This document shows, in pieces, positions 1-64,000 of a stretch of 64,000 nucleotides of DNA. Origin of the DNA: Desulfarculus sp. (GTDB lineage Bacteria > Desulfobacterota > Desulfarculia > Desulfarculales > Desulfarculaceae); assembly GCA_016218705.1 (NCBI GenBank), contig JACRDC010000058.1, forward strand, positions 1 through 64,000. Reading direction: 5' to 3'. Positions within the stretch are counted from its first letter, which is position 1. Each line of letters opens with the position of its first letter. Both the position numbers and the translations under genes were made by a program. Under the pieces are notes generated by a model, which had not been told where the DNA came from, did not search any database, and saw only the letters and a list, made by a program, of their open reading frames with translations.

Positions 1-143
1 AAGCAAACTGCGTTTGCTTGGGGACCCCGGGGAATGGCCCGCCGGGCGCGAAAGCGCCCGGGAGGCCGGGCAAAACCACGTTTTTGCCCGCTCGAGGGCA
101 AATCAAAGAGCCATGGATGGCTTTGATTGCATATTGGTATTAG
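1..143. repeat. Multi-hairpin MITE-like repeat, partial copy 1 (reverse orientation)
   Basis: This stretch is a chain of short palindromes (a GCGC-centred stem near 43-62, a GGGCAAAA/TTTTGCCC stem near 73-100, an AATCAAAG/CTTTGATT stem near 105-130) ending in TTGGTATTA at 135-143. The same order of hairpins, reversed, occurs at 10504-10713 and 55203-55407, so this is a copy cut off by the window start. It lies downstream of flgE and codes for nothing. Confidence 0.8.
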
Positions 144-156
144 GGAAAACACACGA

Positions 157-185
157 AAATGGGCGGGGATAAAACCCGCCCATCT
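157..185 (-). terminator. Rho-independent terminator of flgE
   Basis: A perfect 9-bp stem, ATGGGCGGG (159-167) paired with CCCGCCCAT (175-183), lies just beyond the flgE stop and is followed on the minus strand by a short T-rich stretch. The GGGCGGGG/CCCCGCCC core recurs at other gene ends in the window. Confidence 0.7.
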
Positions 186-188
186 TGT

Positions 189-2381
189 TTAACTCTTGAG
201 GTTTATGGCCGTCTTGAGCATCTCGTCGGAGGTGGTGATGCTCTTGGTGCTGGCCTGGTAGGCGCGCTGGTAGTTGATGAGGTTGACCATTTCCTTGGCC
301 AGGTCCACGTTGGAGTTCTCCAGGGCCGAGCCCTGGATGGTGCCCAGTCCCAGGGCCTCGTCGCCAGCCTGGCCGAGCACCGGCGGGCCGGCCGCCTCGG
401 TGGCCATCCACAGGTTGTCGCCCCAACGCATCAGTTCCTGGGGGCTGGTGAAGGCCGTCAGGGTCACCGTGGCCAGGGAGCGTATGTCGCCGTTGCTGAA
501 GTAGCCGATGATGTTGCCCTGCTTGTCCACCTCCACCCGGTCCAGGGAACCGGAGCCCGCCCCGTCCTGGTAGAGATAGACCATCTCGCTGTTGCCGGCC
601 GACTGGGTGGTGCCCGAGGCCTCGGTGGGGTTGTAGTTGAAGCCGATGTTCTGGGCGGCCGCCGGCGTGCCCAAACTGAAGGCCAGTTCCACCTGCCCCT
701 CGGTCTCTGAGGAGCTTTGGCCGTCGCTGGCCACGGTGGTCTGGGTGTAGGCGTCGAAGTCCAGGCTGAGGCCGTCGCCCAGGGTGTTGCCCGTGGCCGT
801 GGTCAGGGTGGCGGCGGCGCCGGTGTCGGTGCGCCCCAGGCGCAGGTAGCTCCTGCCGCCGCCGGTGTACACCGAGGCCTGCACCAGGGTGGTGGCGCTG
901 TCGTCCATGCCGCCTTGCAGGTTGGCCCCGCTGGCCACCACGCCGCCGGTCGCGGCCAGGGCGATGGCGTCGCCGGCCTGGCCCACGGCATTGGCGGTCA
1001 CGAAGACGCCGTTGCCGCCATTGTCGGCGGCGGTGACCCCCAGGCCGGCGCCGTTGATGGCCGCGGCTAGGGTGGCGGCGTCCACGAAGTCCACGCCCTG
1101 GGTGAAGGTGGTGCCGGCCACGGTCACCGTGGCCCCGGCGGCCATGGCCGTGAGGTCCAGGGAGCCGGTGCTGGCCTGGCCGTTGTTCAGGCCGTTGACC
1201 AGTTGGGTGAGGGTGGTGTCGGCGTCCACGGTGACGTTGGCCCCGCTGGCGGTGAGGCCGGCGGCGGTGGCGCCGCTCTTGGCGTGGAGGGTGACCACCC
1301 CGGCGTTGGCCTGGGCGTAGAAGCCCAGCGCCGAGTTGGCGTTGATCTGGCCGGCCAGGTCGTTGGCCGCCGCCTGGGCGCCCGCGTGGGCCCCCAGGGT
1401 GATGGTGGTGCCCCCCACGGTCACGGTGTCGCCGGCCAGGGTGGCCCCGGTGAAGGTTACCGTGGCCGTGGTGTGGTAGGTCTGGGCGTTGCCGGAGCCC
1501 GTGAAGCTCAAGGTCTCGCCCAGTTGGTTGCTGACCTGGCCGCCGGCGCCGTTCAGGGCCGGGTTGGCGGTGAAGCTGTCGCCGATGGCCCCCTGGTTGA
1601 TGGAGGTGCCCACCAGTTGGCCGTCGGTGTCGAAGTGCAGGAAATAGGTGTTGCTGGGGTAAAGGGGGTTGGCCACCAGGCCGCTGTCGGTGAGCTCGAA
1701 GGTGGAGGCCTTCCATACCGTGGCGCTGCCGGCCGGCGCTGGACCGGCATAGGTATCCAAGCGCTGGTAGTAGGTGGCGATGGCGTGCTCCTCGCCCTGG
1801 CCGTCGTAGACCTTCACCGTCTGGGTGAAGTTGTAGGTGCCGGCGTCGTTGGGGTCTATGTCCGTGGCCTGGGTGTGGTAGCGCTCGTCGCCGGCGTCCA
1901 GGTTGATGGACAAATCCACCTGGCTGGTGGCGGTGCCTCCGCTCACGCCGGTGGGTATCTGGATGTCGCCCAGGCCCGGCCCGCCCAGGCCGCCCTGCAC
2001 CCGGTAGTCCTGGGCGTTGACCAGATAGCCCTCCTGGTCCACGTGGAACTGCCCGGCGCGGCTGTAGAACAGGGAGGCGCCCTTGGGCTTGCGCAGGGTG
2101 AAGAAGCCCGCGCCCTCGATGGCCATGTCCAGGGGGCTGTCGGTGGTTTGCAGGGAGCCCTGCTCCATCCAGTTGCTGGTGAACTCGCTGGCGCCGTTGC
2201 CCACCTGTTGCGCCAGCCGCTGGCCGGTGTAGAGCTTGCTGGCCATGATGTCGCTGAAATGGGCGCGGGTGCCCTTGAAGCCGGCGGTGCTAAGGTTGGC
2301 GATGTTGTCCGAGACGCTGTTGAGGGCGTTGGAGTGGGCCTTGACCCCGCTGATTCCGTTGTAGAGGGATGGCATCTGCAT
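189..2381 (-). CDS. flgE: Flagellar hook protein FlgE
   Basis: This 730-residue protein is the monomer of the flagellar hook, exported through the flagellar type III apparatus. The N-terminus (MQMPSLYNGISGVKAHSN, then SVSDNIANLSTAGFKG) and the C-terminus (NSNVDLAKEMVNLINYQRAY) are the conserved rod/hook coiled-coil ends, and the middle is a long Ala/Gly/Thr/Val-rich D2/D3 region. It is longer than the roughly 400-residue enteric FlgE, as is common for this phylum. The start at 2381 is chosen because hook proteins begin at this point and an AGGGAAGGGA ribosome site precedes it; the 45 residues upstream in the same frame are unlike the family. A sigma-54 promoter lies about 60 bases upstream. 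No other flagellar structural gene is in the window. Confidence 0.95.
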   Translation of the reverse strand: MQMPSLYNGISGVKAHSNALNSVSDNIANLSTAGFKGTRAHFSDIMASKLYTGQRLAQQVGNGASEFTSNWMEQGSLQTTDSPLDMAIEGAGFFTLRKPKGASLFYSRAGQFHVDQEGYLVNAQDYRVQGGLGGPGLGDIQIPTGVSGGTATSQVDLSINLDAGDERYHTQATDIDPNDAGTYNFTQTVKVYDGQGEEHAIATYYQRLDTYAGPAPAGSATVWKASTFELTDSGLVANPLYPSNTYFLHFDTDGQLVGTSINQGAIGDSFTANPALNGAGGQVSNQLGETLSFTGSGNAQTYHTTATVTFTGATLAGDTVTVGGTTITLGAHAGAQAAANDLAGQINANSALGFYAQANAGVVTLHAKSGATAAGLTASGANVTVDADTTLTQLVNGLNNGQASTGSLDLTAMAAGATVTVAGTTFTQGVDFVDAATLAAAINGAGLGVTAADNGGNGVFVTANAVGQAGDAIALAATGGVVASGANLQGGMDDSATTLVQASVYTGGGRSYLRLGRTDTGAAATLTTATGNTLGDGLSLDFDAYTQTTVASDGQSSSETEGQVELAFSLGTPAAAQNIGFNYNPTEASGTTQSAGNSEMVYLYQDGAGSGSLDRVEVDKQGNIIGYFSNGDIRSLATVTLTAFTSPQELMRWGDNLWMATEAAGPPVLGQAGDEALGLGTIQGSALENSNVDLAKEMVNLINYQRAYQASTKSITTSDEMLKTAINLKS

Positions 2382-2440
2382 GGTATACGGTCCCTTCCCT
2401 GGGCAAGCCTTGCCGGAACTGCCTATCCGCCAAGCTAACA

Positions 2441-2456
2441 AGCAACAGCGGTGCCA
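2441..2456 (-). promoter_or_regulatory. Sigma-54 (-24/-12) promoter for flgE
   Basis: Read on the minus strand this is TGGCACCGCTGTTGCT, an essentially perfect TGGCAC-N5-TTGC sigma-54 element 60 bases before the flgE start. Hook and basal-body genes are commonly sigma-54 dependent, so position and sequence agree. No activator-binding site was identified. Confidence 0.8.
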
Positions 2457-2554
2457 AGAAGGACCGAAGACAAATGACCAGCGATAATGGATGGATATTA
2501 CCCAGGCCCCGCGCATTTGCCCCGGGGGCCGGGCAATAATTGCCCGCCGGGGGG

Positions 2555-3790
2555 CTAGGGCCAGGTGCGCGCCCAGGCCGGGGCCAGGGCCTGCACCTGT
2601 AGGACCGCGCCGGCGGGCAGGCGCTCATTGCCCTGGTCCAGGCGGGCGATGGCCTGGGAGCCGGCCATGGCCTTGAGGCGGCCGGCCAGGGGCAGGGGGT
2701 GGAACAGGGGCAGGGGGTCGCCGGGCTCCAGGCGGCCATGGAAGAATTGGGTCCAGTCGCGGTCGCCGGTCAGACCAGCGGCCAGGCGGGCCGGCCGCTG
2801 GGGCAGGCCGGGGTCGGGGTGGCCGGCCATGGCCAATAGCCCCGGCAGGGCCAGTTGCAGAAAGGCCATCTCATTGGAGGGCGGGCCGCCGGGCAGGCAG
2901 AAGACCGGCTTGCCATCCAAGATGCCCAGGGCCACGCCCTTGCCCGGACCCATGCGCACCCGCCTGAAGATCAGCTCCATGCCCAGGTCCTTGAGGGTGC
3001 CCACCACCAGGTCGCGCTCGCTGAGCCAGGCCCCGCCGCTGGTGAGCAGGGCGTCGCAGCCGGCCAACATCTCCTGGGCGGCTTGGGCGATGTGTTGGGC
3101 CTGGTCGTCCACCACCAGGGTCTGGTGCTCCAGGCCGTGCAGGCTGAGCCAGGCGGCCAGGCTGACCAGGTTGCTGGCGTAGACCGCGCCTGGCGGCAGG
3201 GGCTGGCCGGGGGCCACCACCTCGCGGCCGGTGGCCAACAACCCCACCCGGGGCCGGGGATGGGCCGGGGCCTCATGGCAGCCGGCGGCGGCCAAGAGCC
3301 CGGCCAGGGAGGGCGTCACCACCTGGCCGGCTTGCACCACCACCTGGCCGGGGGCCACGTCGCTGCCCGCCGGGTAGACGTTCTTGCCCGGGGGCGCGTC
3401 GGCCAGGCACAGCACCCGTTCATCCTCCTGGCGGGCGAACTCCCGGGCCAGCACCGCCTGGGCACCCGGAGGCAGGGCCGCCCCGGTGGTGACCCGCACC
3501 GCCTGGCCTGGCCCCACCCGGGGGCCGGCTGGCTCGCCGGCCTGGCCCGTGCCCACCAGACGCAGGACCACGGGGCCTTGGGGCGTGGCGTCCTGCACGT
3601 CGGCGCTTCTAACCGCGTAGCCGTCCTTGGTGCAGGCGGTCACCGAGGGCGAGGCTACCTGGGCTTGGGCCGCCTGGGCCATGACCAGGCCCGCCAGTTG
3701 GGCCAGGGGCAAGACCCGGGGGGGCAGGAGGGGCAGGTGGCGGCGCGCCAGGAGCTGGGCCTGACGGAAGTCCACGTAGTCATGGGGCAT
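2555..3790 (-). CDS. MoeA-family molybdopterin molybdenumtransferase-like protein (paralogue 1)
   Basis: This 411-residue protein has the MoeA fold: an N-terminal domain with TKDGYAV in place of the usual MDGYAV, a TGAALPPGA motif, a MoCF-like domain with LLATGREVV and LLTSGGAWLSERD, and VFCLPGGPPSN near the C-terminus. MoeA inserts molybdenum or tungsten into adenylylated molybdopterin. The replacement of the Met before DGYAV and the Trp-Leu in the GGxS-type loop make it the most divergent of the three MoeA paralogues here, so it may have a specialised or regulatory role. The start at 3790 follows GGAGAAT. It diverges from the fmdE-like gene, which also suggests a link to molybdopterin enzymes. 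Confidence 0.85.
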   Translation of the reverse strand: MPHDYVDFRQAQLLARRHLPLLPPRVLPLAQLAGLVMAQAAQAQVASPSVTACTKDGYAVRSADVQDATPQGPVVLRLVGTGQAGEPAGPRVGPGQAVRVTTGAALPPGAQAVLAREFARQEDERVLCLADAPPGKNVYPAGSDVAPGQVVVQAGQVVTPSLAGLLAAAGCHEAPAHPRPRVGLLATGREVVAPGQPLPPGAVYASNLVSLAAWLSLHGLEHQTLVVDDQAQHIAQAAQEMLAGCDALLTSGGAWLSERDLVVGTLKDLGMELIFRRVRMGPGKGVALGILDGKPVFCLPGGPPSNEMAFLQLALPGLLAMAGHPDPGLPQRPARLAAGLTGDRDWTQFFHGRLEPGDPLPLFHPLPLAGRLKAMAGSQAIARLDQGNERLPAGAVLQVQALAPAWARTWP

Positions 3791-3811
3791 GGCTATTCTC
3801 CGGGCAGGCCC

Positions 3812-3839
3812 TTGCCGGGCCGGTCTGTTCTGCTATGCT
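3812..3839 (+). promoter_or_regulatory. Candidate sigma-70 promoter for the fmdE-like gene
   Basis: TTGCCG (3812-3817), a 16-base spacer and TATGCT (3834-3839) preceded by an extended -10 TG dinucleotide lie about 48 bases before the fmdE-like start. The placement in the short divergent spacer supports it; the call rests on sequence only. Confidence 0.4.
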
Positions 3840-3886
3840 TTCTGCCTTAACGGTGTCAGCGCGATACACAGCGGCAAGGAGCGGGC

Positions 3887-4468
3887 ATGAGCGAACAATC
3901 CTCCCCTCACGGCATCTGCGGTTTGGACCTGGAGGCCTACCTGGTCAGGGCCGAGGAGTTCCACGGCCATGTCTCGCCGGGGGTGGTGCTGGGCGGCTTT
4001 CTGCTGGACGCCGCCTGGGGCCGCCTGGGCGACACCCCCTACCTCAACGCCGTGGTGGAGACCGTGGTCTGCCTGCCCGACGCAGTGCAGATGCTCACGC
4101 CCTGCACCCTGGGTAATGGCTTCATGCAGGTGCTGGACTGGGGCAAGTTCGCGCTGACCCTCTACGACCGCCAGAGCCTGACCGGCTATCGCGCCTGGGC
4201 CGACCGCCAGGCCATCGCCAAGGTGCCGGCCATCGCCGCCTGGTTTTTGCGCACCGGCGAGCCCCTGCCCAAGGAAGAGGTGGTGCGCCACATCGCCGCC
4301 CATGGCCCCGGGCTAGCCCGCGTGGCGCCGGTGCGCCTGCCCCAGTCCCTCAAGCCCACGGAGAAGGTGGCCACCGGCCCCTGCTCCCAGTGCGGGGAGT
4401 CCTACCCCCTGCGCCTGGGGCCGGTCTGCCTGGCCTGCCAGGGGCAAGCCTACTACCAGCCAGCCTGA
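3887..4468 (+). CDS. FmdE-family protein (formylmethanofuran dehydrogenase subunit E-like)
   Basis: This 193-residue cytosolic protein matches the FmdE family: FHGH at residues 25-28, CTLGN at 73-77, and a C-terminal zinc ribbon with CSQCGESYPLRLGPVCLACQ. Outside methanogens the family is widespread beside molybdopterin enzymes and its biochemical role is unknown; a metal or pterin chaperone role is often guessed. The start follows AAGGAGCGGGC. It stands alone on the plus strand, divergent from a MoeA paralogue and about 0.6 kb from fdhE, which fits a role in formate dehydrogenase or cofactor handling. That link is inferred from position only. Confidence 0.85.
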   Translation: MSEQSSPHGICGLDLEAYLVRAEEFHGHVSPGVVLGGFLLDAAWGRLGDTPYLNAVVETVVCLPDAVQMLTPCTLGNGFMQVLDWGKFALTLYDRQSLTGYRAWADRQAIAKVPAIAAWFLRTGEPLPKEEVVRHIAAHGPGLARVAPVRLPQSLKPTEKVATGPCSQCGESYPLRLGPVCLACQGQAYYQPA

Positions 4469-4671
4469 GGCCGCCGCCCGGCTGGCCATTGTGCAGTTTA
4501 GGCCAAGTCGAGGGGTTGGTCAAGGGGCCGGGGCGCCTAAAGAAACTACCTGTTTGTGCTTTGTTTTTCGTGGGCAGAGGCCGAGTGCCTCGACTTCCAA
4601 AAAGGGGACAGGGGCCGCTCTCCCTTGTTCGGCCTCGCCGGCTACCGTACAGACCCTGTTGCACATGCAAG

Positions 4672-4702
4672 GGGCGGGGTTTTTGCCCGCCCGTCTTTTG
4701 TC
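4672..4702 (+). terminator. Hairpin terminator downstream of the fmdE-like gene
   Basis: GGGCGGG (4672-4678) pairs with CCCGCCC (4686-4692) across a T-rich loop and is followed by GTCTTTTGTC. It is about 200 bases past the stop codon and resembles the GGGGCGGG-type hairpins found at several other gene ends. Confidence 0.5.
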
Positions 4703-4817
4703 TTCATCCGGGCATCATACGCATTTAAGATCAGACGTATGGTTTTCTCGTCAGGTTTCCTCTGGGTACAGGCCTTACGGTATAGGCGGCCCAAGATAGC
4801 CTAAGCGGTTTCTTTTT

Positions 4818-4992
4818 GTGTCCCGCTAGAGCCGCCCGGCCATACTGGCTTTGCCGATGCGGGTGCCGGCGCGGGGTGGACTCTTTGCCCTGGCGTGGGC
4901 AGGGGCCGCGGGTATCCCGTATTCCTTGCCGGGTTGGATCATAGCAGCCCCCTGCCGGTGCCCTAAGAATGGCCGGGCTAGGAGCGGGACAC
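4818..4992. repeat. Imperfect long inverted repeat
   Basis: The left arm is GTGTCCCGCT then CCCGGCCAT (4818-4843). The right arm (4969-4992) is the reverse complement of both blocks, with a 5-7 base unmatched segment between them. About 125 bases separate the arms, and GGCGGCCCAAG/CTTGGGCGGCC extends the symmetry outward. The arrangement could fold into one large stem in RNA. Confidence 0.55.
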
Positions 4993-5113
4993 GGGGCTTG
5001 GGCGGCCAGAAGACCAAAGCTCGCCGGCCAGAGGATGCCCGGATCAAGGGGCAACAACCAAATACTGAATGATTGTCATTAAATTGGTATTAGTCCATTT
5101 GCCGTGGCTAGGC

Positions 5114-5986
5114 TCAACTGGCCTGGGGGGCCACCGGGTTTTCCTCCAGGTAGTTCTCGGCCACCAGGTCCATGTGCCAGGTGACCAAGTCGTCAAGGAC
5201 GGGGATGACCGGGCCGGCCAATGAGCGCAGGTCCAGGGTCTTGAGGTACTGGCCGCAGCGGCGGCAGATGTCCAGGCGATAGCCCTCCTGGCCCTCGGCG
5301 GTGAGCACCACCAGTTCCTCGGGCTCCTGGTTGCCGCAGAAGGGGCAGCACAGGCGGCGGTGGGGCCAGAGGGTCTCGCAGGTGGGGCAGTGCAGGCTGC
5401 GGCGGCCACCCTCGCCGGCCAGGGAGGCCAGGCGGGGGGAGGTGCCGCAGACCGGGCAATGGCCGGCTGTCCAGGGGGCCAGGTCCAGGCCCTCCAAGAC
5501 CATCTGGGCCAGGGCCAACAGGCTGGGGCGCAGGGCCAGGCGCAAGAAGAGGTTCTGCACCGGCGGGGCCAGGCCCAGCTCCTCGGCGGCCTGGGCCTGG
5601 GCCTGGCGGTCGCCGGCCAAAAAGGCGTTAACCACCTCCTGGAAGCGCTCCGGCACCGCCGCCAGCAGGCGCTCCAGGCCCTGGGCCTGCTCGCGGCCCT
5701 GGGGGCGCTGGGCGGCGCGCTCCTTGAGCTGGGTCAGCAGGCCTCGGGCCTGCTCCAGGTCCAGGGGCAGGTCGCCAGGCTCAAACATGGAGCGCCCGGC
5801 GGCCAACCGCTGGCCGGTCCTACGCTCGGCCAGGCCCAGGTCCGGGGGCAGGCAAGGGGGCGCGGCCTCCAGGGTCAGGGCCAATAGCTGGCCCAGCCAG
5901 GCCGCCACCTCGCCATAGGCTGGGTTGCGCTTCTTGACGGCGGCCACCTTGGACTTGATCTGCTCCAGGCTGGGCTGGCTGGACAT
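5114..5986 (-). CDS. fdhE: Formate dehydrogenase accessory protein FdhE
   Basis: This 290-residue protein is the formate dehydrogenase maturation factor FdhE, which binds the catalytic subunit and is needed for active enzyme. The C-terminal half has the rubredoxin-like cysteine pairs CPVCG, CPTC, CPFCG and CRRCGQYLK, spread over about 85 residues, as in the family. The N-terminal half is helical. The start at 5986 (MSSQPSLEQIKSKVAAVKKR) follows CCGGAGAAACGCCC; the longer in-frame reading runs through the upstream repeat and is not real. It lies 235 bases after fdhB on the same strand, with a repeat copy between them. Confidence 0.93.
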   Translation of the reverse strand: MSSQPSLEQIKSKVAAVKKRNPAYGEVAAWLGQLLALTLEAAPPCLPPDLGLAERRTGQRLAAGRSMFEPGDLPLDLEQARGLLTQLKERAAQRPQGREQAQGLERLLAAVPERFQEVVNAFLAGDRQAQAQAAEELGLAPPVQNLFLRLALRPSLLALAQMVLEGLDLAPWTAGHCPVCGTSPRLASLAGEGGRRSLHCPTCETLWPHRRLCCPFCGNQEPEELVVLTAEGQEGYRLDICRRCGQYLKTLDLRSLAGPVIPVLDDLVTWHMDLVAENYLEENPVAPQAS

Positions 5987-6028
5987 GGGCGTTTCTCCGG
6001 GTGGGGGCATGGCCCGCGGGCCATGGAA

Positions 6029-6214
6029 AGGGGGCCCCGCGAAATTACGGGGCCCCCTGCAATCTACCGGCGCGGGCCTCCCCGGGCAAGGGGGATGCCC
6101 TGGTATGCGGGCCATGGATGGCCTCCCGGGCGCGCTAGCGCCCGGGAGGCCGGGCAAAACCACGTTTTTGCCCGGCCGATAGGCAATCAAAGCCATGGAC
6201 GGCTTTGATCGCCA
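6029..6214. repeat. Multi-hairpin repeat, diverged copy 2, between fdhB and fdhE
   Basis: A GGGGCCCCGCG/CGGGGCCCC hairpin (6029-6055) is followed at 6109-6214 by the CCCGGGCGC/GCGCCCGGG stem, the GGCCGGGCAAAA/TTTTGCCCGGCC stem and the AATCAAAGCC/GGCTTTGAT stem shared with the copies at 1-143, 10504-10713 and 55203-55407. It lacks the TTGGTATTA end. It probably forms strong structure in the fdhB-fdhE transcript and could attenuate fdhE. Confidence 0.7.
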
Positions 6215-6221
6215 TCTCACA

Positions 6222-6875
6222 TTAGGCGCTCTGGGCGTATTTCTTCTTGTCGTCCACGACGAGGTAGAGCACCCGCACGTCGTCGGAGTCAATGATCTCG
6301 GCCTTGTCGCCGAACTTCTTCTTGGCCTCGGCCAGGCGCGCCTCGGCCAGCTTCTTCATGGGCTCCTCGTCGCCGAAGACCAAGGCCCCCGTGGGGCAGC
6401 TCTTGGCGCAGGCCGGCAAGAGCCCCTCGGAGACGCGGTCCAGGCACATGTGGCACTTGGAAACCACCCCGGTCTTGGCATCCCGGCGGGGGATGTCGTA
6501 GGGGCAGGCCCGGCGCACGTTGTCGAACTTGTCGCCAAAGCCCTTGGTCTTGTCGGTGTAGATGATGGCGCCGGTGGCGTCGTCAATGACGATGGCGTCC
6601 TTGACGTAGCGGTCGGCCTCGTCCTTGCAGGGCGGGTACAGGCAGTGCCGGCAGGCGTCGGTGAAGAAGTACCACACCATGCTGTTGACCGCCGCCGGGT
6701 ACTCGTTGAAGCGCACCAGGCGGTAGGTGTTGTAGGTCAGGTCCTGGGGATTCTGGTGGGAGCCCCAGTTTTTGGTCTCCTCGGCCGGCAGTTTGTTCCA
6801 CTGCTTGCAGGCCACCTGACAGCCTCGGCAGGCGGTGCACTTGGTGGTGTCAACTACGAAGTACTTACCGGGCAT
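6222..6875 (-). CDS. fdhB: Formate dehydrogenase iron-sulfur (beta) subunit
   Basis: This 217-residue protein carries the four [4Fe-4S] clusters that take electrons from the catalytic subunit. Cysteine groups are visible in order: CTACRGCQVAC (residues 13-23), CRHCLYPPC, CPYDIP, CHMCLDRV and CAKSCPTGA. It has no membrane anchor, and the window holds no cytochrome b or quinone-reducing subunit, so the complex is most like the soluble periplasmic FdhAB of Desulfovibrio that reduces c-type cytochrome. It has no signal peptide and would be carried out with the Tat-targeted FdhA. It starts 3 bases after the fdhA stop. Confidence 0.95.
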   Translation of the reverse strand: MPGKYFVVDTTKCTACRGCQVACKQWNKLPAEETKNWGSHQNPQDLTYNTYRLVRFNEYPAAVNSMVWYFFTDACRHCLYPPCKDEADRYVKDAIVIDDATGAIIYTDKTKGFGDKFDNVRRACPYDIPRRDAKTGVVSKCHMCLDRVSEGLLPACAKSCPTGALVFGDEEPMKKLAEARLAEAKKKFGDKAEIIDSDDVRVLYLVVDDKKKYAQSA

Positions 6876-6878
6876 GGC

Positions 6879-9800
6879 TTACTTGCCCCCTTTCTTGGCC
6901 ACGTTGACCATGAAGGCCTTGGACTCCGGGATCCTGGTGTTGGGGTCGCCGGTGGAGGGGGTGAGCAGGTTGGCGGAGTCGCCGCCGTGCTTGGGGTGCA
7001 CCCAGCCGTAGTGCCAGGGGAAGCCCACCTGGTGCACCAACTGGCCCTGGATGGTGAAGGGCTTGAAGCGCTTGGTGACGATGGCCACGCAGTCCACCTT
7101 GCCACGGGCCGAGGAGACCACGCACATCTCGCCGTTCTTGATGCCCTTGAGCTTGGCCAGTTCCTCGCTCATCTCCACGAACATCTGGGGCTCGCACTCC
7201 AGGAGCCAGGGCTGCCAGCGGGTCATGAGGCCGGTCTGCCAGTGCTCGGTGACGCGGTAGGTGGTGCCCACGAAGGGGAAGCGCGGGTCGCAGGAGGCGA
7301 AGGCGTCGGCCTCGCCCTTGAAGACCGGGGCCGTGGGGTTGATGCGCTGGCCGGACATGATGTTCTTTTCCACGGGGCACTCCAGGGGCTCGTAGTGCTC
7401 CGGGAAGGGTCCGTCGGCCAGGCCCGGGCCGAAGATGGCCCCCAGGCCGTCGGCGCGCATGATGAAGGGCAGCTTGCCGGCCTTGGTGTCGGACATGGGC
7501 GGCCAGGGGCCGTCGGGAATGTCGCCCACCCACTTGCCGTCCTTCCACTCCAGGATGTTCTTCTTGTCGTCCAGGGGCCGGCCGTGGGGGTCCACCGAGG
7601 CGCGGTTGTAGAGGATGCGGCGGTTGACCGGCCAGCACCAGGACCACTCGGGGTACAGGCCCAGGCCGGTGGGGTCTTTCTTGCCGCGGCGGGCCGAGAG
7701 GTTCTTGTCGGTGTAGGACTGGGTGTAGAGCCAGTTGCCGCTACTGGTGCTGCCGTCGGCCTGCAACATGGCGAAGGCCGGCACCGGGGTGCCCTTCTTG
7801 TAGGTCTTGTCCCCGATGGTCACGTCGGCCTCGAAGTAGCCGTTGATGAGCTTGGCCACGGCGTGGGGGTCGAAGTGGCCGCCCTTGGTCAGCTCGGTGC
7901 GCAGGCCCTTGATGGGCTCCGGGAAGGCGCCGCCGTCCTTGGCGTACAGGGCGCGAACCTTCTCGAAGAGCTTGGCCATGATGTCGCCGTCGGGCAGACA
8001 CTGGCCGGGGGCGTCGGCGGCCTTGTAGCGCCATTGCATCCAGCGGCCCGAGTTGGACAGCGAGCCTTCTTTTTCCACGCTGGCCACGCAGGGCAGGAAG
8101 AAGACCTCGGTCTTGCACTTCTTGGGGTCCACGCCGGGGCCCTTCCAGAAGGAGCCGGTCTCGTTGTCGAAGAGGTTGACGTTGACCAGCCAGTCCAGCT
8201 TGGCCAGGGCGGCGCGGGTCTTGTTGGAGTTGGCGCCGGAGCAGGCCGGGTTCTGGCCCCAGGAGAAGAAGCCCTTGATCTTGCCGTTGTACATCTCGTC
8301 GAAGATGTCCAGCCAGGAGTAGGGCTTGCCGTCGTCAATCTTGGGCAGCCAGGAGTAGCCGAAGTCGTTGTCCTTGGTGGCGGCGTCGCCGAAGAAGGCC
8401 TTCAAGAGGCTGGTGATGTATTTGGGCCGGTTGCCCCACCAGTTGGCGCTCATGGGGTCCTTGGTCTTGGGCGTGGTCTTCTCTTTGTAGACCGTCAGGG
8501 TGTCCATGGAGGCCGCCGGCGTGGGCAGGTAGCCGGGCAGGATGTGGAACAACAGGCCCTGGTCGGTGGAGCCCTGCACGTTGCTCTCGCCGCGTAAAGC
8601 GTTGACGCCGCCGCCGGCCTGGCCGATGTTGCCCAGGAGCAACTGGATGATGCTCATGGCCCGGATGTTCTGCACGCCCACGGTGTGCTGGGTCCAGCCC
8701 ATGGCGTACATGATGGTGCCGCTTTTGCTTGGCACGCCGGTGGCGCCGTAGGCCTCGTACACCCGCAGGAGATCGGCCACCGGAGTGCCGGTGATGGAGC
8801 TGACCTTCTCCAGGGTGTAGCGGGAGTAGAACTTCTTCATCTGCTGGAAAACGCAATTGGGGTCTTGCAGGGTCAGGTCGCGCTTGGGCAGGCCTCGCTC
8901 GTCCATCTCGAAGGTCCAGGAGGCCTTGTCGTACTTGCGCCCCTTCTCGTCGTAGCCGCTGAACAGGCCGTCCTCGAACTTGAACTTGCCCGAGAGGATG
9001 TAGGAGGCGTTGGTGTAGTTGACCACGTACTCGGGGAAGTAGCGCTTGGTGTCCAGGATGAAGCGGATCATGCCGCCCAGGAAGGCGATGTCGGTGCCCG
9101 AGCGCAGGGGAGCGTAGATGTTGGCCTTGGAGGAGGTGCGCGTGAAGCGCGGGTCCACGTTGATGAGCGTGGCCCCCTTCTCCATGGCCTTGGTCACCCA
9201 CTTGAAGCTGATGGGGTGGTTCTCCGCCGCGTTGGAGCCCATCACCAGGATGCAGTCGGAGTTCCTGAGGTCAATCCAGTGGTTGGTCATGGCGCCGCGT
9301 CCGAACGACTCTGCCAGAGCCGCTACCGTGGCGCTGTGTCATATGCGTGCCTGGTGTTCGATATATACAAGGCCCAGGGCACGCATGATGGCCTGCATCA
9401 GCCAGCATTCCTCGTTGTCCATGGCGGCCGAGCCGATGTGGGCGATGTTGGTGACCCGGTTGACCACCTGGCCCTTGTCGTTCTTGAGGGTGAACCCGGC
9501 GTCGCGGTCGCGCTTGACGTTTTGCGCGATCCTGTCCAGGGCCCAGTCCCAGGTCTTGACCTCCCACTTGTCGCTAAAGGGCGCGCGGTAGAGCACGCTG
9601 GTGACGCGGGCGGGGTTGACGGCCAACTGATAGAGCGAGGCGCCCTTGGCGCACAGGGCGCCCTCGTTGATGGGATGGTCCGGGTCGCCCTCGGTGTTGA
9701 TGATCTGCCCGCTCTGCTTGTCGGTGTGCACGATCTGGCCGCAGCCCACGGCGCAGTAGGGGCAGATGGTGGTGGTTTCCTTGGCCTGTTTGATTTTCAG

Positions 9801-9911
9801 CCCGGCGGCGTAGGACCTTACGGGTTTAAGGTCAAAGCCCAGGCTCAGGCAGGCCCCGGCCACGGTGGCCATGCCCGACCACTTGAGAAAATCGCGACGG
9901 GTTAGTGCCAT
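6879..9911 (-). CDS. fdhA: Formate dehydrogenase catalytic (alpha) subunit, Tat-exported selenoprotein
   Basis: This 1010-residue subunit oxidises formate to CO2 at a Mo- or W-bis-pterin centre. MALTRRDFLKWSG is a twin-arginine signal, CPYCAVGC (from residue 50) binds a [4Fe-4S] cluster, and the reading frame meets TGA at 9341-9339 in the context IEHQARI-U-H, exactly where FdnG-type enzymes have selenocysteine. This gives Sec191. The frame stays open on both sides (3033 bases, a multiple of three), and downstream SFGRGAMTNHWIDLRNSD is the expected FDH continuation. The start follows AGGAGG. A reader without Sec-awareness would split it into two genes (6879-9290 and 9339-9962). Biosynthesis needs SelABCD, which are not in the window. 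Confidence 0.96.
9339..9341 (-). other. In-frame UGA selenocysteine codon of fdhA, with SECIS expected just downstream
   Basis: The codon encodes the active-site Sec that ligates the metal. The bases directly after it (CACAGCGCCACGGTAGCGGC and on) closely follow the order seen in E. coli fdnG, whose SECIS hairpin occupies the first roughly 40 bases after UGA. The exact fold was not computed. Confidence 0.9.
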
Positions 9912-10200
9912 GTTACCTCCTAGGTTTAGTCGGCGATAATTGGGAACACGCCACCCGGCCACGGCGCGCTGGCGCGGGCGGGCTCCGGCCGGGATGGATG
10001 GTTTACGCGAAAGTCAGGCACCGGTCCCCATGCCCAAATAAGGCCGCCGCCGTGGTCTGGCCGGCGCCGGCGGGGCGGGCGCCGGCAGCCGGGAGTGATG
10101 ACAAGACAGACAAAACCAGTGGGTTAACTGGGTTGCCCTAATCATCGCAGGCATATCTCATTGCTAGCACCAATGACGCCGGAGCGTCAAGGAATAAGCG

Positions 10201-10245
10201 GCCTAACTACTTAAAATTCTTAGTAATATGTCAAAAATGACATAT
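10201..10245 (-). promoter_or_regulatory. fdhA operator palindrome and overlapping promoter
   Basis: A perfect 8-bp inverted repeat, ATATGTCA-AAAA-TGACATAT (10226-10245), lies about 315 bases before fdhA. On the minus strand its right half contains TTGACA, which can serve as a -35 box before an AT-rich stretch with TAAG-type -10 candidates. The TGTCA-N4-TGACA layout resembles CRP/FNR-family sites. A near copy lies upstream of moeA at 13992-14005. Confidence 0.55.
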
Positions 10246-10449
10246 GTGCGGCAGGCGATGTGCCGCCCAGAGGCGGGCCTGCACAGCGGGACGCTCCGGC
10301 TGGAGTTGCACAAAAAATTAGATTAGATAATAATGAATGCTAAATAATGGGTTTGCACAAAGGTCTGAGGCCCAATATGCCAACTTGGGTTCACCCCACG
10401 GCACAAGGCGGCGTGGCCTGCCCTGAACGGGTCCGCGGGGGTGGGGCAC

Positions 10450-10480
10450 AAAAAAAGGCCCCGCCCAAGTGGGCGGGGCC
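10450..10480 (-). terminator. Terminator of the moeA/moeA-PBP operon
   Basis: GGCCCCGCCC (10457-10466) pairs perfectly with GGGCGGGGCC (10471-10480) and, on the minus strand, is followed by a seven-T run (10450-10456). It separates the molybdopterin operon from the fdhA promoter region. Confidence 0.85.
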
Positions 10481-10503
10481 ATGTGGCGGTTATATTAGCG
10501 GCC

Positions 10504-10713
10504 CTTATACCAATATGCAATCAAAGCCATCCATGGCTCTTTGATTTGCCCTCGGCCGGGTAAAAACGTGGTTTTGCCCGGCCTCCCGGGCGCTTTCGCG
10601 CCCGGCGGGCCATCCACCGGGGTCCCCAAAAAAGCGCGGCTTTTTTGGGGTGGTTCTTGACCCGCATACCAAGTTGCGATCAAACTACTCGGTTGATCGC
10701 AACTTGGTATTAA
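10504..10713. repeat. Multi-hairpin MITE-like repeat, full copy 3
   Basis: In order: ATACCAA end, AATCAAAGCC/GGCTCTTTGAT stem, GGCCGGGTAAAA/TTTTGCCCGGCC stem, CCCGGGCGC/GCGCCCGG stem, CCCCAAAAAAGC/GCTTTTTTGGGG stem, ACCAAGTTGCGATCAA/TTGATCGCAACTTGGT stem and TTGGTATTA end. Copy 4 at 55203-55407 has the same order and near-identical length. The terminal TTA (10710-10712) is the stop codon of the moeA-PBP gene on the minus strand. Confidence 0.85.
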
Positions 10714-12638
10714 CCCCGCCAGGCCAGGTGCCCCATGGGCGAGATGTCGTAGCCGCCCAGGGCCTCCACGGCCTGGCGGAAGTTCTTGCTTTGCAGGGTG
10801 TCCAGGAGCACCTTGACCCGGTGGTCATCCAGGAAGGCCTGGGGGATGCACAGGTCGTAGCGCTCCGGGCACAGGGGCACGAAGTCCAGGCCCAGGGCCT
10901 TGGCCGCCGCCAGGATGCCCAGGCCGCAGTCCGCCCCGCCCGAGAGCACCTGCACCGCCACGGCGGTGTGGGTGTATTCGTCCTGGCGGTAGCCCTTGAT
11001 CTGGGCGGGGTTGATGCCCTCCCTGGCCAGGTAGTAGTCCAAAAGCACCCGGGTGCCCGAGCCGGCCTGGCGGTTGACAAAGGTCACCTCGGGCCGGGTC
11101 AGGTCGGCCAGGCTTCCTATGCCCTTGGGGTTGCCCTTCTTGACCATGAGCCCCTGCTGGCGCCAGGCCAGGGTGACGAGCACCACCGGCAGGCCGGCCA
11201 GATGCTTTTGGAGGTAGCTGACGTTGTAGTCGCCGGTCTCGGTGTCCAAGAGGTGGGTGCCGCCCAGGTGGCTGCGGCCGGCCTTGAGGGCCATCAGCCC
11301 GGCCAGGGAGCCCACGTTGGAGGAGCTCATCCACAACCGGGGGTTGATGGTCTTCATGTGGTCGGCCAACAGGTCCAGGGTCACGTCGTGGCTGCCCACC
11401 ACCACCAGGGTCTCCTCCACGGCCCAGCGGGGTTTGAGCAGCTCGGCCCGGGCCCTGGCGCCTTCCTCCAGGCCCTCGCTCTCGGCGGGGATGCGCAGGA
11501 TGCCGTCGGCCCGGGTCAGGCTGGTGATGGTGCCGGCCCCGCGCTTGAGGGGCGTGGCCACCACGTTTTCGCCCACGCGGCCCAGGTGCACGCGCAAGAA
11601 CTCCTCTTGCCCCAGCTTGGAGGGCAGGGGCCGGGCCGCCACCACCTCCAGGGTGGGGCGCTCCGAGGGCTGCTGCCCCTGCATCAGGCTTAAGGCCGGC
11701 CGCAGGAACTGGTCGAAGCAGACCCAGGCCGAGACCGGGTAGCCGGGGCTGCCCACCACGGGCTTATTCTGGGCGCGGCCCAGGATGCTGGGCTTGCCGG
11801 GCATGGCCGTCACGCCATGCACCAGCACCTCGCCCAGGTCGTCCAGCACGTGGGCGGTGAAGTCCTTGGACCCCGCCGAGGCCCCAGCGTTGAGCACCAC
11901 TATATGGGCCTGGCTGGCCAGGGCCTGGGCCAGCGCCTCCCTGATGCTCTCGAATTGGTCGGGCTGGCGGGGCAGGATGATGGCCTCGCCGCCGCACTCG
12001 CGGACCAGACTGGCCAGGAAGGTGGCGTTGGCCTCGATGATGGCCCCCGAGGCCGGGGCGCTGTCCTCGGCCTGCTGCCAGTCCAGCAGCTCGCTGCCCG
12101 TGGCCATGATGGCTACTCGGGGGCGCTGCAACACCGGCACCCGAAAGACCCCCGCCGTGAGCAGGGCCGCCAGGTCCTGGGGGCACAGGCGATGGTGGTG
12201 GGGCAGGATCATCTCGTGGGCCACCATGTCCTCGCCCACCTTGCGCACGTGCTGCCAGGGGAAGGCGGCGGCGCGAATCTCCATCTGGCCGTCCGGGGTC
12301 TGGTGAACCTGCTCGATCATCACCACGGCGTTGCAGCCTGGCGGCAGGGGCTGGCCGGTGTTGACCATGTGGGCCTTTTGCCCCAGGGGCAAGAGCAGGG
12401 GCCGGTCCTCGGCGGCCCCGAAGGTGTCCTCCGCCTCCACGGCGATGCCGTCCATGGCCGCGGCGTGGTAGGTGGGCGAGGAGTAGTTGGCGAAGACCGG
12501 CCAGGCCGTCACCCGGCCCAGGGCCTCCACCGTGGGGGCCTCCTCTTCTCCCACCAGGGCGATCCAGTCGAAGGCGGCCAGGAATTCCCGGCGCGCCTGG
12601 ATGAGCGGCTTCATTTCCAGGTAGATATGGCGCTTCAT
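10710..12638 (-). CDS. MoeA fused to a periplasmic-binding-protein-like (LysR-substrate/PBP) domain
   Basis: This 642-residue protein has a MoeA part (about residues 1-410: AAMDGIAV, TGQPLPPGC, IMATGSELL, LNAGASAGSKDF, VVGSPGYPVSAW) followed by a PBP-like domain (about 430-640: VVVGSHDVTLDLLADHM, SSNVGSLAGLMALK, VTFVNRQAGSGTRVLLDYYL, ADCGLGILAAAKALGLDFVP). The PBP domain is related to molybdate/tungstate-binding regulators, so the fusion may couple metal insertion to sensing of oxyanion or cofactor. It is known from Desulfovibrio-type bacteria. The start at 12638 follows GAGGTGACC. It lies 67 bases after moeA in an operon. The stop codon is formed by the adjoining repeat. Confidence 0.92.
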   Translation of the reverse strand: MKRHIYLEMKPLIQARREFLAAFDWIALVGEEEAPTVEALGRVTAWPVFANYSSPTYHAAAMDGIAVEAEDTFGAAEDRPLLLPLGQKAHMVNTGQPLPPGCNAVVMIEQVHQTPDGQMEIRAAAFPWQHVRKVGEDMVAHEMILPHHHRLCPQDLAALLTAGVFRVPVLQRPRVAIMATGSELLDWQQAEDSAPASGAIIEANATFLASLVRECGGEAIILPRQPDQFESIREALAQALASQAHIVVLNAGASAGSKDFTAHVLDDLGEVLVHGVTAMPGKPSILGRAQNKPVVGSPGYPVSAWVCFDQFLRPALSLMQGQQPSERPTLEVVAARPLPSKLGQEEFLRVHLGRVGENVVATPLKRGAGTITSLTRADGILRIPAESEGLEEGARARAELLKPRWAVEETLVVVGSHDVTLDLLADHMKTINPRLWMSSSNVGSLAGLMALKAGRSHLGGTHLLDTETGDYNVSYLQKHLAGLPVVLVTLAWRQQGLMVKKGNPKGIGSLADLTRPEVTFVNRQAGSGTRVLLDYYLAREGINPAQIKGYRQDEYTHTAVAVQVLSGGADCGLGILAAAKALGLDFVPLCPERYDLCIPQAFLDDHRVKVLLDTLQSKNFRQAVEALGGYDISPMGHLAWRG

Positions 12639-12705
12639 GACGGTCACCTCGCCAGATATGGTCAATGAGGACGCAAGGCGCGGGGGCGGCCACAGGCCGG
12701 GCCGG

Positions 12706-13947
12706 CTAGCGCACGGGGAAGGTGAGCACCTCCACGGCCTCGCCGGCCTCCAGGCCCTCGCGGTTCATGGGCACCCGCAAGAGGCCGTCGCCCTCCACCA
12801 GGGTGCGGATCAGCCCCGACTTGCCAAACAGCGGTTCGGCCAGGAGGGTGCCGTTCTGGGCGCACAGGCGCACGCGCACGTACTCCTCGCGCCCCGGGGC
12901 CGAGGGCAGGTTGCGGCTGAGCCGGGCGGCCTGCCGGCCGAAGCGGCCGAAGGGCTCGCCGGCGCGGCCCAGCAGGCGCTCCAGCAGCGGCTCGGCGAAC
13001 AGATGAAAGGCCACCAGGCAGGAGGCCACCTGGCCGGGCAGGCCCAGGAGGTGCCCCTGGCCGGCGCGGACCCAGATGAAGGGCTTGCCAGGCGCCACGG
13101 CCACGCCATGCACCCAAAGCTCGGCCCCGGCCTGGGCCAAAAAGACCTGGGCCGTGAGGTCGCGGCCGCCCATGGAGGAGCCGCCCGAGAGCAGGGTGAG
13201 GTGGTTGGCGGCCAGGGAGCCGGCCACGGCGGCCTTGAGCGCCGCCTCGTCGTCGCCCACCAGACCCAGCACCACCGGCTGGCCGCCGGCCTCGGTCACG
13301 GCCTGGGCCAGGGTGTAGGTGTTGACGTCGCGCACCTGGCCGGGGCCGGGGCAGGCCTCCACGGGCAGCACCTCGTCGCCGGTGGAGATGATGCCCACCC
13401 GGGGCCGGCTGGCCACCGCCACGCGCGCCTGTCCCAGGGCGGCCAAAAGCCCCAGGTCCTGGGGGCGCAGCACCCGGCCGGCGGCCAGCAGCACCTGGCC
13501 GGCCTGGGCGTCGTCCTTGGGTCCCAGGAGGTGGCTGCCCGGGGCGGAGGCCCGGCTGACCTCGATGGTCTCCTGGTCCAGGGCGCGGGTGTGCTCCACC
13601 ATCACCACGGCGTCGGCGCCCGCGGGCAGCATGCCTCCGGTGCCGATGCGCGCGCACTGGCCTGGCCCCAGGCCGAAGCCCGGGGCCTGGCCCATGGCCA
13701 CCTCGCCCACCAGGGTCAGGTAGCCCGGCAGGCTCTCGCTGACGCCGAAGGTGTCGGCGGCCTGCACGGCGTAGCCGTCCATGCAGGCGCGGGCAAAGCC
13801 CGGCAGGTCGTGGGGGGCGGTCAGGTCCTGGGCCAGGGTGCGCCCGCCCGCCTCCAGTAGGCCCACCTCCTGGCTGGGCAAGGACGAAACAGCCGCCAGG
13901 CGGGCGTGCACCTGGGCCACGGGCTGTACTTGGAAGAAGGGCTTCAT
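12706..13947 (-). CDS. moeA: Molybdopterin molybdenumtransferase MoeA
   Basis: This 413-residue protein is the most canonical MoeA in the window: ACMDGYAV, GTGGMLPAGADAVVMVEHT, IISTGDEVL, LLSGGSSMGGRDLT and LLGLPGQVASCLVAF are all present. It inserts molybdate or tungstate into MPT-AMP to complete the cofactor needed by FdhA. The start at 13947 (MKPFFQVQPVAQVHARL) is chosen by family alignment; the ribosome site is weak, and the frame extends 26 residues further through the promoter palindrome. It leads the moeA/moeA-PBP operon, and the palindrome at 13992-14005 matches the one at fdhA, so the two are likely co-regulated. Confidence 0.93.
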   Translation of the reverse strand: MKPFFQVQPVAQVHARLAAVSSLPSQEVGLLEAGGRTLAQDLTAPHDLPGFARACMDGYAVQAADTFGVSESLPGYLTLVGEVAMGQAPGFGLGPGQCARIGTGGMLPAGADAVVMVEHTRALDQETIEVSRASAPGSHLLGPKDDAQAGQVLLAAGRVLRPQDLGLLAALGQARVAVASRPRVGIISTGDEVLPVEACPGPGQVRDVNTYTLAQAVTEAGGQPVVLGLVGDDEAALKAAVAGSLAANHLTLLSGGSSMGGRDLTAQVFLAQAGAELWVHGVAVAPGKPFIWVRAGQGHLLGLPGQVASCLVAFHLFAEPLLERLLGRAGEPFGRFGRQAARLSRNLPSAPGREEYVRVRLCAQNGTLLAEPLFGKSGLIRTLVEGDGLLRVPMNREGLEAGEAVEVLTFPVR

Positions 13948-13991
13948 GCTGCTGATGACCGCTGTTTGAGAAAACTTTCGCGAAAATACTA

Positions 13992-14005
13992 TGTCAAAGA
14001 TGGCA
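13992..14005 (-). promoter_or_regulatory. moeA operator resembling the fdhA palindrome
   Basis: TGTCA-AAGA-TGGCA matches the TGTCA-AAAA-TGACA site before fdhA in spacing and at 12 of 14 positions. On the minus strand both read TGYCATYTTTGACATA, with TTGACA as a possible -35 box. It starts 45 bases before the moeA start. This is a candidate shared CRP/FNR-type site. Confidence 0.5.
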
Positions 14006-14020
14006 CAGGCGGCAAGAAAT

Positions 14021-14063
14021 AACAAGCCGCCGGTCCCGGAGGGCCGGGTCCGGCGGCTCGTTG
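14021..14063 (-). terminator. Terminator of the thioredoxin-fold/peroxiredoxin operon
   Basis: AGCCGCCGG and CCCGG segments (14025-14039) pair with CCGGG and CCGGCGGCT (14044-14058), giving a long GC stem just past the peroxiredoxin stop. On the minus strand TTGTTATTTCTT follows it. Confidence 0.65.
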
Positions 14064-14077
14064 GGTGACCCTGAGAA

Positions 14078-14671
14078 CTACCGCAGCTTGTCTATCTCGG
14101 CCATGAGCACCCCCAGGTCGGGGCGCTGGTTGATGTCGTGCACATCTATGTAACGCAGCAGGCCGGCCTTGTCTATGAGCAGCAGGGCGCGCTCGCTGGT
14201 GCCGTCGCCGCGCAGCAGGCCGTACTGGCCGGCCACGCCGCCATGGGGCCAGAAGTCGGAGAGCACCGGGAACCACACGCCCCCCATGGCCTGGGTCCAG
14301 GCGAAGAGGGTGGGCAGGTTGTCGTTGGTGATGCCCAGCACGATGGTGTCGCGCTCCTCGAACTCCTCCCGGGCTAGGTTGTAGCCCGGCCATTGCTCCG
14401 AGCAGACCGGGGTCCAGGCCGCGGGCACAAAGGAGAGCGCCACGTTTTTCTTTCCCCGGTACTGGCTTAAGCTCACGCGGCCGCCGCCCACCGCCGGCAG
14501 GCTGAAGTCCGGGGCAAGTTGCCCCAGGGCCACCTTGAGTTGGCTGTCCACGGGCTTGAGCTGGCCCGGCTGGTAGATTTCCTCGCGGGGCAGGGCGGCC
14601 CAGAGCCAGGCGGGCAGGGCCAGGAGCAACAGGCCGGCGGCCAGGCCCGGCAGGCGCAACTTTCGCCGCAT
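14078..14671 (-). CDS. Exported peroxiredoxin (AhpC/TSA family)
   Basis: This 197-residue protein has an N-terminal signal (residues 1-25, LLLLALPAWLWA) and a thioredoxin-fold peroxidase domain. PAAWTPVCSEQ holds the peroxidatic Cys90 in the Thr-x-x-Cys context of peroxiredoxins, and no obvious resolving cysteine follows. It should reduce hydrogen peroxide or organic peroxides in the periplasm, a plausible oxygen defence for an anaerobe. The gene begins 10 bases after the stop of an exported thioredoxin-fold protein, which is a likely electron donor. The donor relationship is inferred from adjacency. Confidence 0.85.
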   Translation of the reverse strand: MRRKLRLPGLAAGLLLLALPAWLWAALPREEIYQPGQLKPVDSQLKVALGQLAPDFSLPAVGGGRVSLSQYRGKKNVALSFVPAAWTPVCSEQWPGYNLAREEFEERDTIVLGITNDNLPTLFAWTQAMGGVWFPVLSDFWPHGGVAGQYGLLRGDGTSERALLLIDKAGLLRYIDVHDINQRPDLGVLMAEIDKLR

Positions 14672-14681
14672 GATTCCCTCC

Positions 14682-15248
14682 CTACTTCAGGCCGGCCTTC
14701 TGTTTCAGGGTGGCCAGGAAATCCTGGGCCTGGCCGATGCTGCCCAGGTGGGTGTAGAGCACCTGGGGCGCCCCCTGGCCGGAGAGTTTGAGCAGAATAA
14801 AGAAGGGCGTGCGCGGCTGGCCCAGGGCCTTGTGGGCGCTGAAGTCAGCGTCTGGCAGCAGGGGGAAGGCCACGTTGAATTTCTTGCGGTAGACCCCCAC
14901 CTCGTATTCGGAGTTGCCAGCGCCCAGACCCACCATCTTGAGCTTGCCTTCCAGGTCTTGCTGCTTGATGAGTTCGTGGAGCTGATTGACCTGGGGGGCG
15001 TCAACCTGGCAGAAGGTGCAGTACATGCTGAAGACCTCCACCAGCAGATGGGAGGCCTTGACCTGGCCCAGGGAGAACTGCCCCTGGCCGGTGGCCAGCC
15101 CCAGGTAGCGGGCCTGGGCGGCCTGGGCCGGGGCGGCGAACTTGAGCGCCGGCAGGCTGTCGCCCTCCTTGGGCGGCGCGGCGGCGGCCGGCGGGGGGCC
15201 TCCCAGGCACATGATGGCCAGGAGCAACAGCGGCAGTAGCTTTTTCAT
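14682..15248 (-). CDS. Exported thioredoxin-fold protein (TlpA/ResA-like)
   Basis: This 188-residue protein has a signal peptide (residues 1-24, ending AAAA) and a thioredoxin fold with CTFC at residues 77-80 in the context EVFSMYCTFC. It then has GLGAGNSEYEVGVYRKKF and a cis-Pro-type RTPFFILL segment. The CxxC pair suggests periplasmic thiol-disulfide exchange. The start at 15248 follows GAGGGTGACC; the longer frame upstream has no family similarity. It is the first gene of a two-gene operon with the peroxiredoxin, so it may recycle that enzyme. Cytochrome c maturation is an alternative role, but no ccm genes are near. Confidence 0.83.
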   Translation of the reverse strand: MKKLLPLLLLAIMCLGGPPPAAAAPPKEGDSLPALKFAAPAQAAQARYLGLATGQGQFSLGQVKASHLLVEVFSMYCTFCQVDAPQVNQLHELIKQQDLEGKLKMVGLGAGNSEYEVGVYRKKFNVAFPLLPDADFSAHKALGQPRTPFFILLKLSGQGAPQVLYTHLGSIGQAQDFLATLKQKAGLK

Positions 15249-15461
15249 GCTGGTCACCCTCGTGTGTGGTTGGTCCCTATCATGTTGGGGCGGGGGGAGG
15301 CCGGCGTCAAGGGACAAAGGGGCCGCGGGGGGATGGAGGTGGCGGGACCATGACCCGGCGGCGCGCAAATCCCCGATTTTTTCACCATGGTTGACCAATA
15401 GCGGCCAAAGGCGCTAAACATGTTTTAGGCCGCTGGCATCAAATGGACCAGGAGAGACCCC

Positions 15462-15773
15462 ATGGCTATGCCCACTGTTTGGCCAGCCCAGCGAATCGCC
15501 GAATTCTGCCACCGCTGGAAGGTCAGCGAGCTGTCTCTATTTGGCTCGGCCCTGGGTGATGACTTCCGGCCGGACAGCGATATTGACCTGCTCTTTACCT
15601 TCAGCCCGGGCGCGGAGCGGTCCCTGCTGGATTTGGTGAACATGGAAGAAGAACTGGCCCAAATATTGGGCCGCAAGGTGGATTTGGTCAGCCGCCGGGC
15701 CATCGAGCGCAGTCACAATTGGATTCGCCGCAAGGCCATCTTGGAAGGGGCCAGGAGGGTTTATGGATCGTGA
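15462..15773 (+). CDS. mntA: MntA-type nucleotidyltransferase antitoxin
   Basis: This 103-residue protein is a minimal nucleotidyltransferase with GSALGDDFRPDSDIDL: Gly28-Ser29 and catalytic Asp40 and Asp42. In HepT/MntA modules this enzyme neutralises HepT by transferring AMP groups to a tyrosine near the HepT active site. It starts after GGAGAGACC and overlaps the next gene by 11 bases. The pair sits between the exported redox operon and a modE-like gene with no functional tie to either, as is usual for mobile toxin-antitoxin modules. Confidence 0.9.
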   Translation: MAMPTVWPAQRIAEFCHRWKVSELSLFGSALGDDFRPDSDIDLLFTFSPGAERSLLDLVNMEEELAQILGRKVDLVSRRAIERSHNWIRRKAILEGARRVYGS

Positions 15774-16110
15774 CCCCTCCTATTTGCTGGATCTGGACCA
15801 TGCCGGTGCCCTGATCCTGGAGTTCACCAGGGGCATGGATAAGGCCTCCTTCTTGTCTGATCCAAAGACACAGTCGGCGGTCATGCACCAAATTATTATC
15901 CTGGGAGAGGTGGTAAAGCGCCTTTCCGCCGTATTCAGGGAGGCCCATCCGCGGATTCCTTGGGCCCAAATTGCCGGCATGCGCAACCGCCTGATTCACG
16001 AATACGACGACGTTGATCCTTTCTTGATCTGGGACGTTGTCAGGCGGGATATCCCTGGGTTCTTGACGGCGTTGCAGCCCCTGTTACCCAGACCCGAGGA
16101 TTATTCGTAG
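15763..16110 (+). CDS. hepT: HepT-type HEPN RNase toxin
   Basis: This 115-residue HEPN protein has the RX4H motif as RNRLIHEY (Arg74, His79, Tyr81). Tyr81 is the expected AMPylation target of the partner MntA. HepT proteins cleave RNA when unmodified and inhibit growth. Length and helical character fit the family. The overlap with mntA indicates translational coupling, which keeps antitoxin ahead of toxin. Confidence 0.9.
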   Translation: MDRDPSYLLDLDHAGALILEFTRGMDKASFLSDPKTQSAVMHQIIILGEVVKRLSAVFREAHPRIPWAQIAGMRNRLIHEYDDVDPFLIWDVVRRDIPGFLTALQPLLPRPEDYS

Positions 16111-16192
16111 AATTGTGATTAAGTTAGTGGTGGCCTCCGGCCATCCCGGCCATCGGCCAGGCCCCCCGGGGGGCGGAAAGGCAGGCCCTCAG

Positions 16193-16555
16193 GTGCGCAT
16201 TCAATTCAAGATGTGGCTGGAGCGCGACGGCAGGGTGCTCTTCGGCCAGGGCCGGCAGGAACTCCTGGCCGCCATCGTGGAGACCGGCTCCCTGGCCGGG
16301 GCCGCCCAGAAGCTGGGCATGAGCTACCGCGCCGCCTGGGGCCGCCTCAAGGCCTCGGAGGAGCGCCTGGGATTCGCCCTGGTGGAGCACAGCAGCCAGG
16401 GCCGGCGCTCGGCCAAGCCCACCTCCGAGGCCCTGGCCCTCCTGGAGTGGTACACCCAGTTGGAGGCACGCGCCGAGGAGTTCCTGGCGGAAGCGGCCCA
16501 GCAGGCCCCCTCCTTCCTGAAGACACCTACGGGCGGCCCGGCCCAGACGGATTGA
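16193..16555 (+). CDS. ModE-like winged-helix regulator (N-terminal domain only)
   Basis: This protein of about 120 residues matches the DNA-binding domain of ModE: RIQFKMWLERDGRVLFGQGR, then ETGSLAGAAQKLGMSYRAAWGRLK as helix-turn-helix, and RRSAKPTSEALALLEWY. It lacks the C-terminal molybdate-binding Mop domains, so another molecule must sense the metal; the PBP domain fused to MoeA is one speculative candidate. The GTG at 16193 is preferred because the family begins about here and GGAAAGG precedes it; a GTG at 16115 or ATG at 16211 are alternatives. Targets probably include molybdate or tungstate uptake or the cofactor genes nearby. Confidence 0.8.
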   Translation: MRIQFKMWLERDGRVLFGQGRQELLAAIVETGSLAGAAQKLGMSYRAAWGRLKASEERLGFALVEHSSQGRRSAKPTSEALALLEWYTQLEARAEEFLAEAAQQAPSFLKTPTGGPAQTD

Positions 16556-16638
16556 CCGCTCGCCAGCGAGACAGGCGCCTGGGCCTGTCCGGGCCGCGAG
16601 CATGCAACGATACCCGAGGGATGGGGAGTTTGGGGGCT

Positions 16639-16669
16639 CCAGGGGGGGCTGGCTGGGAGCCCCCCCTGG
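16639..16669 (+). terminator. Hairpin downstream of the modE-like gene
   Basis: A perfect 12-bp stem CCAGGGGGGGCT (16639-16650) / AGCCCCCCCTGG (16658-16669) with a 7-base loop lies 84 bases after the stop. No T-run follows, so termination efficiency is uncertain. Confidence 0.5.
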
Positions 16670-16684
16670 AACAACGGGAGATTC

Positions 16685-16785
16685 AGCGTGGAGCGTGAGC
16701 TAGAGCGTGAGCTTGAAGTTTAGCGTGAGATGTCACGTTTACCGGTTCCGCGTGAGTGCTAGCTAGAGTTTGAGCTTGAACTTCC
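16685..16785. repeat. Irregular short-period repeat GCGTGAG / GAGCTTGAA
   Basis: GCGTGAG occurs at 16693, 16705, 16723 and 16750, and GAGCTTGAA at 16709 and 16772, with GCTAGAG also repeated. The block fills the space between the modE-like hairpin and the acyl-CoA ligase stop. No open frame or hairpin with a T-run explains it. Confidence 0.55.
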
Positions 16786-16798
16786 GCTTCAGCCATGC

Positions 16799-18466
16799 CT
16801 ACTTGAGATTCGCCCCCTGGGCCAGATTCGCCCTTATAACCTTCTTGTCTATCTTGCCTACGCTGGTCTTGGGTATGGCATCCACCACCATGATGGTGTC
16901 GGGGATGGCCCACTTGGAGACCGTGCCGTCGTTGACGAAGCCCATCAGGAACTGACGCACCTCGTCACCCTTGAGCTGGCCCGCGAAGTCGGGCTTGGCC
17001 ACCACCGTGGCCAGGGGCCGTTCGCCCCACTTGTCGTCGGGCACGCCCACCACCGCCACCTCGCTCACCGCCTGGTGCTGGCTGATGAGTGACTCCAACT
17101 CCAGGGAGGATATCCACTCGCCGCCGGTCTTGATGACGTCCTTGAGGCGGTCGGTGATCTTGACGTAGCCCTCGGCGTCCATGTTGGCGATGTCACCGGT
17201 GTGCAGGTAGCCGTTCTTCCACAGCTCGGCGCCCTTGTCCGGGTTCTTGAAGTAGCTCTGGGTCAGCCAGGGAGTGCGCACCACGATCTCGCCGGCCGAG
17301 CGTCCGTCCCGGGGCAGGGGCTGGAACTGGGGGTCCACCACCTTGAGGTCCACCAGGGGTATGGGCAGCCCGGTCTTGGTGCGGATGTCCAACTGGTACT
17401 CCAGGTCCGCCTCCAGCTTGTCGGGCTTGACCATGGCCAGGGTGAGGATGGGGCAGGTCTCGCTCATGCCGTAACCGGTGTAGATGTCAATGCCCCGCTG
17501 CATGGCCGCCCGGGCCAGGCCCCGTGGCAGGGCCGAGCCGCCGATGATGACCTTCCACTTGGAGAGGTCCACGCTCTTGGCCGCCTCGGCGGTGAGCAGC
17601 ATATGCAGGATGGTGGGCACGCAGTGCGAGAAGGTGACGCCCTCGGTTATCAACAGCTTGAGCAGCATGGGCGGCTCGTAGCGGCCGGGGTAGACCTGCT
17701 TGACGCCCAGCATGGTGGCCACGTAGGGCACGCCCCAGGCGTGCACGTGGAACATGGGGGTGATGGGCATGTACACGTCGCCGGAGCGGAAGCGGGCCGG
17801 CGCGTCGAAGGCGCCGATGCCCACGGCCGAGGCCAGGGTGTGCAGCACCAGTTGGCGGTGGCTGAAGAACACGCCCTTGGGGTCGCCGGTGGTGCCGGTG
17901 GTGTAGAAGGTGGTGGCCTTGGCGTTCTCGTCGAAATCGGGGAAATCGAAGGTGTCGGCGGCCTGGGCCAACAGCTCCTCGTACTCGCCGGCCAGAGGCA
18001 GCTTGCTGGCCGGCAGGGTGCCTTCCTTTAGCACCACGAACTTCTTGACCGTCTTCAGCTCGCCCTGGATGGCCTCCAGGATGGGCAGGAAGTCCTGGTG
18101 GGTCAGCACCACCAGGTCCTCGGCGTGGTTCATGGTCCACAGAATCTGCTCTGGGGAGAGGCGCACGTTGACCGTGTGCAGGATGGCGCCCAGCATGGGG
18201 ACGGCGAAGAAGCACTCCAGGTAGCGGTGGGAGTCCCAGTCCAGCACGGCCACGGTGTCGCCGGGACCCACGCCCAGGGCGGTCAGGGCGTTGGCCAGCC
18301 TGTTGATGCGTTTGTACAGGTCGCGGTAGGTCAGGCGCGCTTGGTCACGGTAGACGATCTCCTGGTCCGGGGAGTATATGAGCGGGGTGTGCAGCAGTTG
18401 CTTGATGAGCAGGGGATAGGCGTAGGCCTCGGGCGCGCGGTCAATGAGCTGCACCTGTTTGGACAT
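16799..18466 (-). CDS. Fatty acyl-CoA ligase (AMP-forming, AlkK-like)
   Basis: This 555-residue protein is an ANL-superfamily ligase that activates a carboxylic acid with ATP and CoA. Motifs in order: FYTTGTTGDPKGV (P-loop, near residue 190), GYGMSETCP, YLHTGDIA, DRLKDVIKTGGEWISS and C-terminal KTSVGKIDKK with the catalytic lysine. Length and motifs fit medium/long-chain fatty acid ligases. The start at 18466 follows GGAGGAG. It is monocistronic, and a sigma-54-like element at 18526-18541 precedes it, next to a gene for a sigma-54 activator. Substrate chain length cannot be read from sequence. Confidence 0.9.
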   Translation of the reverse strand: MSKQVQLIDRAPEAYAYPLLIKQLLHTPLIYSPDQEIVYRDQARLTYRDLYKRINRLANALTALGVGPGDTVAVLDWDSHRYLECFFAVPMLGAILHTVNVRLSPEQILWTMNHAEDLVVLTHQDFLPILEAIQGELKTVKKFVVLKEGTLPASKLPLAGEYEELLAQAADTFDFPDFDENAKATTFYTTGTTGDPKGVFFSHRQLVLHTLASAVGIGAFDAPARFRSGDVYMPITPMFHVHAWGVPYVATMLGVKQVYPGRYEPPMLLKLLITEGVTFSHCVPTILHMLLTAEAAKSVDLSKWKVIIGGSALPRGLARAAMQRGIDIYTGYGMSETCPILTLAMVKPDKLEADLEYQLDIRTKTGLPIPLVDLKVVDPQFQPLPRDGRSAGEIVVRTPWLTQSYFKNPDKGAELWKNGYLHTGDIANMDAEGYVKITDRLKDVIKTGGEWISSLELESLISQHQAVSEVAVVGVPDDKWGERPLATVVAKPDFAGQLKGDEVRQFLMGFVNDGTVSKWAIPDTIMVVDAIPKTSVGKIDKKVIRANLAQGANLK

Positions 18467-18525
18467 ATTTTCTCCTCCGGGGGAAAGGGGGCGGCGGCCT
18501 GCCGCCCGCATTCCCAGGACATAAT

Positions 18526-18541
18526 AACAAGAAGCATGCCA
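18526..18541 (-). promoter_or_regulatory. Candidate sigma-54 promoter for the acyl-CoA ligase
   Basis: On the minus strand this reads TGGCATGCTTCTTGTT, matching TGGCAC-N5-TTGC except for C-to-T changes at the sixth base and at the -12 C. It lies 60 bases before the start codon. The adjacent upstream gene pair encodes a sigma-54 activator and its kinase, which makes the assignment attractive but unproven. Confidence 0.4.
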
Positions 18542-18699
18542 GGGAGAGCCGAAGCTGTGCGCCTGGGCTAACAAGCCGTATTTAGTGCGCTAGTGCCTAA
18601 AAAAGGAACGGCGGTTCCGGGTATGTCCAATAAACCGTACGACCGGTCTAGGCGGCTTGTCCTTATAATCGGATTAGTACGAAAAACCGGACAGAGCGG

Positions 18700-20139
18700 C
18701 TACTGCCCGCCGCCGGGACGGGGCAGGCCGTGCTCCTTGAGCAGTTCGTAGAGGCGCGAGCGCGACAGCCCAGAGACTCGGCAGGCCTCGGCCACCTGCC
18801 CGCCGGTGAGCAGCAGCAGCTCCTGTAGGTACTGCCGGTCCTGGCCGCGGCGGTGCTCTTTGAGGCTGGGCAGGCCTGTCGGCAGGGCGGCCGGGGCCGC
18901 TGGCCCCGCCGCGCCACCGGCCCTGGGCGGCGTCTGGCCAGAGGCCGCGCTATCACCCGCGCCGGCGCTGGCCCGGGCCAGGTAGACCCGCAGCTCCTGG
19001 GGCAGGTGGCGGGGGAAGAGGGTGGGGGCCTGCCCGGCCCGGGTGAGCACCTGCTCCAGGGTATTGACCAGCTCGCGCACGTTGCCCGGCCAGGGGTAGG
19101 CCATGAGCGCCGCCAGGAAATCGGGGGACAGGCCCTTGGTGGCCAACTGGTAATGGCCGCAGAGGCGCTCCAGGTGGAAGGCCACCAGGCCGCGCAGGTC
19201 CTCGGGATGCTGGCGCAGGGGCGGCAGGGGAATGCCAAGGCCCCGCAGGCGAAATAGCAGGTCCTGGCGGAAGCGGCCCTGGCCGGCCATTTCCTCCAGA
19301 TCGCGGTTGGTGGCCGCCAGCAGGCGGAAGTCGCTGGCCAGCTCACTGCGCCCGCCCAGGGGACGGAAACGCCGGTCTTGCAGCACCCGCAAGAAGGCCT
19401 TTTGCACCTTGAGCGGCAACTCGCCCACCTCGTCCAGAAAGAGCGTGCCCCCATGGGCCTGGCGGACCAGGCCCTCGCGGGGCTCGCTGGCCCCGGTGAA
19501 GGCCCCGCGCTCGTGGCCAAAGAGCAGGCTCTCCACCAGGTTTTCGGGCAGGGCCCCACAGTCCACCACCACCCAAGGCCCACCGGCGCGGGAGCTGTTG
19601 TGGTGAATGGCCCGGGCGAACAACTCCTTGCCGGTGCCGGTCTCGCCGCTTATCAAAACGGCCTGCTCCGAGCCGGCGGCCTGGGCCAAGAGGTCCAGGC
19701 AGGCGGCCATGGCCGGGCCGTCGCCCACGATCTCGGCGCGCCTCAGGGCCACCCGCTGGCGGCCGGCGGCCCGCTCCTGGCGGTATTGCAGGGCGCGCAA
19801 GAGGGCCAGGGTCATGGCCTGCATGGAGGAGGGCTTCTTGATGTAGTCCCAGGCGCCGCTCTTGATGGCCAACTCGGCGCCGTCGGGGTCGCCGGCCCCG
19901 GTCATGATGATGACCTCCGGCGCGCCCGGGGTCTGGCGCAGGGCCGGCAGGCCCATTAGCCCGCTGCCGTCGGGCAGGCGCACGTCCAGGAAGGCCACCT
20001 CGTAGACCGCCTGGGACGCGGCTTGCAGCCCCTCGGCCAGGCTGGGGAAGAAATCGGCCTGGTGCCCCAGGAGGCCCACCTTCAGGGCCAACATGCGGCA
20101 GAGCTGCTCGTCGTCGTCAATGATGAGCACCCGGGCCAT
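18700..20139 (-). CDS. NtrC-family sigma-54-dependent response regulator
   Basis: This 479-residue protein has a receiver domain (acidic pocket D8-D10, phospho-acceptor Asp52 in FLDVRLPDG), an AAA+ domain with Walker A GETGTGKE, the sigma-54 contact loop GAFTGA and LFLDEVGELP, and a C-terminal Fis-type helix-turn-helix (GGQVAEACRVSGLSRSRLYE). An Ala/Pro-rich linker of about 40 residues joins the last two. It activates sigma-54 promoters after phosphorylation. It starts 3 bases after the stop of the hybrid kinase gene, so the two form one two-component system. A likely target is the ligase gene directly downstream. Confidence 0.93.
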   Translation of the reverse strand: MARVLIIDDDEQLCRMLALKVGLLGHQADFFPSLAEGLQAASQAVYEVAFLDVRLPDGSGLMGLPALRQTPGAPEVIIMTGAGDPDGAELAIKSGAWDYIKKPSSMQAMTLALLRALQYRQERAAGRQRVALRRAEIVGDGPAMAACLDLLAQAAGSEQAVLISGETGTGKELFARAIHHNSSRAGGPWVVVDCGALPENLVESLLFGHERGAFTGASEPREGLVRQAHGGTLFLDEVGELPLKVQKAFLRVLQDRRFRPLGGRSELASDFRLLAATNRDLEEMAGQGRFRQDLLFRLRGLGIPLPPLRQHPEDLRGLVAFHLERLCGHYQLATKGLSPDFLAALMAYPWPGNVRELVNTLEQVLTRAGQAPTLFPRHLPQELRVYLARASAGAGDSAASGQTPPRAGGAAGPAAPAALPTGLPSLKEHRRGQDRQYLQELLLLTGGQVAEACRVSGLSRSRLYELLKEHGLPRPGGGQ

Positions 20140-20142
20140 GGC

Positions 20143-22152
20143 CTAGTCCTCCCCGGCCAGGGCCTGGCGCAGGGCCAGGGCCAGCTCCCGGCGGGGTATG
20201 GGCTTCTTTAGTATGCGCCGGATGCCCAGGGCCCGGGCCTCCTCGGGGCTGAGCGCCGGGCCGTGGCCGGAGCAGAGCAGCACGGGCAGGCCGGGGCGCA
20301 GCTCCAAAATGCGTTGGGCCAGCTCGCTGCCGGTGAGGCGGGGCATGGTCTGGTCTGTGAGCAGCAGGTCAAAGGCCTGGGGGTCCTGCCGGAAGGCCGT
20401 CAGGGCCTGCCGGCTGTCGGTAAAGGTCATCACCTGGTAGCCCAGATTGGTCAGCATGGTGCCGGCCATGCTGGCCACCGCCGGCTCGTCGTCCACCAAC
20501 AGCACCCGTTCGCGGCCCCGGGGCACCCGGCCAGGGGCCGGGGGGGGCTCCAGGGCCTGGCCCTGGGCCAAGGGGAAGAACACCTCAAACAGCGACCCCT
20601 GGCCGGGAGCGCTCTTTACCCGGACGGCCCCGTGGTGGCTTTTGACGATGCCGTGCACCACGGCCAGGCCCAGGCCGGTGCCCTCGCCAGGCCCCTTGGT
20701 GGTGAAGTAGGGCTCGAAGATGCGCTCCAGCACCTCGGGGGCCATGCCCTGGCCGCTGTCGCCCACGCTCAGGCGGACATGGGGGCCGGGCTGAAGACCG
20801 TCCAGGCCGCCGGCGGACTCCTGGTCCAGGTCCAGGCGCCCAAGACCCACCACCAGCCGGCCGCCGGTTTGCCCCATGGCCTGGGCGGCGTTTGCGCACA
20901 GGTTGATGACCACCTGGTGCATCTGGGTGGGGTCGGCCAGGACCATGCCGGCCTGGCCGTCCAGTTGGGCGCTGATCTCTACGAAGGCCGGCAGGGAGGC
21001 CCTGAGCAGCTTGAGCGCCTCCTTGACCACCGAGGCCAGGGACAGGGGCAGGCGTTCCTCGCCGCCCCGTCGGCTGAAGGTCAGTATCTGATCGGCCAGG
21101 TCGCGGGCGCGCTTGGCGGCGCGCACCACCTCCTCCAGGGGGCCGCGGGCCGGGTGGCCGGGCTCCAGGAAGTCGTGCAGGGCGATCTCGGTGAAGCCCA
21201 GGATGGAGGCCAGGATGTTGTTGAAGTCGTGGGCCACGCCACCGGCCAGGGTACCGATGGCCTCCATCTTCTGGGCCTGGCGCAGTTGGGCCTCCAACTG
21301 CTTGCGTTCGGTGAGGTCCAACAGCGAGGCCACGCTGCGCCGGGTGCCGGGCACCACGGCCACGGTGACCAGGCAGTCGCGCAGCCGCCCCTGGCCGTCT
21401 ATTACCTGGGCCTCGTAGGCCCGGGGCACGGCGCCGGGCTCCACCCGCCGCAGCCGGTGGTAGCCCAGCATGCGCTCAACGTCGTGGGGGGCGATGAACT
21501 GGGTCCAACTGACCTTGCCGTCCAGGTCCTCCTTGCGCGTGCCGGTCAGGCGGGCGAACTCGGTGTTGGCCAGGAGGATGGTGGTGTCCTCCTCCATGAT
21601 GACCATGGCCGATCCCGCCGTCTCGAAGATGGTGCGGTACTTCTCCTCCGACTCGCAGAGGGCCGCCTCGGCCACTTTCTGCTGGGTGATGTCCATGTAC
21701 AGGCTGATGAGGTACTCCAGGCGCCCGTCTGGGCCGTGGACCAGGGTGGACTTGACCAGCACCCACAGGGCGTGGCCAAAGCGGTGCAGGAAGCGGCGCT
21801 CCTGCTGCACCACCCGGGGTGCCCGGGGCAGCTTGGCCAGGTGGTTCCGGGTGGCCTCCAGGTCCTCGGGGTGGACGAGCTGGGTCAGGTCCAGGGCGCT
21901 CAGCTCGTGCTCCGAGTAGCCCAGCATCTCGCAGAGGTGGCGGTTGACCCGCAGGAAGCGTCCCTGGGGGCTGACCAGGGCCATGCCCAGGGCGGCCTGG
22001 CTGAAGACCTGGCGAAAAACCGGCGCTGCGGCGGCGGCTGGGACTGCCTCCGGCCCGGGTGGTGGCCCCTGGGCCTGGGCCGCGGACAGGCTGGCCCGCA
22101 GGTCACCCAGTTCGGCGATCAGTTGCCGCTTGGTCTTGGCTTGGTCCCGCAT
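20143..22152 (-). CDS. Hybrid PAS sensor histidine kinase with C-terminal receiver
   Basis: This 669-residue cytosolic protein contains, in order, a short N-terminal coiled coil (1-30), two PAS domains (about 50-165 and 175-285), HisKA with GGVAHDFNN (phospho-His), HATPase with VVINLCANAAQAM, GDSGQGM and GTGLGLAVVHGIV, and a receiver domain (RERVLLVDDEPA, LLLTDQTMPRLTG, ILKKPI). No membrane segment is visible, so it senses an internal signal, perhaps redox or a ligand. The start at 22152 follows GGAGGCGGGGAGGGG. The same frame runs open for another 1.4 kb antisense to the aminotransferase gene and should not be annotated. It pairs with the NtrC-type regulator. Confidence 0.92.
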   Translation of the reverse strand: MRDQAKTKRQLIAELGDLRASLSAAQAQGPPPGPEAVPAAAAAPVFRQVFSQAALGMALVSPQGRFLRVNRHLCEMLGYSEHELSALDLTQLVHPEDLEATRNHLAKLPRAPRVVQQERRFLHRFGHALWVLVKSTLVHGPDGRLEYLISLYMDITQQKVAEAALCESEEKYRTIFETAGSAMVIMEEDTTILLANTEFARLTGTRKEDLDGKVSWTQFIAPHDVERMLGYHRLRRVEPGAVPRAYEAQVIDGQGRLRDCLVTVAVVPGTRRSVASLLDLTERKQLEAQLRQAQKMEAIGTLAGGVAHDFNNILASILGFTEIALHDFLEPGHPARGPLEEVVRAAKRARDLADQILTFSRRGGEERLPLSLASVVKEALKLLRASLPAFVEISAQLDGQAGMVLADPTQMHQVVINLCANAAQAMGQTGGRLVVGLGRLDLDQESAGGLDGLQPGPHVRLSVGDSGQGMAPEVLERIFEPYFTTKGPGEGTGLGLAVVHGIVKSHHGAVRVKSAPGQGSLFEVFFPLAQGQALEPPPAPGRVPRGRERVLLVDDEPAVASMAGTMLTNLGYQVMTFTDSRQALTAFRQDPQAFDLLLTDQTMPRLTGSELAQRILELRPGLPVLLCSGHGPALSPEEARALGIRRILKKPIPRRELALALRQALAGED

Positions 22153-22356
22153 GGCCCCTCCCCGCCTCCCGCCGGGCACAACCCATTGCAAGTAGGGAAT
22201 CTTACAACCAGCCGGCCCCGGCCTCAAGCGGCGGGCGCGGCTTTGACCGGCCGGCGGTCTTGACAGCCAGGGGGGCGACAGGCCACAGTTAAGCGTGCGC
22301 CTAGGCCCGGGGCCGGGCGCCAACCAGGGATTACTCAAGCATTCCGGGAGTTTCAC

Positions 22357-23460
22357 ATGATCGAACTGACCCCCTCGCAACGCCTGCTCATGGGCCCCGG
22401 CCCCAGCAATGTCTCCTACCGGGTGCTCAGGGCCATGTCCACCCCCCTGGTGGGGCACCTGGACCCCGAGTTCATGGCCATCATGGACCAAGTCTGCCAG
22501 ATGCTCAGGCACCTGTTCCAGACCCAAAACCAGATGACCTTCCCGGTCAGCGGCACCGGCAGCGCCGGCCTGGAGGCGGCCCTGGTCAATCTGCTGGAGC
22601 CCGGCGACACCGCCGTGGTCTGCGTGCATGGGGTCTTCGGCCAGCGCCTGACCGAGGTGGCCAGCCGCTGCGGCGCCCGGGTGGTGAACGTGGAGGCGCC
22701 CTGGGGCCAGCCCATAGACGTGCAGCAGCTCATCGAGACCCTGCAAAAACACCCCCAGGCCAAGCTCTGCGCCATCGTGCACGCCGAGACCTCCACCGGG
22801 GTGCTGCAACCCCTGGAGGAGTTGGGCGCCTATCTCAAGGGCCAGGGCACCCTGCTGGTGGTGGACACCGTCACCTCCCTGGCCGGCGTGCCGGTCAAGG
22901 TGGACGACTGGGGCATTGACGTGTGCTACAGCGGCACCCAGAAGTGCCTGAGCGTGCCGCCGGGGTGCGCGCCCATCACCTTCAGCCCCAAGGCCCTGGA
23001 GGTGGTGGGCAAGCGCAAGAGCAAGGTGCAGAGCTGGTACCTGGACGTGAGGCTCCTGCAGAAATACTGGGGCAGCGAGCGCCTGTACCACCACACCGCG
23101 CCCATCACCATGATCTATGGCCTGTACGAGGGCCTGCGTATCATCCTTGAAGAGGGCCTGGAGGCGCGCTTCGCCCGCCACCGCGAGCTGAGTGCCCGCT
23201 TGGCCCAGGGCCTGGCCGGGCTGGGCTTCACCTTCCTGGCCAAGGAGGGTTATCGCCTGCCGCCCCTGACCTCGGTGTTTCCGCCCCAGGCCGAGTTGGT
23301 GGAGCCCCTGCGCAAGAAATTGCTGAGCGATTACGGCATCGAGGTGGGCGGCGGCCTGGGGGCCTACGCCGGCAAGATCTGGCGCATCGGCCTGATGGGC
23401 GAGACCTGCCGCGCCCAGAACATCGCCATCCTGCTGGACGCCCTCGGGCGCGAACTGTAG
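22357..23460 (+). CDS. Class V aminotransferase, alanine-glyoxylate/serine-pyruvate type
   Basis: This 367-residue PLP enzyme has the AGXT layout: MGPGPSNVSYRVLRAM at the N-terminus, VSGTGSAGLEAAL for cofactor phosphate binding, Asp170 in VVDTVTSLAG for the pyridine nitrogen, and Lys196 in YSGTQKCLS for the Schiff base. Such enzymes move an amino group from alanine or serine to glyoxylate; some paralogues act on 2-aminoethylphosphonate or as aspartate aminotransferases. It is followed 34 bases later by an aldolase that resembles 4-hydroxy-2-oxoglutarate aldolase, which produces glyoxylate, so the AGXT assignment is favoured. Confidence 0.88.
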   Translation: MIELTPSQRLLMGPGPSNVSYRVLRAMSTPLVGHLDPEFMAIMDQVCQMLRHLFQTQNQMTFPVSGTGSAGLEAALVNLLEPGDTAVVCVHGVFGQRLTEVASRCGARVVNVEAPWGQPIDVQQLIETLQKHPQAKLCAIVHAETSTGVLQPLEELGAYLKGQGTLLVVDTVTSLAGVPVKVDDWGIDVCYSGTQKCLSVPPGCAPITFSPKALEVVGKRKSKVQSWYLDVRLLQKYWGSERLYHHTAPITMIYGLYEGLRIILEEGLEARFARHRELSARLAQGLAGLGFTFLAKEGYRLPPLTSVFPPQAELVEPLRKKLLSDYGIEVGGGLGAYAGKIWRIGLMGETCRAQNIAILLDALGREL

Positions 23461-23494
23461 CCAGGCCCGCCAAGCCCCAACAAGGAGGCCCCAT

Positions 23495-24382
23495 ATGAAC
23501 AAGCCCCTGCGCGGCGTGATCCCTCCGGTGGCCACGCCCTTCAAGGACGAGGAACTGGACCTCAAGGCCCTCCAGGCCAATCTGCGGACCTGGAACCAGA
23601 CGGGGCTCAGCGGCTACCTGATCCTGGGCTCCAATGGCGAGAGCTGCTACCTGAGCGAGGCCGAGAAGGAGGCGGTGCTGGCCGCCGCCGCCGAGGCCAT
23701 GGCCCCCGACAAGCTCTTCATGGCCGGCACGGGCTGCGAGTCCACCCGCCAGACCATAGGCCTGACCCGCCGGGCGTCCGAGCTGGGGGCTGACTGCGCC
23801 CTGGTGCTCACGCCGGCCTATTACAAGGGGCAGATGACCAACGAGGCCCTGGAGGCCCACTACCAGAAGGTGGCCGAGGCCTCGCCCATGCCCATCCTGC
23901 TCTACAACGTGCCCCAGTTCACGGGCGTCAACCTGGCCCCGGCCCTGGTGGCCAGGCTCTCGGCCCACGACAACATCGCCGGCATCAAGGACTCATCCGG
24001 CAACATCGGCCAGCTAACCGAGATCATCAGGCAGAGCCGGCCCGGCTTTGCGGTCTTCGTGGGCTCGGCGCCGGTCTTCTACCCTGCCCTGTGCGTGGGC
24101 GCCGTGGGCGGCATTCTGGCCGTGGCCAACGTGGTGCCCGAGCTGTGCGTGGAATTGCAGCGCCTATACCAGGCCGGCGGCCACCCGGGCGCCCTGGCCA
24201 TGCAGCGGGCCATCAACCCCCTGGCGGCCCTGGTGACCACCGGCCTGGGGGTGGGCGGGCTCAAGCTGGCCATGGACCTGCGGGGCTTTCAGGGCGGCCA
24301 GGTGCGCTCTCCCCTTTGCCTGCCCCAGGCGGCCCGGCCCCAGTTGGCCCAGGAACTGGACAAGCTGCGGCCTCTGCTGTAG
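23495..24382 (+). CDS. DapA-superfamily aldolase, 4-hydroxy-2-oxoglutarate aldolase-like
   Basis: This 295-residue TIM-barrel lyase has Tyr137 (LLYNVP) and Schiff-base Lys165 (AGIKDSSGN), the N-acetylneuraminate lyase/DHDPS signature. Segments such as GAVGGILAVANVVPELC and ILGSNGESCYLSEAEK look closer to mammalian HOGA1 than to biosynthetic DapA, judged by eye from memory of the family. HOGA1 splits 4-hydroxy-2-oxoglutarate into pyruvate and glyoxylate. Pairing with an AGXT-like gene supports this reading. True dihydrodipicolinate synthase or another keto-acid aldolase remains possible. The start follows AAGGAGG, and the gene is co-transcribed with the aminotransferase. Confidence 0.85.
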   Translation: MNKPLRGVIPPVATPFKDEELDLKALQANLRTWNQTGLSGYLILGSNGESCYLSEAEKEAVLAAAAEAMAPDKLFMAGTGCESTRQTIGLTRRASELGADCALVLTPAYYKGQMTNEALEAHYQKVAEASPMPILLYNVPQFTGVNLAPALVARLSAHDNIAGIKDSSGNIGQLTEIIRQSRPGFAVFVGSAPVFYPALCVGAVGGILAVANVVPELCVELQRLYQAGGHPGALAMQRAINPLAALVTTGLGVGGLKLAMDLRGFQGGQVRSPLCLPQAARPQLAQELDKLRPLL

Positions 24383-24436
24383 AAGCGAGCAGCGGCCGGA
24401 AGTTGTACTTTCTGGCATCCGGCCAAGCCCAAGTCT

Positions 24437-24553
24437 GGTCATTGCGAAAGTAGCGAAGCGATCTCTTTTACCGCGTTGAAGAGATTGCTTGGTCACTCCA
24501 CCCCAGCCAAGCCGCGCTTGGCCGGGGACCCCGACGCTCTTGCCAATGACACC
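24437..24553. repeat. Dispersed palindromic repeat (GGTCATTGCGA / CAATGACACC ends)
   Basis: GTCATTGCGAAAGTAGCGAA near the left end and CCAATGACACC at the right end are inverted, with GATCTCTT/AAGAGATTGC inside. A related element lies at 52707-52836. The type is common as an intergenic palindrome in many bacterial genomes. It fills most of the aldolase-cheX gap. Confidence 0.65.
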
Positions 24554-24602
24554 GGCAAGCAAACTAGCGGGGCGTTACCAAGCGTCTATATGGAAGCTCT
24601 CT

Positions 24603-24639
24603 TAAAAAACGATGACGCCCCGGAGGTCTCTCCGGGGCG
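24603..24639 (-). terminator. Terminator of the cheD-HDOD-cheY-cheX operon
   Basis: CGCCCCGGA (24616-24624) pairs with TCCGGGGCG (24631-24639). On the minus strand the stem is followed by TCATCGTTTTTTAAG. It is 37 bases past the cheX stop. Confidence 0.75.
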
Positions 24640-24676
24640 CCGTATTTGGGGGGAGGGGGCGCGAGGCGTCTAGGGC

Positions 24677-25150
24677 CTAGACGCTCTGCACGCTCAGGCC
24701 CGCCAGCACGGGCCGGTCGTCCACGTTGAAGGCCATCTGCTCCTTGGTGGAGGCCAGGAGCTGGCCCAGGCTGCCGTGGTCGCAGAGGTGGGCCTGGGGC
24801 AGGCCCATGGTCCAGGAGCTCTGGGGGTCCACGGTGGTGAGCACCCCGCCGGCCACCATGTTAATCATCTCCCGGAAGGCGTCCAGTATCTGTTCGGAAT
24901 CCAGGTCGCCGGGCTCCAGGGCCATGATGTTGGCCGCCAACTCGCGGGAGACCTGGGGCGGGCACCACACCCACAGCCCGATCTTGACCTGCTGGCGGCT
25001 GACCACCACCATGCCCTGGTACCAGCCCTCGGCCTTCTGGGGTCCCAACTCGGCCAAGAGTTCGGGGTCCCACTCGGGGACCATGAAAAACATGGTCGAG
25101 AAGACGTCAGAAATCGAGGCCCTCAGGGCCTTGCTCCAGTTGTTCTCCAT
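24677..25150 (-). CDS. CheX/CheC-like chemotaxis phosphatase-fold protein
   Basis: This 157-residue protein resembles CheX: an N-terminal segment SISDVFSTMFFMVPEW, then a helix with DAFREMINMVAGG in place of the E-x-x-N catalytic motif (Glu and Asn are both present). CheX dephosphorylates CheY-P. It overlaps the cheY reading frame by 44 bases, an unusually long coding overlap, but the family N-terminus and a GGAGAGCCCG ribosome site place the start at 25150. It closes a four-gene chemotaxis-linked operon. Confidence 0.8.
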   Translation of the reverse strand: MENNWSKALRASISDVFSTMFFMVPEWDPELLAELGPQKAEGWYQGMVVVSRQQVKIGLWVWCPPQVSRELAANIMALEPGDLDSEQILDAFREMINMVAGGVLTTVDPQSSWTMGLPQAHLCDHGSLGQLLASTKEQMAFNVDDRPVLAGLSVQSV

Positions 25151-25526
25151 CGGGCTCTCCCACGAGCAAGCTTAAGATTTTGCGCAGACCCTCGGGGTGA
25201 AAGGGTTTGGAGACATAGCCCCGGGCGCCAAGGCCCAGGGCCTCCTTGAGCCGTTCCTTGCGGCCCTCGGTGGTCACCAGGATGAAGCAGGGCGGCACCT
25301 TGCCCTCTTTCTGCAAGGTGCGCAGGAGTTCCAGGCCGTCCATCTCGGGCATGTGCAGGTCGCTCAAGACCACGTCCACGGGCTCTCGGTGCAGTATCTC
25401 CAGGGCCTCGGCGCCGTTCTGGGCTTCCAGGCAGGTCTCCACGGCGTAGCCGGCGGCGGACAGGGTTTTCTTGACCACCGCGCGCATGGAGGCCGAATCG
25501 TCCACGATCAACACTCTTATGGGCAT
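25107..25526 (-). CDS. Single-domain response regulator (CheY-like)
   Basis: This 139-residue receiver has the acidic pair Asp9-Asp10, phospho-acceptor Asp56 (VVLSDLHMP), Thr85/86 and Lys107 (YVSKPF). The 20-residue C-terminal tail extends beyond the usual CheY length and is where it overlaps the cheX frame. It is likely the phospho-partner of the CheX-like protein. There is no CheA in the window, so the kinase is elsewhere. Confidence 0.9.
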   Translation of the reverse strand: MPIRVLIVDDSASMRAVVKKTLSAAGYAVETCLEAQNGAEALEILHREPVDVVLSDLHMPEMDGLELLRTLQKEGKVPPCFILVTTEGRKERLKEALGLGARGYVSKPFHPEGLRKILSLLVGEPDGEQLEQGPEGLDF

Positions 25527-25577
25527 GGCCTTGCTCCCGGCTAGATGGCTAGGCCTCTATTGGCCAGTCGCGCCGCC

Positions 25578-26429
25578 CTAGGAGGCCAGGGCCAAAAGGT
25601 CGGCGGCGTGGTCCAGTATGTCCTTCAACTCCAGCATCAGTATGTCCAGGTCCCGCGTGCGCAGGCCCACCTCCTTGAGAAGCTGGGGATACACGGCGGC
25701 GGCCAGGCCCTCTGCCCCGGCTCCCACCCCCAGGGAGATGCACATCAGGTTGGCCAGGGCCACCAGATTGGTCAGCGGCCGGTACTCGGCGGCCGCGCCG
25801 CCGGGGTTGTGGTGGAAGGCGATGGCCGCCACGATGTTCTCGGGGAAGTTCCACTTGCGGGCCACGGCCCCGCCCAGGATGGCGTGGTCCAGGCCCAGCA
25901 CCTGGCGCTCGGCGTCGGCGAAGCTCTGGCCCATGGCCACCATCTGCTCTATCTGCTTGAACTCCTGGGCCACGTACTCGCTCAACACCAGCTTGCCCAC
26001 GTCGTGCATCAAAGCGGCGGTGAACAGGGTGGGCTGGTCGGGGTACTTGAGGCGCTCGCCCAGGGTCTGGGCCAACAGCGCCGTGGCCATGCAGTGCTGC
26101 CACAACTCGCCGCGGGCCAGGCGGTAGCCGGTCTGTCCCTTCTTGAAGTGCCCCACCATCTTGCCGCTGAGGATGATCTCCATCAGTTGCTGGGAGCCCA
26201 TGAGCAAGAGGGCCTGTTGCAGGGAGGAGACCTTTTGCCGGAGCCCGTAATAGGGCGAGTTGCACATGTTGATGACGTGGGCTGTGATGCCGGGGTCCAG
26301 GCGCACGGTTTCCAACAACTGGGAGAAGGAAAAGTTGGGATCCTGGAGCAGGGCCAGGATCTGCTGGACCACCGCCGGCATGGCCGGCAGCCGGTCCACT
26401 CGGGCCAGTATTTCTTTCACCTGGGTCAC
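25578..26429 (-). CDS. HDOD domain signalling protein
   Basis: This 283-residue protein is an HDOD (HD-related output domain) protein: LPAMPAVVQQILALLQDPN, then VRLDPGITAHVINMCNSPYYG and a later AALMHDVGKLVLSEYV segment that retains an HD pair. HDOD proteins act as outputs of signalling networks controlling motility, biofilm or cell cycle, generally without proven phosphohydrolase activity. It overlaps cheD by 4 bases (ATGA) and precedes cheY by 51 bases. The residual HD in the middle could retain metal binding, which is unusual for HDOD. Confidence 0.87.
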   Translation of the reverse strand: MTQVKEILARVDRLPAMPAVVQQILALLQDPNFSFSQLLETVRLDPGITAHVINMCNSPYYGLRQKVSSLQQALLLMGSQQLMEIILSGKMVGHFKKGQTGYRLARGELWQHCMATALLAQTLGERLKYPDQPTLFTAALMHDVGKLVLSEYVAQEFKQIEQMVAMGQSFADAERQVLGLDHAILGGAVARKWNFPENIVAAIAFHHNPGGAAAEYRPLTNLVALANLMCISLGVGAGAEGLAAAVYPQLLKEVGLRTRDLDILMLELKDILDHAADLLALAS

Positions 26430-26914
26430 AGGAATCTCATCTCCCCGCTATTGACCTTCATCCAAACCCGGCCGCTGCCGATCTCCAGGCCCACGGTGCG
26501 GTTTACCTGTCCTCCCACGTCCTCCACGTCTATCAGCACGTTGTTTCGCCAGAATATCTTGCGCACCGCCGCGTAGTTGCGCTGGCCGATGTTGAAGCGC
26601 CCCGACTCGTCCAGCAGTTGGCTGCCGCCCACCACCACCACCCGCATGCGCCCTTTTTTGGCGCCCAGGGCGTAGGCGTTCTTGAACAGCGTGGGCAGGC
26701 CGGTGTCGGCGAAGACCGCCGGCTGCTTAGCCGCGCGCTCCAGGTTTAGGTTGGAGTCGGGCAACATGAGGTGCAACAGCCCGCCCACGGCGGCGCTTTG
26801 GTCGTAGATGAGCACCCCCAGGCAGGAGCCCAGGGAATGGGTCACGATCTCGTGCCCCTTTTGGTTGGACACCGCCAAGTCCCCCACCCCCACGGTTATG
26901 CGCGGGCCGGCCAA
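26426..26914 (-). CDS. cheD: Chemoreceptor glutamine deamidase CheD
   Basis: This 162-residue protein deamidates glutamines on chemoreceptors. The catalytic set is visible: Thr25 and Cys31 in VTHSLGSCL and His48 in GGLLHLMLPDS. CheD also binds CheC/CheX-type phosphatases in other bacteria, which fits the operon with a CheX-like gene. The closest chemoreceptor gene in the window is at 55499. Its stop overlaps the HDOD start as ATGA. Confidence 0.93.
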   Translation of the reverse strand: MAGPRITVGVGDLAVSNQKGHEIVTHSLGSCLGVLIYDQSAAVGGLLHLMLPDSNLNLERAAKQPAVFADTGLPTLFKNAYALGAKKGRMRVVVVGGSQLLDESGRFNIGQRNYAAVRKIFWRNNVLIDVEDVGGQVNRTVGLEIGSGRVWMKVNSGEMRFL

Positions 26915-27235
26915 GCCATCCTCCCCGATCCCAGGACCTACACCAGAAGATCATTTGTGACGGGAAATCACCCACCGGGCCACATCGCATGATGCCGCCA
27001 TGTTGTCCGGTGGATTCCTTTCCCCTGGGAGCGGCTGCCCGGCATCTAGGATTGGGCCGGGGCTGGGGGCAGCCTCTAATTTGATAATAGGCAATCAGCC
27101 AAGCCGCCGTCAATTCGTTATAGCCCGGCGCGCGCTTATTCGGGCGAAGCACCGGCAAGCCGGCCCGGCCCATCTGCGGCCCTGGACGCCGAAGTTTCGC
27201 CAGACGGCGGAAGTAGGGCGGGGCCTGGCTCGGCC
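26915..27235. other. 321-base non-coding region upstream of cheD
   Basis: This interval contains the cheD promoter region and the stretch after the mobB-like stop. It has a local AT-rich segment (27078-27090, TTTGATAATAGG) but no clear sigma-70, sigma-28 or sigma-54 element was found. No open frame with a ribosome site is present. Confidence 0.4.
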
Positions 27236-27841
27236 TTACTGGATATGCACCTCGATGCGCTTGGCGTCCTGGCCGCCCTTGAGCGCTCCCACCAGGGCGC
27301 GGATGGTGCTGGCCACGATCTCCTGCACGAAGTCCTTGGCCGGCAGCCGGCGGCCATCCACCAGCACCTGCAACAAGGGCCGCGCCGGTTGGGGCAACAG
27401 CCCGGCCAGCAGGTCGGCCAGGCCGGTGAAGTCCTGGGGGGAGAAGCGAGGCGGCCCGGCGGCCGGGGGCTGCTCACCCACCAAGGCCTTGAGGTTGGGG
27501 TCGCCCAGCAGGCCGGGGCTGGCCCCTGGCGGGCAATACTCTATCTTGTAGACCTTGTGGTCCTGATGGACCTCTGAGAGCAGCACGTCCAAGCCCTGGC
27601 CGTGGCGGGCTAAAATCTCGGCCAGGGTGGGAGGCTGCCAGGCCCCATGGTGGAGCGACAGGCCGTCCTGTCCCAGGCGCAGCTCCATAAGGACACCGCC
27701 GGCCGGCGGGCTGGCCGGGGCCTGGCCGCGGCTGACCAGGCCCACCTTGAGACCGCGCCGGGTCAGTTCAGCGGCCAGGCCGCGCAGCAGACTGGTGTAT
27801 TCCAAATCCTGGGGACCGGCGAGGCAGACCACGGTGGGCAT
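27236..27841 (-). CDS. MobB-like protein with a degenerate P-loop
   Basis: This 201-residue protein follows the MobB outline: a nucleotide-binding-like N-terminus (MPTVVCLAGPQDLEYTSLLR), RRGLKVGLVSRGQ as the second strand-helix, and a C-terminal extension VDGRRLPAKDFVQEIVASTI then LKGGQDAKRIEVHI, seen in MobB homologues of anaerobes. MobB assists guanine dinucleotide attachment to the pterin cofactor. The GxxGxGKT loop is missing, replaced by GPQDLEYT, so GTP binding is doubtful. The start at 27841 follows AAGGAGACG; the open frame continues far upstream without family similarity. Confidence 0.65.
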   Translation of the reverse strand: MPTVVCLAGPQDLEYTSLLRGLAAELTRRGLKVGLVSRGQAPASPPAGGVLMELRLGQDGLSLHHGAWQPPTLAEILARHGQGLDVLLSEVHQDHKVYKIEYCPPGASPGLLGDPNLKALVGEQPPAAGPPRFSPQDFTGLADLLAGLLPQPARPLLQVLVDGRRLPAKDFVQEIVASTIRALVGALKGGQDAKRIEVHIQ

Positions 27842-27997
27842 GGGGCGTCTCCTTGATGCAAGCTGGCCACGCGGTACCCCGGCGCGGCGGTGGACGATAC
27901 GGGGCCTGGGGCCGTTGGGGAGCTGACCTGAAATTGTGACAAGTTTTAGCCAAGAAACAAGCGCCTTGTTGGCGCGTGGGCTGTTGGCGCGCGGGGC

Positions 27998-28027
27998 TTG
28001 GCTCTGGTTGGTCCTTGGGCCTATCAT
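27998..28027 (+). promoter_or_regulatory. Candidate promoter of the ferritin-like gene
   Basis: TTGGCT (27998-28003), 18 bases, then TATCAT (28022-28027) in a local AT-rich patch, 100 bases before the start codon. It is the best sigma-70-like pair in the divergent spacer. Confidence 0.35.
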
Positions 28028-28126
28028 ATTATGAGGTGCGCGCCGGCGGCGTCCCAGGGTCCGGCTGGCCCCGGCCGTCGCGCGCCCCGCAAGCATAGCC
28101 GCCAATAACCCACAGGGAGCACGACC

Positions 28127-28495
28127 ATGCCCGAATTCCTGGACCCCTTCAAGGGGCTGACCCCCGGCCGCAAGCTTAGTCCCCGCGAGCTGACCCGCGC
28201 CCTGCGCCTGGCCCTGTCGGCCGAGGAGGAGGCCATCCACCTTTACGAGGCCCTGGCCGACGCCACCGATCACCCCCTGGCCAAGAAGGTGTTGCAAGAC
28301 GTGGCCAACGAGGAGCGGGAGCACGCCGGCGAGTTCCAGCGCCTGCTGAACATCCTGTTGCCCGACGAGGAGTCCTTCATGGCCCACGGCGCCAAGGAAG
28401 TTGACGAGATGGCCGCCGAACTGAAGGCCAGGAAGCCGGCGTCCCAAAAGGCCGCGGCCAAGAAGCCGGCGGCCAAGGCCAAAGCCAAGAAGTAG
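28127..28495 (+). CDS. Encapsulated-ferritin-like (rubrerythrin-type) protein with lysine/alanine tail
   Basis: This 122-residue protein is a half-ferritin two-helix domain: EEEAIHLYE (residues 33-41) and EEREH (62-66) supply the iron ligands, as in the ferritin-like cargo of encapsulins. The last 25 residues (KPASQKAAAKKPAAK and on) are a Lys/Ala/Pro-rich histone H1-like tail rather than an encapsulin-loading peptide. No encapsulin gene is adjacent. Iron storage or oxidation is likely, and the basic tail suggests binding to nucleic acid or an acidic partner, in the manner of Dps; this is inference. The start follows AGGGAG. A terminator hairpin follows. Confidence 0.8.
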   Translation: MPEFLDPFKGLTPGRKLSPRELTRALRLALSAEEEAIHLYEALADATDHPLAKKVLQDVANEEREHAGEFQRLLNILLPDEESFMAHGAKEVDEMAAELKARKPASQKAAAKKPAAKAKAKK

Positions 28496-28507
28496 ACGCC
28501 AGGCCTG

Positions 28508-28535
28508 GGGGCGGGGCCGTCCCGCCCCTGGTATT
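28508..28535. terminator. Terminator between the ferritin-like and channel genes
   Basis: GGGGCGGG (28508-28515) pairs with CCCGCCCC (28521-28528) and is followed by TGGTATTTTG on the plus strand. It lies between converging stop codons and may serve both. Confidence 0.65.
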
Positions 28536-28556
28536 TTGACAAGGCCAGGCCAGGCT

Positions 28557-29618
28557 TCAGCCGGCGCAGATATCCTGGAGGCTGGCGATCTGACCGGGGT
28601 TGCCGATGACGATAAGCACGGTGCCCGCTTGCAGCACCTCTTGGGGGCTGGGGTTGTAGGTGAACTCCTCGAGGCCGGGGTGCTTGAGCGCCACGGCCAA
28701 GAGCCCCGAGCGCTGGTAAAGCCGGCCCTGCTCCAGGCTTATGCCCACCAGGCCGGAGCCCTGCTCCACCGTGACCTCGGCCACGCGCACCGTGGGGTCC
28801 TGCCCCCGGAGCATGCGGTCCAGGAAGCTGACCACCTGGGGACGTATCATCTCGCTGGCCAGGCGCATGCCGCCGATGAACTCGGAATTGACCACGTAGT
28901 TGGCGCCGGCGCGGTAGAACTTGTCCACCAGGTTGTTGTTGTGGCAGCGGGTGCCGATCTTGATGCCGGGGTTGATATAGCGGGCCTGCACGGTGATGAG
29001 CATGTTCTGGCTGTCGTCGGGCAGGGCCGCCACCAGGCCGCGGGCGCGCTCCAGGCCGGCATGGCGCAACACGCCCTCGTCGGTGGCGTCGCCTTGCAGC
29101 GAGGGCAGGGCGGGGTAGGTTTCGCGCAGCCAGGCCATGGTCTCGGCCCGGTCGTCTATCACCACCAGCCCCTGCTGGCTGGCCACCATCTCGGCGATGA
29201 CGTGCCGGCCCACCCGGCCGCCCCCGCAGACGATCATGTGGCCGTTCAGGCCGTTTAACTGCATTTCCATTTTGCGTTCCCGCACCAGGTTGGATAACTG
29301 GTCCTCCACCAGAAAGGCCGTGACCGCCGACAGGGCGTAGAGGGTCACGCCCATGCCCGACCACATCAGGCCCAGGGTGAACAGCCGCTCGCGGTCCCCG
29401 AAGGGCGAGAGTATCTCGCCATAACCGATGGTGGTCAGGGTTATGCTGGTCATGTAGGCGCAGTCCAGCAGGGTCCACTGGCCCTGGCCCATAAGCCAGT
29501 ATCCCGACGTGCCGGCGCCGAAGACCAGGGCCAACAACGACAGGGGTACCCGCAGGCGCTGGAAGAGCTCGATGGCCAGGGCCGAGGATACAAGGCGTAT
29601 GGTGGTCAGCAGGCCCAT
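28557..29618 (-). CDS. RCK-gated two-helix potassium channel
   Basis: This 353-residue membrane protein has two transmembrane helices around a pore loop with the selectivity filter TTIGYGE (residues 62-68). A TrkA-N/RCK domain follows, with the nucleotide-binding GGGRVG (132-137), and then a TrkA-C domain near the C-terminus (GRLYQRSGLLAVALKHPG, TVLIVIGNPGQI). It should conduct potassium under ligand control. It follows the fmdB-like gene by 34 bases and starts after AAGGAAA. Confidence 0.92.
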   Translation of the reverse strand: MGLLTTIRLVSSALAIELFQRLRVPLSLLALVFGAGTSGYWLMGQGQWTLLDCAYMTSITLTTIGYGEILSPFGDRERLFTLGLMWSGMGVTLYALSAVTAFLVEDQLSNLVRERKMEMQLNGLNGHMIVCGGGRVGRHVIAEMVASQQGLVVIDDRAETMAWLRETYPALPSLQGDATDEGVLRHAGLERARGLVAALPDDSQNMLITVQARYINPGIKIGTRCHNNNLVDKFYRAGANYVVNSEFIGGMRLASEMIRPQVVSFLDRMLRGQDPTVRVAEVTVEQGSGLVGISLEQGRLYQRSGLLAVALKHPGLEEFTYNPSPQEVLQAGTVLIVIGNPGQIASLQDICAG

Positions 29619-29652
29619 GCGGTTTCCTTGGGGTAGGCCAGCGCCGGAGGGG

Positions 29653-29970
29653 TCATTTGCCCAGGTGCCCGCGCAGCTTGTCGCGGGCGGCCTTGATCTT
29701 GCCCATGCCCTTCTTGTTGCCGGCCAGGCTCACGGCCTTGTCGGCCAGGCGCAGGGCGTCGCGGGCGCGTCCCTGGCCCAGGCGCCGCTTGAACTCGCCC
29801 TCCACCCGCGCGCTGGTGCCGTCGGCCCGGGTGTGGATGGCCACCGCCGAGATCAGGCGGGTGACCTGGGGGCAGGTGCACACAGGGCATTCGGGGTCGG
29901 GGTCGTCCATGCCCTGCCAGACCTCGAAGACGTGCTCGCAGTTGTGGCACTGGTAATCGTAGAGTGGCAT
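29653..29970 (-). CDS. FmdB-family zinc-ribbon protein
   Basis: This 105-residue protein starts MPLYDYQCHNCEHVFEVWQ, with CxxC at 8-11 and CPVCTC further on: the FmdB putative regulatory zinc ribbon. The C-terminal half is basic and helical. The family was named from a methylotroph formamidase locus and its function is unknown. It lies 82 bases after the MBL hydrolase gene on the same strand and may be the distal part of the rimP-pnp operon. Confidence 0.85.
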   Translation of the reverse strand: MPLYDYQCHNCEHVFEVWQGMDDPDPECPVCTCPQVTRLISAVAIHTRADGTSARVEGEFKRRLGQGRARDALRLADKAVSLAGNKKGMGKIKAARDKLRGHLGK

Positions 29971-30052
29971 GGTCTTGGTCTCCGTCGTCTTCAGTGGCGC
30001 CAGGCCGGGGCGGGCTGGCGTAGGCCCGCGGGGCGGGCCTCCAACCGAGGCA

Positions 30053-30823
30053 TTATAACTCCATCACCGCCGTGGGTGCATCCTGTCTGGCCAGGGTCAA
30101 AGAGGCCCGCGAGCCCAGGCCAGCCAGGGCCTGGCCGGCGGCCTGGGCGGCCAATTCGGGACGGTTGTTGGTCTGGGACAGATGGGCCATGGTGACCTGG
30201 CTTAGCTCCGGGTGGTGCACCTTGCCGAGCAATTCGGCGCCCTGCTGGTTGGACAGGTGCCCGTGGCGCGAGCGCACCCGCTGCTTGAGCCAGGGCGGAT
30301 AAGGCCCCTGGGCCAACAACTCGGGGTCGTGGTTGCTCTCCAGGATCAGCCCCTGGCAGCCCATGAGGCGCCGCTCGATGAGTCCCAGGGCCTGGCCCAG
30401 ATCGGTGCAAAGGCCCAGGCGGGCGGCGCCAGCGCTGATGACCAGGCCCACGGAGTCAACGGCGTCGTGTGGGGTGGAGAAGGACTGCACTTGCAGGCCG
30501 CCCAGGCTGAAAACCTCGCCGGCGGCGAAGGCCTGGTGGCGGGTGGCCTGCATGTCGCCGCAGGCGGCCCAGGTGGCCCGCGTGGCCAAAACCGGCAGGC
30601 GCAGGTTCTTGGCCAGCACGCGCACCCCGGCCATGTGGTCCCGGTGCTCGTGGGTGATGAGGATGGCCTTGAGGCTGGCCGCCGCCAGGCCGCATGAATC
30701 CAGGCGGCGTAGCAGCTCGCGGGCCGAGAGCCCGCAGTCTACCAAGATGGCCGTGGGGCCGGCCGCCACGTAGACGGCGTTGCCCTTGGAGCCGCTGGCC
30801 AGCAGGCAGTAGGTCAGCCCCAT
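30053..30823 (-). CDS. MBL-fold metallohydrolase (YycJ/WalJ-like)
   Basis: This 256-residue protein has the metallo-beta-lactamase signature THEHRDH (residues 57-63) after ILVDCGLSARELLRRL, and SNHDPELL and THSL-like later ligands (AHLSQTNN). YycJ-type enzymes are putative 5'-3' exonucleases or DNA-end processing nucleases. It starts 4 bases after the dut stop and is probably the last tightly linked gene of the translation/RNA operon. Confidence 0.87.
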   Translation of the reverse strand: MGLTYCLLASGSKGNAVYVAAGPTAILVDCGLSARELLRRLDSCGLAAASLKAILITHEHRDHMAGVRVLAKNLRLPVLATRATWAACGDMQATRHQAFAAGEVFSLGGLQVQSFSTPHDAVDSVGLVISAGAARLGLCTDLGQALGLIERRLMGCQGLILESNHDPELLAQGPYPPWLKQRVRSRHGHLSNQQGAELLGKVHHPELSQVTMAHLSQTNNRPELAAQAAGQALAGLGSRASLTLARQDAPTAVMEL

Positions 30824-30827
30824 GGCT

Positions 30828-31277
30828 CTAGCCCGTGTGCCCGAAGCCGCCTTCCCCCCGCCGGCTGGGCGGCAGCTCGGCCACCTCCACCAAGCTGGCG
30901 CGGGTGACGGGGGCGATGACCAGTTGGGCCAGGCGTTCGCCGCGCCGCAAGGTCACCGGCAGGCCTCCCAAATTGATGAGCGCCACCTTGACCTCCCCGC
31001 GGTAGTCGGCGTCTATGGTGCCGGGAGCGTTGATGACCGTGAGCCCGTATTTGACCGCCAGGCCCGAGCGGGGGCGCACCTGGCCCTCGTAGCCGTCGGG
31101 TATGGCCAGGCAGAAGCCGGTGGGCACCAGGGCGATCTGCCCCGGGTCCATGGTCAGGGGTTCGTCAATGGCGGCGGGCAGGTCCAGGCCGGCGGCCTGG
31201 GCGGTCATGTAGACCGGCAGGTCCAGGCCCTGGCCGTGGGCCAGGCGCTGCACCGGCACCTTGACTTCGCTCACCAA
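30828..31277 (-). CDS. dut: Deoxyuridine 5'-triphosphate nucleotidohydrolase
   Basis: This 149-residue trimeric dUTPase hydrolyses dUTP to dUMP and pyrophosphate. All five motifs are present: [41 protein letters not shown] and the C-terminal [10 protein letters not shown]. Its start overlaps the M16 protease end by 7 bases. Confidence 0.95.
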
Positions 31278-32533
31278 TTGAGTTCCCGGCGCAGGGCGTC
31301 CTCGTCCACCGGCCCCAGCACCGTGGCCGCCAGGTGGCGCTGGTCCAGAAGCTCGCCGGCCAGGCGGGAGAGGTCTTCCTGGGTGACGGCCTGCACCTGC
31401 TCCAGGGCCTCGGCCAGAGGGACGTCGCGGCCGAAGTTGTACTCGTTGCGGGCTAGCCTGCTCATGCGGCTCTCGGGGTTCTCGGCGGCCAGCAGGATGG
31501 CGCCGGTGAGGTTCTCCTGGGAGTCGGCCAGCTCCTGGGGGCTGACCGGGGAGTCGGCCAGCTTTTGGATCTCCTCGCGCACCACCTTGAGGGCCTCCAC
31601 GGCGCGTTCGGGCGCCACGCCCAGGTAGATGCCCAAGAGGCCGGCGTCGCGGTAGGAGCTCAGGTAGGAGTAGACCGCGTAGGCCAGGCCCCGGCGCTCG
31701 CGCACCTCCTGGAACAGGCGCGAACTCATGTTGCCGCCCAGGATCAGGTTGAGTATGGCCACCTGGTAGCGGCGGGGGTCAATGGTCCGGGGCGCCGGCA
31801 GGCCCAGGGCCACGTGCACCTGCTCCAAGTCGCTTTCCACCACGTGCAGGCCGGCCTGGGGCTGGGGCGGCTGGCGGCGGCCACCGGCCGGCCTGGCGGC
31901 CAGGGCCGACAATACCGGCCCCACCAGGTCCACCACCTGCTGGTGCTCCAGGTTGCCCACCGCCGAGACCACGGCCCGGCCGGGCAGGTAGTTGCCCTCC
32001 AGGTAGGTCAGGATGTCGCCCCGGCCCAGGGCGGCGATAGTCTCCTGGCTGCCCAGGATGGAGCGGCCCAGGGGGTGGCCCGGCCAGAAGCGCTCGCCAA
32101 AAAGCACGTGCACAAGCTCGTCGGGGGTGTCCTCCAGGCCGCTTATCTCCTGCAGGATCACTCCGCGCTCGCGCTCCAACTCCTCGGGCTCCAGGGACGA
32201 GTGCAAGAAAATGTCGGTCAAGAGGTCGCACATCTGGGGCAGGTTCTTGGCCAGGGCCCGGCAGTGGAAGCAGGTGTGCTCGCGGCTGGTGAAGGCGTTG
32301 GCCATGCCCCCCAGGCGGTCAATCTCGCGGGCGATGTCCAGGGTGCCCCGGCGCTGGGTACCCTTGAAGGCCATGTGCTCGATGAAGTGGCTGACGCCGT
32401 TGTTGGCGGGGCTCTCGTCGCGGGAGCCCACCTCCATCCATAGGCCCACCGTGACCGAGAAGGCGTGAGGCTGGCTTTCGCTGACCACGCGCACGCCGTT
32501 GTCTAGCACGCTCTTCTGGGTCACGGTGGCCAT
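31271..32533 (-). CDS. M16-family zinc peptidase (PqqL/YmxG-like)
   Basis: This 420-residue protein has the inverted zinc motif HFIEH (residues 49-53) and the downstream acidic ligand in [17 protein letters not shown], plus a second half-domain with [20 protein letters not shown]. Bacterial M16 proteins of this length are processing peptidases. Placement directly after pnp is conserved in many bacteria (pnp-ymxG order). It begins 2 bases after the pnp stop. Confidence 0.92.
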
Positions 32534-32535
32534 GC

Positions 32536-34734
32536 CTAGCGCCGGGGGGGGCGGCGGTCGCGGTCGCCCCGGCGGTCGCGGTCGCCGCGGCTGTCGCGGT
32601 AATCACGGCGCTCCTCGCCGGGGCCGTCGTCGCCGCCGGTGCCGGGGGGCGGCGGCGGCAAGAGGGCCTTGCGGCTAAGGCGCACCTTGCCCCGGTCGTC
32701 AATGCCCAGCACCTTGACCTTGACGATGTCGCCTTCCTTGAGCACGTCGGTCACCGAGCGCACGCGGGTGTGGTCCAACTCGCTGATGTGCACCAGGCCG
32801 TCGCGTCCGGGCATGATCTCCACGAAGGCGCCGAAGTCCATGATGCGCACCACCTTGCCCTCGTAGACCGCGCCTTCCTCGGCCTCCTGGGTCAGGTCGC
32901 GGATCATCTGCAGGGCCTGGCGTCCGCTGTCGCCGTCCACGGCGGCCACGTGCACCGTGCCGTCGTCCTCCACGTCAATCTTGACGCCGGTTTCCATCTG
33001 GATGCCGCGGATGATCTTGCCGCCTGGTCCGATGATGTCCTTGATCTTCTCCACCGGGATCTTGATGGTGGTGATGCGCGGCGCGAAGAGGCTGATGTCG
33101 CCACGCGGACGCTCGAGGGCCTTGTTCATCTCGCCCAGGATGTGCAGGCGGCCGTCGCGGGCCTGGTCCAGGGCGCGGCCCATGACCTCTTTGTTGATGC
33201 CGCTGATCTTGATGTCCATCTGCACGGCGGCGATGCCCTGGGCCGATCCGGCCACCTTGAAGTCCATGTCGCCCAGGTGGTCCTCGTCGCCCAGGATGTC
33301 GGTGAGCACCGCGACCTTGTCGCCTTCCATGATGAGTCCCATGGCCACGCCGGCCACCGGCGCGCTCACCGGCACGCCGGCGTCCATCAGCGACAGGGAG
33401 GCGCCGCAGATGGTGGCCATGGAGGAGGAGCCGTTGGACTCCAGCACGTCGCTGACCACGCGCAGGCTGTAGGGGAAGGCCGCCTTGTCGGGCAGCACCT
33501 TGCCCACCGCCCGCCGGGCCAGGGCGCCGTGGCCGATATCGCGGCGGGTGGGTCCGCCCAGGCGCTTGGCCTCGTTGACGCTGAAGGGCGGGAAGTTGTA
33601 GTGCAGCATGAAACGGCGGAAGACGTCGCCCTGGGTGACGCTTTCTATGCGTTGCTCGTCGCCGCTGGTGCCCAGCGTGCAGGTGACCAGGGCCTGGGTC
33701 TCGCCGCGGGTGAACAGGGCCGAGCCGTGGGTGCGGGGCAGCAGGCCCACCTCGCAGGAGATGGGGCGCACGGTGGTCAGGTCGCGGCCGTCCACCCGGC
33801 GGGACTGATCCAGGATCATGGCCCGCATGGAATCGGCTTCCAGATGGTCCACCATGCCCTTGACCAGGCCCTCCTTGCCCAGGGCCGTCTCGCCCAGGGC
33901 CTCGACGACCTGCTTCTTGACCTCGCGCAGCTTGGCGTAGCGCTCCAGCTTGGGCCGAACCGCCAAGACCTCGGCGATGCCGGCGGCGGAGAGCTCGGTG
34001 ACCTTGGCCAGAAGCTCCTCGTTGGACACCGGCGGGGTGAAGGCGCGCTTGGGCTTGCCGCAAGCGGCCACCAACTCCTCCTGGATGTCCAGCAGGGGCT
34101 GCAAGCCGGCATGGCCGAACCAGATGGCCTCCAGGACCTCCCGCTCGGAGAGGAAGTTGGCCCCGCCCTCCACCATCACCACGGCGTTCCGCGAGCCGGC
34201 CACGACCAGGTCCATGTCCGAGCTCGCGCGCTGCTCGGTGGTGGGGTTGATGATTAGCTGACCGTTCACGCGCCCCACGCGCACCCCCGCCAGGGGGCCG
34301 GCGAAGGGCACGTCGCTGATGCACAGGGCGGCGGATGCGCCGGTCAGCGCCATCATGTCCGGGTCGTTGACCTTGTCCACCGAGTAGACGTTGGCTATGA
34401 CCTGGGTCTCATAGGTCCAGCCCTTGGGCATGCGCGGCCGTATGGGGCGGTCTATGATCCGGCAAGTGAGCGTCTCGCGCTCGCTGGGCCGGCCCATCTC
34501 CCGGCGGAAGAAGTTGCCGGGGATGCGGCCGGCGGCGTAGGACATTTCCTGGTAGTCCACGGTGAGCGGCAGGAAGTCTATGCCCTCGCGGGTGCCCTGG
34601 TCGGCCACGGCCGTGACCAGCACCACGGTGTCGCCGTGGGTGACCCAGGCCGCGCCGCCGGCCTGCTTGGCCACCTTGCCGGTCTCGATGGCGAACTCTT
34701 GACCATTGATGGTCGTGGAAACTTTTTTGTACAT
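32536..34734 (-). CDS. pnp: Polyribonucleotide nucleotidyltransferase
   Basis: This 732-residue enzyme degrades RNA 3' to 5' using phosphate. It contains two RNase PH domains ([17 protein letters not shown] and [14 protein letters not shown]), a KH domain ([17 protein letters not shown]) and an S1 domain ([19 protein letters not shown]). The C-terminus is a Gly/Arg/Asp-rich tail ([15 protein letters not shown]), possibly RNA- or protein-binding. It lies 24 bases after rpsO, the classic rpsO-pnp order. Confidence 0.97.
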
Positions 34735-34758
34735 ATTCTCTCTCGCTTAAGGCTGGGG

Positions 34759-35028
34759 CTACTTGCGGATGCCCAGCTCCTTGATCACCGCCCGGTAGCG
34801 CTCGATGTCCTTGCGCTTAAGGTAATTGAGCAGGCGGCGCCGTTGGCCGACGAGCTTCAGTAGCCCGCGGCGGCTGTGATGGTCCTTGGTGTGGACCTTG
34901 AAATGCTCGGTCAGGTAGCGAATGCGCTCGCTCAAAAGGGCGATCTGCACCTCCGGCGAACCGGTGTCGCCGGCCTTGCGCTGAAACTTGATGATGAGTT
35001 CGCTTTTGGCTTCCGAGGTAAGAACCAC
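34759..35028 (-). CDS. rpsO: 30S ribosomal protein S15
   Basis: This 89-residue protein binds 16S rRNA and organises the central domain of the small subunit. [16 protein letters not shown] and [21 protein letters not shown] are diagnostic. It uses GTG at 35028, preceded by GGAGGTTGATAAA; longer readings from upstream ATGs are not S15-like. It sits between truB and pnp. Confidence 0.97.
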
Positions 35029-35119
35029 TTTATCAACCTCCTTCTGGTTTGTTGGACCTTGCGGTCCCTTGTCCGCGGCCCAGAACGCTGTCCCCAGCCA
35101 CCCGGCCGGGGCTCCAGGC

Positions 35120-36130
35120 TTACTCGGCCCCCAGGGCCGACGCGGATGCCTCGTCATCCAAGCCCTCCAGCGAGGACTCGGGAAAAACCCTGATACTCTC
35201 GTAATCGCGCCCTGGGCGGCCCGGGTCCGGCCCCAGCCAGCGCAGCACCGCCGCCAGGCCGCCGGCCGGGTCCAGCACCCGGAAGGCCTGGCCTGGCGCC
35301 AACTGGCCCAAAAACTCCCGGCCAAAGGCCTGGCCAGGCAGGATGCGCCCCTGCCTGACCTGCCAGGCCAGGTCGTCGTCCAAGCTGACCGCCGGCAGGC
35401 CGCAACGCTCCAGGGCCTCATCCAGGGGCAGCAGGCGCTCGGCCAACTCGGCCGCGTCCCAGTCCAGGGCGGTCTCCAGCTCCACGGCCCGCTCCACGCC
35501 AAAGGGCTCGGAGCCCAGGCGGCGCAAGGCCTTCAGGTGCCCCACGCTGCCCAGGGCTGAAGCCAATTCCTGGGCCAGGGAGCGCAAATAGGTGCCCCGG
35601 GAGCAGCGCATGACAAAGTCAATCTCACCGGGACGCAAGGCCACCAGGCGCGCCTCATACACCGTGATGGGCCGGGGTGGCTTGTGCACCTCCTGGCCGG
35701 CGCGGGCATAGGCGTACAAGGGCCGGCCCTGGTGCTTGGCCGCCGAAAAGGCCGGCGGGGCCTGCATGCGCTGGCCCTCCAGGGCCTTCAGCGCCGCCAC
35801 CACCTGGGCCTCCGTAAGCTCGGGCACCGAGGCGCTGGCCGTCTCCTGGCCGGTGGGGTCGCCGGTGTCGGTAGCATACCCCAGTGCCAAAGTCGCGGCG
35901 TAGGTCTTGGCGCCTTGGCCCATCAGGTCCACCAGGCGCGTGGCCTGGTTGAAGGCCAGCACCAACAGCCCCGTGGCAAAGGGGTCCAGGGTGCCGGCGT
36001 GCCCCAGCTTGGCCGGCGCGAAACGCCGGCGCAGGCGCTCCACCAGGTCGTGGCTGGTGGGGCCGGCGGGCTTGTCAATGAGCAGCACGCCCGAGTCCAA
36101 AAAGCGGGGATGGCGGCGCCGGCGTCCCAT
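35120..36130 (-). CDS. truB: tRNA pseudouridine(55) synthase
   Basis: This 336-residue enzyme makes pseudouridine 55 in the T-loop of tRNAs. [17 protein letters not shown] and [12 protein letters not shown] with catalytic Asp49 identify it. The C-terminal part has the PUA-like extension. It starts at TGATG, sharing one base with the nrnA stop, so the two are translationally coupled. Confidence 0.96.
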
Positions 36131-37095
36131 CAGGCGCGGTCCTCTGCCAGGCGCGCCCGCAACAGCTCGCCCAGGCGGCCGGCGGCCTCTTGCAGGGTGC
36201 CCTCCAGGCGCGCGCCGGCGGCGTTGTGGTGCCCGCCGCCGCCCAGCGCGAGGGCCAAGGCACCCACGTCCACGCGGCCCCGGGAGCGCAGGCTGGCCTT
36301 GACGCTGTTCTGGTCAATCTCCTTGACCAGCGCCGCCACCTCCACCCCCCGGATGGCCCGGAATTCCTCCACGATGCGGTCCAGGTCGCTGGGCGGGCAG
36401 CCCAGGTCAACCAGGTCGCTGGCCTTGGCCGTGGCCAGGGCCAGGCGGCCGCCGGCCAGGAGCTCAAGCCTATCGGTCACCCGCGCGAACAGGCGCAGGC
36501 GGGCCAGGCTGGTGGAGTAGGCCTCCTGGGTCACGGCCCAGGGGTCGGCGCCGGCGGCCACCAGGTCCGCGGCCGCCTTGAGGGCCTGGGGCGTGGTGTT
36601 GGAGTAGCAGAAGCGGCCGGTATCGGTCTGCAAGCCCACGAAGAGACAGGTGGCGGCGTCCTTGCTTATAGGCAGGCCCATCTCTTGGGCCAGCAGGGTC
36701 ACCATCTGGGCGGTGGCGGCTTTTGCCGGGTCCACCCAGCGGGGCTGGCCGAAATCGGCCGCGCCCATGTGGTGGTCCATCACTGCCACCCGGGGCAGGG
36801 CCTTGAGCAGGGGCTCGGCCAGGCGGCCGGCGCGCTCGGGCTCGTGGCAATCCAACAGCACCGCCAGGTCCACGTCCTCGGCCTGGGGCAGGTCCTCGCG
36901 GACCATGTCCAGGCCGGGCAGGAAGGCGTATTCCTCGGCCACCTGGCCGGCGCGGTGGGCGAAGACCAGCTTCCCCGCGCTTTTAAGCAGGTGCATGAGG
37001 CCCAGCACCGAGCCGATGGCGTCGCCGTCGGGGTCACGGTGGGCCAGCACCAGCACCCGCCGGGCCGGGGCCAGGGCCTGCCTGAGACGCGCCAT
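36130..37095 (-). CDS. nrnA: DHH/DHHA1 phosphoesterase (NrnA-type nanoRNase)
   Basis: This 321-residue protein has the DHH metal sites AHRDPDGDAIGS, LLDCHEPERAG and VMDHHMG, and a DHHA1 C-terminus with GGGGHHNAAGARLEG. It degrades nanoRNAs and 3'-phosphoadenosine 5'-phosphate. Placement between rbfA and truB is conserved in many bacteria. ATG at 37095 overlaps the rbfA stop as TGATG; a GTG one codon earlier is an alternative. Confidence 0.94.
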   Translation of the reverse strand: MARLRQALAPARRVLVLAHRDPDGDAIGSVLGLMHLLKSAGKLVFAHRAGQVAEEYAFLPGLDMVREDLPQAEDVDLAVLLDCHEPERAGRLAEPLLKALPRVAVMDHHMGAADFGQPRWVDPAKAATAQMVTLLAQEMGLPISKDAATCLFVGLQTDTGRFCYSNTTPQALKAAADLVAAGADPWAVTQEAYSTSLARLRLFARVTDRLELLAGGRLALATAKASDLVDLGCPPSDLDRIVEEFRAIRGVEVAALVKEIDQNSVKASLRSRGRVDVGALALALGGGGHHNAAGARLEGTLQEAAGRLGELLRARLAEDRA

Positions 37096-37499
37096 CACGG
37101 CTGGTCCTCCCCCTCGGGCTCGGGCTGGTCGCCGCGGGCCAGGGCCAGGGCCTGGTCCTGCTGGCGGGCCTGGCGGATCAGCCCGTCCAGGCGCACGCCC
37201 TCGGCCAGGGAGGGGTCGTAGACCGGCACCAGCTTGGGCGTCACCTTGATTTGCAGGCGGCTGGCCAGCTCGCGGCGCAAAAAGGGCGAGGCGCTCTTGA
37301 AGGCGGTCTCCACCTCGGGCCGGCGGGCGGCCTCCAGCAGGCTGTAGAAGACCTTGGCCTGGCCCAGGTCGGGGCTGACATCCACGCCGGTGATGGTGAT
37401 GAGCGCCAGGCGCGGGTCCTTGACCCTTTTTAGCAACAGATCGCCCAGTTCGGCCTGGATCAGGTTGCCCAGTCTTTGGGTGCGGCGGGTGCCCATCAT
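37095..37499 (-). CDS. rbfA: 30S ribosome-binding factor A
   Basis: This 134-residue protein assists 16S rRNA maturation. RRTQRLGNLIQAELGDLLLK, DPRLALITITGVDVSPDL and KLVPVYDPSLAEGVRLDGLI are typical. The ATG at 37499 overlaps the upstream DUF503 stop as ATGA. The last 20 residues are acidic. Confidence 0.94.
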   Translation of the reverse strand: MMGTRRTQRLGNLIQAELGDLLLKRVKDPRLALITITGVDVSPDLGQAKVFYSLLEAARRPEVETAFKSASPFLRRELASRLQIKVTPKLVPVYDPSLAEGVRLDGLIRQARQQDQALALARGDQPEPEGEDQP

Positions 37500-37828
37500 G
37501 CTTCCCAGGGCGGCTTGACCGCCGGGGCCCAGGCCATGTCCTTGAGGCTCAAGACCTCTTGGCGCACGTCCACCACCTCGGCCAGGGCCAGGCGCTCCAC
37601 GAAGCGGCCGATCTCGTCCAACTGCCGCTGGGCATGGGCCACCTCGTTGCTGCACACGGCAAAGCCCAGCTCCAGGCGCTGCCAGAGATCGCCGGAGCCC
37701 AGCTCGCTGGCCGCGGCGTTGAACTTGGCGCGCACCCGGTCAATGACCGAGCGCGTCACCTTGCGCTTGGCCTTGAGGTCAGAAGCCCCTTGCACATGCA
37801 GGGTCATCATCAGGGCGCCCACCACCAT
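37496..37828 (-). CDS. DUF503 family protein (YlxP-like)
   Basis: This 110-residue protein matches DUF503: MVVGALMMTLHVQGASDLK at the start and RSVIDRVRAKFNAAASELG next. It is conserved between infB and rbfA in many Gram-positives and Deltaproteobacteria; the homologue YlxP has been linked to ribosome assembly, but its biochemical role is unsettled. The start at 37828 is by family alignment. Confidence 0.9.
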   Translation of the reverse strand: MVVGALMMTLHVQGASDLKAKRKVTRSVIDRVRAKFNAAASELGSGDLWQRLELGFAVCSNEVAHAQRQLDEIGRFVERLALAEVVDVRQEVLSLKDMAWAPAVKPPWEA

Positions 37829-37882
37829 GTCTGTCTCGTCGCCTCTCCCTATCAAGCCCAGGGGGTTGCCTGGGCCGTGGTG

Positions 37883-40795
37883 CTACAGCTCGGCGGCCAC
37901 CTCGCGGGTCACGAAGGCCTCGATCTCGTCGCCCACCTTGATGTCGTTGTAGTTGTCCAGGCCGATGCCGCACTCGTAGCCCTGCACAACCTCCTTGACG
38001 TCCTCCTTGAAGCGGCGCAGGGAGGATATCTTGGTGGTGGCCACCACCACGCCCTCGCGCAAGAGCCGCGCCTGGGCGTTGCGCTCCACCTTGCCGCTGG
38101 TCACCGAGCAGCCGGCGATGACCCCGATCTTGGGCACGCTGAAGGTCTCGCGCACCTCGGCGCGGCCCAGGACCTCCTCGTGCATCACCGGGGCCAGCAT
38201 GCCGGTCAAGGCCGCCGTCACGTCGTCCAGCACCTGGTAGATGATGTCGTAGGTGCGCACGTCCACGTGCTCTGCCTCGGCGATCTCGCCGACCTTGCCG
38301 GTGGGGCGCACGTTGAAGCCGATGATGATGGCGTTGCTGGCCGAGGCCAGCATCACGTCGGTCTCGGTGATGGCGCCGGTGGCGGCTTGGATGACGTTGA
38401 CCTTGACCTGCTCGTTGCCCAGTTTGTTGAGCGCGTCCACCAGGGCCTGCACCGAGCCCTGCACGTCGCCCTTGACGATGAGTTTCAACTCCTGGACGGC
38501 GCCCTCCTTCATCTGCTCGAAGAAGCCCTCCAGGGTCAGGCGGGTCTGGGAAGACAACTCGGCCTCGCGCTTCTTGAGGGCGCGGTGCTCGGCGATCTGC
38601 TTGGCGACCTTGTCGCTCTCCACCACCGCGAACTCGTCGCCGGCCTCGGGCACCCCGGCGAAGCCCTGCACCTCCACGGGTATGGACGGTCCGGCCTCGT
38701 CCACGCGTTGACCCAGGTCGTCGAACAGGGCGCGCACCTTGCCGGCGTGAACGCCGCAGACAAAGGGGTCGCCGGTCTTCAAGGTGCCGTCCTGCACCAG
38801 CACCGAGGCCACGGGGCCGCGCCCCTTGTCCAGGCGGGCTTCCAAAATATGGCCGCGGGCGGGCTTTTGGGGGTTGGCCTTCAGCTCCAGGATCTCGGAC
38901 TGCAAATTGAGCATGTCCAGCAGGCTGTCCACGCCCTGGCCAGTCTTGGCCGAGACCTCCACCATGATGACGTCGCCGCCCCAGGCCTCGGAGACCAGGC
39001 CCTGGTCGGCCAGCTCGCGGCGTACCCGCTCGGGGTCGGCCCCGGGCTTGTCAATCTTGTTGATGGCCACCACGATGGGCACGTTCGCCGCCCGGCTGTG
39101 GGCGATGGCCTCCTTGGTCTGCTGCATCACGCCGTCGTCGGCGCTGACCACCAGCACCACCACGTCGGTGACCTGGGCGCCGCGGGCGCGCATCTGGGTG
39201 AAGGCCTCGTGGCCGGGGGTGTCCACGAAGACCACCTGGCCGCCGGAGGGCACGCGCACGTTGTAGGCGCCGATGTGCTGGGTGATGCCGCCGGCCTCGC
39301 CAGAGACCACGTTGCTGCGGCGGATGGTGTCAAGAAGCGAGGTCTTGCCGTGGTCCACGTGGCCCATGATGGTCACCACCGGGGGACGGGTATGGAGGTC
39401 CTCCTCGCGGTCCACGGCCTGCTCCAAGAGGCCCTCTTCCTCGAAGGCCACGCGCTCCACCTCGAAGCCGAACTCGGTGGCCACCAGGGCGGCGTCTTCA
39501 ACGTCCAGGGACTGATTGAGGGTGACCATCATGCCGCTTTGCATGAGCCGCCCCACCAGCTCGGCCGATTTCACGCCCATGCGCTTGGCCAGCTCGCCCA
39601 CGGTGATGGCCTCGCCCACGCGCACGCGGCGCTTGATGGCCTTGGGCGTGGTCAACTCGGTCTTCTTGGGGCGCTTGGCCGCGCCACGCCCGCGCTTGCC
39701 CTTGGCGGGGCGGTCGTAGAGGTCGGCCTTGTCCAGAATTTCCTTTTTCTTGCTGGCGGCCTTGCGCATCAGGAACTCGTCATCCGGGATGGCCGAGGTG
39801 GTCTTCTTGCCCTTCTTGCGGCGGGGGCGGTTGCGCTCGTCCAGCTTCTCCGGCGGCGGCACGTCGCCCACGGCGGGCTGGGCGGGCATGCCGGGGCGCG
39901 GCGGGCGCGGCCCCAGGGGCGGGCGGGCGCCCATGGGCGGGCGGGCGGGCCGGCCCTCGGCGAAGCGCTGCTCCACCACGGGGGCCACCGGCTGGGTGGG
40001 CCGGCTGATGATGCGGGCCGGGGTGTCGCCGGCCGGGCGGCGGGGCTTGGGGGCCTCCTCCCTGGCCACCGGCTTGGGCCGCGGCTGCTCCTTGGGTTTG
40101 ACGGCGGCCCGGGGCGGCTGGATCGGCTCCTCCGCGGCCAAGGGCTGGGGTTCCACGGCGGGCTGCGGCTGGGGCTCGGCCACGGCTTTCTCCTCGGCCG
40201 CCGAGCTGGACGGGGCCTCCGGGATAGGGGCGGGTTCTGGCGCTGGGGCCTGGGGGGCAACCGGGGGGGCCGGCGGGGCCTGGGCCTGCGCCGGGGCCGG
40301 CTCCGGCGCCACGGCCGGGGGCGCGGGCTCGGGCGGGGCCTGGGCTTCCACCGCCGCCGGCGCGGCCTCGGCGGCCTGGGGCTCGGCGGCGGCCACGGCC
40401 GCCGGGGCCGGGGCCGGTTCCAGGGCCGGTGGGGCCTCGGCCACGGCCGCCGGGGCCGGGGCGGGCTTCGGGGCCGCCGGGGCGGTGACGGGCTCCGGGG
40501 CGGGGGCCTCCTCCGGAGCGGGCGCCGCCTCCAGGGCGGGCTCCTCCTCGGCGGCCAGGCCCTCCTCCTCCACGGTCTTGCGGCGGCGGCGGATCACCCG
40601 CGTGGTGACCCGCTTTTCCTCCACCACGTCGGAGCGCTCGGCCCTCAGCCGCTCGCGCACCACCTGGGCCTCCTCGGGGCTGATGACGCTCATGTGATTG
40701 CGCACATCCAGGCCCAACTCAATCAATTGGCGCAACAGGTCCTTGTTGTCGACCTTGAGTTCCTTGGCCAGCTCGTACACCCGCAATTTGGCCAT
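37883..40795 (-). CDS. infB: Translation initiation factor IF-2
   Basis: This 970-residue GTPase delivers initiator tRNA. The IF2_N domain ([20 protein letters not shown]) is followed by about 300 residues rich in Ala, Pro and Glu, then a basic stretch. The G domain (GHVDHGKTS near residue 480, [13 protein letters not shown]) comes next and domains II-IV follow. The long low-complexity linker is the main length difference from shorter IF-2 forms. It lies 9 bases after ylxR. Confidence 0.97.
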
Positions 40796-40804
40796 TCAAA
40801 TCTC

Positions 40805-41101
40805 CTAAGAAGTCGCTGCTTGGGCTGGCAAGGAGCTGATCTCCGGCCGCGTGTCAAACCCGGCCCAGGCTTCCTCGCCCAGTGTCACACGAAAAATCCG
40901 CTTTTTGGCCCGCCCGGCCAGCAGGCGCCTTGCGCACCGCCGTTGCCGGCAGATATAGGCCCCGCGTCCGGGCAGCCGGCGCCCAGGGTCGGGCACCACC
41001 AGACCACCGGCGAGCGCCAGGCGCAACAGTTCGGCCTGGGGCTTTTTTTGCCCGCAGGCCCGGCAGGTGCGCCAGGGTCCGGCCGGGGCGGCCTGGGTCA
41101 T
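40805..41101 (-). CDS. ylxR: YlxR-family (DUF448) RNA-binding protein
   Basis: This 98-residue basic protein has RTCRACGQKKPQAELLRLAL and GRGAYICRQRRCARRLL, the YlxR fold. It lies between nusA and infB as in most genomes. Family members have been linked to rnpB RNA binding and gene regulation. Confidence 0.93.
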   Translation of the reverse strand: MTQAAPAGPWRTCRACGQKKPQAELLRLALAGGLVVPDPGRRLPGRGAYICRQRRCARRLLAGRAKKRIFRVTLGEEAWAGFDTRPEISSLPAQAATS

Positions 41102-41107
41102 GGGGCC

Positions 41108-42463
41108 TTAGCCCTCGTCTTGACCGTCCGGGGCGGCCTCGGCCTGGCCGGCCGGGGGGGCCTCGGTCTGCTCATCCGAGGCGGAGGCCTCGGGCTCGTC
41201 ATCGCCCTGGTCCCTGCCCTGGCCGGACTCGCGGTCGCTCAAGTAGCGCCTGGCGTCGGCGATCAGGACCGGGGCGCGCTCGGCGCCGATACCCGGCAGG
41301 CCGGCCAGGTCACCGGGCTCGGCGTCGGCCAGGGCCTCGGCCGAGCCGTAGCCGGCCTGGAACAGGGTGTCGGCGCTGACGTCGCCCACGCCCACCACGT
41401 CCAGGAGCGAGCGGTAGCCGTCGCGCAGGGCCTCGCCGTATTTGGACTCGCTCTTGACGTCAATCTTCCAGCCCGTGAGCTTGCTGGCCAGGCGCACGTT
41501 CTGGCCGCGGCGGCCGATGGCCAGCGAGAGCATCTCGTCGGCCACGATCACCTCCATGGTTTGGTTGACCTCGTCCACCACCACGCGGCTGATCTCGGCT
41601 GGGGCCAGGGCGTTGACCACGTAGCGGGCCGGGTCGGGGTCGTAGGAGATGATGTCTATCTTCTCGCCCCGAAGCTCCTGCACCACGGCCTGCACGCGGC
41701 TGCCCTTCATGCCCACGCAGGCGCCCACCGGGTCCACGTCGCGGTCGCGGGAGCTGACGCCGATCTTGGTGCGGCTGCCGGGCTCGCGGGCCACGCCCTC
41801 CACGGTGACGATGCCCTCGGCGATCTCGGGCACCTCCAGCTCGAACAGGGCCTGGATGAAGCCGGGATGGGTGCGGGAGAGCACGATCTGGGGGCCACGG
41901 CTGATGCGCTTGACGTCCAGCACGAAGGCCCGCACGCGGTCGCCGGGGCGGTAGCCCTCGCGGGGCACCTGCTCCCGGGGCGGCAGGACGGCCTCGGTGC
42001 GCCCCAGGTTGACGATGATGGCGCCTTTGTCGAATCGCTGCACGATGCCGTTGATGATCTCGCCCTTGCGGTCCTTGAAGTCCTCGAAGATGATGTCGCG
42101 CTCGGCGTCCTTCATGCGCTGGATGATGACCTGCTTGGCGCTCTGGGCGGCTATGCGGCCGAACTCGCCGGTGTCAACCTTGACGCCCAGTTCGTCGCCC
42201 ACCTCGCATTCCGGGTCCAGCTTGAGGGCCTGCTTCAGATCAATCTGGGTCTCCGGGTCGGTGAGCTCCTCCACCACCTCTTTGAACTCGAAGACCTCCA
42301 CCTCGCCCAGGTCGTCGTTGTAGGCCACGTCCACCTCCACCTTGGAGCCCAGCTTGCGCCGGGCAGCGGAACGCATGGCCTCTTCCAGGGTGTTTATGAG
42401 GATCTCGCGGTCCAGACCCTTTTCCCTGGCCACCTGGTCAATCATCCGTTTCAGTTCGCTCAT
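41108..42463 (-). CDS. nusA: Transcription termination/antitermination factor NusA
   Basis: This 451-residue protein contains the RNA polymerase-binding N-domain, an S1 domain (IINGIVQRFDKGAIIVNLG), two KH domains (GACVGMKGSRVQAVVQELRG and LAIGRRGQNVRLASKLTG), and a C-terminal helix-hairpin-helix region with an acidic tail. It modulates pausing, termination and antitermination. It follows rimP by 53 bases. Confidence 0.96.
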   Translation of the reverse strand: MSELKRMIDQVAREKGLDREILINTLEEAMRSAARRKLGSKVEVDVAYNDDLGEVEVFEFKEVVEELTDPETQIDLKQALKLDPECEVGDELGVKVDTGEFGRIAAQSAKQVIIQRMKDAERDIIFEDFKDRKGEIINGIVQRFDKGAIIVNLGRTEAVLPPREQVPREGYRPGDRVRAFVLDVKRISRGPQIVLSRTHPGFIQALFELEVPEIAEGIVTVEGVAREPGSRTKIGVSSRDRDVDPVGACVGMKGSRVQAVVQELRGEKIDIISYDPDPARYVVNALAPAEISRVVVDEVNQTMEVIVADEMLSLAIGRRGQNVRLASKLTGWKIDVKSESKYGEALRDGYRSLLDVVGVGDVSADTLFQAGYGSAEALADAEPGDLAGLPGIGAERAPVLIADARRYLSDRESGQGRDQGDDEPEASASDEQTEAPPAGQAEAAPDGQDEG

Positions 42464-42516
42464 GCGAGGCTCTCCAAAAACCGTTCCAAATGTCCCGTAC
42501 CGTGCGTGTTAAAACG

Positions 42517-42966
42517 CTAAATTTGCAAGTCCAGGTTAGCCTTGGCCACCTGGTCCAGGGCGATGGCCCGCTGCCCTTCCGGGGTCTGCACCAGCACGTC
42601 GCCGCCCTGGCAGCCCATGAGCACGCCCTTGATGGTGCGGCTCTTGCCCTCCTGGTCCAGGTAGATCAGGCGCGCGGGCCGGCCGGCGAAGATCTCGAAA
42701 TCCCGCCGGGTTTTCAGCCGCCGCGTCAGGCCGGGGGAGCTGACCTCCAGGCGGTAGCGGCCGGGGATGAGGTCCTCCACGTCCAACAGGTCGCCGGCCT
42801 GGCGGTTGACCTCTGTGCATTCGTCCAGGGTCACGCCGCCCTCGGGGCGGTCCACGAAGAGCCTAAGCACCTGGCCCGAGCCCTCGGGGCGCCATTGCAA
42901 TTGAACCAGCATCAGCCCCTCGGAGCGCACCACCGGCTCCAACAGCTCGGTGAGCTTGGACTCCAT
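42517..42966 (-). CDS. rimP: Ribosome maturation factor RimP
   Basis: This 149-residue protein aids 30S assembly. LTELLEPVVRSEGLMLVQLQ, RLFVDRPEGGVTLDECTEVN and YRLEVSSPGLTRRL are diagnostic. The start at 42966 is by family alignment; the ribosome site is weak. It is the first protein gene of the nusA-infB operon, 295 bases from a tRNA gene. Confidence 0.94.
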   Translation of the reverse strand: MESKLTELLEPVVRSEGLMLVQLQWRPEGSGQVLRLFVDRPEGGVTLDECTEVNRQAGDLLDVEDLIPGRYRLEVSSPGLTRRLKTRRDFEIFAGRPARLIYLDQEGKSRTIKGVLMGCQGGDVLVQTPEGQRAIALDQVAKANLDLQI

Positions 42967-43260
42967 GTCATTGGAGTTGCTGGCCTTTGCCGGCACAAAC
43001 CCGCCTTTCCCCGCCAGGGGCGTTGGCCCCCGCGCGGTCCCCGCCAGCAAACGCGGGGCCGTGGACCTTTACGAATCTGTCCGTGCAGCACGGTGGCCCA
43101 TCAAAGCCGGCCAGATCGGATCGGGTCCACTAATCGAAGCAAGCCCCAAGACCCCGGGGGACAGGGCCTCGGCGACCCCCTCAAAAAGGGACAACACCGC
43201 CACGGAAGGCCACGGCAGGGCCGCGTCCCTCCAGCGGGCGGCGGTCGGACAAACAAGGAG
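42967..43260. other. Leader between tRNA-Gly and rimP
   Basis: 294 bases without a gene. Several GC hairpins can be drawn (for example CCCCGCCAGGGGCG near 43010-43023). A separate rimP promoter was not identified, so the tRNA promoter may drive the operon. Confidence 0.4.
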
Positions 43261-43336
43261 TGGAGCGGGCAACGGGGGTCGAACCCGCGACTTCAAGCTT
43301 GGGAAGCTCGTACTCTACCAACTGAGTTATGCCCGC
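43261..43336 (-). tRNA. tRNA-Gly (anticodon CCC)
   Basis: The cloverleaf is complete: acceptor GCGGGCA/TGCCCGC, D-stem ACTC/GAGT, anticodon stem CGAGC/GCTTG with loop TTCCCAA (anticodon CCC, reads GGG), T-arm GCGGG-TTCGACC-CCCGT, discriminator T and an encoded CCA. The sequence closely follows E. coli tRNA-Gly(CCC). It lies at the head of the rimP-nusA-infB operon, a place held by metY in E. coli. Confidence 0.97.
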
Positions 43337-43646
43337 TCGACTTGCCCGCCAGCGGGGAAGTGGCTTTTACAGCCGCCCCGGCGGGCCCCCGGCCTCCATC
43401 CAGAAGCCGCACCAGGCCAATTATAAGACATAATCCGCCGTTGGCAAGAGCTATTAAGGGCCTGGCCCGCCAGACGGTTCTCCCCGGGGCAGGATACACC
43501 GCGCCGTTGATTTTTGCCCCCGCTCCTGCTATGCCTGGGGGTGCGTATATCGGCCCTACACGCCCAACTATTCGTGAGGCCGTCTAAAAGCCAAGTTTAT
43601 CCCTCGGGTAGGCGCCCAATCCAGCCGCGCGCCGGGAGCAGCGACC
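43337..43646. other. Divergent intergenic region between tRNA-Gly and the frhB-like gene
   Basis: 310 bases hold the tRNA promoter (43420-43447). Upstream of the frhB-like gene no strong sigma-70 pair was seen. No open frame with a ribosome site is present. Confidence 0.45.
43420..43447 (-). promoter_or_regulatory. Sigma-70 promoter of tRNA-Gly / rimP operon
   Basis: On the minus strand TTGCCA, 16 bases, then a perfect TATAAT. It is 83 bases before the tRNA 5' end, in an otherwise GC-rich region. Confidence 0.75.
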
Positions 43647-44729
43647 ATGACCCAATCACCAGCGGCCGGCCAGCCCGCGGCCGCCAGCCTGGAGCGCCTC
43701 AAGGCCCAGGTGCTGGAGGCCGGCCTGTGCGTGGCCTGCGGGGCCTGCGTGGGCCTGTGCCCCTATGTCATCTTTCACGACGGCCAGGTGGCCGCGCCGG
43801 ATGTCTGCGGCCTGGAGGACGGCCGCTGTATTGACGTCTGCCCCCAGGCACCGGTGCCCGACCCCAGCCAAAAGCGCGCCGGCCTGCTACAGGCCCTGGG
43901 CCGCCCCCAGGCCTTGCCCCTGGGGCCGCTGCGGGAGGTCTGGTGGGCGCGGGCCCTGTGCCCTGATCAGCAAGGCCGCGTGCAGTACGGCGGGGTGGTC
44001 TCCACCCTGGTGGCCCTGGCCCTGCAAGAGGGTCTCATCGGCGAGGCGGTGCTCACCCAGGCCGGCCCGGAGGGCGCGCCGGAAGGAGTGCGGGCGCGCA
44101 CCCGGCAGGAGGTGCTGGCCGCCGCCGGCTCCATATACGCCGCCGGCGGAGCGCTCTCGGCGCTCAACCAGGCCCTGGCCGAGGCGTCGGATCACGCCCT
44201 GGGCCTGGTGGGCCTGCCTTGCCAGGCCCTGGCCGCCGCCTCCTTGGCCGCCCACCCCCGCCATGCCCAGGGCGCGCGCCTGAAGCTGGTGATCGGCCTG
44301 TTCTGCACGCTGAACCTCTCGGCCCGGGGCCTGCGCGGGGTGCTCCAGGCCGCTGGCGTGCGGGGGCCGCTGACGCGCTCCGACTTCCCGCCGCCGCCGG
44401 CGGGGGTGCTGGAGGTGACGACGGCCCAGGGCACCACGGCCATCCCCCTGGAGGAGGTGCGGCCGGTGGTGCTGAAGGGCTGCGCCCTGTGCCCGGACCT
44501 CAGCGCCGAGCTGGCCGACATCTCGGTGGGCGCCGCCGAAGGGCGCCCCGGCTGGAACACCATATTGGTGCGTAGCGAGCAGGGGCAAAGGCTCCTGGAC
44601 CTGGCTCGGGCACAAGGCCTTTTGGAACTGACCGAGATGCCCGGCGAGTCCCGCCAGCATCTCTCCACCGCCGCCGCCAACAAGCGCGCACGGGCCGCCC
44701 AGGCCTGGAAGGAGCGGGCCGATGGCTGA
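43647..44729 (+). CDS. FrhB/FdhB-family (coenzyme F420 hydrogenase beta-like) iron-sulfur flavoprotein
   Basis: This 360-residue protein has an N-terminal ferredoxin motif CVACGACVGLCPY, a second Cys group (CIDVCPQAP), then the FrhB N- and C-terminal domains (YGGVVSTLVALAL, GLVGLPCQALAA, VIGLFCTLNLS, KGCALCPDLSAELADISVG). Family members use FAD and iron-sulfur clusters to pass electrons between ferredoxin and another carrier. Its end overlaps iorA by 8 bases, so it probably couples with the indolepyruvate oxidoreductase, taking its ferredoxin-level electrons. No sign of F420 biosynthesis is visible. Confidence 0.85.
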   Translation: MTQSPAAGQPAAASLERLKAQVLEAGLCVACGACVGLCPYVIFHDGQVAAPDVCGLEDGRCIDVCPQAPVPDPSQKRAGLLQALGRPQALPLGPLREVWWARALCPDQQGRVQYGGVVSTLVALALQEGLIGEAVLTQAGPEGAPEGVRARTRQEVLAAAGSIYAAGGALSALNQALAEASDHALGLVGLPCQALAAASLAAHPRHAQGARLKLVIGLFCTLNLSARGLRGVLQAAGVRGPLTRSDFPPPPAGVLEVTTAQGTTAIPLEEVRPVVLKGCALCPDLSAELADISVGAAEGRPGWNTILVRSEQGQRLLDLARAQGLLELTEMPGESRQHLSTAAANKRARAAQAWKERADG

Positions 44730-46644
44730 TCTGACCAAGCTCAAGGCCGGCGAGCTGGCCCTGTTGCAGGGCAACGAGGCCATCGCCCGGGGCGCCCTGG
44801 AGGCCGGCTTAAGCCTGGCCGCCGCCTATCCCGGCAACCCCAGCAGCGAGATTCTGGAGAGCCTGGCCGACAGCGCGGCAAGCGCCGGCATCTATGTGGA
44901 GTGGTCGGCAAACGAGAAGGTGGCCCTGGAGAGCGCCGCCGCCGCCAGCTTCACGGGGCTGAGGGCCATGGCCTCCATGAAGCAGAACGGCGTCAACGTG
45001 GCCCAGGACTTCATCTGCAACCTGACCATCAGCGGCACTCAGGGCGGCATCGTGCTGATAACCGCCGACGACCCATCGGGCATCAGCTCCACCAACGAGG
45101 AGGACGCCCGCTTCATCGCCCGCCTGGCCGACCTGCCGCTCTTGGAGCCCTCCACCCCGGCCGAGTGCCTGGCCATGGTCAAGTTCGCCTTTGACCTCAG
45201 CGAGGCCATCGGCAACCTGGTGGTGCTGCGCTCCCTGAGCCGGCTCAGCCACACCCGGGCGGGGGTGGTCCCCGGCCCCCTACCCACGGGGCGCCCCCAG
45301 CCTTTCTGGGATCCCAAGCAGATATGGAACACCGTGCCCGTGGTGCCCCGCCACCAGGCCATGAAGGACAAGCTGGCGAAGGCCGGCCAGATCATGGCCC
45401 AGAGCGGCTTCAACGCCTACAGCGGGCCGGAATCCCCCGACCTTTTGGTCATCGCCTCGGGCTCCTCGGCCCTCTACGCCGCCGAGGCGGCTGGCCTCCT
45501 GGGCGTGGACCGGCGCGTGGGCCTTTTGAAGCTGGGCTGCACTTGGCCCCTGGACCAGGCTCTGTTGCGCAAGCATTTGGCCGACAGCGAGAGAGTGCTC
45601 TTCGCCGAGGAGGTGGACCCCTTCATCGAGACCGAGGTCAAGGCCCTCTACGCCCAGCAGGCCGCCGAACTGGGAATCAAGCAGTTCTTCGGCAAGGCCT
45701 CGGGCCACCTGCCCCAGATCGGCGAGTTGACCCCTGGCCGCCTGGCCGGGGCCATGGCCGCCATCCTGGGGCTGACCTGGCAGCCGGCGGAGCCGCAGTA
45801 CCTCCAGGCCGCCCGCGAGACCATCAGCCGCCTGGTGCCTTTCCGCGAGTTCGGCTTCTGCCCGGGCTGCCCCCACCGGGCCAGCTATTGGGCCATCAAG
45901 CAGGCTCTTTCGCTGGACGGCCGCCAGGGCGTGGTCAGCGGCGACATCGGCTGCTACACCCTGGGGGTGCACTCCACGGGCTTCAGGCGGGTCAACTCGG
46001 TGCACTGCATGGGCTCGGGCCTGGGTATTTCGTCGGGCCTGGGCAAGCTTAAAAGCCTGGGCTTCCAGCAGCCGGTGGTGGGCGTGGTGGGCGACAGCAC
46101 CTTCTTCCACGCCGCCCTGCCGGGGCTGGTCAACGCCCGCTGGAACCAGGCCGACTACCTGCTCATCGTGCTGGACAACTCAGCCACGGCCATGACCGGC
46201 TTCCAGCCCCACCCCGGCACCGGCCAGACCGCCAGCGGCCAGCCCGGCACGGCGGTGGACGTGGAGCAGGTCTGCCGCGCCCTGGGCATTGACTGCCAGG
46301 TGGTGGACCCCTACGACCTGGCCGCGGCCCAGCAGGCGGTCTACCAGGCCGTGCAGGGAGAGCCGGGGCTCAAGGTGCTCATCTTCCGCCGGCTGTGTGC
46401 CCTGGTGCAGGGACGCCAGGGTGGCCACCCCTACCGCATGCGCGTGGACCAATCCCTGTGCCGGGGCGACGAGTGCGGCTGTCATCGTTTCTGTAGCCGC
46501 GCCTTCCGCTGCCCGGGGCTGAATTTCGACCAGGCCGCCGGCAGGGCGGTGATTGACGAGGTGGTGTGCGTGGGCTGCGGGGTCTGCGCCCAGATCTGCC
46601 CGGCCGGGGCCATCCGGGCCGAGGCCAAGGAGGCGGCGGCATGA
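44722..46644 (+). CDS. iorA: Indolepyruvate ferredoxin oxidoreductase alpha subunit
   Basis: This 640-residue subunit oxidatively decarboxylates aryl pyruvates to aryl-acetyl-CoA with reduction of ferredoxin. The N-terminal pyrimidine-binding region (GNEAIARGALEAGLSLAAAYPGNP), the TPP-binding SGDIGCYTLG and VVGDSTFFHA, and a C-terminal ferredoxin domain (CRGDECGCHRFC and CVGCGVCAQICPAG) are present. It permits amino-acid use or, reversed, aromatic amino-acid synthesis. It overlaps iorB as ATGA. Confidence 0.95.
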   Translation: MADLTKLKAGELALLQGNEAIARGALEAGLSLAAAYPGNPSSEILESLADSAASAGIYVEWSANEKVALESAAAASFTGLRAMASMKQNGVNVAQDFICNLTISGTQGGIVLITADDPSGISSTNEEDARFIARLADLPLLEPSTPAECLAMVKFAFDLSEAIGNLVVLRSLSRLSHTRAGVVPGPLPTGRPQPFWDPKQIWNTVPVVPRHQAMKDKLAKAGQIMAQSGFNAYSGPESPDLLVIASGSSALYAAEAAGLLGVDRRVGLLKLGCTWPLDQALLRKHLADSERVLFAEEVDPFIETEVKALYAQQAAELGIKQFFGKASGHLPQIGELTPGRLAGAMAAILGLTWQPAEPQYLQAARETISRLVPFREFGFCPGCPHRASYWAIKQALSLDGRQGVVSGDIGCYTLGVHSTGFRRVNSVHCMGSGLGISSGLGKLKSLGFQQPVVGVVGDSTFFHAALPGLVNARWNQADYLLIVLDNSATAMTGFQPHPGTGQTASGQPGTAVDVEQVCRALGIDCQVVDPYDLAAAQQAVYQAVQGEPGLKVLIFRRLCALVQGRQGGHPYRMRVDQSLCRGDECGCHRFCSRAFRCPGLNFDQAAGRAVIDEVVCVGCGVCAQICPAGAIRAEAKEAAA

Positions 46645-47270
46645 AGGCGCTGGCTAACGATCCCCTGGACATCGTCATCACCGGCGTGGGTGGCCAGGGC
46701 AACGTGCTGGCCAGCCAGGTGCTGGGACGGGCGCTTTTGCAGGCCGGCTACACCGTCACCGTGGGCGAGACCTACGGGCTATCCCAGCGGGGCGGGGCGG
46801 TGATGAGCCAGGTGCGCGTCACCGCCGGCGCCGCCCTGGGGCCCCTGATCCCCGAGAACCGGGCCACGGCCATCGTCAGCCTGGAGCCCCTGGAGGCCCT
46901 GCGCGTGCTGGGCCAGTACGGCCACCCCGGGGTGGTGGTCTTGACCAACGACCGGCCGCTGATGCCGCTGAACGTGCTCACCGGCCAGGACAAGTACCCC
47001 GCGCCGGGCGAGCTCAAGGCGGCCCTGGAGGGGCTGTGCGCCAAGCTGTACTGGCTGCCGGCCACCGAGGCGGCCTTCGCCCTGGGGGCGCCCATCCTGG
47101 CCAACGTAATCATGCTGGGTGCCCTCTTGGGCAGCGGGCTGGTGCCCCTGGGACCGGAGGAGCTGGAGGCCGAGCTGGGGGGGCTGTTCCCCGAAAAAAA
47201 GATGGCCGCCAACCGTCAGGCCCTGGCCAGGGGCATGGAACTGGCGGCTCAGTGCCTGGGCACCCAATAA
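46641..47270 (+). CDS. iorB: Indolepyruvate ferredoxin oxidoreductase beta subunit
   Basis: This 209-residue subunit has the gamma-type fold of 2-oxoacid oxidoreductases: ITGVGGQGNVLASQVLGRAL, GETYGLSQRGGAVMSQVR and LEPLEALR. It partners IorA. The start overlaps the iorA stop (ATGA). Its last codons and stop (ACCCAATAA) coincide with the beginning of a dispersed repeat also found after the chemoreceptor gene at 57592. Confidence 0.95.
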   Translation: MKALANDPLDIVITGVGGQGNVLASQVLGRALLQAGYTVTVGETYGLSQRGGAVMSQVRVTAGAALGPLIPENRATAIVSLEPLEALRVLGQYGHPGVVVLTNDRPLMPLNVLTGQDKYPAPGELKAALEGLCAKLYWLPATEAAFALGAPILANVIMLGALLGSGLVPLGPEELEAELGGLFPEKKMAANRQALARGMELAAQCLGTQ

Positions 47271-47314
47271 CGGGTCGGGTGGCGCTGCGGCGGCAACCAA
47301 CGCCGAGGGCTCCC
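47264..47314. repeat. Dispersed CCCAATAACGG...CTCCCGTTG repeat, copy A
   Basis: CCCAATAACGGGTCGGGTGG then GCGCTGCGGCGG and GGCTCCCGTTG recurs at 57592-57645 with a few changes. The ends ACGGG/CCCGT are inverted. It begins inside the iorB stop region. A GATACCAATTTGAT stretch next to it (47317-47330) recalls the end of the multi-hairpin repeat. Confidence 0.7.
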
Positions 47315-47357
47315 GTTGATACCAATTTGATATCGAACTAATAGCTTAAGCTGGCCT

Positions 47358-47462
47358 TGTTGGGGGGAGAGGGTTAGGGTGAGGGGGGCAATCCAGCAGC
47401 CGGGGCGCCCGGCCCCCCCACCCCGGCCCTCTCCCCCATGGGAATGGGGGAGAGGGAGTAGA
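47358..47462. repeat. GGGGGAGAGGGTTAGGGTGA palindromic repeat
   Basis: GGGGGGAGAGGGTTAGGGTG near 47360-47384 is mirrored by CACCCCGGCCCTCTCCCCC near 47418-47437, with a further GGGGGAGAGGGAG after a short ATGGGAAT loop. This type of C/G-rich intergenic palindrome is widespread in bacteria. Confidence 0.55.
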
Positions 47463-47542
47463 AAAGGCCGCACTCTTCACGGTCCGTTCAACCCGCGAGT
47501 GCTTGCTCCGCCAAGGCCTGCCACCGGGTTTGGGCGCGGCAC

Positions 47543-47639
47543 AAAAGACGGGCGGGGGTAAACCCCGCCCCTACATTAAGACAACCTGACGATTGTCTTT
47601 TCTGGATGTAGGGGTAGGGTTTGCCCCCGCCCGCTTTTT
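47543..47639. terminator. Long imperfect palindrome acting as bidirectional terminator (iorB / carrier gene)
   Basis: Left arm 47543-47576 and right arm 47606-47639 are near-complete inverted copies (GGCGGGGGTAAACCCCGCCC against its mirror), and an inner stem AAGACAA/TTGTCTT (47578-47599) completes one long hairpin. T-rich tails occur on both strands. It lies between convergent genes. Confidence 0.75.
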
Positions 47640-47662
47640 ACTTGGTGGTGGGGCCTGCCCGC

Positions 47663-47875
47663 CTAGTTGACGACGATGATGACCTGGTCGGCCTCCACGG
47701 TCTGACCCGCGCTGACCTTGATCTCGGCCACGGTGCCATCGCCCTCGGCCAGGATGGGCATCTCCATCTTCATGGCCTCCAGCACGGCCACCTCGTCGTC
47801 CTCGGAGATGGTGTCGCCCACGTTAACCGTGACTTTGATGACCTTGCCACCCATGGGTGCCTTGATTTCCGCCAA
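47663..47875 (-). CDS. Stand-alone biotinyl/lipoyl carrier domain protein
   Basis: This 70-residue protein is a complete biotinyl-lipoyl swinging domain with EAMKMEM and modified Lys36, beginning AEIKAPMGGKVIKV. The EAMKM motif indicates biotin. It starts with TTG at 47875, eight bases after GAGGAGG; the first ATG in the frame is too far into the domain. It lies 154 bases after the synthase-like gene on the same strand. Carboxylation or transcarboxylation would need separate carboxylase subunits, which are not in the window. Confidence 0.9.
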   Translation of the reverse strand: MAEIKAPMGGKVIKVTVNVGDTISEDDEVAVLEAMKMEMPILAEGDGTVAEIKVSAGQTVEADQVIIVVN

Positions 47876-48029
47876 CTTAGTCCTCCTCGTCCAGCCGCGG
47901 GCAAGCGACGGCCTGCCTGGGTTTATGTTCAGTAAACGCCTGCCAACAAAGGTCAAGGAAGGATAGAACGCCCGTGGCCTGCCGTCAAGTCCAAAGCTCC
48001 CGGACCGCGCCGGGCCCCGGGCGCCTCCG

Positions 48030-49862
48030 TTACTCCTCCTCGGAGGGCTCGTCCTCCATCTTGGCCAGCTCCTCGAAGCGGATGTCGGCGCCCAAGACGC
48101 CCACGATCTGCTCGTTGTCGTCGCGCACCGGCCCGCTCACGGTCATGCACAGGGCGTTGGTGATCTTGCTGGTATAGAACTCGCTCACATGCACCTTGCC
48201 GTCCTTGATGGGCTCCACGAACCAGTCGCGGTCGCTGAAGTCCACGTCCAGGCTGGCCCGCCCGTACTTGGCCTTGTCGGTGATGTGGGTGATGTTGCGG
48301 GTCACCTTGTAGCCGTTGGTGTTGACCACGTAGAGGAACTGGATGAAGGGGTTGGCCTCCAGGAACTTTTCCAAGACCGGCTCCATGACCGCCGGGGCCA
48401 TGGTCTGGAACTCGGGGCGGCTCAACAGGTCGGTGCACTGGTTGATGGCGATCTTGTGGGCCCGTTCCTTCAACTTGTCGAACTCGCTCAAGAAGAGTTG
48501 CGGCAGTTGCTTGCGGGCCACCACCTCCAGCTCGGCGCTGCCGATGGTGGTGAGCCGGCCCTCGTCGTACTGGTCCTTGACCCACTTGTATATCTTCTGC
48601 ACGCCGGGGTGGCGCTTGTCCACGCGCTTGTCGTCGGTGAGCTTGAGCCGCTGGTTGATCCAGTGGGCCACGCCGGCGGCCCCGGACTTGTCGGTGATGG
48701 CGATGGTGTAGGGCCGGCCCAGGATCAGCTCCGTGTCGAAGATGTTGTATATCTCCGGGTTCTTTATCAGCCCGTCGGCGTGGATGCCCGCCGAGGTGGA
48801 GTTGAAGTCGCGCCCCACCAGGGGGGTGGCCGGCGGGATGCGGTGGCCGATGTCATGCTCGAAGTACTCGGCGATCTCGGTGATGACCCGGGTGTCCATG
48901 CCGTCGTCCTTGCCCTTGAGCTGGATGTACTCCAGCACCAGGGCCTCCACCGGGGTGTTGCCGGTGCGCTCGCCAAAACCCAACAGCGAGCCGTTGATGG
49001 CCCCGCAGCCGTAGAGCCAGGCCGTGGTGCCGTTGATGAGGGCCTTGTAGAAGTCGTTGTGCCCGTGCCATTCCAAGAGCTTGCCCGGGCAGCCCGCGTC
49101 CTCGATCATGGCGCGCACCAGCTTGGCCACCGAGCGGGGCAGGGCCGCCCCCAGGTAGGGCACGCCGTAGCCCATGGTGTCGCACAGGCGCATCTTGATG
49201 GGCACCCCCGATTCCTCGCGCAGCCTGGTCAGCTCCAGGGCGAAGGGCACCACGAAGCCGTAGATATCGGCCCGAGTCAGGTCCTCCAGGTGGCAGCGGG
49301 GCACGATGCCCAAATCCAGGGCGTCCTTGACCACCCCCAGGTAGCGGTCCAGGCAGGTCTTGCGGTCCAGGCCCAGCTTTAGGAAGATGTGATAGTCGCT
49401 CACCGAGGTGAGGATGCCCGTCTCCTTTAGCCCCATCTGCTTGACCACCCGAAGCTCGTCCTTGCTGGCCCGCACCCAGCCCGTGATCTCGGGGAAGCGG
49501 TGCCCCAGGGCCTGGCAGCGCTCCACGGCCTCGCGGTCGCGGGCGGCATAGAGGAAGAACTCGCACTGGCGGATGATGCCCTTGGGCCCGGACAGACGAT
49601 GCATCATGTCGTATAGATTGACGATCTGCTCGACTTTATAGGGCGGGCGCGCCTGCTGGCCGTCGCGGAAGGTGGTGTCGGTGATAAGCATCTCATCCGG
49701 CGGGTCCAGGGGTTGAATCTTGTGGTCGAAGTCTATGCGGCACACCTCGCTGTAGGGGAACACGTCCCTCAAGAGCTGGGGGTCGGCGGTCTCCTCCAGG
49801 CTGGTGAACTGGGCCTGATGGATGTGGTCCAATAATCTTCTGCGGGAATTCCACTTGGCCAT
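48030..49862 (-). CDS. HMGL-like synthase (citramalate/(Re)-citrate synthase-like) with C-terminal Cache domain
   Basis: This 610-residue protein has an HMGL/DRE-TIM barrel of the isopropylmalate/homocitrate synthase type: ITDTTFRDGQQARPP for metal and substrate binding, CHLEDLTRADIYGFV, EWHGHNDFYKALIN and FGERTGNTPVEALV. Residues about 510-600 form a Cache-like domain (FIQFLYVVNTNGYKV, FSDRDWFVEPI, SEFYTSKIT, VSGPVRDDNEQIVGVLGADI). There is no signal or membrane helix, so the Cache domain is cytosolic. Acetyl-CoA condensation with a keto acid is expected. (Re)-citrate synthase of anaerobes is a leading candidate, homocitrate or citramalate synthase are others. Biotin-dependent carboxyltransferase is less likely by motif. 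The start at 49862 is by content. Confidence 0.8.
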   Translation of the reverse strand: MAKWNSRRRLLDHIHQAQFTSLEETADPQLLRDVFPYSEVCRIDFDHKIQPLDPPDEMLITDTTFRDGQQARPPYKVEQIVNLYDMMHRLSGPKGIIRQCEFFLYAARDREAVERCQALGHRFPEITGWVRASKDELRVVKQMGLKETGILTSVSDYHIFLKLGLDRKTCLDRYLGVVKDALDLGIVPRCHLEDLTRADIYGFVVPFALELTRLREESGVPIKMRLCDTMGYGVPYLGAALPRSVAKLVRAMIEDAGCPGKLLEWHGHNDFYKALINGTTAWLYGCGAINGSLLGFGERTGNTPVEALVLEYIQLKGKDDGMDTRVITEIAEYFEHDIGHRIPPATPLVGRDFNSTSAGIHADGLIKNPEIYNIFDTELILGRPYTIAITDKSGAAGVAHWINQRLKLTDDKRVDKRHPGVQKIYKWVKDQYDEGRLTTIGSAELEVVARKQLPQLFLSEFDKLKERAHKIAINQCTDLLSRPEFQTMAPAVMEPVLEKFLEANPFIQFLYVVNTNGYKVTRNITHITDKAKYGRASLDVDFSDRDWFVEPIKDGKVHVSEFYTSKITNALCMTVSGPVRDDNEQIVGVLGADIRFEELAKMEDEPSEEE

Positions 49863-50010
49863 GGGTCTCTCTCGGATTGGGTGATAGGTGGTAATTATAC
49901 CGGTGATTGGCGCCGGCGCAGCGGGATAATCAACGGGGGGCCTCTTGGCTGCTGGGCTGATGAAGGCCGTGGCCAATCGCCATCATTTGGCCGGACTGTT
50001 TGGAGCCCCC

Positions 50011-50105
50011 CAAAAACCGGGGAGGAGGCACCCGCCTTGGGTGCCTCCTCCCCGGTCTATCGCAAGGTTTCCGGGGAGGGACCGCCCCGGGCGGTCCCTC
50101 CCCGG
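50011..50105 (-). terminator. Tandem near-perfect hairpins ending the LysM lipoprotein transcript
   Basis: Stem 1: CCGGGGAGGGACCGCCC (50071-50087) / its mirror (50089-50105). Stem 2: an 18-bp perfect stem 50016-50033 / 50039-50056 followed on the minus strand by TTTTT (50011-50017). Two strong stems in series after one small gene are unusual. Confidence 0.85.
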
Positions 50106-50115
50106 CTGTTGGTCC

Positions 50116-50562
50116 TTACTTCGGGGGGCAGTAACGCTTGGCGCCCTTAGGCACGACGTACTTGGGGAACTTGCCGGCCTGCTTGCGGCAGTCGGCCTTC
50201 TGGGCGTCGGTCAGGTCGCGAGGAATGCTCAGGACCATGCCGACCTTCAGCTTGTTGGCGTTCTTGATCTTGGCCTTGTTGGCGTTGAAGATGCAGGGCC
50301 ACAGCATGGCATCCTGGTAGATCTGCGGCTTGGCGGAGATGCTCCACAGATCGTCACACTTCTCGACCGTGTAGGTGGTGGGCAGGGCCGGGGCCGCGGC
50401 CGGGGCCTCGGTCACCGGGGCAGGGGCACCCTCCCACTTTTTGGGCGGGGGAGGCGGCGCCACCTTGGCCTCTTCCACACCACACACCGCCGCGCACCCG
50501 CTGAGCATGGCCAGCGCGACCAGAGCGGCAATCCAGGGGAAAACCTTTACCAGCTTCTTCAT
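50116..50562 (-). CDS. LysM-domain lipoprotein
   Basis: This 148-residue protein has a lipoprotein signal with LSGC (Cys23), a Pro/Ala-rich linker, and a LysM domain: TYTVEKCDDLWSISAKPQIY then NKLKVGMVLSIP. Extra cysteines (residues 27, about 70, 90, 126, 145) suggest disulfides. It probably sits on a membrane face bound to peptidoglycan. The start at 50562 follows AAGGAGGG, and a sigma-70 promoter is present upstream. It is monocistronic and strongly terminated. Confidence 0.88.
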   Translation of the reverse strand: MKKLVKVFPWIAALVALAMLSGCAAVCGVEEAKVAPPPPPKKWEGAPAPVTEAPAAAPALPTTYTVEKCDDLWSISAKPQIYQDAMLWPCIFNANKAKIKNANKLKVGMVLSIPRDLTDAQKADCRKQAGKFPKYVVPKGAKRYCPPK

Positions 50563-50697
50563 TCCAGAAACCCTCCTTCCCAAGTTTACCAGCAAACACA
50601 AACCTTTTGCTTCGGCACGACTCACCCAGGGACTGCGGTCGCTCCCGTCTATTTAGGCGGAAAATACCGACTGCACAGGCAACCCCGCGCACAAGAC

Positions 50698-50727
50698 ATT
50701 CTAGGCACGTATATTACTTACTGTCAA
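50698..50727 (-). promoter_or_regulatory. Sigma-70 promoter of the LysM lipoprotein gene
   Basis: On the minus strand: TTGACA (perfect), 18 bases, TAGAAT. It lies 136 bases before the start codon in an AT-rich patch and is one of the strongest housekeeping promoters seen here. It sits between the aspS stop and the gene, 28 bases past the last aspS codon. Confidence 0.8.
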
Positions 50728-50754
50728 CAGCTTTGCAACCCGAAAATTAGGGCC

Positions 50755-52542
50755 TTATGAGGTCTTCTCCACCCTGAGCCCCAGCTCCAAAAGCTGCACT
50801 TGGTCCACCTTGCCGGGGGCGCCGGTCAGCGGGCAGGTGCCCTTCTGGGTCTTGGGGAAGGCGATGACCTCGCGGATGGAGGGCTGGCCGGCCAGAATGG
50901 CCACCAGCCGGTCGAAACCCAGCGCCAGGCCGCCGTGGGGCGGCGCGCCGAAGGTCAGGGCCTCCAGCAAAAACCCGAACTTCTCCGCCGCCTCCTCCGC
51001 ACCGATGCCCAAGGCCTCGAAGAGTCTTTGCTGCATGGCCTGGGTGTGGATGCGGATGCTGCCGCCGCCGATCTCGCTGCCGTTGAGCACCAGGTCATAG
51101 GCCCGCGCCCGCACCTTGCCCGGATCGCTGGCCAAGAGCGGCAGGTCCTCGGGGCTGGGCGAGGTGAAGGGATGGTGCATGGCCACCCAGCGCTTGGCCT
51201 CGGGGTCGTACTCCAGCAGCGGGAAGTGGGTGACCCAGCAGAAGGTGAGCGGCTTGCCCTTGGTCAGCTCGAAGCGGCGCGAAAGCTCGAGGCGCAGGCG
51301 CCCCAGGGACTCGCGGACCACCTTGGGCACGTCGGCGCCAAAGAAGAGGATATCGCCCTCGGCGGCCCCCAGGCGCTGGTTGATCTTCTGCTGATGGCCG
51401 GCGCTGAAGAACTTGGCGATGGGCGACTGCCACTCCAGCCCTTCCTTTATCTTGACCCAGGCCAGGCCCTTGGCCCCGTAGGTGCCCACGAAGGCCGTGA
51501 GGTCGTCCAGGTCCTTGCGCGAGAGCCCCGCCATGCCCTTGCCGTTGAGGGCCTTGACCATGTTGCCCTTGGCCACCGCCTCCTTGAAGAGCTTGAATTC
51601 AGCGTCGCCCACCAGGTCGGCCACGTCAATGAGTTCCAGGCCGAAGCGCACGTCCGGGGCGTCCAGGCCGTAGCGCTCCATGGCCTGGGCGTAGGTCAGG
51701 CGGGGCACCGGCCGGGGCATGGTCTGGCCGGCGGCCTCCACGATGGCCGCCACCAGCCCCTCGGTCAGGTCCATCACGTCGTCCTCGCAGACGAAGCTCA
51801 TCTCCAGGTCAATCTGGGTGAATTCGGGCTGGCGGTCGGCGCGCAGGTCTTCGTCGCGGAAGCAGCGGGCGATCTGGTAGTAGCGCTCCACCCCCCCCAC
51901 CATCAGAAGCTGTTTGAAGAGCTGTGGCGACTGGGGCAGGGCGTAGAAGGAGCCCCGGCTCAGACGGCTGGGCACCAAAAAGTCGCGGGCGCCTTCCGGG
52001 GTGGAGCGGGTGAGGAAGGGCGTCTCCACCTCCAGGAAGCCCTGGCCGTTGAGATGGCCCCGGGCGGCCTGGGCGGCCTGGTGGCGCAAGAGGAGGTTCT
52101 GGAACATCTCGGGCCGCCTGAGGTCCAGGTAGCGGTAGCGCAGGCGCACGTTCTCGTTGACCTCCACCCATTCCTCCAGCATGAAGGGCGGGGTCTGGCT
52201 GGGTCCCAGGATCTCGAAGTGCTCGACCACCACCTCGATCTGGCCGGTGACCAGCTTGTCGTTGTCCTGGCCGGCCGGGCGGCGGCGCACCAGGCCCTTC
52301 AAGGCCAGGCAGTATTCCGAGCGTATCTGGTGGGCCTCGTCGTGGGCCCCGCCGGCGTCCTGGGGGTTGAAGACCACCTGGGTGATGCCCGCGCGGTCGC
52401 GCAGGTCCACGAAGATCAGGCCGCCGTGGTCGCGGCGGCGCATGCCCCAGCCCATGAGCACCACGTCCTGGCCCACCTCGGCCAGGGTCAGCTCGCCGCA
52501 GGTGTGGGTGCGCTTCAGTTCGGTGATGAATTTCTTAGCCAC
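50755..52542 (-). CDS. aspS: Aspartate--tRNA(Asp/Asn) ligase
   Basis: This 595-residue class II synthetase has the bacterial layout: OB-fold anticodon domain (VVLMGWGMRRRDHGGLIFVD), catalytic motif 2 (YYQIARCFRDEDLRADRQPEFTQ in part) and motif 3 (GGLALGFDRLVAIL), with the inserted GAD domain. Whether it is discriminating or also charges tRNA-Asn cannot be told by eye. It follows hisS on the same strand with 308 bases between, filled with repeats. Confidence 0.96.
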   Translation of the reverse strand: MAKKFITELKRTHTCGELTLAEVGQDVVLMGWGMRRRDHGGLIFVDLRDRAGITQVVFNPQDAGGAHDEAHQIRSEYCLALKGLVRRRPAGQDNDKLVTGQIEVVVEHFEILGPSQTPPFMLEEWVEVNENVRLRYRYLDLRRPEMFQNLLLRHQAAQAARGHLNGQGFLEVETPFLTRSTPEGARDFLVPSRLSRGSFYALPQSPQLFKQLLMVGGVERYYQIARCFRDEDLRADRQPEFTQIDLEMSFVCEDDVMDLTEGLVAAIVEAAGQTMPRPVPRLTYAQAMERYGLDAPDVRFGLELIDVADLVGDAEFKLFKEAVAKGNMVKALNGKGMAGLSRKDLDDLTAFVGTYGAKGLAWVKIKEGLEWQSPIAKFFSAGHQQKINQRLGAAEGDILFFGADVPKVVRESLGRLRLELSRRFELTKGKPLTFCWVTHFPLLEYDPEAKRWVAMHHPFTSPSPEDLPLLASDPGKVRARAYDLVLNGSEIGGGSIRIHTQAMQQRLFEALGIGAEEAAEKFGFLLEALTFGAPPHGGLALGFDRLVAILAGQPSIREVIAFPKTQKGTCPLTGAPGKVDQVQLLELGLRVEKTS

Positions 52543-52631
52543 GTTGGCCTACTTCCTAGAGAGAGGGAACAAAGCGAAAAATCAAGAAATCAGGGAAGGG
52601 GTTAACGACCCACTAGTCCCGGTTTGATTTC

Positions 52632-52660
52632 GTAGGGGCGGGGTTTATCCCCGCCCGTCT
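52632..52660. repeat. GTAGGGGCGGGGTTTATCCCCGCCC hairpin unit between hisS and aspS
   Basis: GGGCGGGG (52636-52643) pairs with CCCCGCCC (52649-52656) around TTTAT. The same unit with GTAGGGG flank occurs inside the palindrome at 47543-47639, and related cores occur at 159-183, 4672-4692 and 57665-57691. Confidence 0.65.
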
Positions 52661-52706
52661 GGGCGCCTGGGGGACCACCTCCCGCCAGAGCCCAATCCAG
52701 AAACAG

Positions 52707-52836
52707 TGTCATCGCGAGCGCAGCGTGGCGATCTTCCGCTTCGCTCTTTGGGAGTCAGCGCCGGCCGCCAGCATAAGGCATCGAATCGGGAGATTGCTTC
52801 GTCGCATCCCTGCGGGGATGCTCCTCGCAATGACAC
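52707..52836. repeat. Dispersed palindromic repeat (GTGTCATCGCGAG / CTCGCAATGACAC ends)
   Basis: The ends are inverted (GTGTCAT-CGCGAG at 52707 and CTCGCA-ATGACAC ending 52836), with GGGAGATTGCTTCGTCGC inside. It is related to the element at 24437-24553. It fills most of the hisS-aspS gap. Confidence 0.7.
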
Positions 52837-52850
52837 CTACCGCTGGATGG

Positions 52851-54095
52851 TTAGGCCAATGCCTGCGCCACGTCCTCCAGACTAACCTCCCGCTGCTGGC
52901 CGCCGGCTTTCATGTCCTTGAGCTGCCCCACGCCGGCGGCCATCTCGCTCTCGCCCACGATGAGCACCCTGGCCGCGCCCAGCTTGTCGGCCCGGCGCAT
53001 CTGGGCCTTGAGGCTCTTGGCCTCGTGGGACAGTTCCACCCAGCGCCCCTGCTTGCGCAGTTCCAGGGCCTGCTTGAAGGCCCACAGGCGGGCCTCTTCA
53101 CCCAGAGCGGCGATGAAAAGCTCAGGCCCGGCTTGCCACTCCGGCCGGTCCTCGATCAAGAGCGCCAATCTCTCGATACCCGCGCCGAAGCCGATGCACC
53201 CCTGGGCCGGGCCGCCCAGCTCGGCCAGGAGGCCGTCGTAGCGCCCGCCGCCGGCCACGGCGTTCTGGGCGCCCAGGTCGCCGGTCACGGCCTCGAAGGT
53301 GGTGCGCACGTAGTAGTCCAGGCCGCGCACCAGGCGGGGAGCGTCCTCAAAGTAAACATTCGCAGCACGAAGGAGGTCGCGGACGGCCTTGAAATGATTC
53401 CAGCAGGGTGCGCAAAGAAAATCCGCCATAACTGGCGCGCGCTCAGCGAGGTCCTTGCAGCCTTCGGCTTTACAATCCAGAACGCGCAACGGGTTGGTAG
53501 AAAGGCGGCGCTGACAGTCCTCGCAAAGCCTATCCTTCCTGTTTTGAAAAAACTCCAGGAGTGCCTGGCGAAAGGCCGGACGACAGTCTGGACACCCCAG
53601 CGAATTCACCTTTAAGACGATTTTCGTGAGCCCCAGCCGCTCCAGCAGATGGGTGAGCATCACCATCAGTTCGGCGTCGCTCTGGGGACCCTGGTCGTCC
53701 AGCACCTCCACATCCAATTGGTGGAACTGGCGCAGGCGCCCCTTTTGCGGGCGCTCGTGGCGGAACATGGGCCCCAGGGTGAAAAGCTTGTGGGGTCCGG
53801 GACTGGCGTGGAGCTTGTTCTCGATGTAGGCCCTCAGGATGCCGGCCGTGGCCTCGGGGCGCAGGGTCAGCGAGTCGCCGGAGCGGTCGCTGAAGGTGTA
53901 CATCTCTTTTTCGACGATGTCGGTGGCCTGGCCGATGGAGCGGGCGAACAGCTCGGTGCGCTCCAGGATGGGCACGCGTATCTCCTGGAACCCGAAGGCC
54001 CCGAAGACCTCGCGGGCTTTTGTCTCGATGAAGCGCCATTTGCCCGCATCATTGGGCAAAAGGTCCTTCATGCCCCTGACCGCCTGGATCGTCAC
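52851..54095 (-). CDS. hisS: Histidine--tRNA ligase
   Basis: This 414-residue class II synthetase has motif 1-2 (LRPEATAGILRAYIE, GPMFRHERPQKGRLRQFHQ), LVRGLDYYVRTTFE, GGGRYDGL and motif 3 (CIGFGAGIERLAL). A cysteine-rich inserted domain (CPDCRPAF, CEDCQRRL, LDCKAEGCKDL, CAPCWNHF) spans about residues 157-250 and is encoded by DNA near 56% G+C, lower than the rest of the gene. It uses GTG at 54095 nine bases after GGAGG; upstream in-frame codons are not family-like. Confidence 0.95.
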   Translation of the reverse strand: MTIQAVRGMKDLLPNDAGKWRFIETKAREVFGAFGFQEIRVPILERTELFARSIGQATDIVEKEMYTFSDRSGDSLTLRPEATAGILRAYIENKLHASPGPHKLFTLGPMFRHERPQKGRLRQFHQLDVEVLDDQGPQSDAELMVMLTHLLERLGLTKIVLKVNSLGCPDCRPAFRQALLEFFQNRKDRLCEDCQRRLSTNPLRVLDCKAEGCKDLAERAPVMADFLCAPCWNHFKAVRDLLRAANVYFEDAPRLVRGLDYYVRTTFEAVTGDLGAQNAVAGGGRYDGLLAELGGPAQGCIGFGAGIERLALLIEDRPEWQAGPELFIAALGEEARLWAFKQALELRKQGRWVELSHEAKSLKAQMRRADKLGAARVLIVGESEMAAGVGQLKDMKAGGQQREVSLEDVAQALA

Positions 54096-54304
54096 TTGGT
54101 CCTGCCTCCGTAAAGCCCGTAAAATGGCATATATACCTCTGGCGGCCCTGGGCGTCAATAAAAAGGCCTCGCCGGACGGGGTCCCGCCTGGCGGCGGGCG
54201 GCGCGCCGCCGGGTGGCGGTAGGGTTTTTTCTTACAACAATTTCCGAGTTCTTGGGGTTGACCCTAGAACTGGCCGGGGAATAGGGTATGCCTGGTGGAC
54301 AGCC

Positions 54305-55171
54305 TCAGGCCTGGCCCAGCAGGGAGAGCAGGGTGCCGCTGGCGATCTGCTCCCGCTCGCCTGGGCTGAGCGGCAGGTCCTCGAACCACTGGCGGAAGGC
54401 GCTTGCCTCGCGCCAGGGGGCGTCGGAGCCATAGATGACGCGCTCCGGCCCCTTGCGGCGGATGATTTGAACCAGGCGGGGCGGTTCCAAGAGGCCCATG
54501 AGGTAGGAGAGATCGAAGTAGACGTTGTCCAGGTCGTAGAGCGGGTCCAGATGGTCCCAGCCGTAGAGGCTGCCGCCGTGGGCGGCGATGAACTTTTGGC
54601 CCGGGTGGGCCTTGGCCGCGCGGGCGATCTGGGCCGCCTCGCAGCCGCCGAAGTTGAACATCTTCACCACCCAGTCCAGGTGAGGCTTGGCCCGCACCAG
54701 ACCCTCGATGAACAGGGTGTCCAGGAGCACCGGCAGGCCGCTGGGCTCCAGCAGGGAGAGCATCTGTTGGCTGGCCGGGTCGTCCAGGCTGAAGCGCTGG
54801 ATGAAGGGGTGCAGCTTGACGCCCTTGAGCCCCAGGTCCAGGAGCAACTCCAGGTCCTGGGCCACCTGGCCCTGGGGGTGCAAAAGGCCAAAGGGGATGA
54901 GCCGGGGGTCATCCACGGCGGCGCTCGCCGCCCAGCGGTTGAGGTCGGCCACGCGGTCCTTCTTGCCCGACACGGGCAGGAGCACGTAGCGGTCCACCCC
55001 GGCGCGCTCCATGATGGCGGCCAGGGCTTCCAGGGTGCCGCCGCCGTCCAGGATCTGCCACTTGTGGGGGTTGTCGGCGGGCAGGTGGTCGTCCAGCAGG
55101 GTCAGCCGCTGACTCAAGACCTCCAGGTCCTCGGGCAGAAAGGCGTGGGTGTGGGCGTCTATGATGGTCAC
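54305..55171 (-). CDS. Amidohydrolase-family protein (Amidohydro_2)
   Basis: This 288-residue TIM-barrel metal-dependent hydrolase begins MTIIDAHTHAFLPED with the metal motif HxH (His7, His9). It has VKLHPFIQ, AAHGGSLYGWD and YGSDAPWRE with the late Asp ligand. Family members include decarboxylases and lactonases of aromatic pathways; the substrate cannot be given. It stands alone, downstream of the multi-hairpin repeat. Confidence 0.85.
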   Translation of the reverse strand: MTIIDAHTHAFLPEDLEVLSQRLTLLDDHLPADNPHKWQILDGGGTLEALAAIMERAGVDRYVLLPVSGKKDRVADLNRWAASAAVDDPRLIPFGLLHPQGQVAQDLELLLDLGLKGVKLHPFIQRFSLDDPASQQMLSLLEPSGLPVLLDTLFIEGLVRAKPHLDWVVKMFNFGGCEAAQIARAAKAHPGQKFIAAHGGSLYGWDHLDPLYDLDNVYFDLSYLMGLLEPPRLVQIIRRKGPERVIYGSDAPWREASAFRQWFEDLPLSPGEREQIASGTLLSLLGQA

Positions 55172-55202
55172 GTGGGCACCTTGGCTTATGATATGGTTAG
55201 TC

Positions 55203-55407
55203 TAATACCAATATGCAATCAAAGCCATCCCTGGCTTTGATTGCTGATCGGCCGGGCAAAAGAGTGCTTTTGCCTGGCCTCCCGGGCGCAAACGCGCCCG
55301 GCGGGCCATCTCACCGGGCCCCCAAAAAAGCGCAGCTTTTTTGGGGTGGTTCATGGCCCGCATACCAAGTTGCGATCAAATCATTCCTTTGATCGCAACT
55401 TGGTATA
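55203..55407. repeat. Multi-hairpin MITE-like repeat, full copy 4
   Basis: The element runs from TAATACCAA (55203) to TTGGTATA (55407). It has the hairpins AATCAAAGCC/GGCTTTGATT, GGCCGGGCAAAA/TTTTGCCTGGCC, CCCGGGCGC/GCGCCCGG, CCCCAAAAAAGC/GCTTTTTTGGGG and ACCAAGTTGCGATCAAA/TTTGATCGCAACTTGGT in the order of copy 3. It occupies most of the gap between the amidohydrolase and chemoreceptor genes, where the promoters of both are expected. Confidence 0.9.
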
Positions 55408-55498
55408 ACCCCGAGCGCGCCGGTGTCAATGGCGATTGCCAGTTGAGCACATCGGGGCCGCTTTTGTCCAATCGTGTCTCATGATGGGGGTGACTATA

Positions 55499-57574
55499 AT
55501 GGCTAGCTTGCGCATCGGCATCGGCGGCAAGATATTGGCCGCCGTCCTGGCCTCGCTTCTGCCCCTGTTGGTGGTGATCCTGGTGCTGGAAAACCGGGCA
55601 CAGGAAACCATAACCCAGGGCGTGGAACAGGACCAGGACCACATCGCCCAGCAACTCATGGTCAACTGCCAGGCCCAGCAGGAGATACTCGAGGTCAAGC
55701 TGGCCGACGACCTGCGGGTGGCCGAGTATCTGCTCAACCAGCTCAGTGGCGGCTGGGGGCTCAACCTCAACAAGATGGAAGCCGTGCAGTGGAAGGCGGT
55801 GAACCAGGTCAGCAAGGAGATCAAGGACCTGAGCCTACCCGGCTTCATGGCCGGCCCGGCCACCAATCTCAGCCAGGACACCTCCCTGGTGGACAAGGTC
55901 AAGTCCCTGGTGGGCGGCACCTGCACCATCTTCCAGCGCATGAACCCCGAGGGCGACCTCTTGCGCATCTCCACCAATGTCATGACCAAGGAGGGTGCCC
56001 GCGCCCTGGGCACCTTCATCCCCCGCGACTCCCCGGTGGCCCAGGCCGTGGTCAGGGGCGAGACCTTCCATGGCCGGGCCTTCGTGGTCAATGGTTGGTA
56101 CATCACCGCCTACAAGCCCCTCAAGGACGGCCAGGACCAGGTGATCGGCGCGCTGTACGTGGGCGTGCCCGAGCAGTCGGCCAAGGGCCTGTTGGAGGCC
56201 ATCCGCAAGGTCAAGGTGGGGCAGAGTGGCTTTGCCTTTGTCTTCAACGGCGATGGCGAGATGATCGTGCACCCCAGTCTGGCCGGCCAGAAGGTGCTGG
56301 GGGTCAAGGATGCATCGGGCCGGACGGTCTACGCCGAGATGGCCCAGGCCCTTAAGGGCGGCGCCCAGGACGGCCAGGTGCGGGCGGTCCGCCTGGACGG
56401 CGGCCAGGCCGGGCGCCTGGCCATCAAGTACACCACCTTCTCGTCCTGGCAGTGGATCATCGCCGTGGCGGCCCAGGAGGACGAGCTCTACGCCGGCGTG
56501 CGCCAGATGACCCTGTGGGGCTGGGGCATCCTGGTGGCGGCGGCCCTGGTGCTCTTGCCCGTGGGCTGGCTTTTCGCCCGCTCCCTGAGCCGGCCCTTGA
56601 CCAGGGCCGTCGCCTCCTTGAGCCAGGAGGCCGTGGCGGTGCAGGACTCGGCCGCCGGCCTGAGCCAGGCCTCCCAGAACCTGGCCGTGGGCTCCAGCCA
56701 GCAGGCCTCGTCCCTGGAGGAGACCAGCTCCTCCCTGGAGGAGATGGCCTCCATGACCACGGGCACCGCCGACAACGCAGCCCAGGCCGACCAGGAGATG
56801 CGCGCGGCCCAGGCCAAGGTGGACAAGGCCGGCCAGGGCATGGAGGCCGTGGCCGCCTCCATGACCCAGATGGCCGGGGCCGGAGAGCAGATCAGCAAGA
56901 TCATCAAGACCATTGACGAGATCGCCTTCCAGACCAACCTGCTGGCGCTGAACGCCGCCGTGGAGGCGGCCCGGGCGGGCGAGGCGGGCGCCGGTTTCGC
57001 CGTGGTGGCCGGCGAGGTGCGCAACCTGGCCATGCGCGCCGCCGAGGCGGCCAAGAACACCCAGGTGCTCATCGAGGAGACGGTCAGGAGCATCAACCAG
57101 GGCGCCCGCCAGGTGGCCGACACCAAGGCCGAGTTCCAGGAGGTGGCCAGGTCGGCGGGCAAGGTGGCCAGCCTCATCTCCGAGATTTCGGCGGCCAGCC
57201 GGGAGCAGGCCCAGGGCATCACCCAGATCACCCAGGCCCTGACCCACATGGACCAGGTGGTGCAGGCCAACGCCGGCCACTCCGAGGAGACCGCCGCCGC
57301 CGCCAGCGAGATGGACGGCCAGGCCCGCCGCCTGGCCCAGGTGGTGGAGGAACTGGCCCGCCTGGCCGGCGGGCGCGCCCAGGTGCCCCAGGCCGCCCTG
57401 GAGGAACCAGTCCCCGCCCCGGCGGCCCGCAAGAGCCTGCCCGGTCCGGCCAGGCCCGGGGCGCCTGCCAAGGCCAAGCCGGCAGCCAAGACCCCGGCGC
57501 CGGACAAGGGCGGCCAACCCCGGCCCGAGCAGATCATCCCCCTGGACGACGAAAAGGACTTCAAGGATTTCTAG
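55499..57574 (+). CDS. Methyl-accepting chemotaxis protein with periplasmic Cache sensor
   Basis: This 691-residue receptor has a transmembrane helix near residues 12-32, a periplasmic Cache_3-Cache_2-type sensor ([41 protein letters not shown]), a second helix near 345-370, and a signalling domain with the hairpin tip [21 protein letters not shown] Pro/Ala/Lys-rich tail of about 60 residues follows, ending in DDEKDFKDF and with no CheR pentapeptide. The start at 55499 follows GGGGGTGA; 21 further in-frame codons upstream lack support. Its ligand is unknown. CheD (26426-26914) could modify it. Confidence 0.93.
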
Positions 57575-57591
57575 GTCGAGAGCCTCGACTC

Positions 57592-57645
57592 CCAATAACG
57601 GATCGGGTGGCGTTGCGGCGCGCCCAGGCGTTGGCGGCTCCCGTT
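57592..57645. repeat. Dispersed CCCAATAACGG...CTCCCGTTG repeat, copy B
   Basis: CCCAATAACGGATCGGGTGG, GCGTTGCGGCG and GGCTCCCGTTG match copy A at 47264-47314. Here it begins 17 bases after the chemoreceptor stop and precedes a terminator. Confidence 0.7.
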
Positions 57646-57664
57646 GCGGGCCAGTGGAATAAAA

Positions 57665-57702
57665 GCCGGGCGGGGGTTATCCCCGCCCGGCCTTGCCTTT
57701 TT
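57665..57702. terminator. Bidirectional terminator between chemoreceptor and DHS-like gene
   Basis: GCCGGGCGGGG (57665-57675) pairs perfectly with CCCCGCCCGGC (57681-57691). CTTGCCTTTTT follows on the plus strand and TTTTATT on the minus strand. It separates convergent genes. Confidence 0.85.
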
Positions 57703-57726
57703 GACCGAACCTTATGGCCAGGGGGC

Positions 57727-58806
57727 CTAGGCCGGCGTGGCCGCCTTTTTGAGCAGCTCCATGGCCTCGCCCCGGCGGGCATAAAGGCGCTTGGGCGGGC
57801 GGTGTCCTATGGTCTGGATAAGGTAAGCCGTCAAGAGCGGCAGGGCGATGGTGCTGTCGGTGTAGCAGACCACCGTGTGGGGCAGCCCCTCGGGGTCCAC
57901 CTTGCCCCAGCTCACGGCCTCCGAGGGCGTGGCCCCCGAGAGCCCGCCCGTGTCGGGCCGGGCGTCGGTCACCTGCAGGAAGTAGTCGTGGCCCTTCTCG
58001 TTGATGCCCAGCACCTCCTGCAAATGGGGCTCGGTCTGTAGCATGAAGTTCTTGGGCGAGCCACCGCCCATGATGACCACGCCGGTCTGGCCGCCACCCT
58101 GCTTGGCCAGGAGCACCAGGGCCGCCGTCTCGTTGACGTCCAGGTTGACGTCCCAGGCGAACTTGTGGCCCTTCAGCGCCATGGCCGCGGTGTTCATGCC
58201 GATGGAGCTGTCGCCGGGGCTAGAGGTGTATACCGGCACCTCCAACTCATGGCAGGCGGCCAGGAGGCTAAGGTCGCCCAGACCCAAGACGCGCTGGCGC
58301 TCGGCCAGGTAGCGGCCGGCCAGGTAATGGAACTCGGCGGTGCCCATGGGCCGGCCGAACTCCGGCGACTCCATGATCTTGCGGAAGAAGGCGTCGGTCT
58401 TGAGCAGGACGTCGTAGTCCATGACGATGTCGTAGATGCGCACCAGGCCGTCCTGGCGCAGTTGGCAGTCGTCGGCGTGGGGGGATGAGCGGTGCAGGTT
58501 CAGCCCCAGGGCGAAGTGGGCGTCGTGGTAGAGGTTGGCCCCGGTGGAGATGATGAAGTCCACCAGGCCCCGGCGCACCAGGGGCACCAGGCAGGACGGC
58601 CCCAGGCCGGCGGGGGTGAGGGCGCCGGTCAGCGTCAGGCCCACGGTGACGTTTTCCTGGCCCATGCGCCGGGACCACAAGAGGGCCGCCTCGCGCAGGC
58701 GGGCGGCGTTGTAGGCCGAGAAGTGGTCCTCCATGAGCCGCACCAGCGACACCTGCTCATCCAGGGCCGGCGGGGTGATGGCGGCTCCCTTGCACGCGGG
58801 TTTCAT
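57727..58806 (-). CDS. Deoxyhypusine-synthase-family protein (homospermidine synthase-like)
   Basis: This 359-residue protein belongs to the deoxyhypusine synthase family: [43 protein letters not shown] and [13 protein letters not shown] with the catalytic Lys302. Bacteria lack eIF5A, so DHS-like enzymes there move an aminobutyl group between polyamines to make homospermidine or a related product. It overlaps speB by 4 bases (ATGA), and a pyruvoyl arginine decarboxylase gene lies next door, giving a complete route from arginine. The exact product is inferred. Confidence 0.88.
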
Positions 58807-59672
58807 GATCTCTCCTTGAGGGCCAGGCCCAAGGCCCGGTAAAGCAGTCTGGCGCAGGTGAAATCCGAGGCCGGGTGCCCGGCCAGGGGCGCCAGCTCCA
58901 CGAGGTCCAGCCCCAGCACGGGGTGGCGGCGGCAGACCGCGGCCAGCCAGTCGTTGACCTGGGGCCAGAAGAGCCCGCCGGGCTCGGGAGTGCCGGTGGC
59001 CGGGACCACGGCCGGGTCCAGGCCATCCACGTCCAGGGTGATATAGACCGGGCCGGTGAGGCCGTCCAGGTATTTGTCCAGCCAGGCCGGGTCGTTGTGC
59101 ACCTCTTGGGCCCACAGGGGCCGAAGGCCCCGGCTCTTGACCAACTGGGCCTCCTCCAGCGAGCAGGACCGGCTGCCCAGGTGGCGTACGCCGAGCCCCA
59201 GGTCCAGGGCGCGCTTCATCACGCAGGCGTGGGAAAAGGGGTCGTCCTCGTACCGGTCGCGCAGGTCCAGGTGCGCGTCCAGGCACAACACCGTGAAGCC
59301 GGTGCCGTATCTCTCCACCATGGCCCAAAGGGCGCCCAGGGTGACGCTGTGCTCGCCGCCCAGCACGGCAGGCAGCCGCCCGGCCTCCAGTTCGGCGGCC
59401 ACCGCCGCCTTGACCCGTGCCAGCACCTGCTCCAGGGAGCCGCGCACATCCACCGCCGGGCGGGTTATGATACCCTGGCGGTAGGTTTCCTGATCCAGGA
59501 ACTCGTCGTAGAGTTCCATGTTGGCGCTAGCCAGCATCACTGCCGCTGGCCCCAGGCTGGTGCCCTGGCCCCAGCTCACGCTGGCCTCGCAGGGCACGGG
59601 GATGATGGCCGCCCGGGCCGAGGCCTCGTCGGGCTGGGGCACGTTGCCAAAGACTATGACTTCCTGTGACAT
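58803..59672 (-). CDS. speB: Agmatinase (ureohydrolase family)
   Basis: This 289-residue enzyme splits agmatine into putrescine and urea at a two-manganese centre. [18 protein letters not shown] and [19 protein letters not shown] supply the His and Asp ligands. Context next to pdaD favours agmatinase over arginase or formiminoglutamase. The start at 59672 ([10 protein letters not shown]) is chosen for family fit; the ribosome site is distant (AGGAG, 14 bases upstream). It diverges from pdaD. Confidence 0.92.
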
Positions 59673-59769
59673 GAGCGGGCCATGGCTCCTGGTGAACATT
59701 TTGGCAGCAGTATAGGCCGCGCCAGCCGGGGCTTCAAGGCCCCTGGCCCTCCTCTTGGGCATTTTTGCC

Positions 59770-59796
59770 TTGACGTGCGGCCCTGTGGACGATAAT
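59770..59796 (+). promoter_or_regulatory. Candidate promoter of pdaD
   Basis: TTGACG (59770-59775), a short 15-base spacer and GATAAT (59791-59796), 89 bases before pdaD. A CCCCC/GGGGG hairpin follows in the leader (59822-59835). Confidence 0.35.
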
Positions 59797-59884
59797 TAAG
59801 ACGCCCATTTATATTTTTAATCCCCCAAGGGGGGAGCAGCATTAGGTTGGCCCCGGGCCGGCCGCGAGAGGGAGGTGGTAGTCC

Positions 59885-60499
59885 ATGCTGGTACCCAAAT
59901 CCATTTATCTCACCAGGGGCAAGGGCATCCACCGCGAACGGCTGGCCAGCTTCGAGTTGGCGTTGCGCGACGCCGGCATCGCCGAGGCCAACCTGGTGCA
60001 CGTCTCCAGCATCTTCCCACCTCATTGCAAGCTCATCACCCGCAAAAAGGGCGAGAGCATGCTGAAATCGGGCCAGATACTCTTCTGCGTCATGGCCCGC
60101 AACGACACCGACGAACCCAACCGCCTGATTTCGGCCAGCATCGGCCTGGCCATGCCCGCCGACCGCTCGCTGCACGGCTATCTTTCGGAGCACAAGGGCT
60201 TCGGCCAGAACGCCCGCCAGTCCGGCGACTACGCCGAGGACCTGGCCGCCGAGATGCTGGCCACCACGCTGGGCATAGACTTCGACGTGGACCAGAGCTG
60301 GGACGAGAAGAAACAGGTCTTCCGCATGTCCAGCAAGATCGTGCGCACCGACAACTTCACCCAGACGGCGGTGGGCCCCAAGGACGGCAAGTGGATCACC
60401 GCCGTGGCCGCCGCGGTGATGATAATGGCCTGGCAGGAAGAAGAAGAGCCCCCGGTCCTCCATCACCCCAAACCAGCCACCCGCGCCAAGAAGCGCTAG
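59885..60499 (+). CDS. pdaD: Pyruvoyl-dependent arginine decarboxylase
   Basis: This 204-residue proenzyme cleaves itself at Ser41-Ser42 in VHVSSIFPP to make the pyruvoyl group, and decarboxylates arginine to agmatine. KSIYLTRGKGIHRERLASFE, GFGQNARQSGDYAEDLAAEM and KWITAVAAAVMI are family features. The C-terminal 20 residues are a charged extension. The start follows GGGAGGTGG. With the divergent speB and DHS-like gene it forms a polyamine locus. Confidence 0.93.
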   Translation: MLVPKSIYLTRGKGIHRERLASFELALRDAGIAEANLVHVSSIFPPHCKLITRKKGESMLKSGQILFCVMARNDTDEPNRLISASIGLAMPADRSLHGYLSEHKGFGQNARQSGDYAEDLAAEMLATTLGIDFDVDQSWDEKKQVFRMSSKIVRTDNFTQTAVGPKDGKWITAVAAAVMIMAWQEEEEPPVLHHPKPATRAKKR

Positions 60500-60627
60500 G
60501 GGCCTGTCGGAGTAATACGCAGACAAAGGCCAGGCCGGCCCTGGCCGGGGGTGTTTGGCCAGCTCCCTCCCGGCAAGGCCACCCAGGCGCCACCCAGCGG
60601 GCCTGAAGGCCCGGCGGAGCAAGGACC

Positions 60628-61206
60628 ATGCATCTGCCCCTGGCCGTGGCCATCACCGGCGCCAGCGGCGCCATTTATGGCGTGGAACTGCTCAAGGCCC
60701 TCAAGGACCTGGGCCGTCCGGCCCACTTGATCATCAGCCATGCCGGCCAGCGTACCCTGGAACTGGAGACCGATTTGCGCCTGGCCGACGTCCAGGCCTT
60801 GGCGGCCAGGGTGCATGAGGTGGACGACCTGGCGGCGCCGCTGTCCAGCGGCTCCTTCCAGACCGCCGGCCTGGCCGTGACGCCCTGCTCCATCAAGACC
60901 CTTTCGGCCCTCGCCCACAGCTACAACCACAACCTGATTACCCGCGCCGCCGACGTCTGCCTCAAGGAGCGGCGCCGGCTGGTCCTGGTGGTGCGCGAGA
61001 CGCCCCTGCACCAGGGCCACCTGGAGCTCATGGCCCGGGCCGCCAGCCTGGGAGCGGTGATCCTGCCGCCCATGCCGGCCTTCTACCACCGGCCGGCCAC
61101 GGTGCTGGACATCGTCCACCAGACCGTGGGCAAGGTGCTGGATCAGTTTGGGGTGGAGCACGGCCTCTTCGCCCGCTGGGCCGGCGCCGGGCAGGAGCCG
61201 GCGTGA
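60628..61206 (+). CDS. ubiX: UbiX-family flavin prenyltransferase
   Basis: This 192-residue enzyme attaches a dimethylallyl unit to FMN to make prenyl-FMN for UbiD-type decarboxylases. VAITGASGAIYGVELLKAL is the FMN-binding N-terminus, and LVLVVRETPLHQGHLELM and ILPPMPAFYHRPATVLDIV are conserved. No UbiD partner is in the window. It overlaps the next gene as GTGA. Confidence 0.94.
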   Translation: MHLPLAVAITGASGAIYGVELLKALKDLGRPAHLIISHAGQRTLELETDLRLADVQALAARVHEVDDLAAPLSSGSFQTAGLAVTPCSIKTLSALAHSYNHNLITRAADVCLKERRRLVLVVRETPLHQGHLELMARAASLGAVILPPMPAFYHRPATVLDIVHQTVGKVLDQFGVEHGLFARWAGAGQEPA

Positions 61207-61934
61207 TCGAGACCGGGGAGCAACTTGCCGGCCAGCGCCTGGCGCCGGGCCAGGTCTTCAGCTTCGCCTGCCACCCCGGCCTGGCCTGCTTCAACACCTG
61301 CTGCGCTAATAAGCGCCTGCCGGTGCTGCCCTACGACCTGCTGCGCCTGCGCCGGGGGCTGGGACTAAAATCCCAGGAGGTGCTGGAGCGCCATCTGGAA
61401 CTGGACCTGGACCCGGTCTCGGGCTGGCCGGTATTGCGCCTCAAGCTGGACCAAGAGGGCCGCTGCCCCCTGGTGAGCCCGGCGGGCTGCGCGGTCTATG
61501 CCCACCGGCCAGCGGCCTGCCGCACCTATCCCCTGGCCCGGGCCGTGGCCCCCGGCCCGCCGGTCAAGGAGGTGTTTCTCAGGCAGGAGGCCCCGGCCTG
61601 CCTGGGCTGGCAAGAAGACCGCCCCCTGACCGTGGGGGACTGGGTGGCCGACCAAGGCCTGGAGCCCTATCAGGCCGCCAACGACGCCCTGCTGGGCCTG
61701 TTCTTCCATCCCCGGCGGCGGGGCCGCCTGGAGTTCCAGCCGGCCCAGATTCACGCCGTGATCCTGGGCCTGTACAACCTGGACCTGTTTCGCTCCCTGG
61801 CGGGCCAGGCCGATTTCAGCCCGCGCTTCGGCTTCGCGCCCCAGCGGGTGCAAGAGGCCCTGGCCCGCGACGAGGACCTCTTGCTGCTGGGCCGCGACTG
61901 GCTGGAGAGACAGCTTTTCGCCGTGGGCGGCTGA
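61203..61934 (+). CDS. YkgJ-family cysteine-cluster protein
   Basis: This 243-residue protein has the zinc/iron-chelating cysteine pattern of YkgJ: CFNTCC near residue 30, CPLVSPAGCAVYAHRPAACRTYPL near 95-118. The family's role is unknown. It starts with GTG overlapping the ubiX stop, so the two are coupled. The C-terminal half is helical without recognisable domain. Confidence 0.85.
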   Translation: MIETGEQLAGQRLAPGQVFSFACHPGLACFNTCCANKRLPVLPYDLLRLRRGLGLKSQEVLERHLELDLDPVSGWPVLRLKLDQEGRCPLVSPAGCAVYAHRPAACRTYPLARAVAPGPPVKEVFLRQEAPACLGWQEDRPLTVGDWVADQGLEPYQAANDALLGLFFHPRRRGRLEFQPAQIHAVILGLYNLDLFRSLAGQADFSPRFGFAPQRVQEALARDEDLLLLGRDWLERQLFAVGG

Positions 61935-61958
61935 CACCCTGGCGCCGGGGAGGTGACC

Positions 61959-62240
61959 ATGCGGCTTTTCACCATCATCGCGCTGGCCTCGGCCCTGGCC
62001 TGGCCCTGCCTGGCCCTGGCCGGCGAGGCCACCCCCAAGGAGGCGGGCCCCATGACGAGCATGCGCATGAGCCTGGAGCAGCGGGTGGGTGGCGAGGTGT
62101 TTCAGCGGGCCGGCCTGCACAAGCTCAGCCCCGAGGAGCAGTGGGCGCTGGCCGACTGGATTCGCGACTACACCCGCGAGATCACCGCCTATGTTGAGCG
62201 GGAGGTCCGCCGCGAGGCCGGCCAGAAGCCCCAGCCCTGA
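61959..62240 (+). CDS. Small exported protein of unknown function
   Basis: This 93-residue protein has a signal peptide (residues 1-20, ending ALAGEA) and a short helical body, RVGGEVFQRAGLHKLSPEEQ then WALADWIRDYTREITAYVER. The LSPEEQ-x-AL-x-x-WI pattern occurs in scattered periplasmic small proteins without assigned role. The ATG at 61959 follows GGGGAGGTGACC. It is the third gene after ubiX and ykgJ. Confidence 0.7.
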   Translation: MRLFTIIALASALAWPCLALAGEATPKEAGPMTSMRMSLEQRVGGEVFQRAGLHKLSPEEQWALADWIRDYTREITAYVEREVRREAGQKPQP

Positions 62241-62277
62241 ACGCCTAGAGTATCAGCCCCACCCACCAGCCAGCCGC

Positions 62278-62973
62278 CTATTTGGCCGGCGCGGCCGGCG
62301 CTGCGGGCTGGTCCATCTCCTTGAGTTGGCGCTGGGCCGGCTCGAAGTCGGGCTGCAACTTGAGGGCGCGCTCGAACTCCTGGCGGGCCTGGGGCTTGAG
62401 GCCCAGTGCCAGCAGTATCTTGCCCAGCTCGGTGTGGTACAGGGCAAAGCGCAGCTCCCCCTGGAACAGATGGTTGAACTCCTGGAAGGAGCGGTCGTAC
62501 TGCCCTTGCAGGGCCAAGACCCGGGCCAGATCGAAGCGTGCGTCCTCCAGGTCCGACCGCTGGGCCAGGGCCTTGCTCAACAGCTCGTGGGCCTGCTTGA
62601 GCTTATCGCGGTCAAAGGAATAGAGCTTGCCCAGCATGGCCATGGCCTGCACGTGACCGGGGTCCAGCTCCAGGCAGCGGCTGAAGGCGGGCACCGCCTT
62701 CTGGGGCTCGTGGGCCAAAAAGTGGGCCATGCCCAACCAGAAGTGGGCCGAGGCCTGGCGAGGCTGGGCCTCGGCGCAGGCCGCGAAGAGCTTGGCCGCC
62801 TGCTTGAAGTCCCGCTGATTCAGGGCCTGCTGCCCGCTGGCCAGGCAGTCCTGGGCCGGGGCTGGCTCTTTCTTGTCGCAGCCAAACAAGGAGACAGCCA
62901 TTACCAGGGCCAGCAGGAACGTAAGGGCCGCCGCCGCCCGCACTAGCCCTCTCATGCCCGACTTATGTGCCAT
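62278..62973 (-). CDS. Tetratricopeptide-repeat lipoprotein
   Basis: This 231-residue protein has a lipoprotein signal (FLLALVMAVSLFGC) and about five TPR units (for example ASGQQALNQRDFKQAAKLFA, AHFWLGMAHFLAHEPQKAVP, YHTELGKILLALGLKPQARQ). It probably acts in periplasmic protein assembly. The start at 62973 follows GGGGGGTAGG. It converges with the small exported protein gene, 37 bases apart. Confidence 0.87.
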   Translation of the reverse strand: MAHKSGMRGLVRAAAALTFLLALVMAVSLFGCDKKEPAPAQDCLASGQQALNQRDFKQAAKLFAACAEAQPRQASAHFWLGMAHFLAHEPQKAVPAFSRCLELDPGHVQAMAMLGKLYSFDRDKLKQAHELLSKALAQRSDLEDARFDLARVLALQGQYDRSFQEFNHLFQGELRFALYHTELGKILLALGLKPQARQEFERALKLQPDFEPAQRQLKEMDQPAAPAAPAK

Positions 62974-63054
62974 CCTACCCCCCTGCGGTCCCGCCCAAAA
63001 AGTTGAAGGAGGGGCAAGCCCCTCCCTGGCGTACCGACCTGAATGCCCCGGCCC

Positions 63055-63894
63055 CTAGTAGTGGCCCAGGTAGTAGTTGATGTAGCCTGAATACAGGGTG
63101 TTGACGTCGGCACCGCTGGCGGTGCCGGTCATGCCGGTTTCCTTGCCAAAGGCCTTGCGGAAGGCGGTGTCGTAGTCATTGCCCGAGGCCAGGTAGCGCA
63201 GGGCGTCCTGGATGGCCCCCCAGCCGCCGCTGTCGGCCAGATATTTCCCGATGGTCTTGAGTTGCACCAAGTCCAGGCTGCTGGCCGCCCCCTGCATGTA
63301 GTTGCTGCCGGAGGTCAGCCAACTGACGCGCTTGCTGCCGTTGCTGCTGTAGCTGTTGACCATGGAGCCCAACTGGGCCTTGCTGTACTGGGGGCCGTGG
63401 GGATAAGCCACGTCGCCGATGTAATAGGAAAGTGACTCACTTACCCAGGTGTAGGCCGCCGCCCCGCTGGAGCCCCAGGCGTAGCGGTTCTGCAATTTGG
63501 TCTCGTGAAAGAAGAGCACGTGGCCGGTCTCGTGGGCAACGGTGCTGCCGTAATCGCGCAGGTAGGAGTCCTTGGTGGAGTCGCCGTACAACAGGTTTAT
63601 ATGGATGGCGTTCTCGCCGGGATAGGTGTAGCCGGCGGTGCCGCTCTTGGGGTCGCTGTAGAAGTAGACGTCTATCTTGCCGTAGCCGCCATTGTCGTAG
63701 CCCAGCACGTCGCGGGGGGTTGTGAAGGCGGCGTTGAGATAGGGGGTGATGGCCTCGGCCACGCCCTGCCAGGAGCCATAATGGATATTGAAGTAGTCGG
63801 TGGTCTTGACCGGGTCGGCCGCCAGGGCGGCCTTGATGGACAACACCAAGAAAACACTAAGCAATAACGCTATGAGCCGAAGTCGGCGTTTCAT
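63055..63894 (-). CDS. Secreted HExxH zinc metallopeptidase-like protein
   Basis: This 279-residue protein has a signal peptide (residues 1-26, ending ALAA), and the zinc motif HETGH (His121, Glu122, His125) in STVAHETGHVLFFHE. A later WVSESLSYYIG has Glu153 as a plausible third ligand, 28 residues on, as in gluzincins. The body is rich in Tyr, Gly and Ser. It resembles peptidase-MA-like secreted proteins. ATG at 63894 is preferred over the TTG codon just before it. Its substrate is unknown. Confidence 0.7.
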   Translation of the reverse strand: MKRRLRLIALLLSVFLVLSIKAALAADPVKTTDYFNIHYGSWQGVAEAITPYLNAAFTTPRDVLGYDNGGYGKIDVYFYSDPKSGTAGYTYPGENAIHINLLYGDSTKDSYLRDYGSTVAHETGHVLFFHETKLQNRYAWGSSGAAAYTWVSESLSYYIGDVAYPHGPQYSKAQLGSMVNSYSSNGSKRVSWLTSGSNYMQGAASSLDLVQLKTIGKYLADSGGWGAIQDALRYLASGNDYDTAFRKAFGKETGMTGTASGADVNTLYSGYINYYLGHY

Positions 63895-64000
63895 CAAGAA
63901 CCTGCTCCCTTGGGCGTTTACACCCCAATCGGGATTCAGCTTAGCATGCTTTAATTTTATTTTCTACCTAATTAGCTGCTGGGGCGCCGGTGCCGGCGTG
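63895..64000. other. Upstream region of the secreted peptidase gene
   Basis: This stretch is AT-rich at 63945-63975, fitting a promoter for the minus-strand gene (TAAAAT-like -10 candidates). No gene is visible before the window ends. Confidence 0.4.

Follow-up and report, generated by a model that had tools for sequence, protein, structure and literature searches.

PMC12016533 cites literature in which (Re)-citrate synthases are reported from the Thermodesulfobacteriota (Syntrophus aciditrophicus, Desulfovibrio vulgaris), and places the (Re)-citrate synthases of S. aciditrophicus and C. kluyveri in one clade. Enzymes of this type were derived in anaerobes from the barrel of homocitrate and isopropylmalate synthases, and convert acetyl-CoA and oxaloacetate into citrate, at the start of the oxidative branch that leads to 2-oxoglutarate and glutamate. 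Regulation of the Si-type citrate synthase is not transferable to the Re-type, as the folds are unrelated. Among Cache domains, 78% are confidently predicted to be extracellular, and the small families YkuI_C and Diacid_rec are principally intracellular (PMC4822843). Re-citrate synthase itself, C-terminal regulatory domains on its kind of barrel, and a few intracellular Cache families are already known.

The window analyzed here is the whole stretch of 64,000 nucleotides taken from Desulfarculus sp. (assembly GCA_016218705.1, contig JACRDC010000058.1, positions 1 to 64,000). An earlier note, made from the sequence alone, had placed at 48030-49862 a metabolic synthase fused to a cytosolic Cache sensor domain, and translation returned a 610 aa product at that place on the minus strand, with an ATG at 49862 and a stop at 48030-48032. 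The features of this gene and its neighbor are the following.

47663-47956, minus strand: stand-alone biotin carrier protein (Pfam Biotin_lipoyl, E=2.8e-20)
48030-49862, minus strand: (Re)-citrate synthase-like protein with a C-terminal Cache domain, 610 aa (ORF and translation)
48867-49685, minus strand: HMGL-like TIM barrel, residues 60-332 (Pfam PF00682, E=2.2e-26)
48633-48794, minus strand: post-barrel linker, residues 357-410, weak HCS_D2 match (Pfam PF22617, E=1.2e-4, below the cut-off)
48423-48485, minus strand: long helix, residues 460-480, start of the Cache module (AlphaFold secondary structure; end points of Cache-less orthologues)
48051-48407, minus strand: Cache (PDC) domain, residues 486-604 (Pfam PF22673, fold match, conservation)

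The isopropylmalate/homocitrate-synthase signature attributed to the HMGL barrel is present in both its motifs, HGHNDF (residues 266-271) and GERTGN (297-302), which are invariant or nearly so among 52 aligned orthologues. Across 134 homologues, 98 fused to a Cache and 36 Cache-less, the residues R66-D67, H266-x-H268, N302 (metal ligands included) and R189 are invariant. At the position of the linker, the LeuA and CimA encoded in this genome show a strong HCS_D2 domain followed by LeuA_dimer. No transmembrane segment was detected in the synthase, as had been stated before, its top 19-residue Kyte-Doolittle mean being 0.86, while the membrane chemoreceptor of the same window reaches 3.12. The latter is encoded at 55436-57574 (+) and combines a Cache_3-Cache_2 sensor with an MCP signalling domain.

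The stand-alone biotin carrier described as adjoining the synthase is real, and a TTG at ~47875 would give a 70-aa form of it. It was rejected as a part of the system, as it lies directly downstream only in loci of the same family (L006, L007, L108-L110); in a few other loci biotin carriers are weak and farther away. Because contig C25 (L179) has a second carrier, 68% identical, upstream of sucCD and of a carboxylase subunit (PYC_OADA), that of the window is not simply assignable to the C25 carboxylase. Upstream, at 44722-47270 (+), two ORFs read by eye from the sequence resemble an indolepyruvate:ferredoxin oxidoreductase, a thiamine-type alpha subunit with a ferredoxin motif being followed by the beta subunit.

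The Cache domain had been proposed from the order of its motifs, and Pfam, profile searches of PDB sequences and structure prediction all bear it out. Residues 494-600 match MCP-like_PDC_1 (PF22673) with 59.7 bits against a cut-off of 27 (E=4.6e-16), and the dCache_1 match (E=3e-11) falls slightly below its cut-off. A profile built from the Cache segments of 63 orthologues retrieved Tlp3 (1e-11), KinD (1e-10), PctA, PctB and other Cache receptors from the PDB sequences, and no LeuA regulatory fold was matched in that search. AlphaFold gave a pLDDT of 86 for residues 441-610 (89.5 for the whole protein), and Foldseek with the Cache part returned KinD first (E=6.8e-9), with Tlp3 among the best matches, at a probability of 1.00. 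The long N-terminal helix and PAS-like sheet of the superfamily are both present, the helix in the AlphaFold model (460-480) and the fold through the Foldseek matches to KinD and Tlp3. The fold check proposed for the C-terminal part thus gave the KinD/Tlp3 Cache fold. The domain assignment stands, with the module slightly larger than the last 100 residues given before, as it begins with the long helix from ~460. The typical, though not obligatory, Cache setting is extracytoplasmic, between membrane helices; the synthase lacks any membrane segment.

The identity of the enzyme was approached through the genomes that encode it. The synthase is one of four HMGL proteins of the source genome, the others being a carboxylase subunit and the LeuA_dimer-bearing LeuA and CimA. 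Si-citrate synthase was not found in this genome, which is 99% complete. Within a sample of 197 genomes of the phylum (completeness of at least 90%), 97 have an orthologue of the synthase and 100 have a Si-citrate synthase, with both in 15 and neither in 15 (Fisher test; p=4e-24, a value that counts the genomes as independent though they are related to one another). In seven of the 15 genomes with neither enzyme there is a weak match whose size and place are those expected of ATP-citrate lyase. Seven families include Re-only and Si-only genomes alike, among them the source family, in which the six members with the fusion all lack a Si enzyme and the single member without the fusion has one. 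No match to Si-citrate synthase was found in 17 of the 22 genomes reached via loci of several phyla, including that of a D. desulfuricans isolate with the fusion. The fusion is likewise present in Syntrophaceae loci, these and the isolate being relatives at the family level of the organisms with characterised (Re)-citrate synthases, not those characterised sequences.

The absence of Si-citrate synthase alone cannot separate a (Re)-citrate synthase from a homocitrate synthase. R189 aligns with the Arg of the archaeal homocitrate synthase from Sulfolobus, a residue that in this family holds the distal carboxylate of the acceptor, whereas the position is occupied by Glu in isopropylmalate and methylthioalkylmalate synthases and by Asn in citramalate synthase. 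The invariance of R189 and this alignment therefore indicate a dicarboxylic 2-oxo acid as acceptor. The same residue would also suit 2-oxoglutarate, and a NifV-like homocitrate synthase for nitrogenase, carrying a sensor domain, has further points in its favor: homocitrate synthases are the best fold matches (Foldseek with the whole protein returned one first), and nifH is present in the genome, where no further NifV candidate was found. This reading is nevertheless highly improbable given that the gene is not associated with nifH (present in 27 of the 97 genomes having the gene and in 21 of the 100 lacking it; p=0.32), that it nearly excludes Si-citrate synthase, and that its score with the NifV equivalog (140.9 bits) lies far below the cut-off of 462.9. 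The nifH of the source genome, at C18:37725-38543, scores over the curated cut-off, and no NifV was found among the HMGL proteins of the genome.

An isopropylmalate or citramalate synthase with a swapped regulatory domain would share the general homology of the barrel; we give this reading almost no weight, as the genome has a dedicated LeuA and CimA, the residue at position 189 differs from that of those enzymes, no LeuA_dimer was matched in the synthase, and its scores with the LeuA and CimA equivalogs are far below the cut-offs. The synthase is thus very probably a (Re)-citrate synthase, a suggestion made with a "perhaps" in the earlier note and strengthened here by the replacement of Si-citrate synthase, by R189 and by the separate LeuA and CimA. 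With the Cache profile and fold, the absence of a membrane segment and that same replacement, the claim that a Cache sits in the cytosol on an enzyme of carbon entry is supported.

The predicted pocket of the Cache, R545-x-W547-F548...Y563-x-S565...D593, resembles that of KinD and is 84-100% conserved. Among the Caches of 76 fused orthologues, conservation reaches 93% for R545, 100% for W547, 99% for F548, 84% for Y563 and 100% for S565, and in the same set T568 (95%), L571 (100%), T574 (99%) and D593 (100%) are also conserved. R545 aligns with R131 of KinD, which was mutated in the R131A crystals; the Y-x-S-[KR]-x-T-[GN] of the synthase Caches is nearly the same as the Y-x-S-R-x-T-G of KinD. 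In the KinD pocket, two Arg and a Ser contact the carboxylate of pyruvate, and Ser and Tyr lie by the keto group, as described in the BtsS paper (PMC10653868).

In the alignment, the Y-x-D of the amino-acid receptors PctA and Tlp3 corresponds to Y-x-S in the synthase family, the Ser being invariant. The Asp of the receptor motif helps to hold the amino group of the ligand; with S565 at the position, the Cache departs from the dCache amino-acid receptors. An amino-acid sensor of the PctA/Tlp3 type, responding for example to the end product glutamate, would make metabolic sense as feedback, and it fits the appearance of PctA, PctB and Tlp3 among the best PDB matches as well as the R-x-W-[YF] and final Asp, which are mostly kept. 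The replacement of Y-x-D and the presence of Y-x-S in pyruvate-binding KinD argue against it, and we regard it as improbable. The KinD-like Y-x-S and R545, as opposed to the Y-x-D of the amino-acid receptors, therefore favor a small carboxylate. Pyruvate or a close 2-oxo acid is the candidate that the pocket residues favor, albeit tentatively, and because Caches with identical pockets can prefer different carboxylates (PMC5062169) this reading of the ligand serves as a lead only.

A profile of the (Re)-citrate synthase Caches separated one group of other proteins, scoring 81-103 bits, from the membrane-receptor Caches of the phylum, which reached at most 33. In five members of this group (L147, L182, L183, L184 and L191) the Cache is C-terminal, behind a signalling helix bundle of the MCP type. 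One of them is encoded in the source genome.

Contig C42, L147:418-1692, plus strand: soluble MCP with a C-terminal Cache, 424 aa (MCPsignal by Pfam, without membrane segment)

L182-L184 also lack membrane segments, their signalling bundle having been read by eye, and L191 has N-terminal membrane helices, yet its Cache lies behind the signalling region. A similar protein from the same genus (L188), cut by the end of its contig, was left outside the five. The Caches of these chemoreceptor-like proteins have the R-x-W-F, the Y-x-S and the final Asp of the synthase type, and they are cytosolic because the signalling domains are. A specialised intracellular Cache subfamily appears more likely than a one-off capture, judging from the sequences. 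It is conceivable, though doubtful, that this cytosolic subfamily is common to (Re)-citrate synthase and chemoreceptors, each sensing one shared carboxylate inside the cell, so that one pool would set carbon entry into the citric-acid cycle together with chemosensory output.

The search for the same fusion across Desulfobacterota that had been called for showed it to be the standard form, as 94 of the 97 orthologues, from nearly half of the sampled genomes, carry the Cache; two complete orthologues lack it and one is a fragment. Of the best 80 loci in the genome collection, 77 continue into the Cache, one ends with its contig and two, from Bacillota, stop before it. At 51-63% identity, the orthologues sampled from Bacillota stop short of the Cache, and in the phylum of one Bacillota locus 29 of 250 genomes gave a match, with a Cache in none of the 29. 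On the other hand, the fusion is also common in Nitrospirota, Spirochaetota and other phyla: it is present in nearly all of 23 genomes in the phylum of a Nitrospirae locus, and in 10 of 22 matching genomes in that of a Spirochaetes locus, two of these 10 having an additional Cache-less copy. The fused and Cache-less synthases of these two genomes (L113/L131 in G470, L111/L132 in G493) form natural pairs for a comparison of regulation. In the plasmid collection no relative covering the Cache was found, the best matches being a 38-39% identical, Cache-less Deinococcus "pyruvate carboxyltransferase" and NifV/LeuA-like proteins.

Cache-less forms stop at ~457, just ahead of the long helix with which the Cache module starts. 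Distances between barrels correlate with those between Caches (r=0.73), which fits a long co-inheritance of the two. In a tree of 83 barrels, whose backbone is unresolved, the presence of the Cache required 5 gains or losses, compared with 24.7 for shuffled labels. When only branches with good support are counted, a single change (1) is unavoidable, which would leave room for one early gain and subsequent losses. The Cache, with a mean identity of 45%, evolves faster than the barrel (64%) and is absent from the Bacillota enzymes, so that catalysis does not depend on it. Both facts would also suit a Cache that has lost ligand binding and acts in the same enzyme as a mere module for dimerisation or stability, a frequent use of PAS/Cache domains according to PMC8694187. 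We consider such a role rather unlikely, since the residues that have remained fixed are those of the pocket and are common to the Caches of the sensing chemoreceptors.

As the explanation of the whole, we regard as fairly probable a (Re)-citrate synthase of the organism under allosteric control by a cytosolic, carboxylate-binding Cache. Evidence is at hand for the Cache fold, its cytosolic location, the conservation of the pocket, the identity of the enzyme as a synthase that uses a dicarboxylic 2-oxo acid, and the replacement of Si-citrate synthase. The Cache occupies the slot held in LeuA and CimA by LeuA_dimer, which serves amino-acid feedback, and its presence in place of the LeuA_dimer of the paralogues suggests allosteric control. 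It would most likely bind a small carboxylate of central metabolism in the cytosol, with R545, W547, Y563 and S565 as putative anchors, and the 460-480 helix would relay its occupancy to the catalytic part, turning activity up or down. Ligand binding, allosteric control and its sign, and the identity of the ligand, are thus what we infer.

The fusion suggests that a metabolite may switch the entry of carbon into the citric-acid cycle. Should the Cache prove to be an allosteric site, the commonest extracellular sensor fold of prokaryotes would have been reused to regulate a central enzyme, across sulfate reducers, syntrophs and their relatives, and the cytosolic chemoreceptors with a matching Cache would provide a second, independent read-out of the same ligand. 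The earlier note would have taken as a refutation a universal fusion in a characterised enzyme of known regulation: the fusion is near-universal among the Re-type enzymes of the phylum and the family is characterised, but among papers outside subscription no article was found pairing (Re)-citrate synthase with a Cache, or describing a Cache that regulates a metabolic synthase. The domain match itself is to be expected in domain databases; as an intracellular regulatory module on a known enzyme, the Cache is apparently undescribed.

Compared with known systems, the synthase shares with the (Re)-citrate synthases of S. aciditrophicus and C. kluyveri the barrel family and the replacement of Si-citrate synthase. 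The C. kluyveri enzyme, presumably of ~450 aa and without a Cache, would be like the Bacillota orthologues found here, and that of S. aciditrophicus, which we take to be near 72 kDa, would fit the fusion; the Syntrophaceae relatives in our locus set have an architecture identical to that of the synthase (~630 aa). The best fold match to the Cache, KinD (a histidine kinase of B. subtilis; 4jgo/4jgp, pyruvate-bound), serves a membrane kinase as its extracytoplasmic sensor, whereas the synthase has a single cytosolic Cache on an enzyme. The dCache_1 receptors PctA, PctB and Tlp3 belong to the same superfamily, with an aligned R-x-W-[YF] (PctA) and final Asp, but the synthase Cache is single, has no membrane anchor and carries Y-x-S for Y-x-D. 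YkuI, a cytosolic Cache, gives a weak profile match (5e-4) to the synthase Cache; the chemoreceptor L147 matches YkuI_C (1e-6), whereas the synthase has no YkuI_C match in Pfam. YkuI_C and Diacid_rec are joined to other outputs (EAL in YkuI) and not to a metabolic synthase. Finally, the LeuA_dimer of LeuA and CimA and the RAM domain of the Sulfolobus homocitrate synthase (6ktq being the dRAM form) are also C-terminal additions to the same kind of barrel, but the fold of the Cache is unrelated to theirs and its ligand need not be the amino acid of the pathway.
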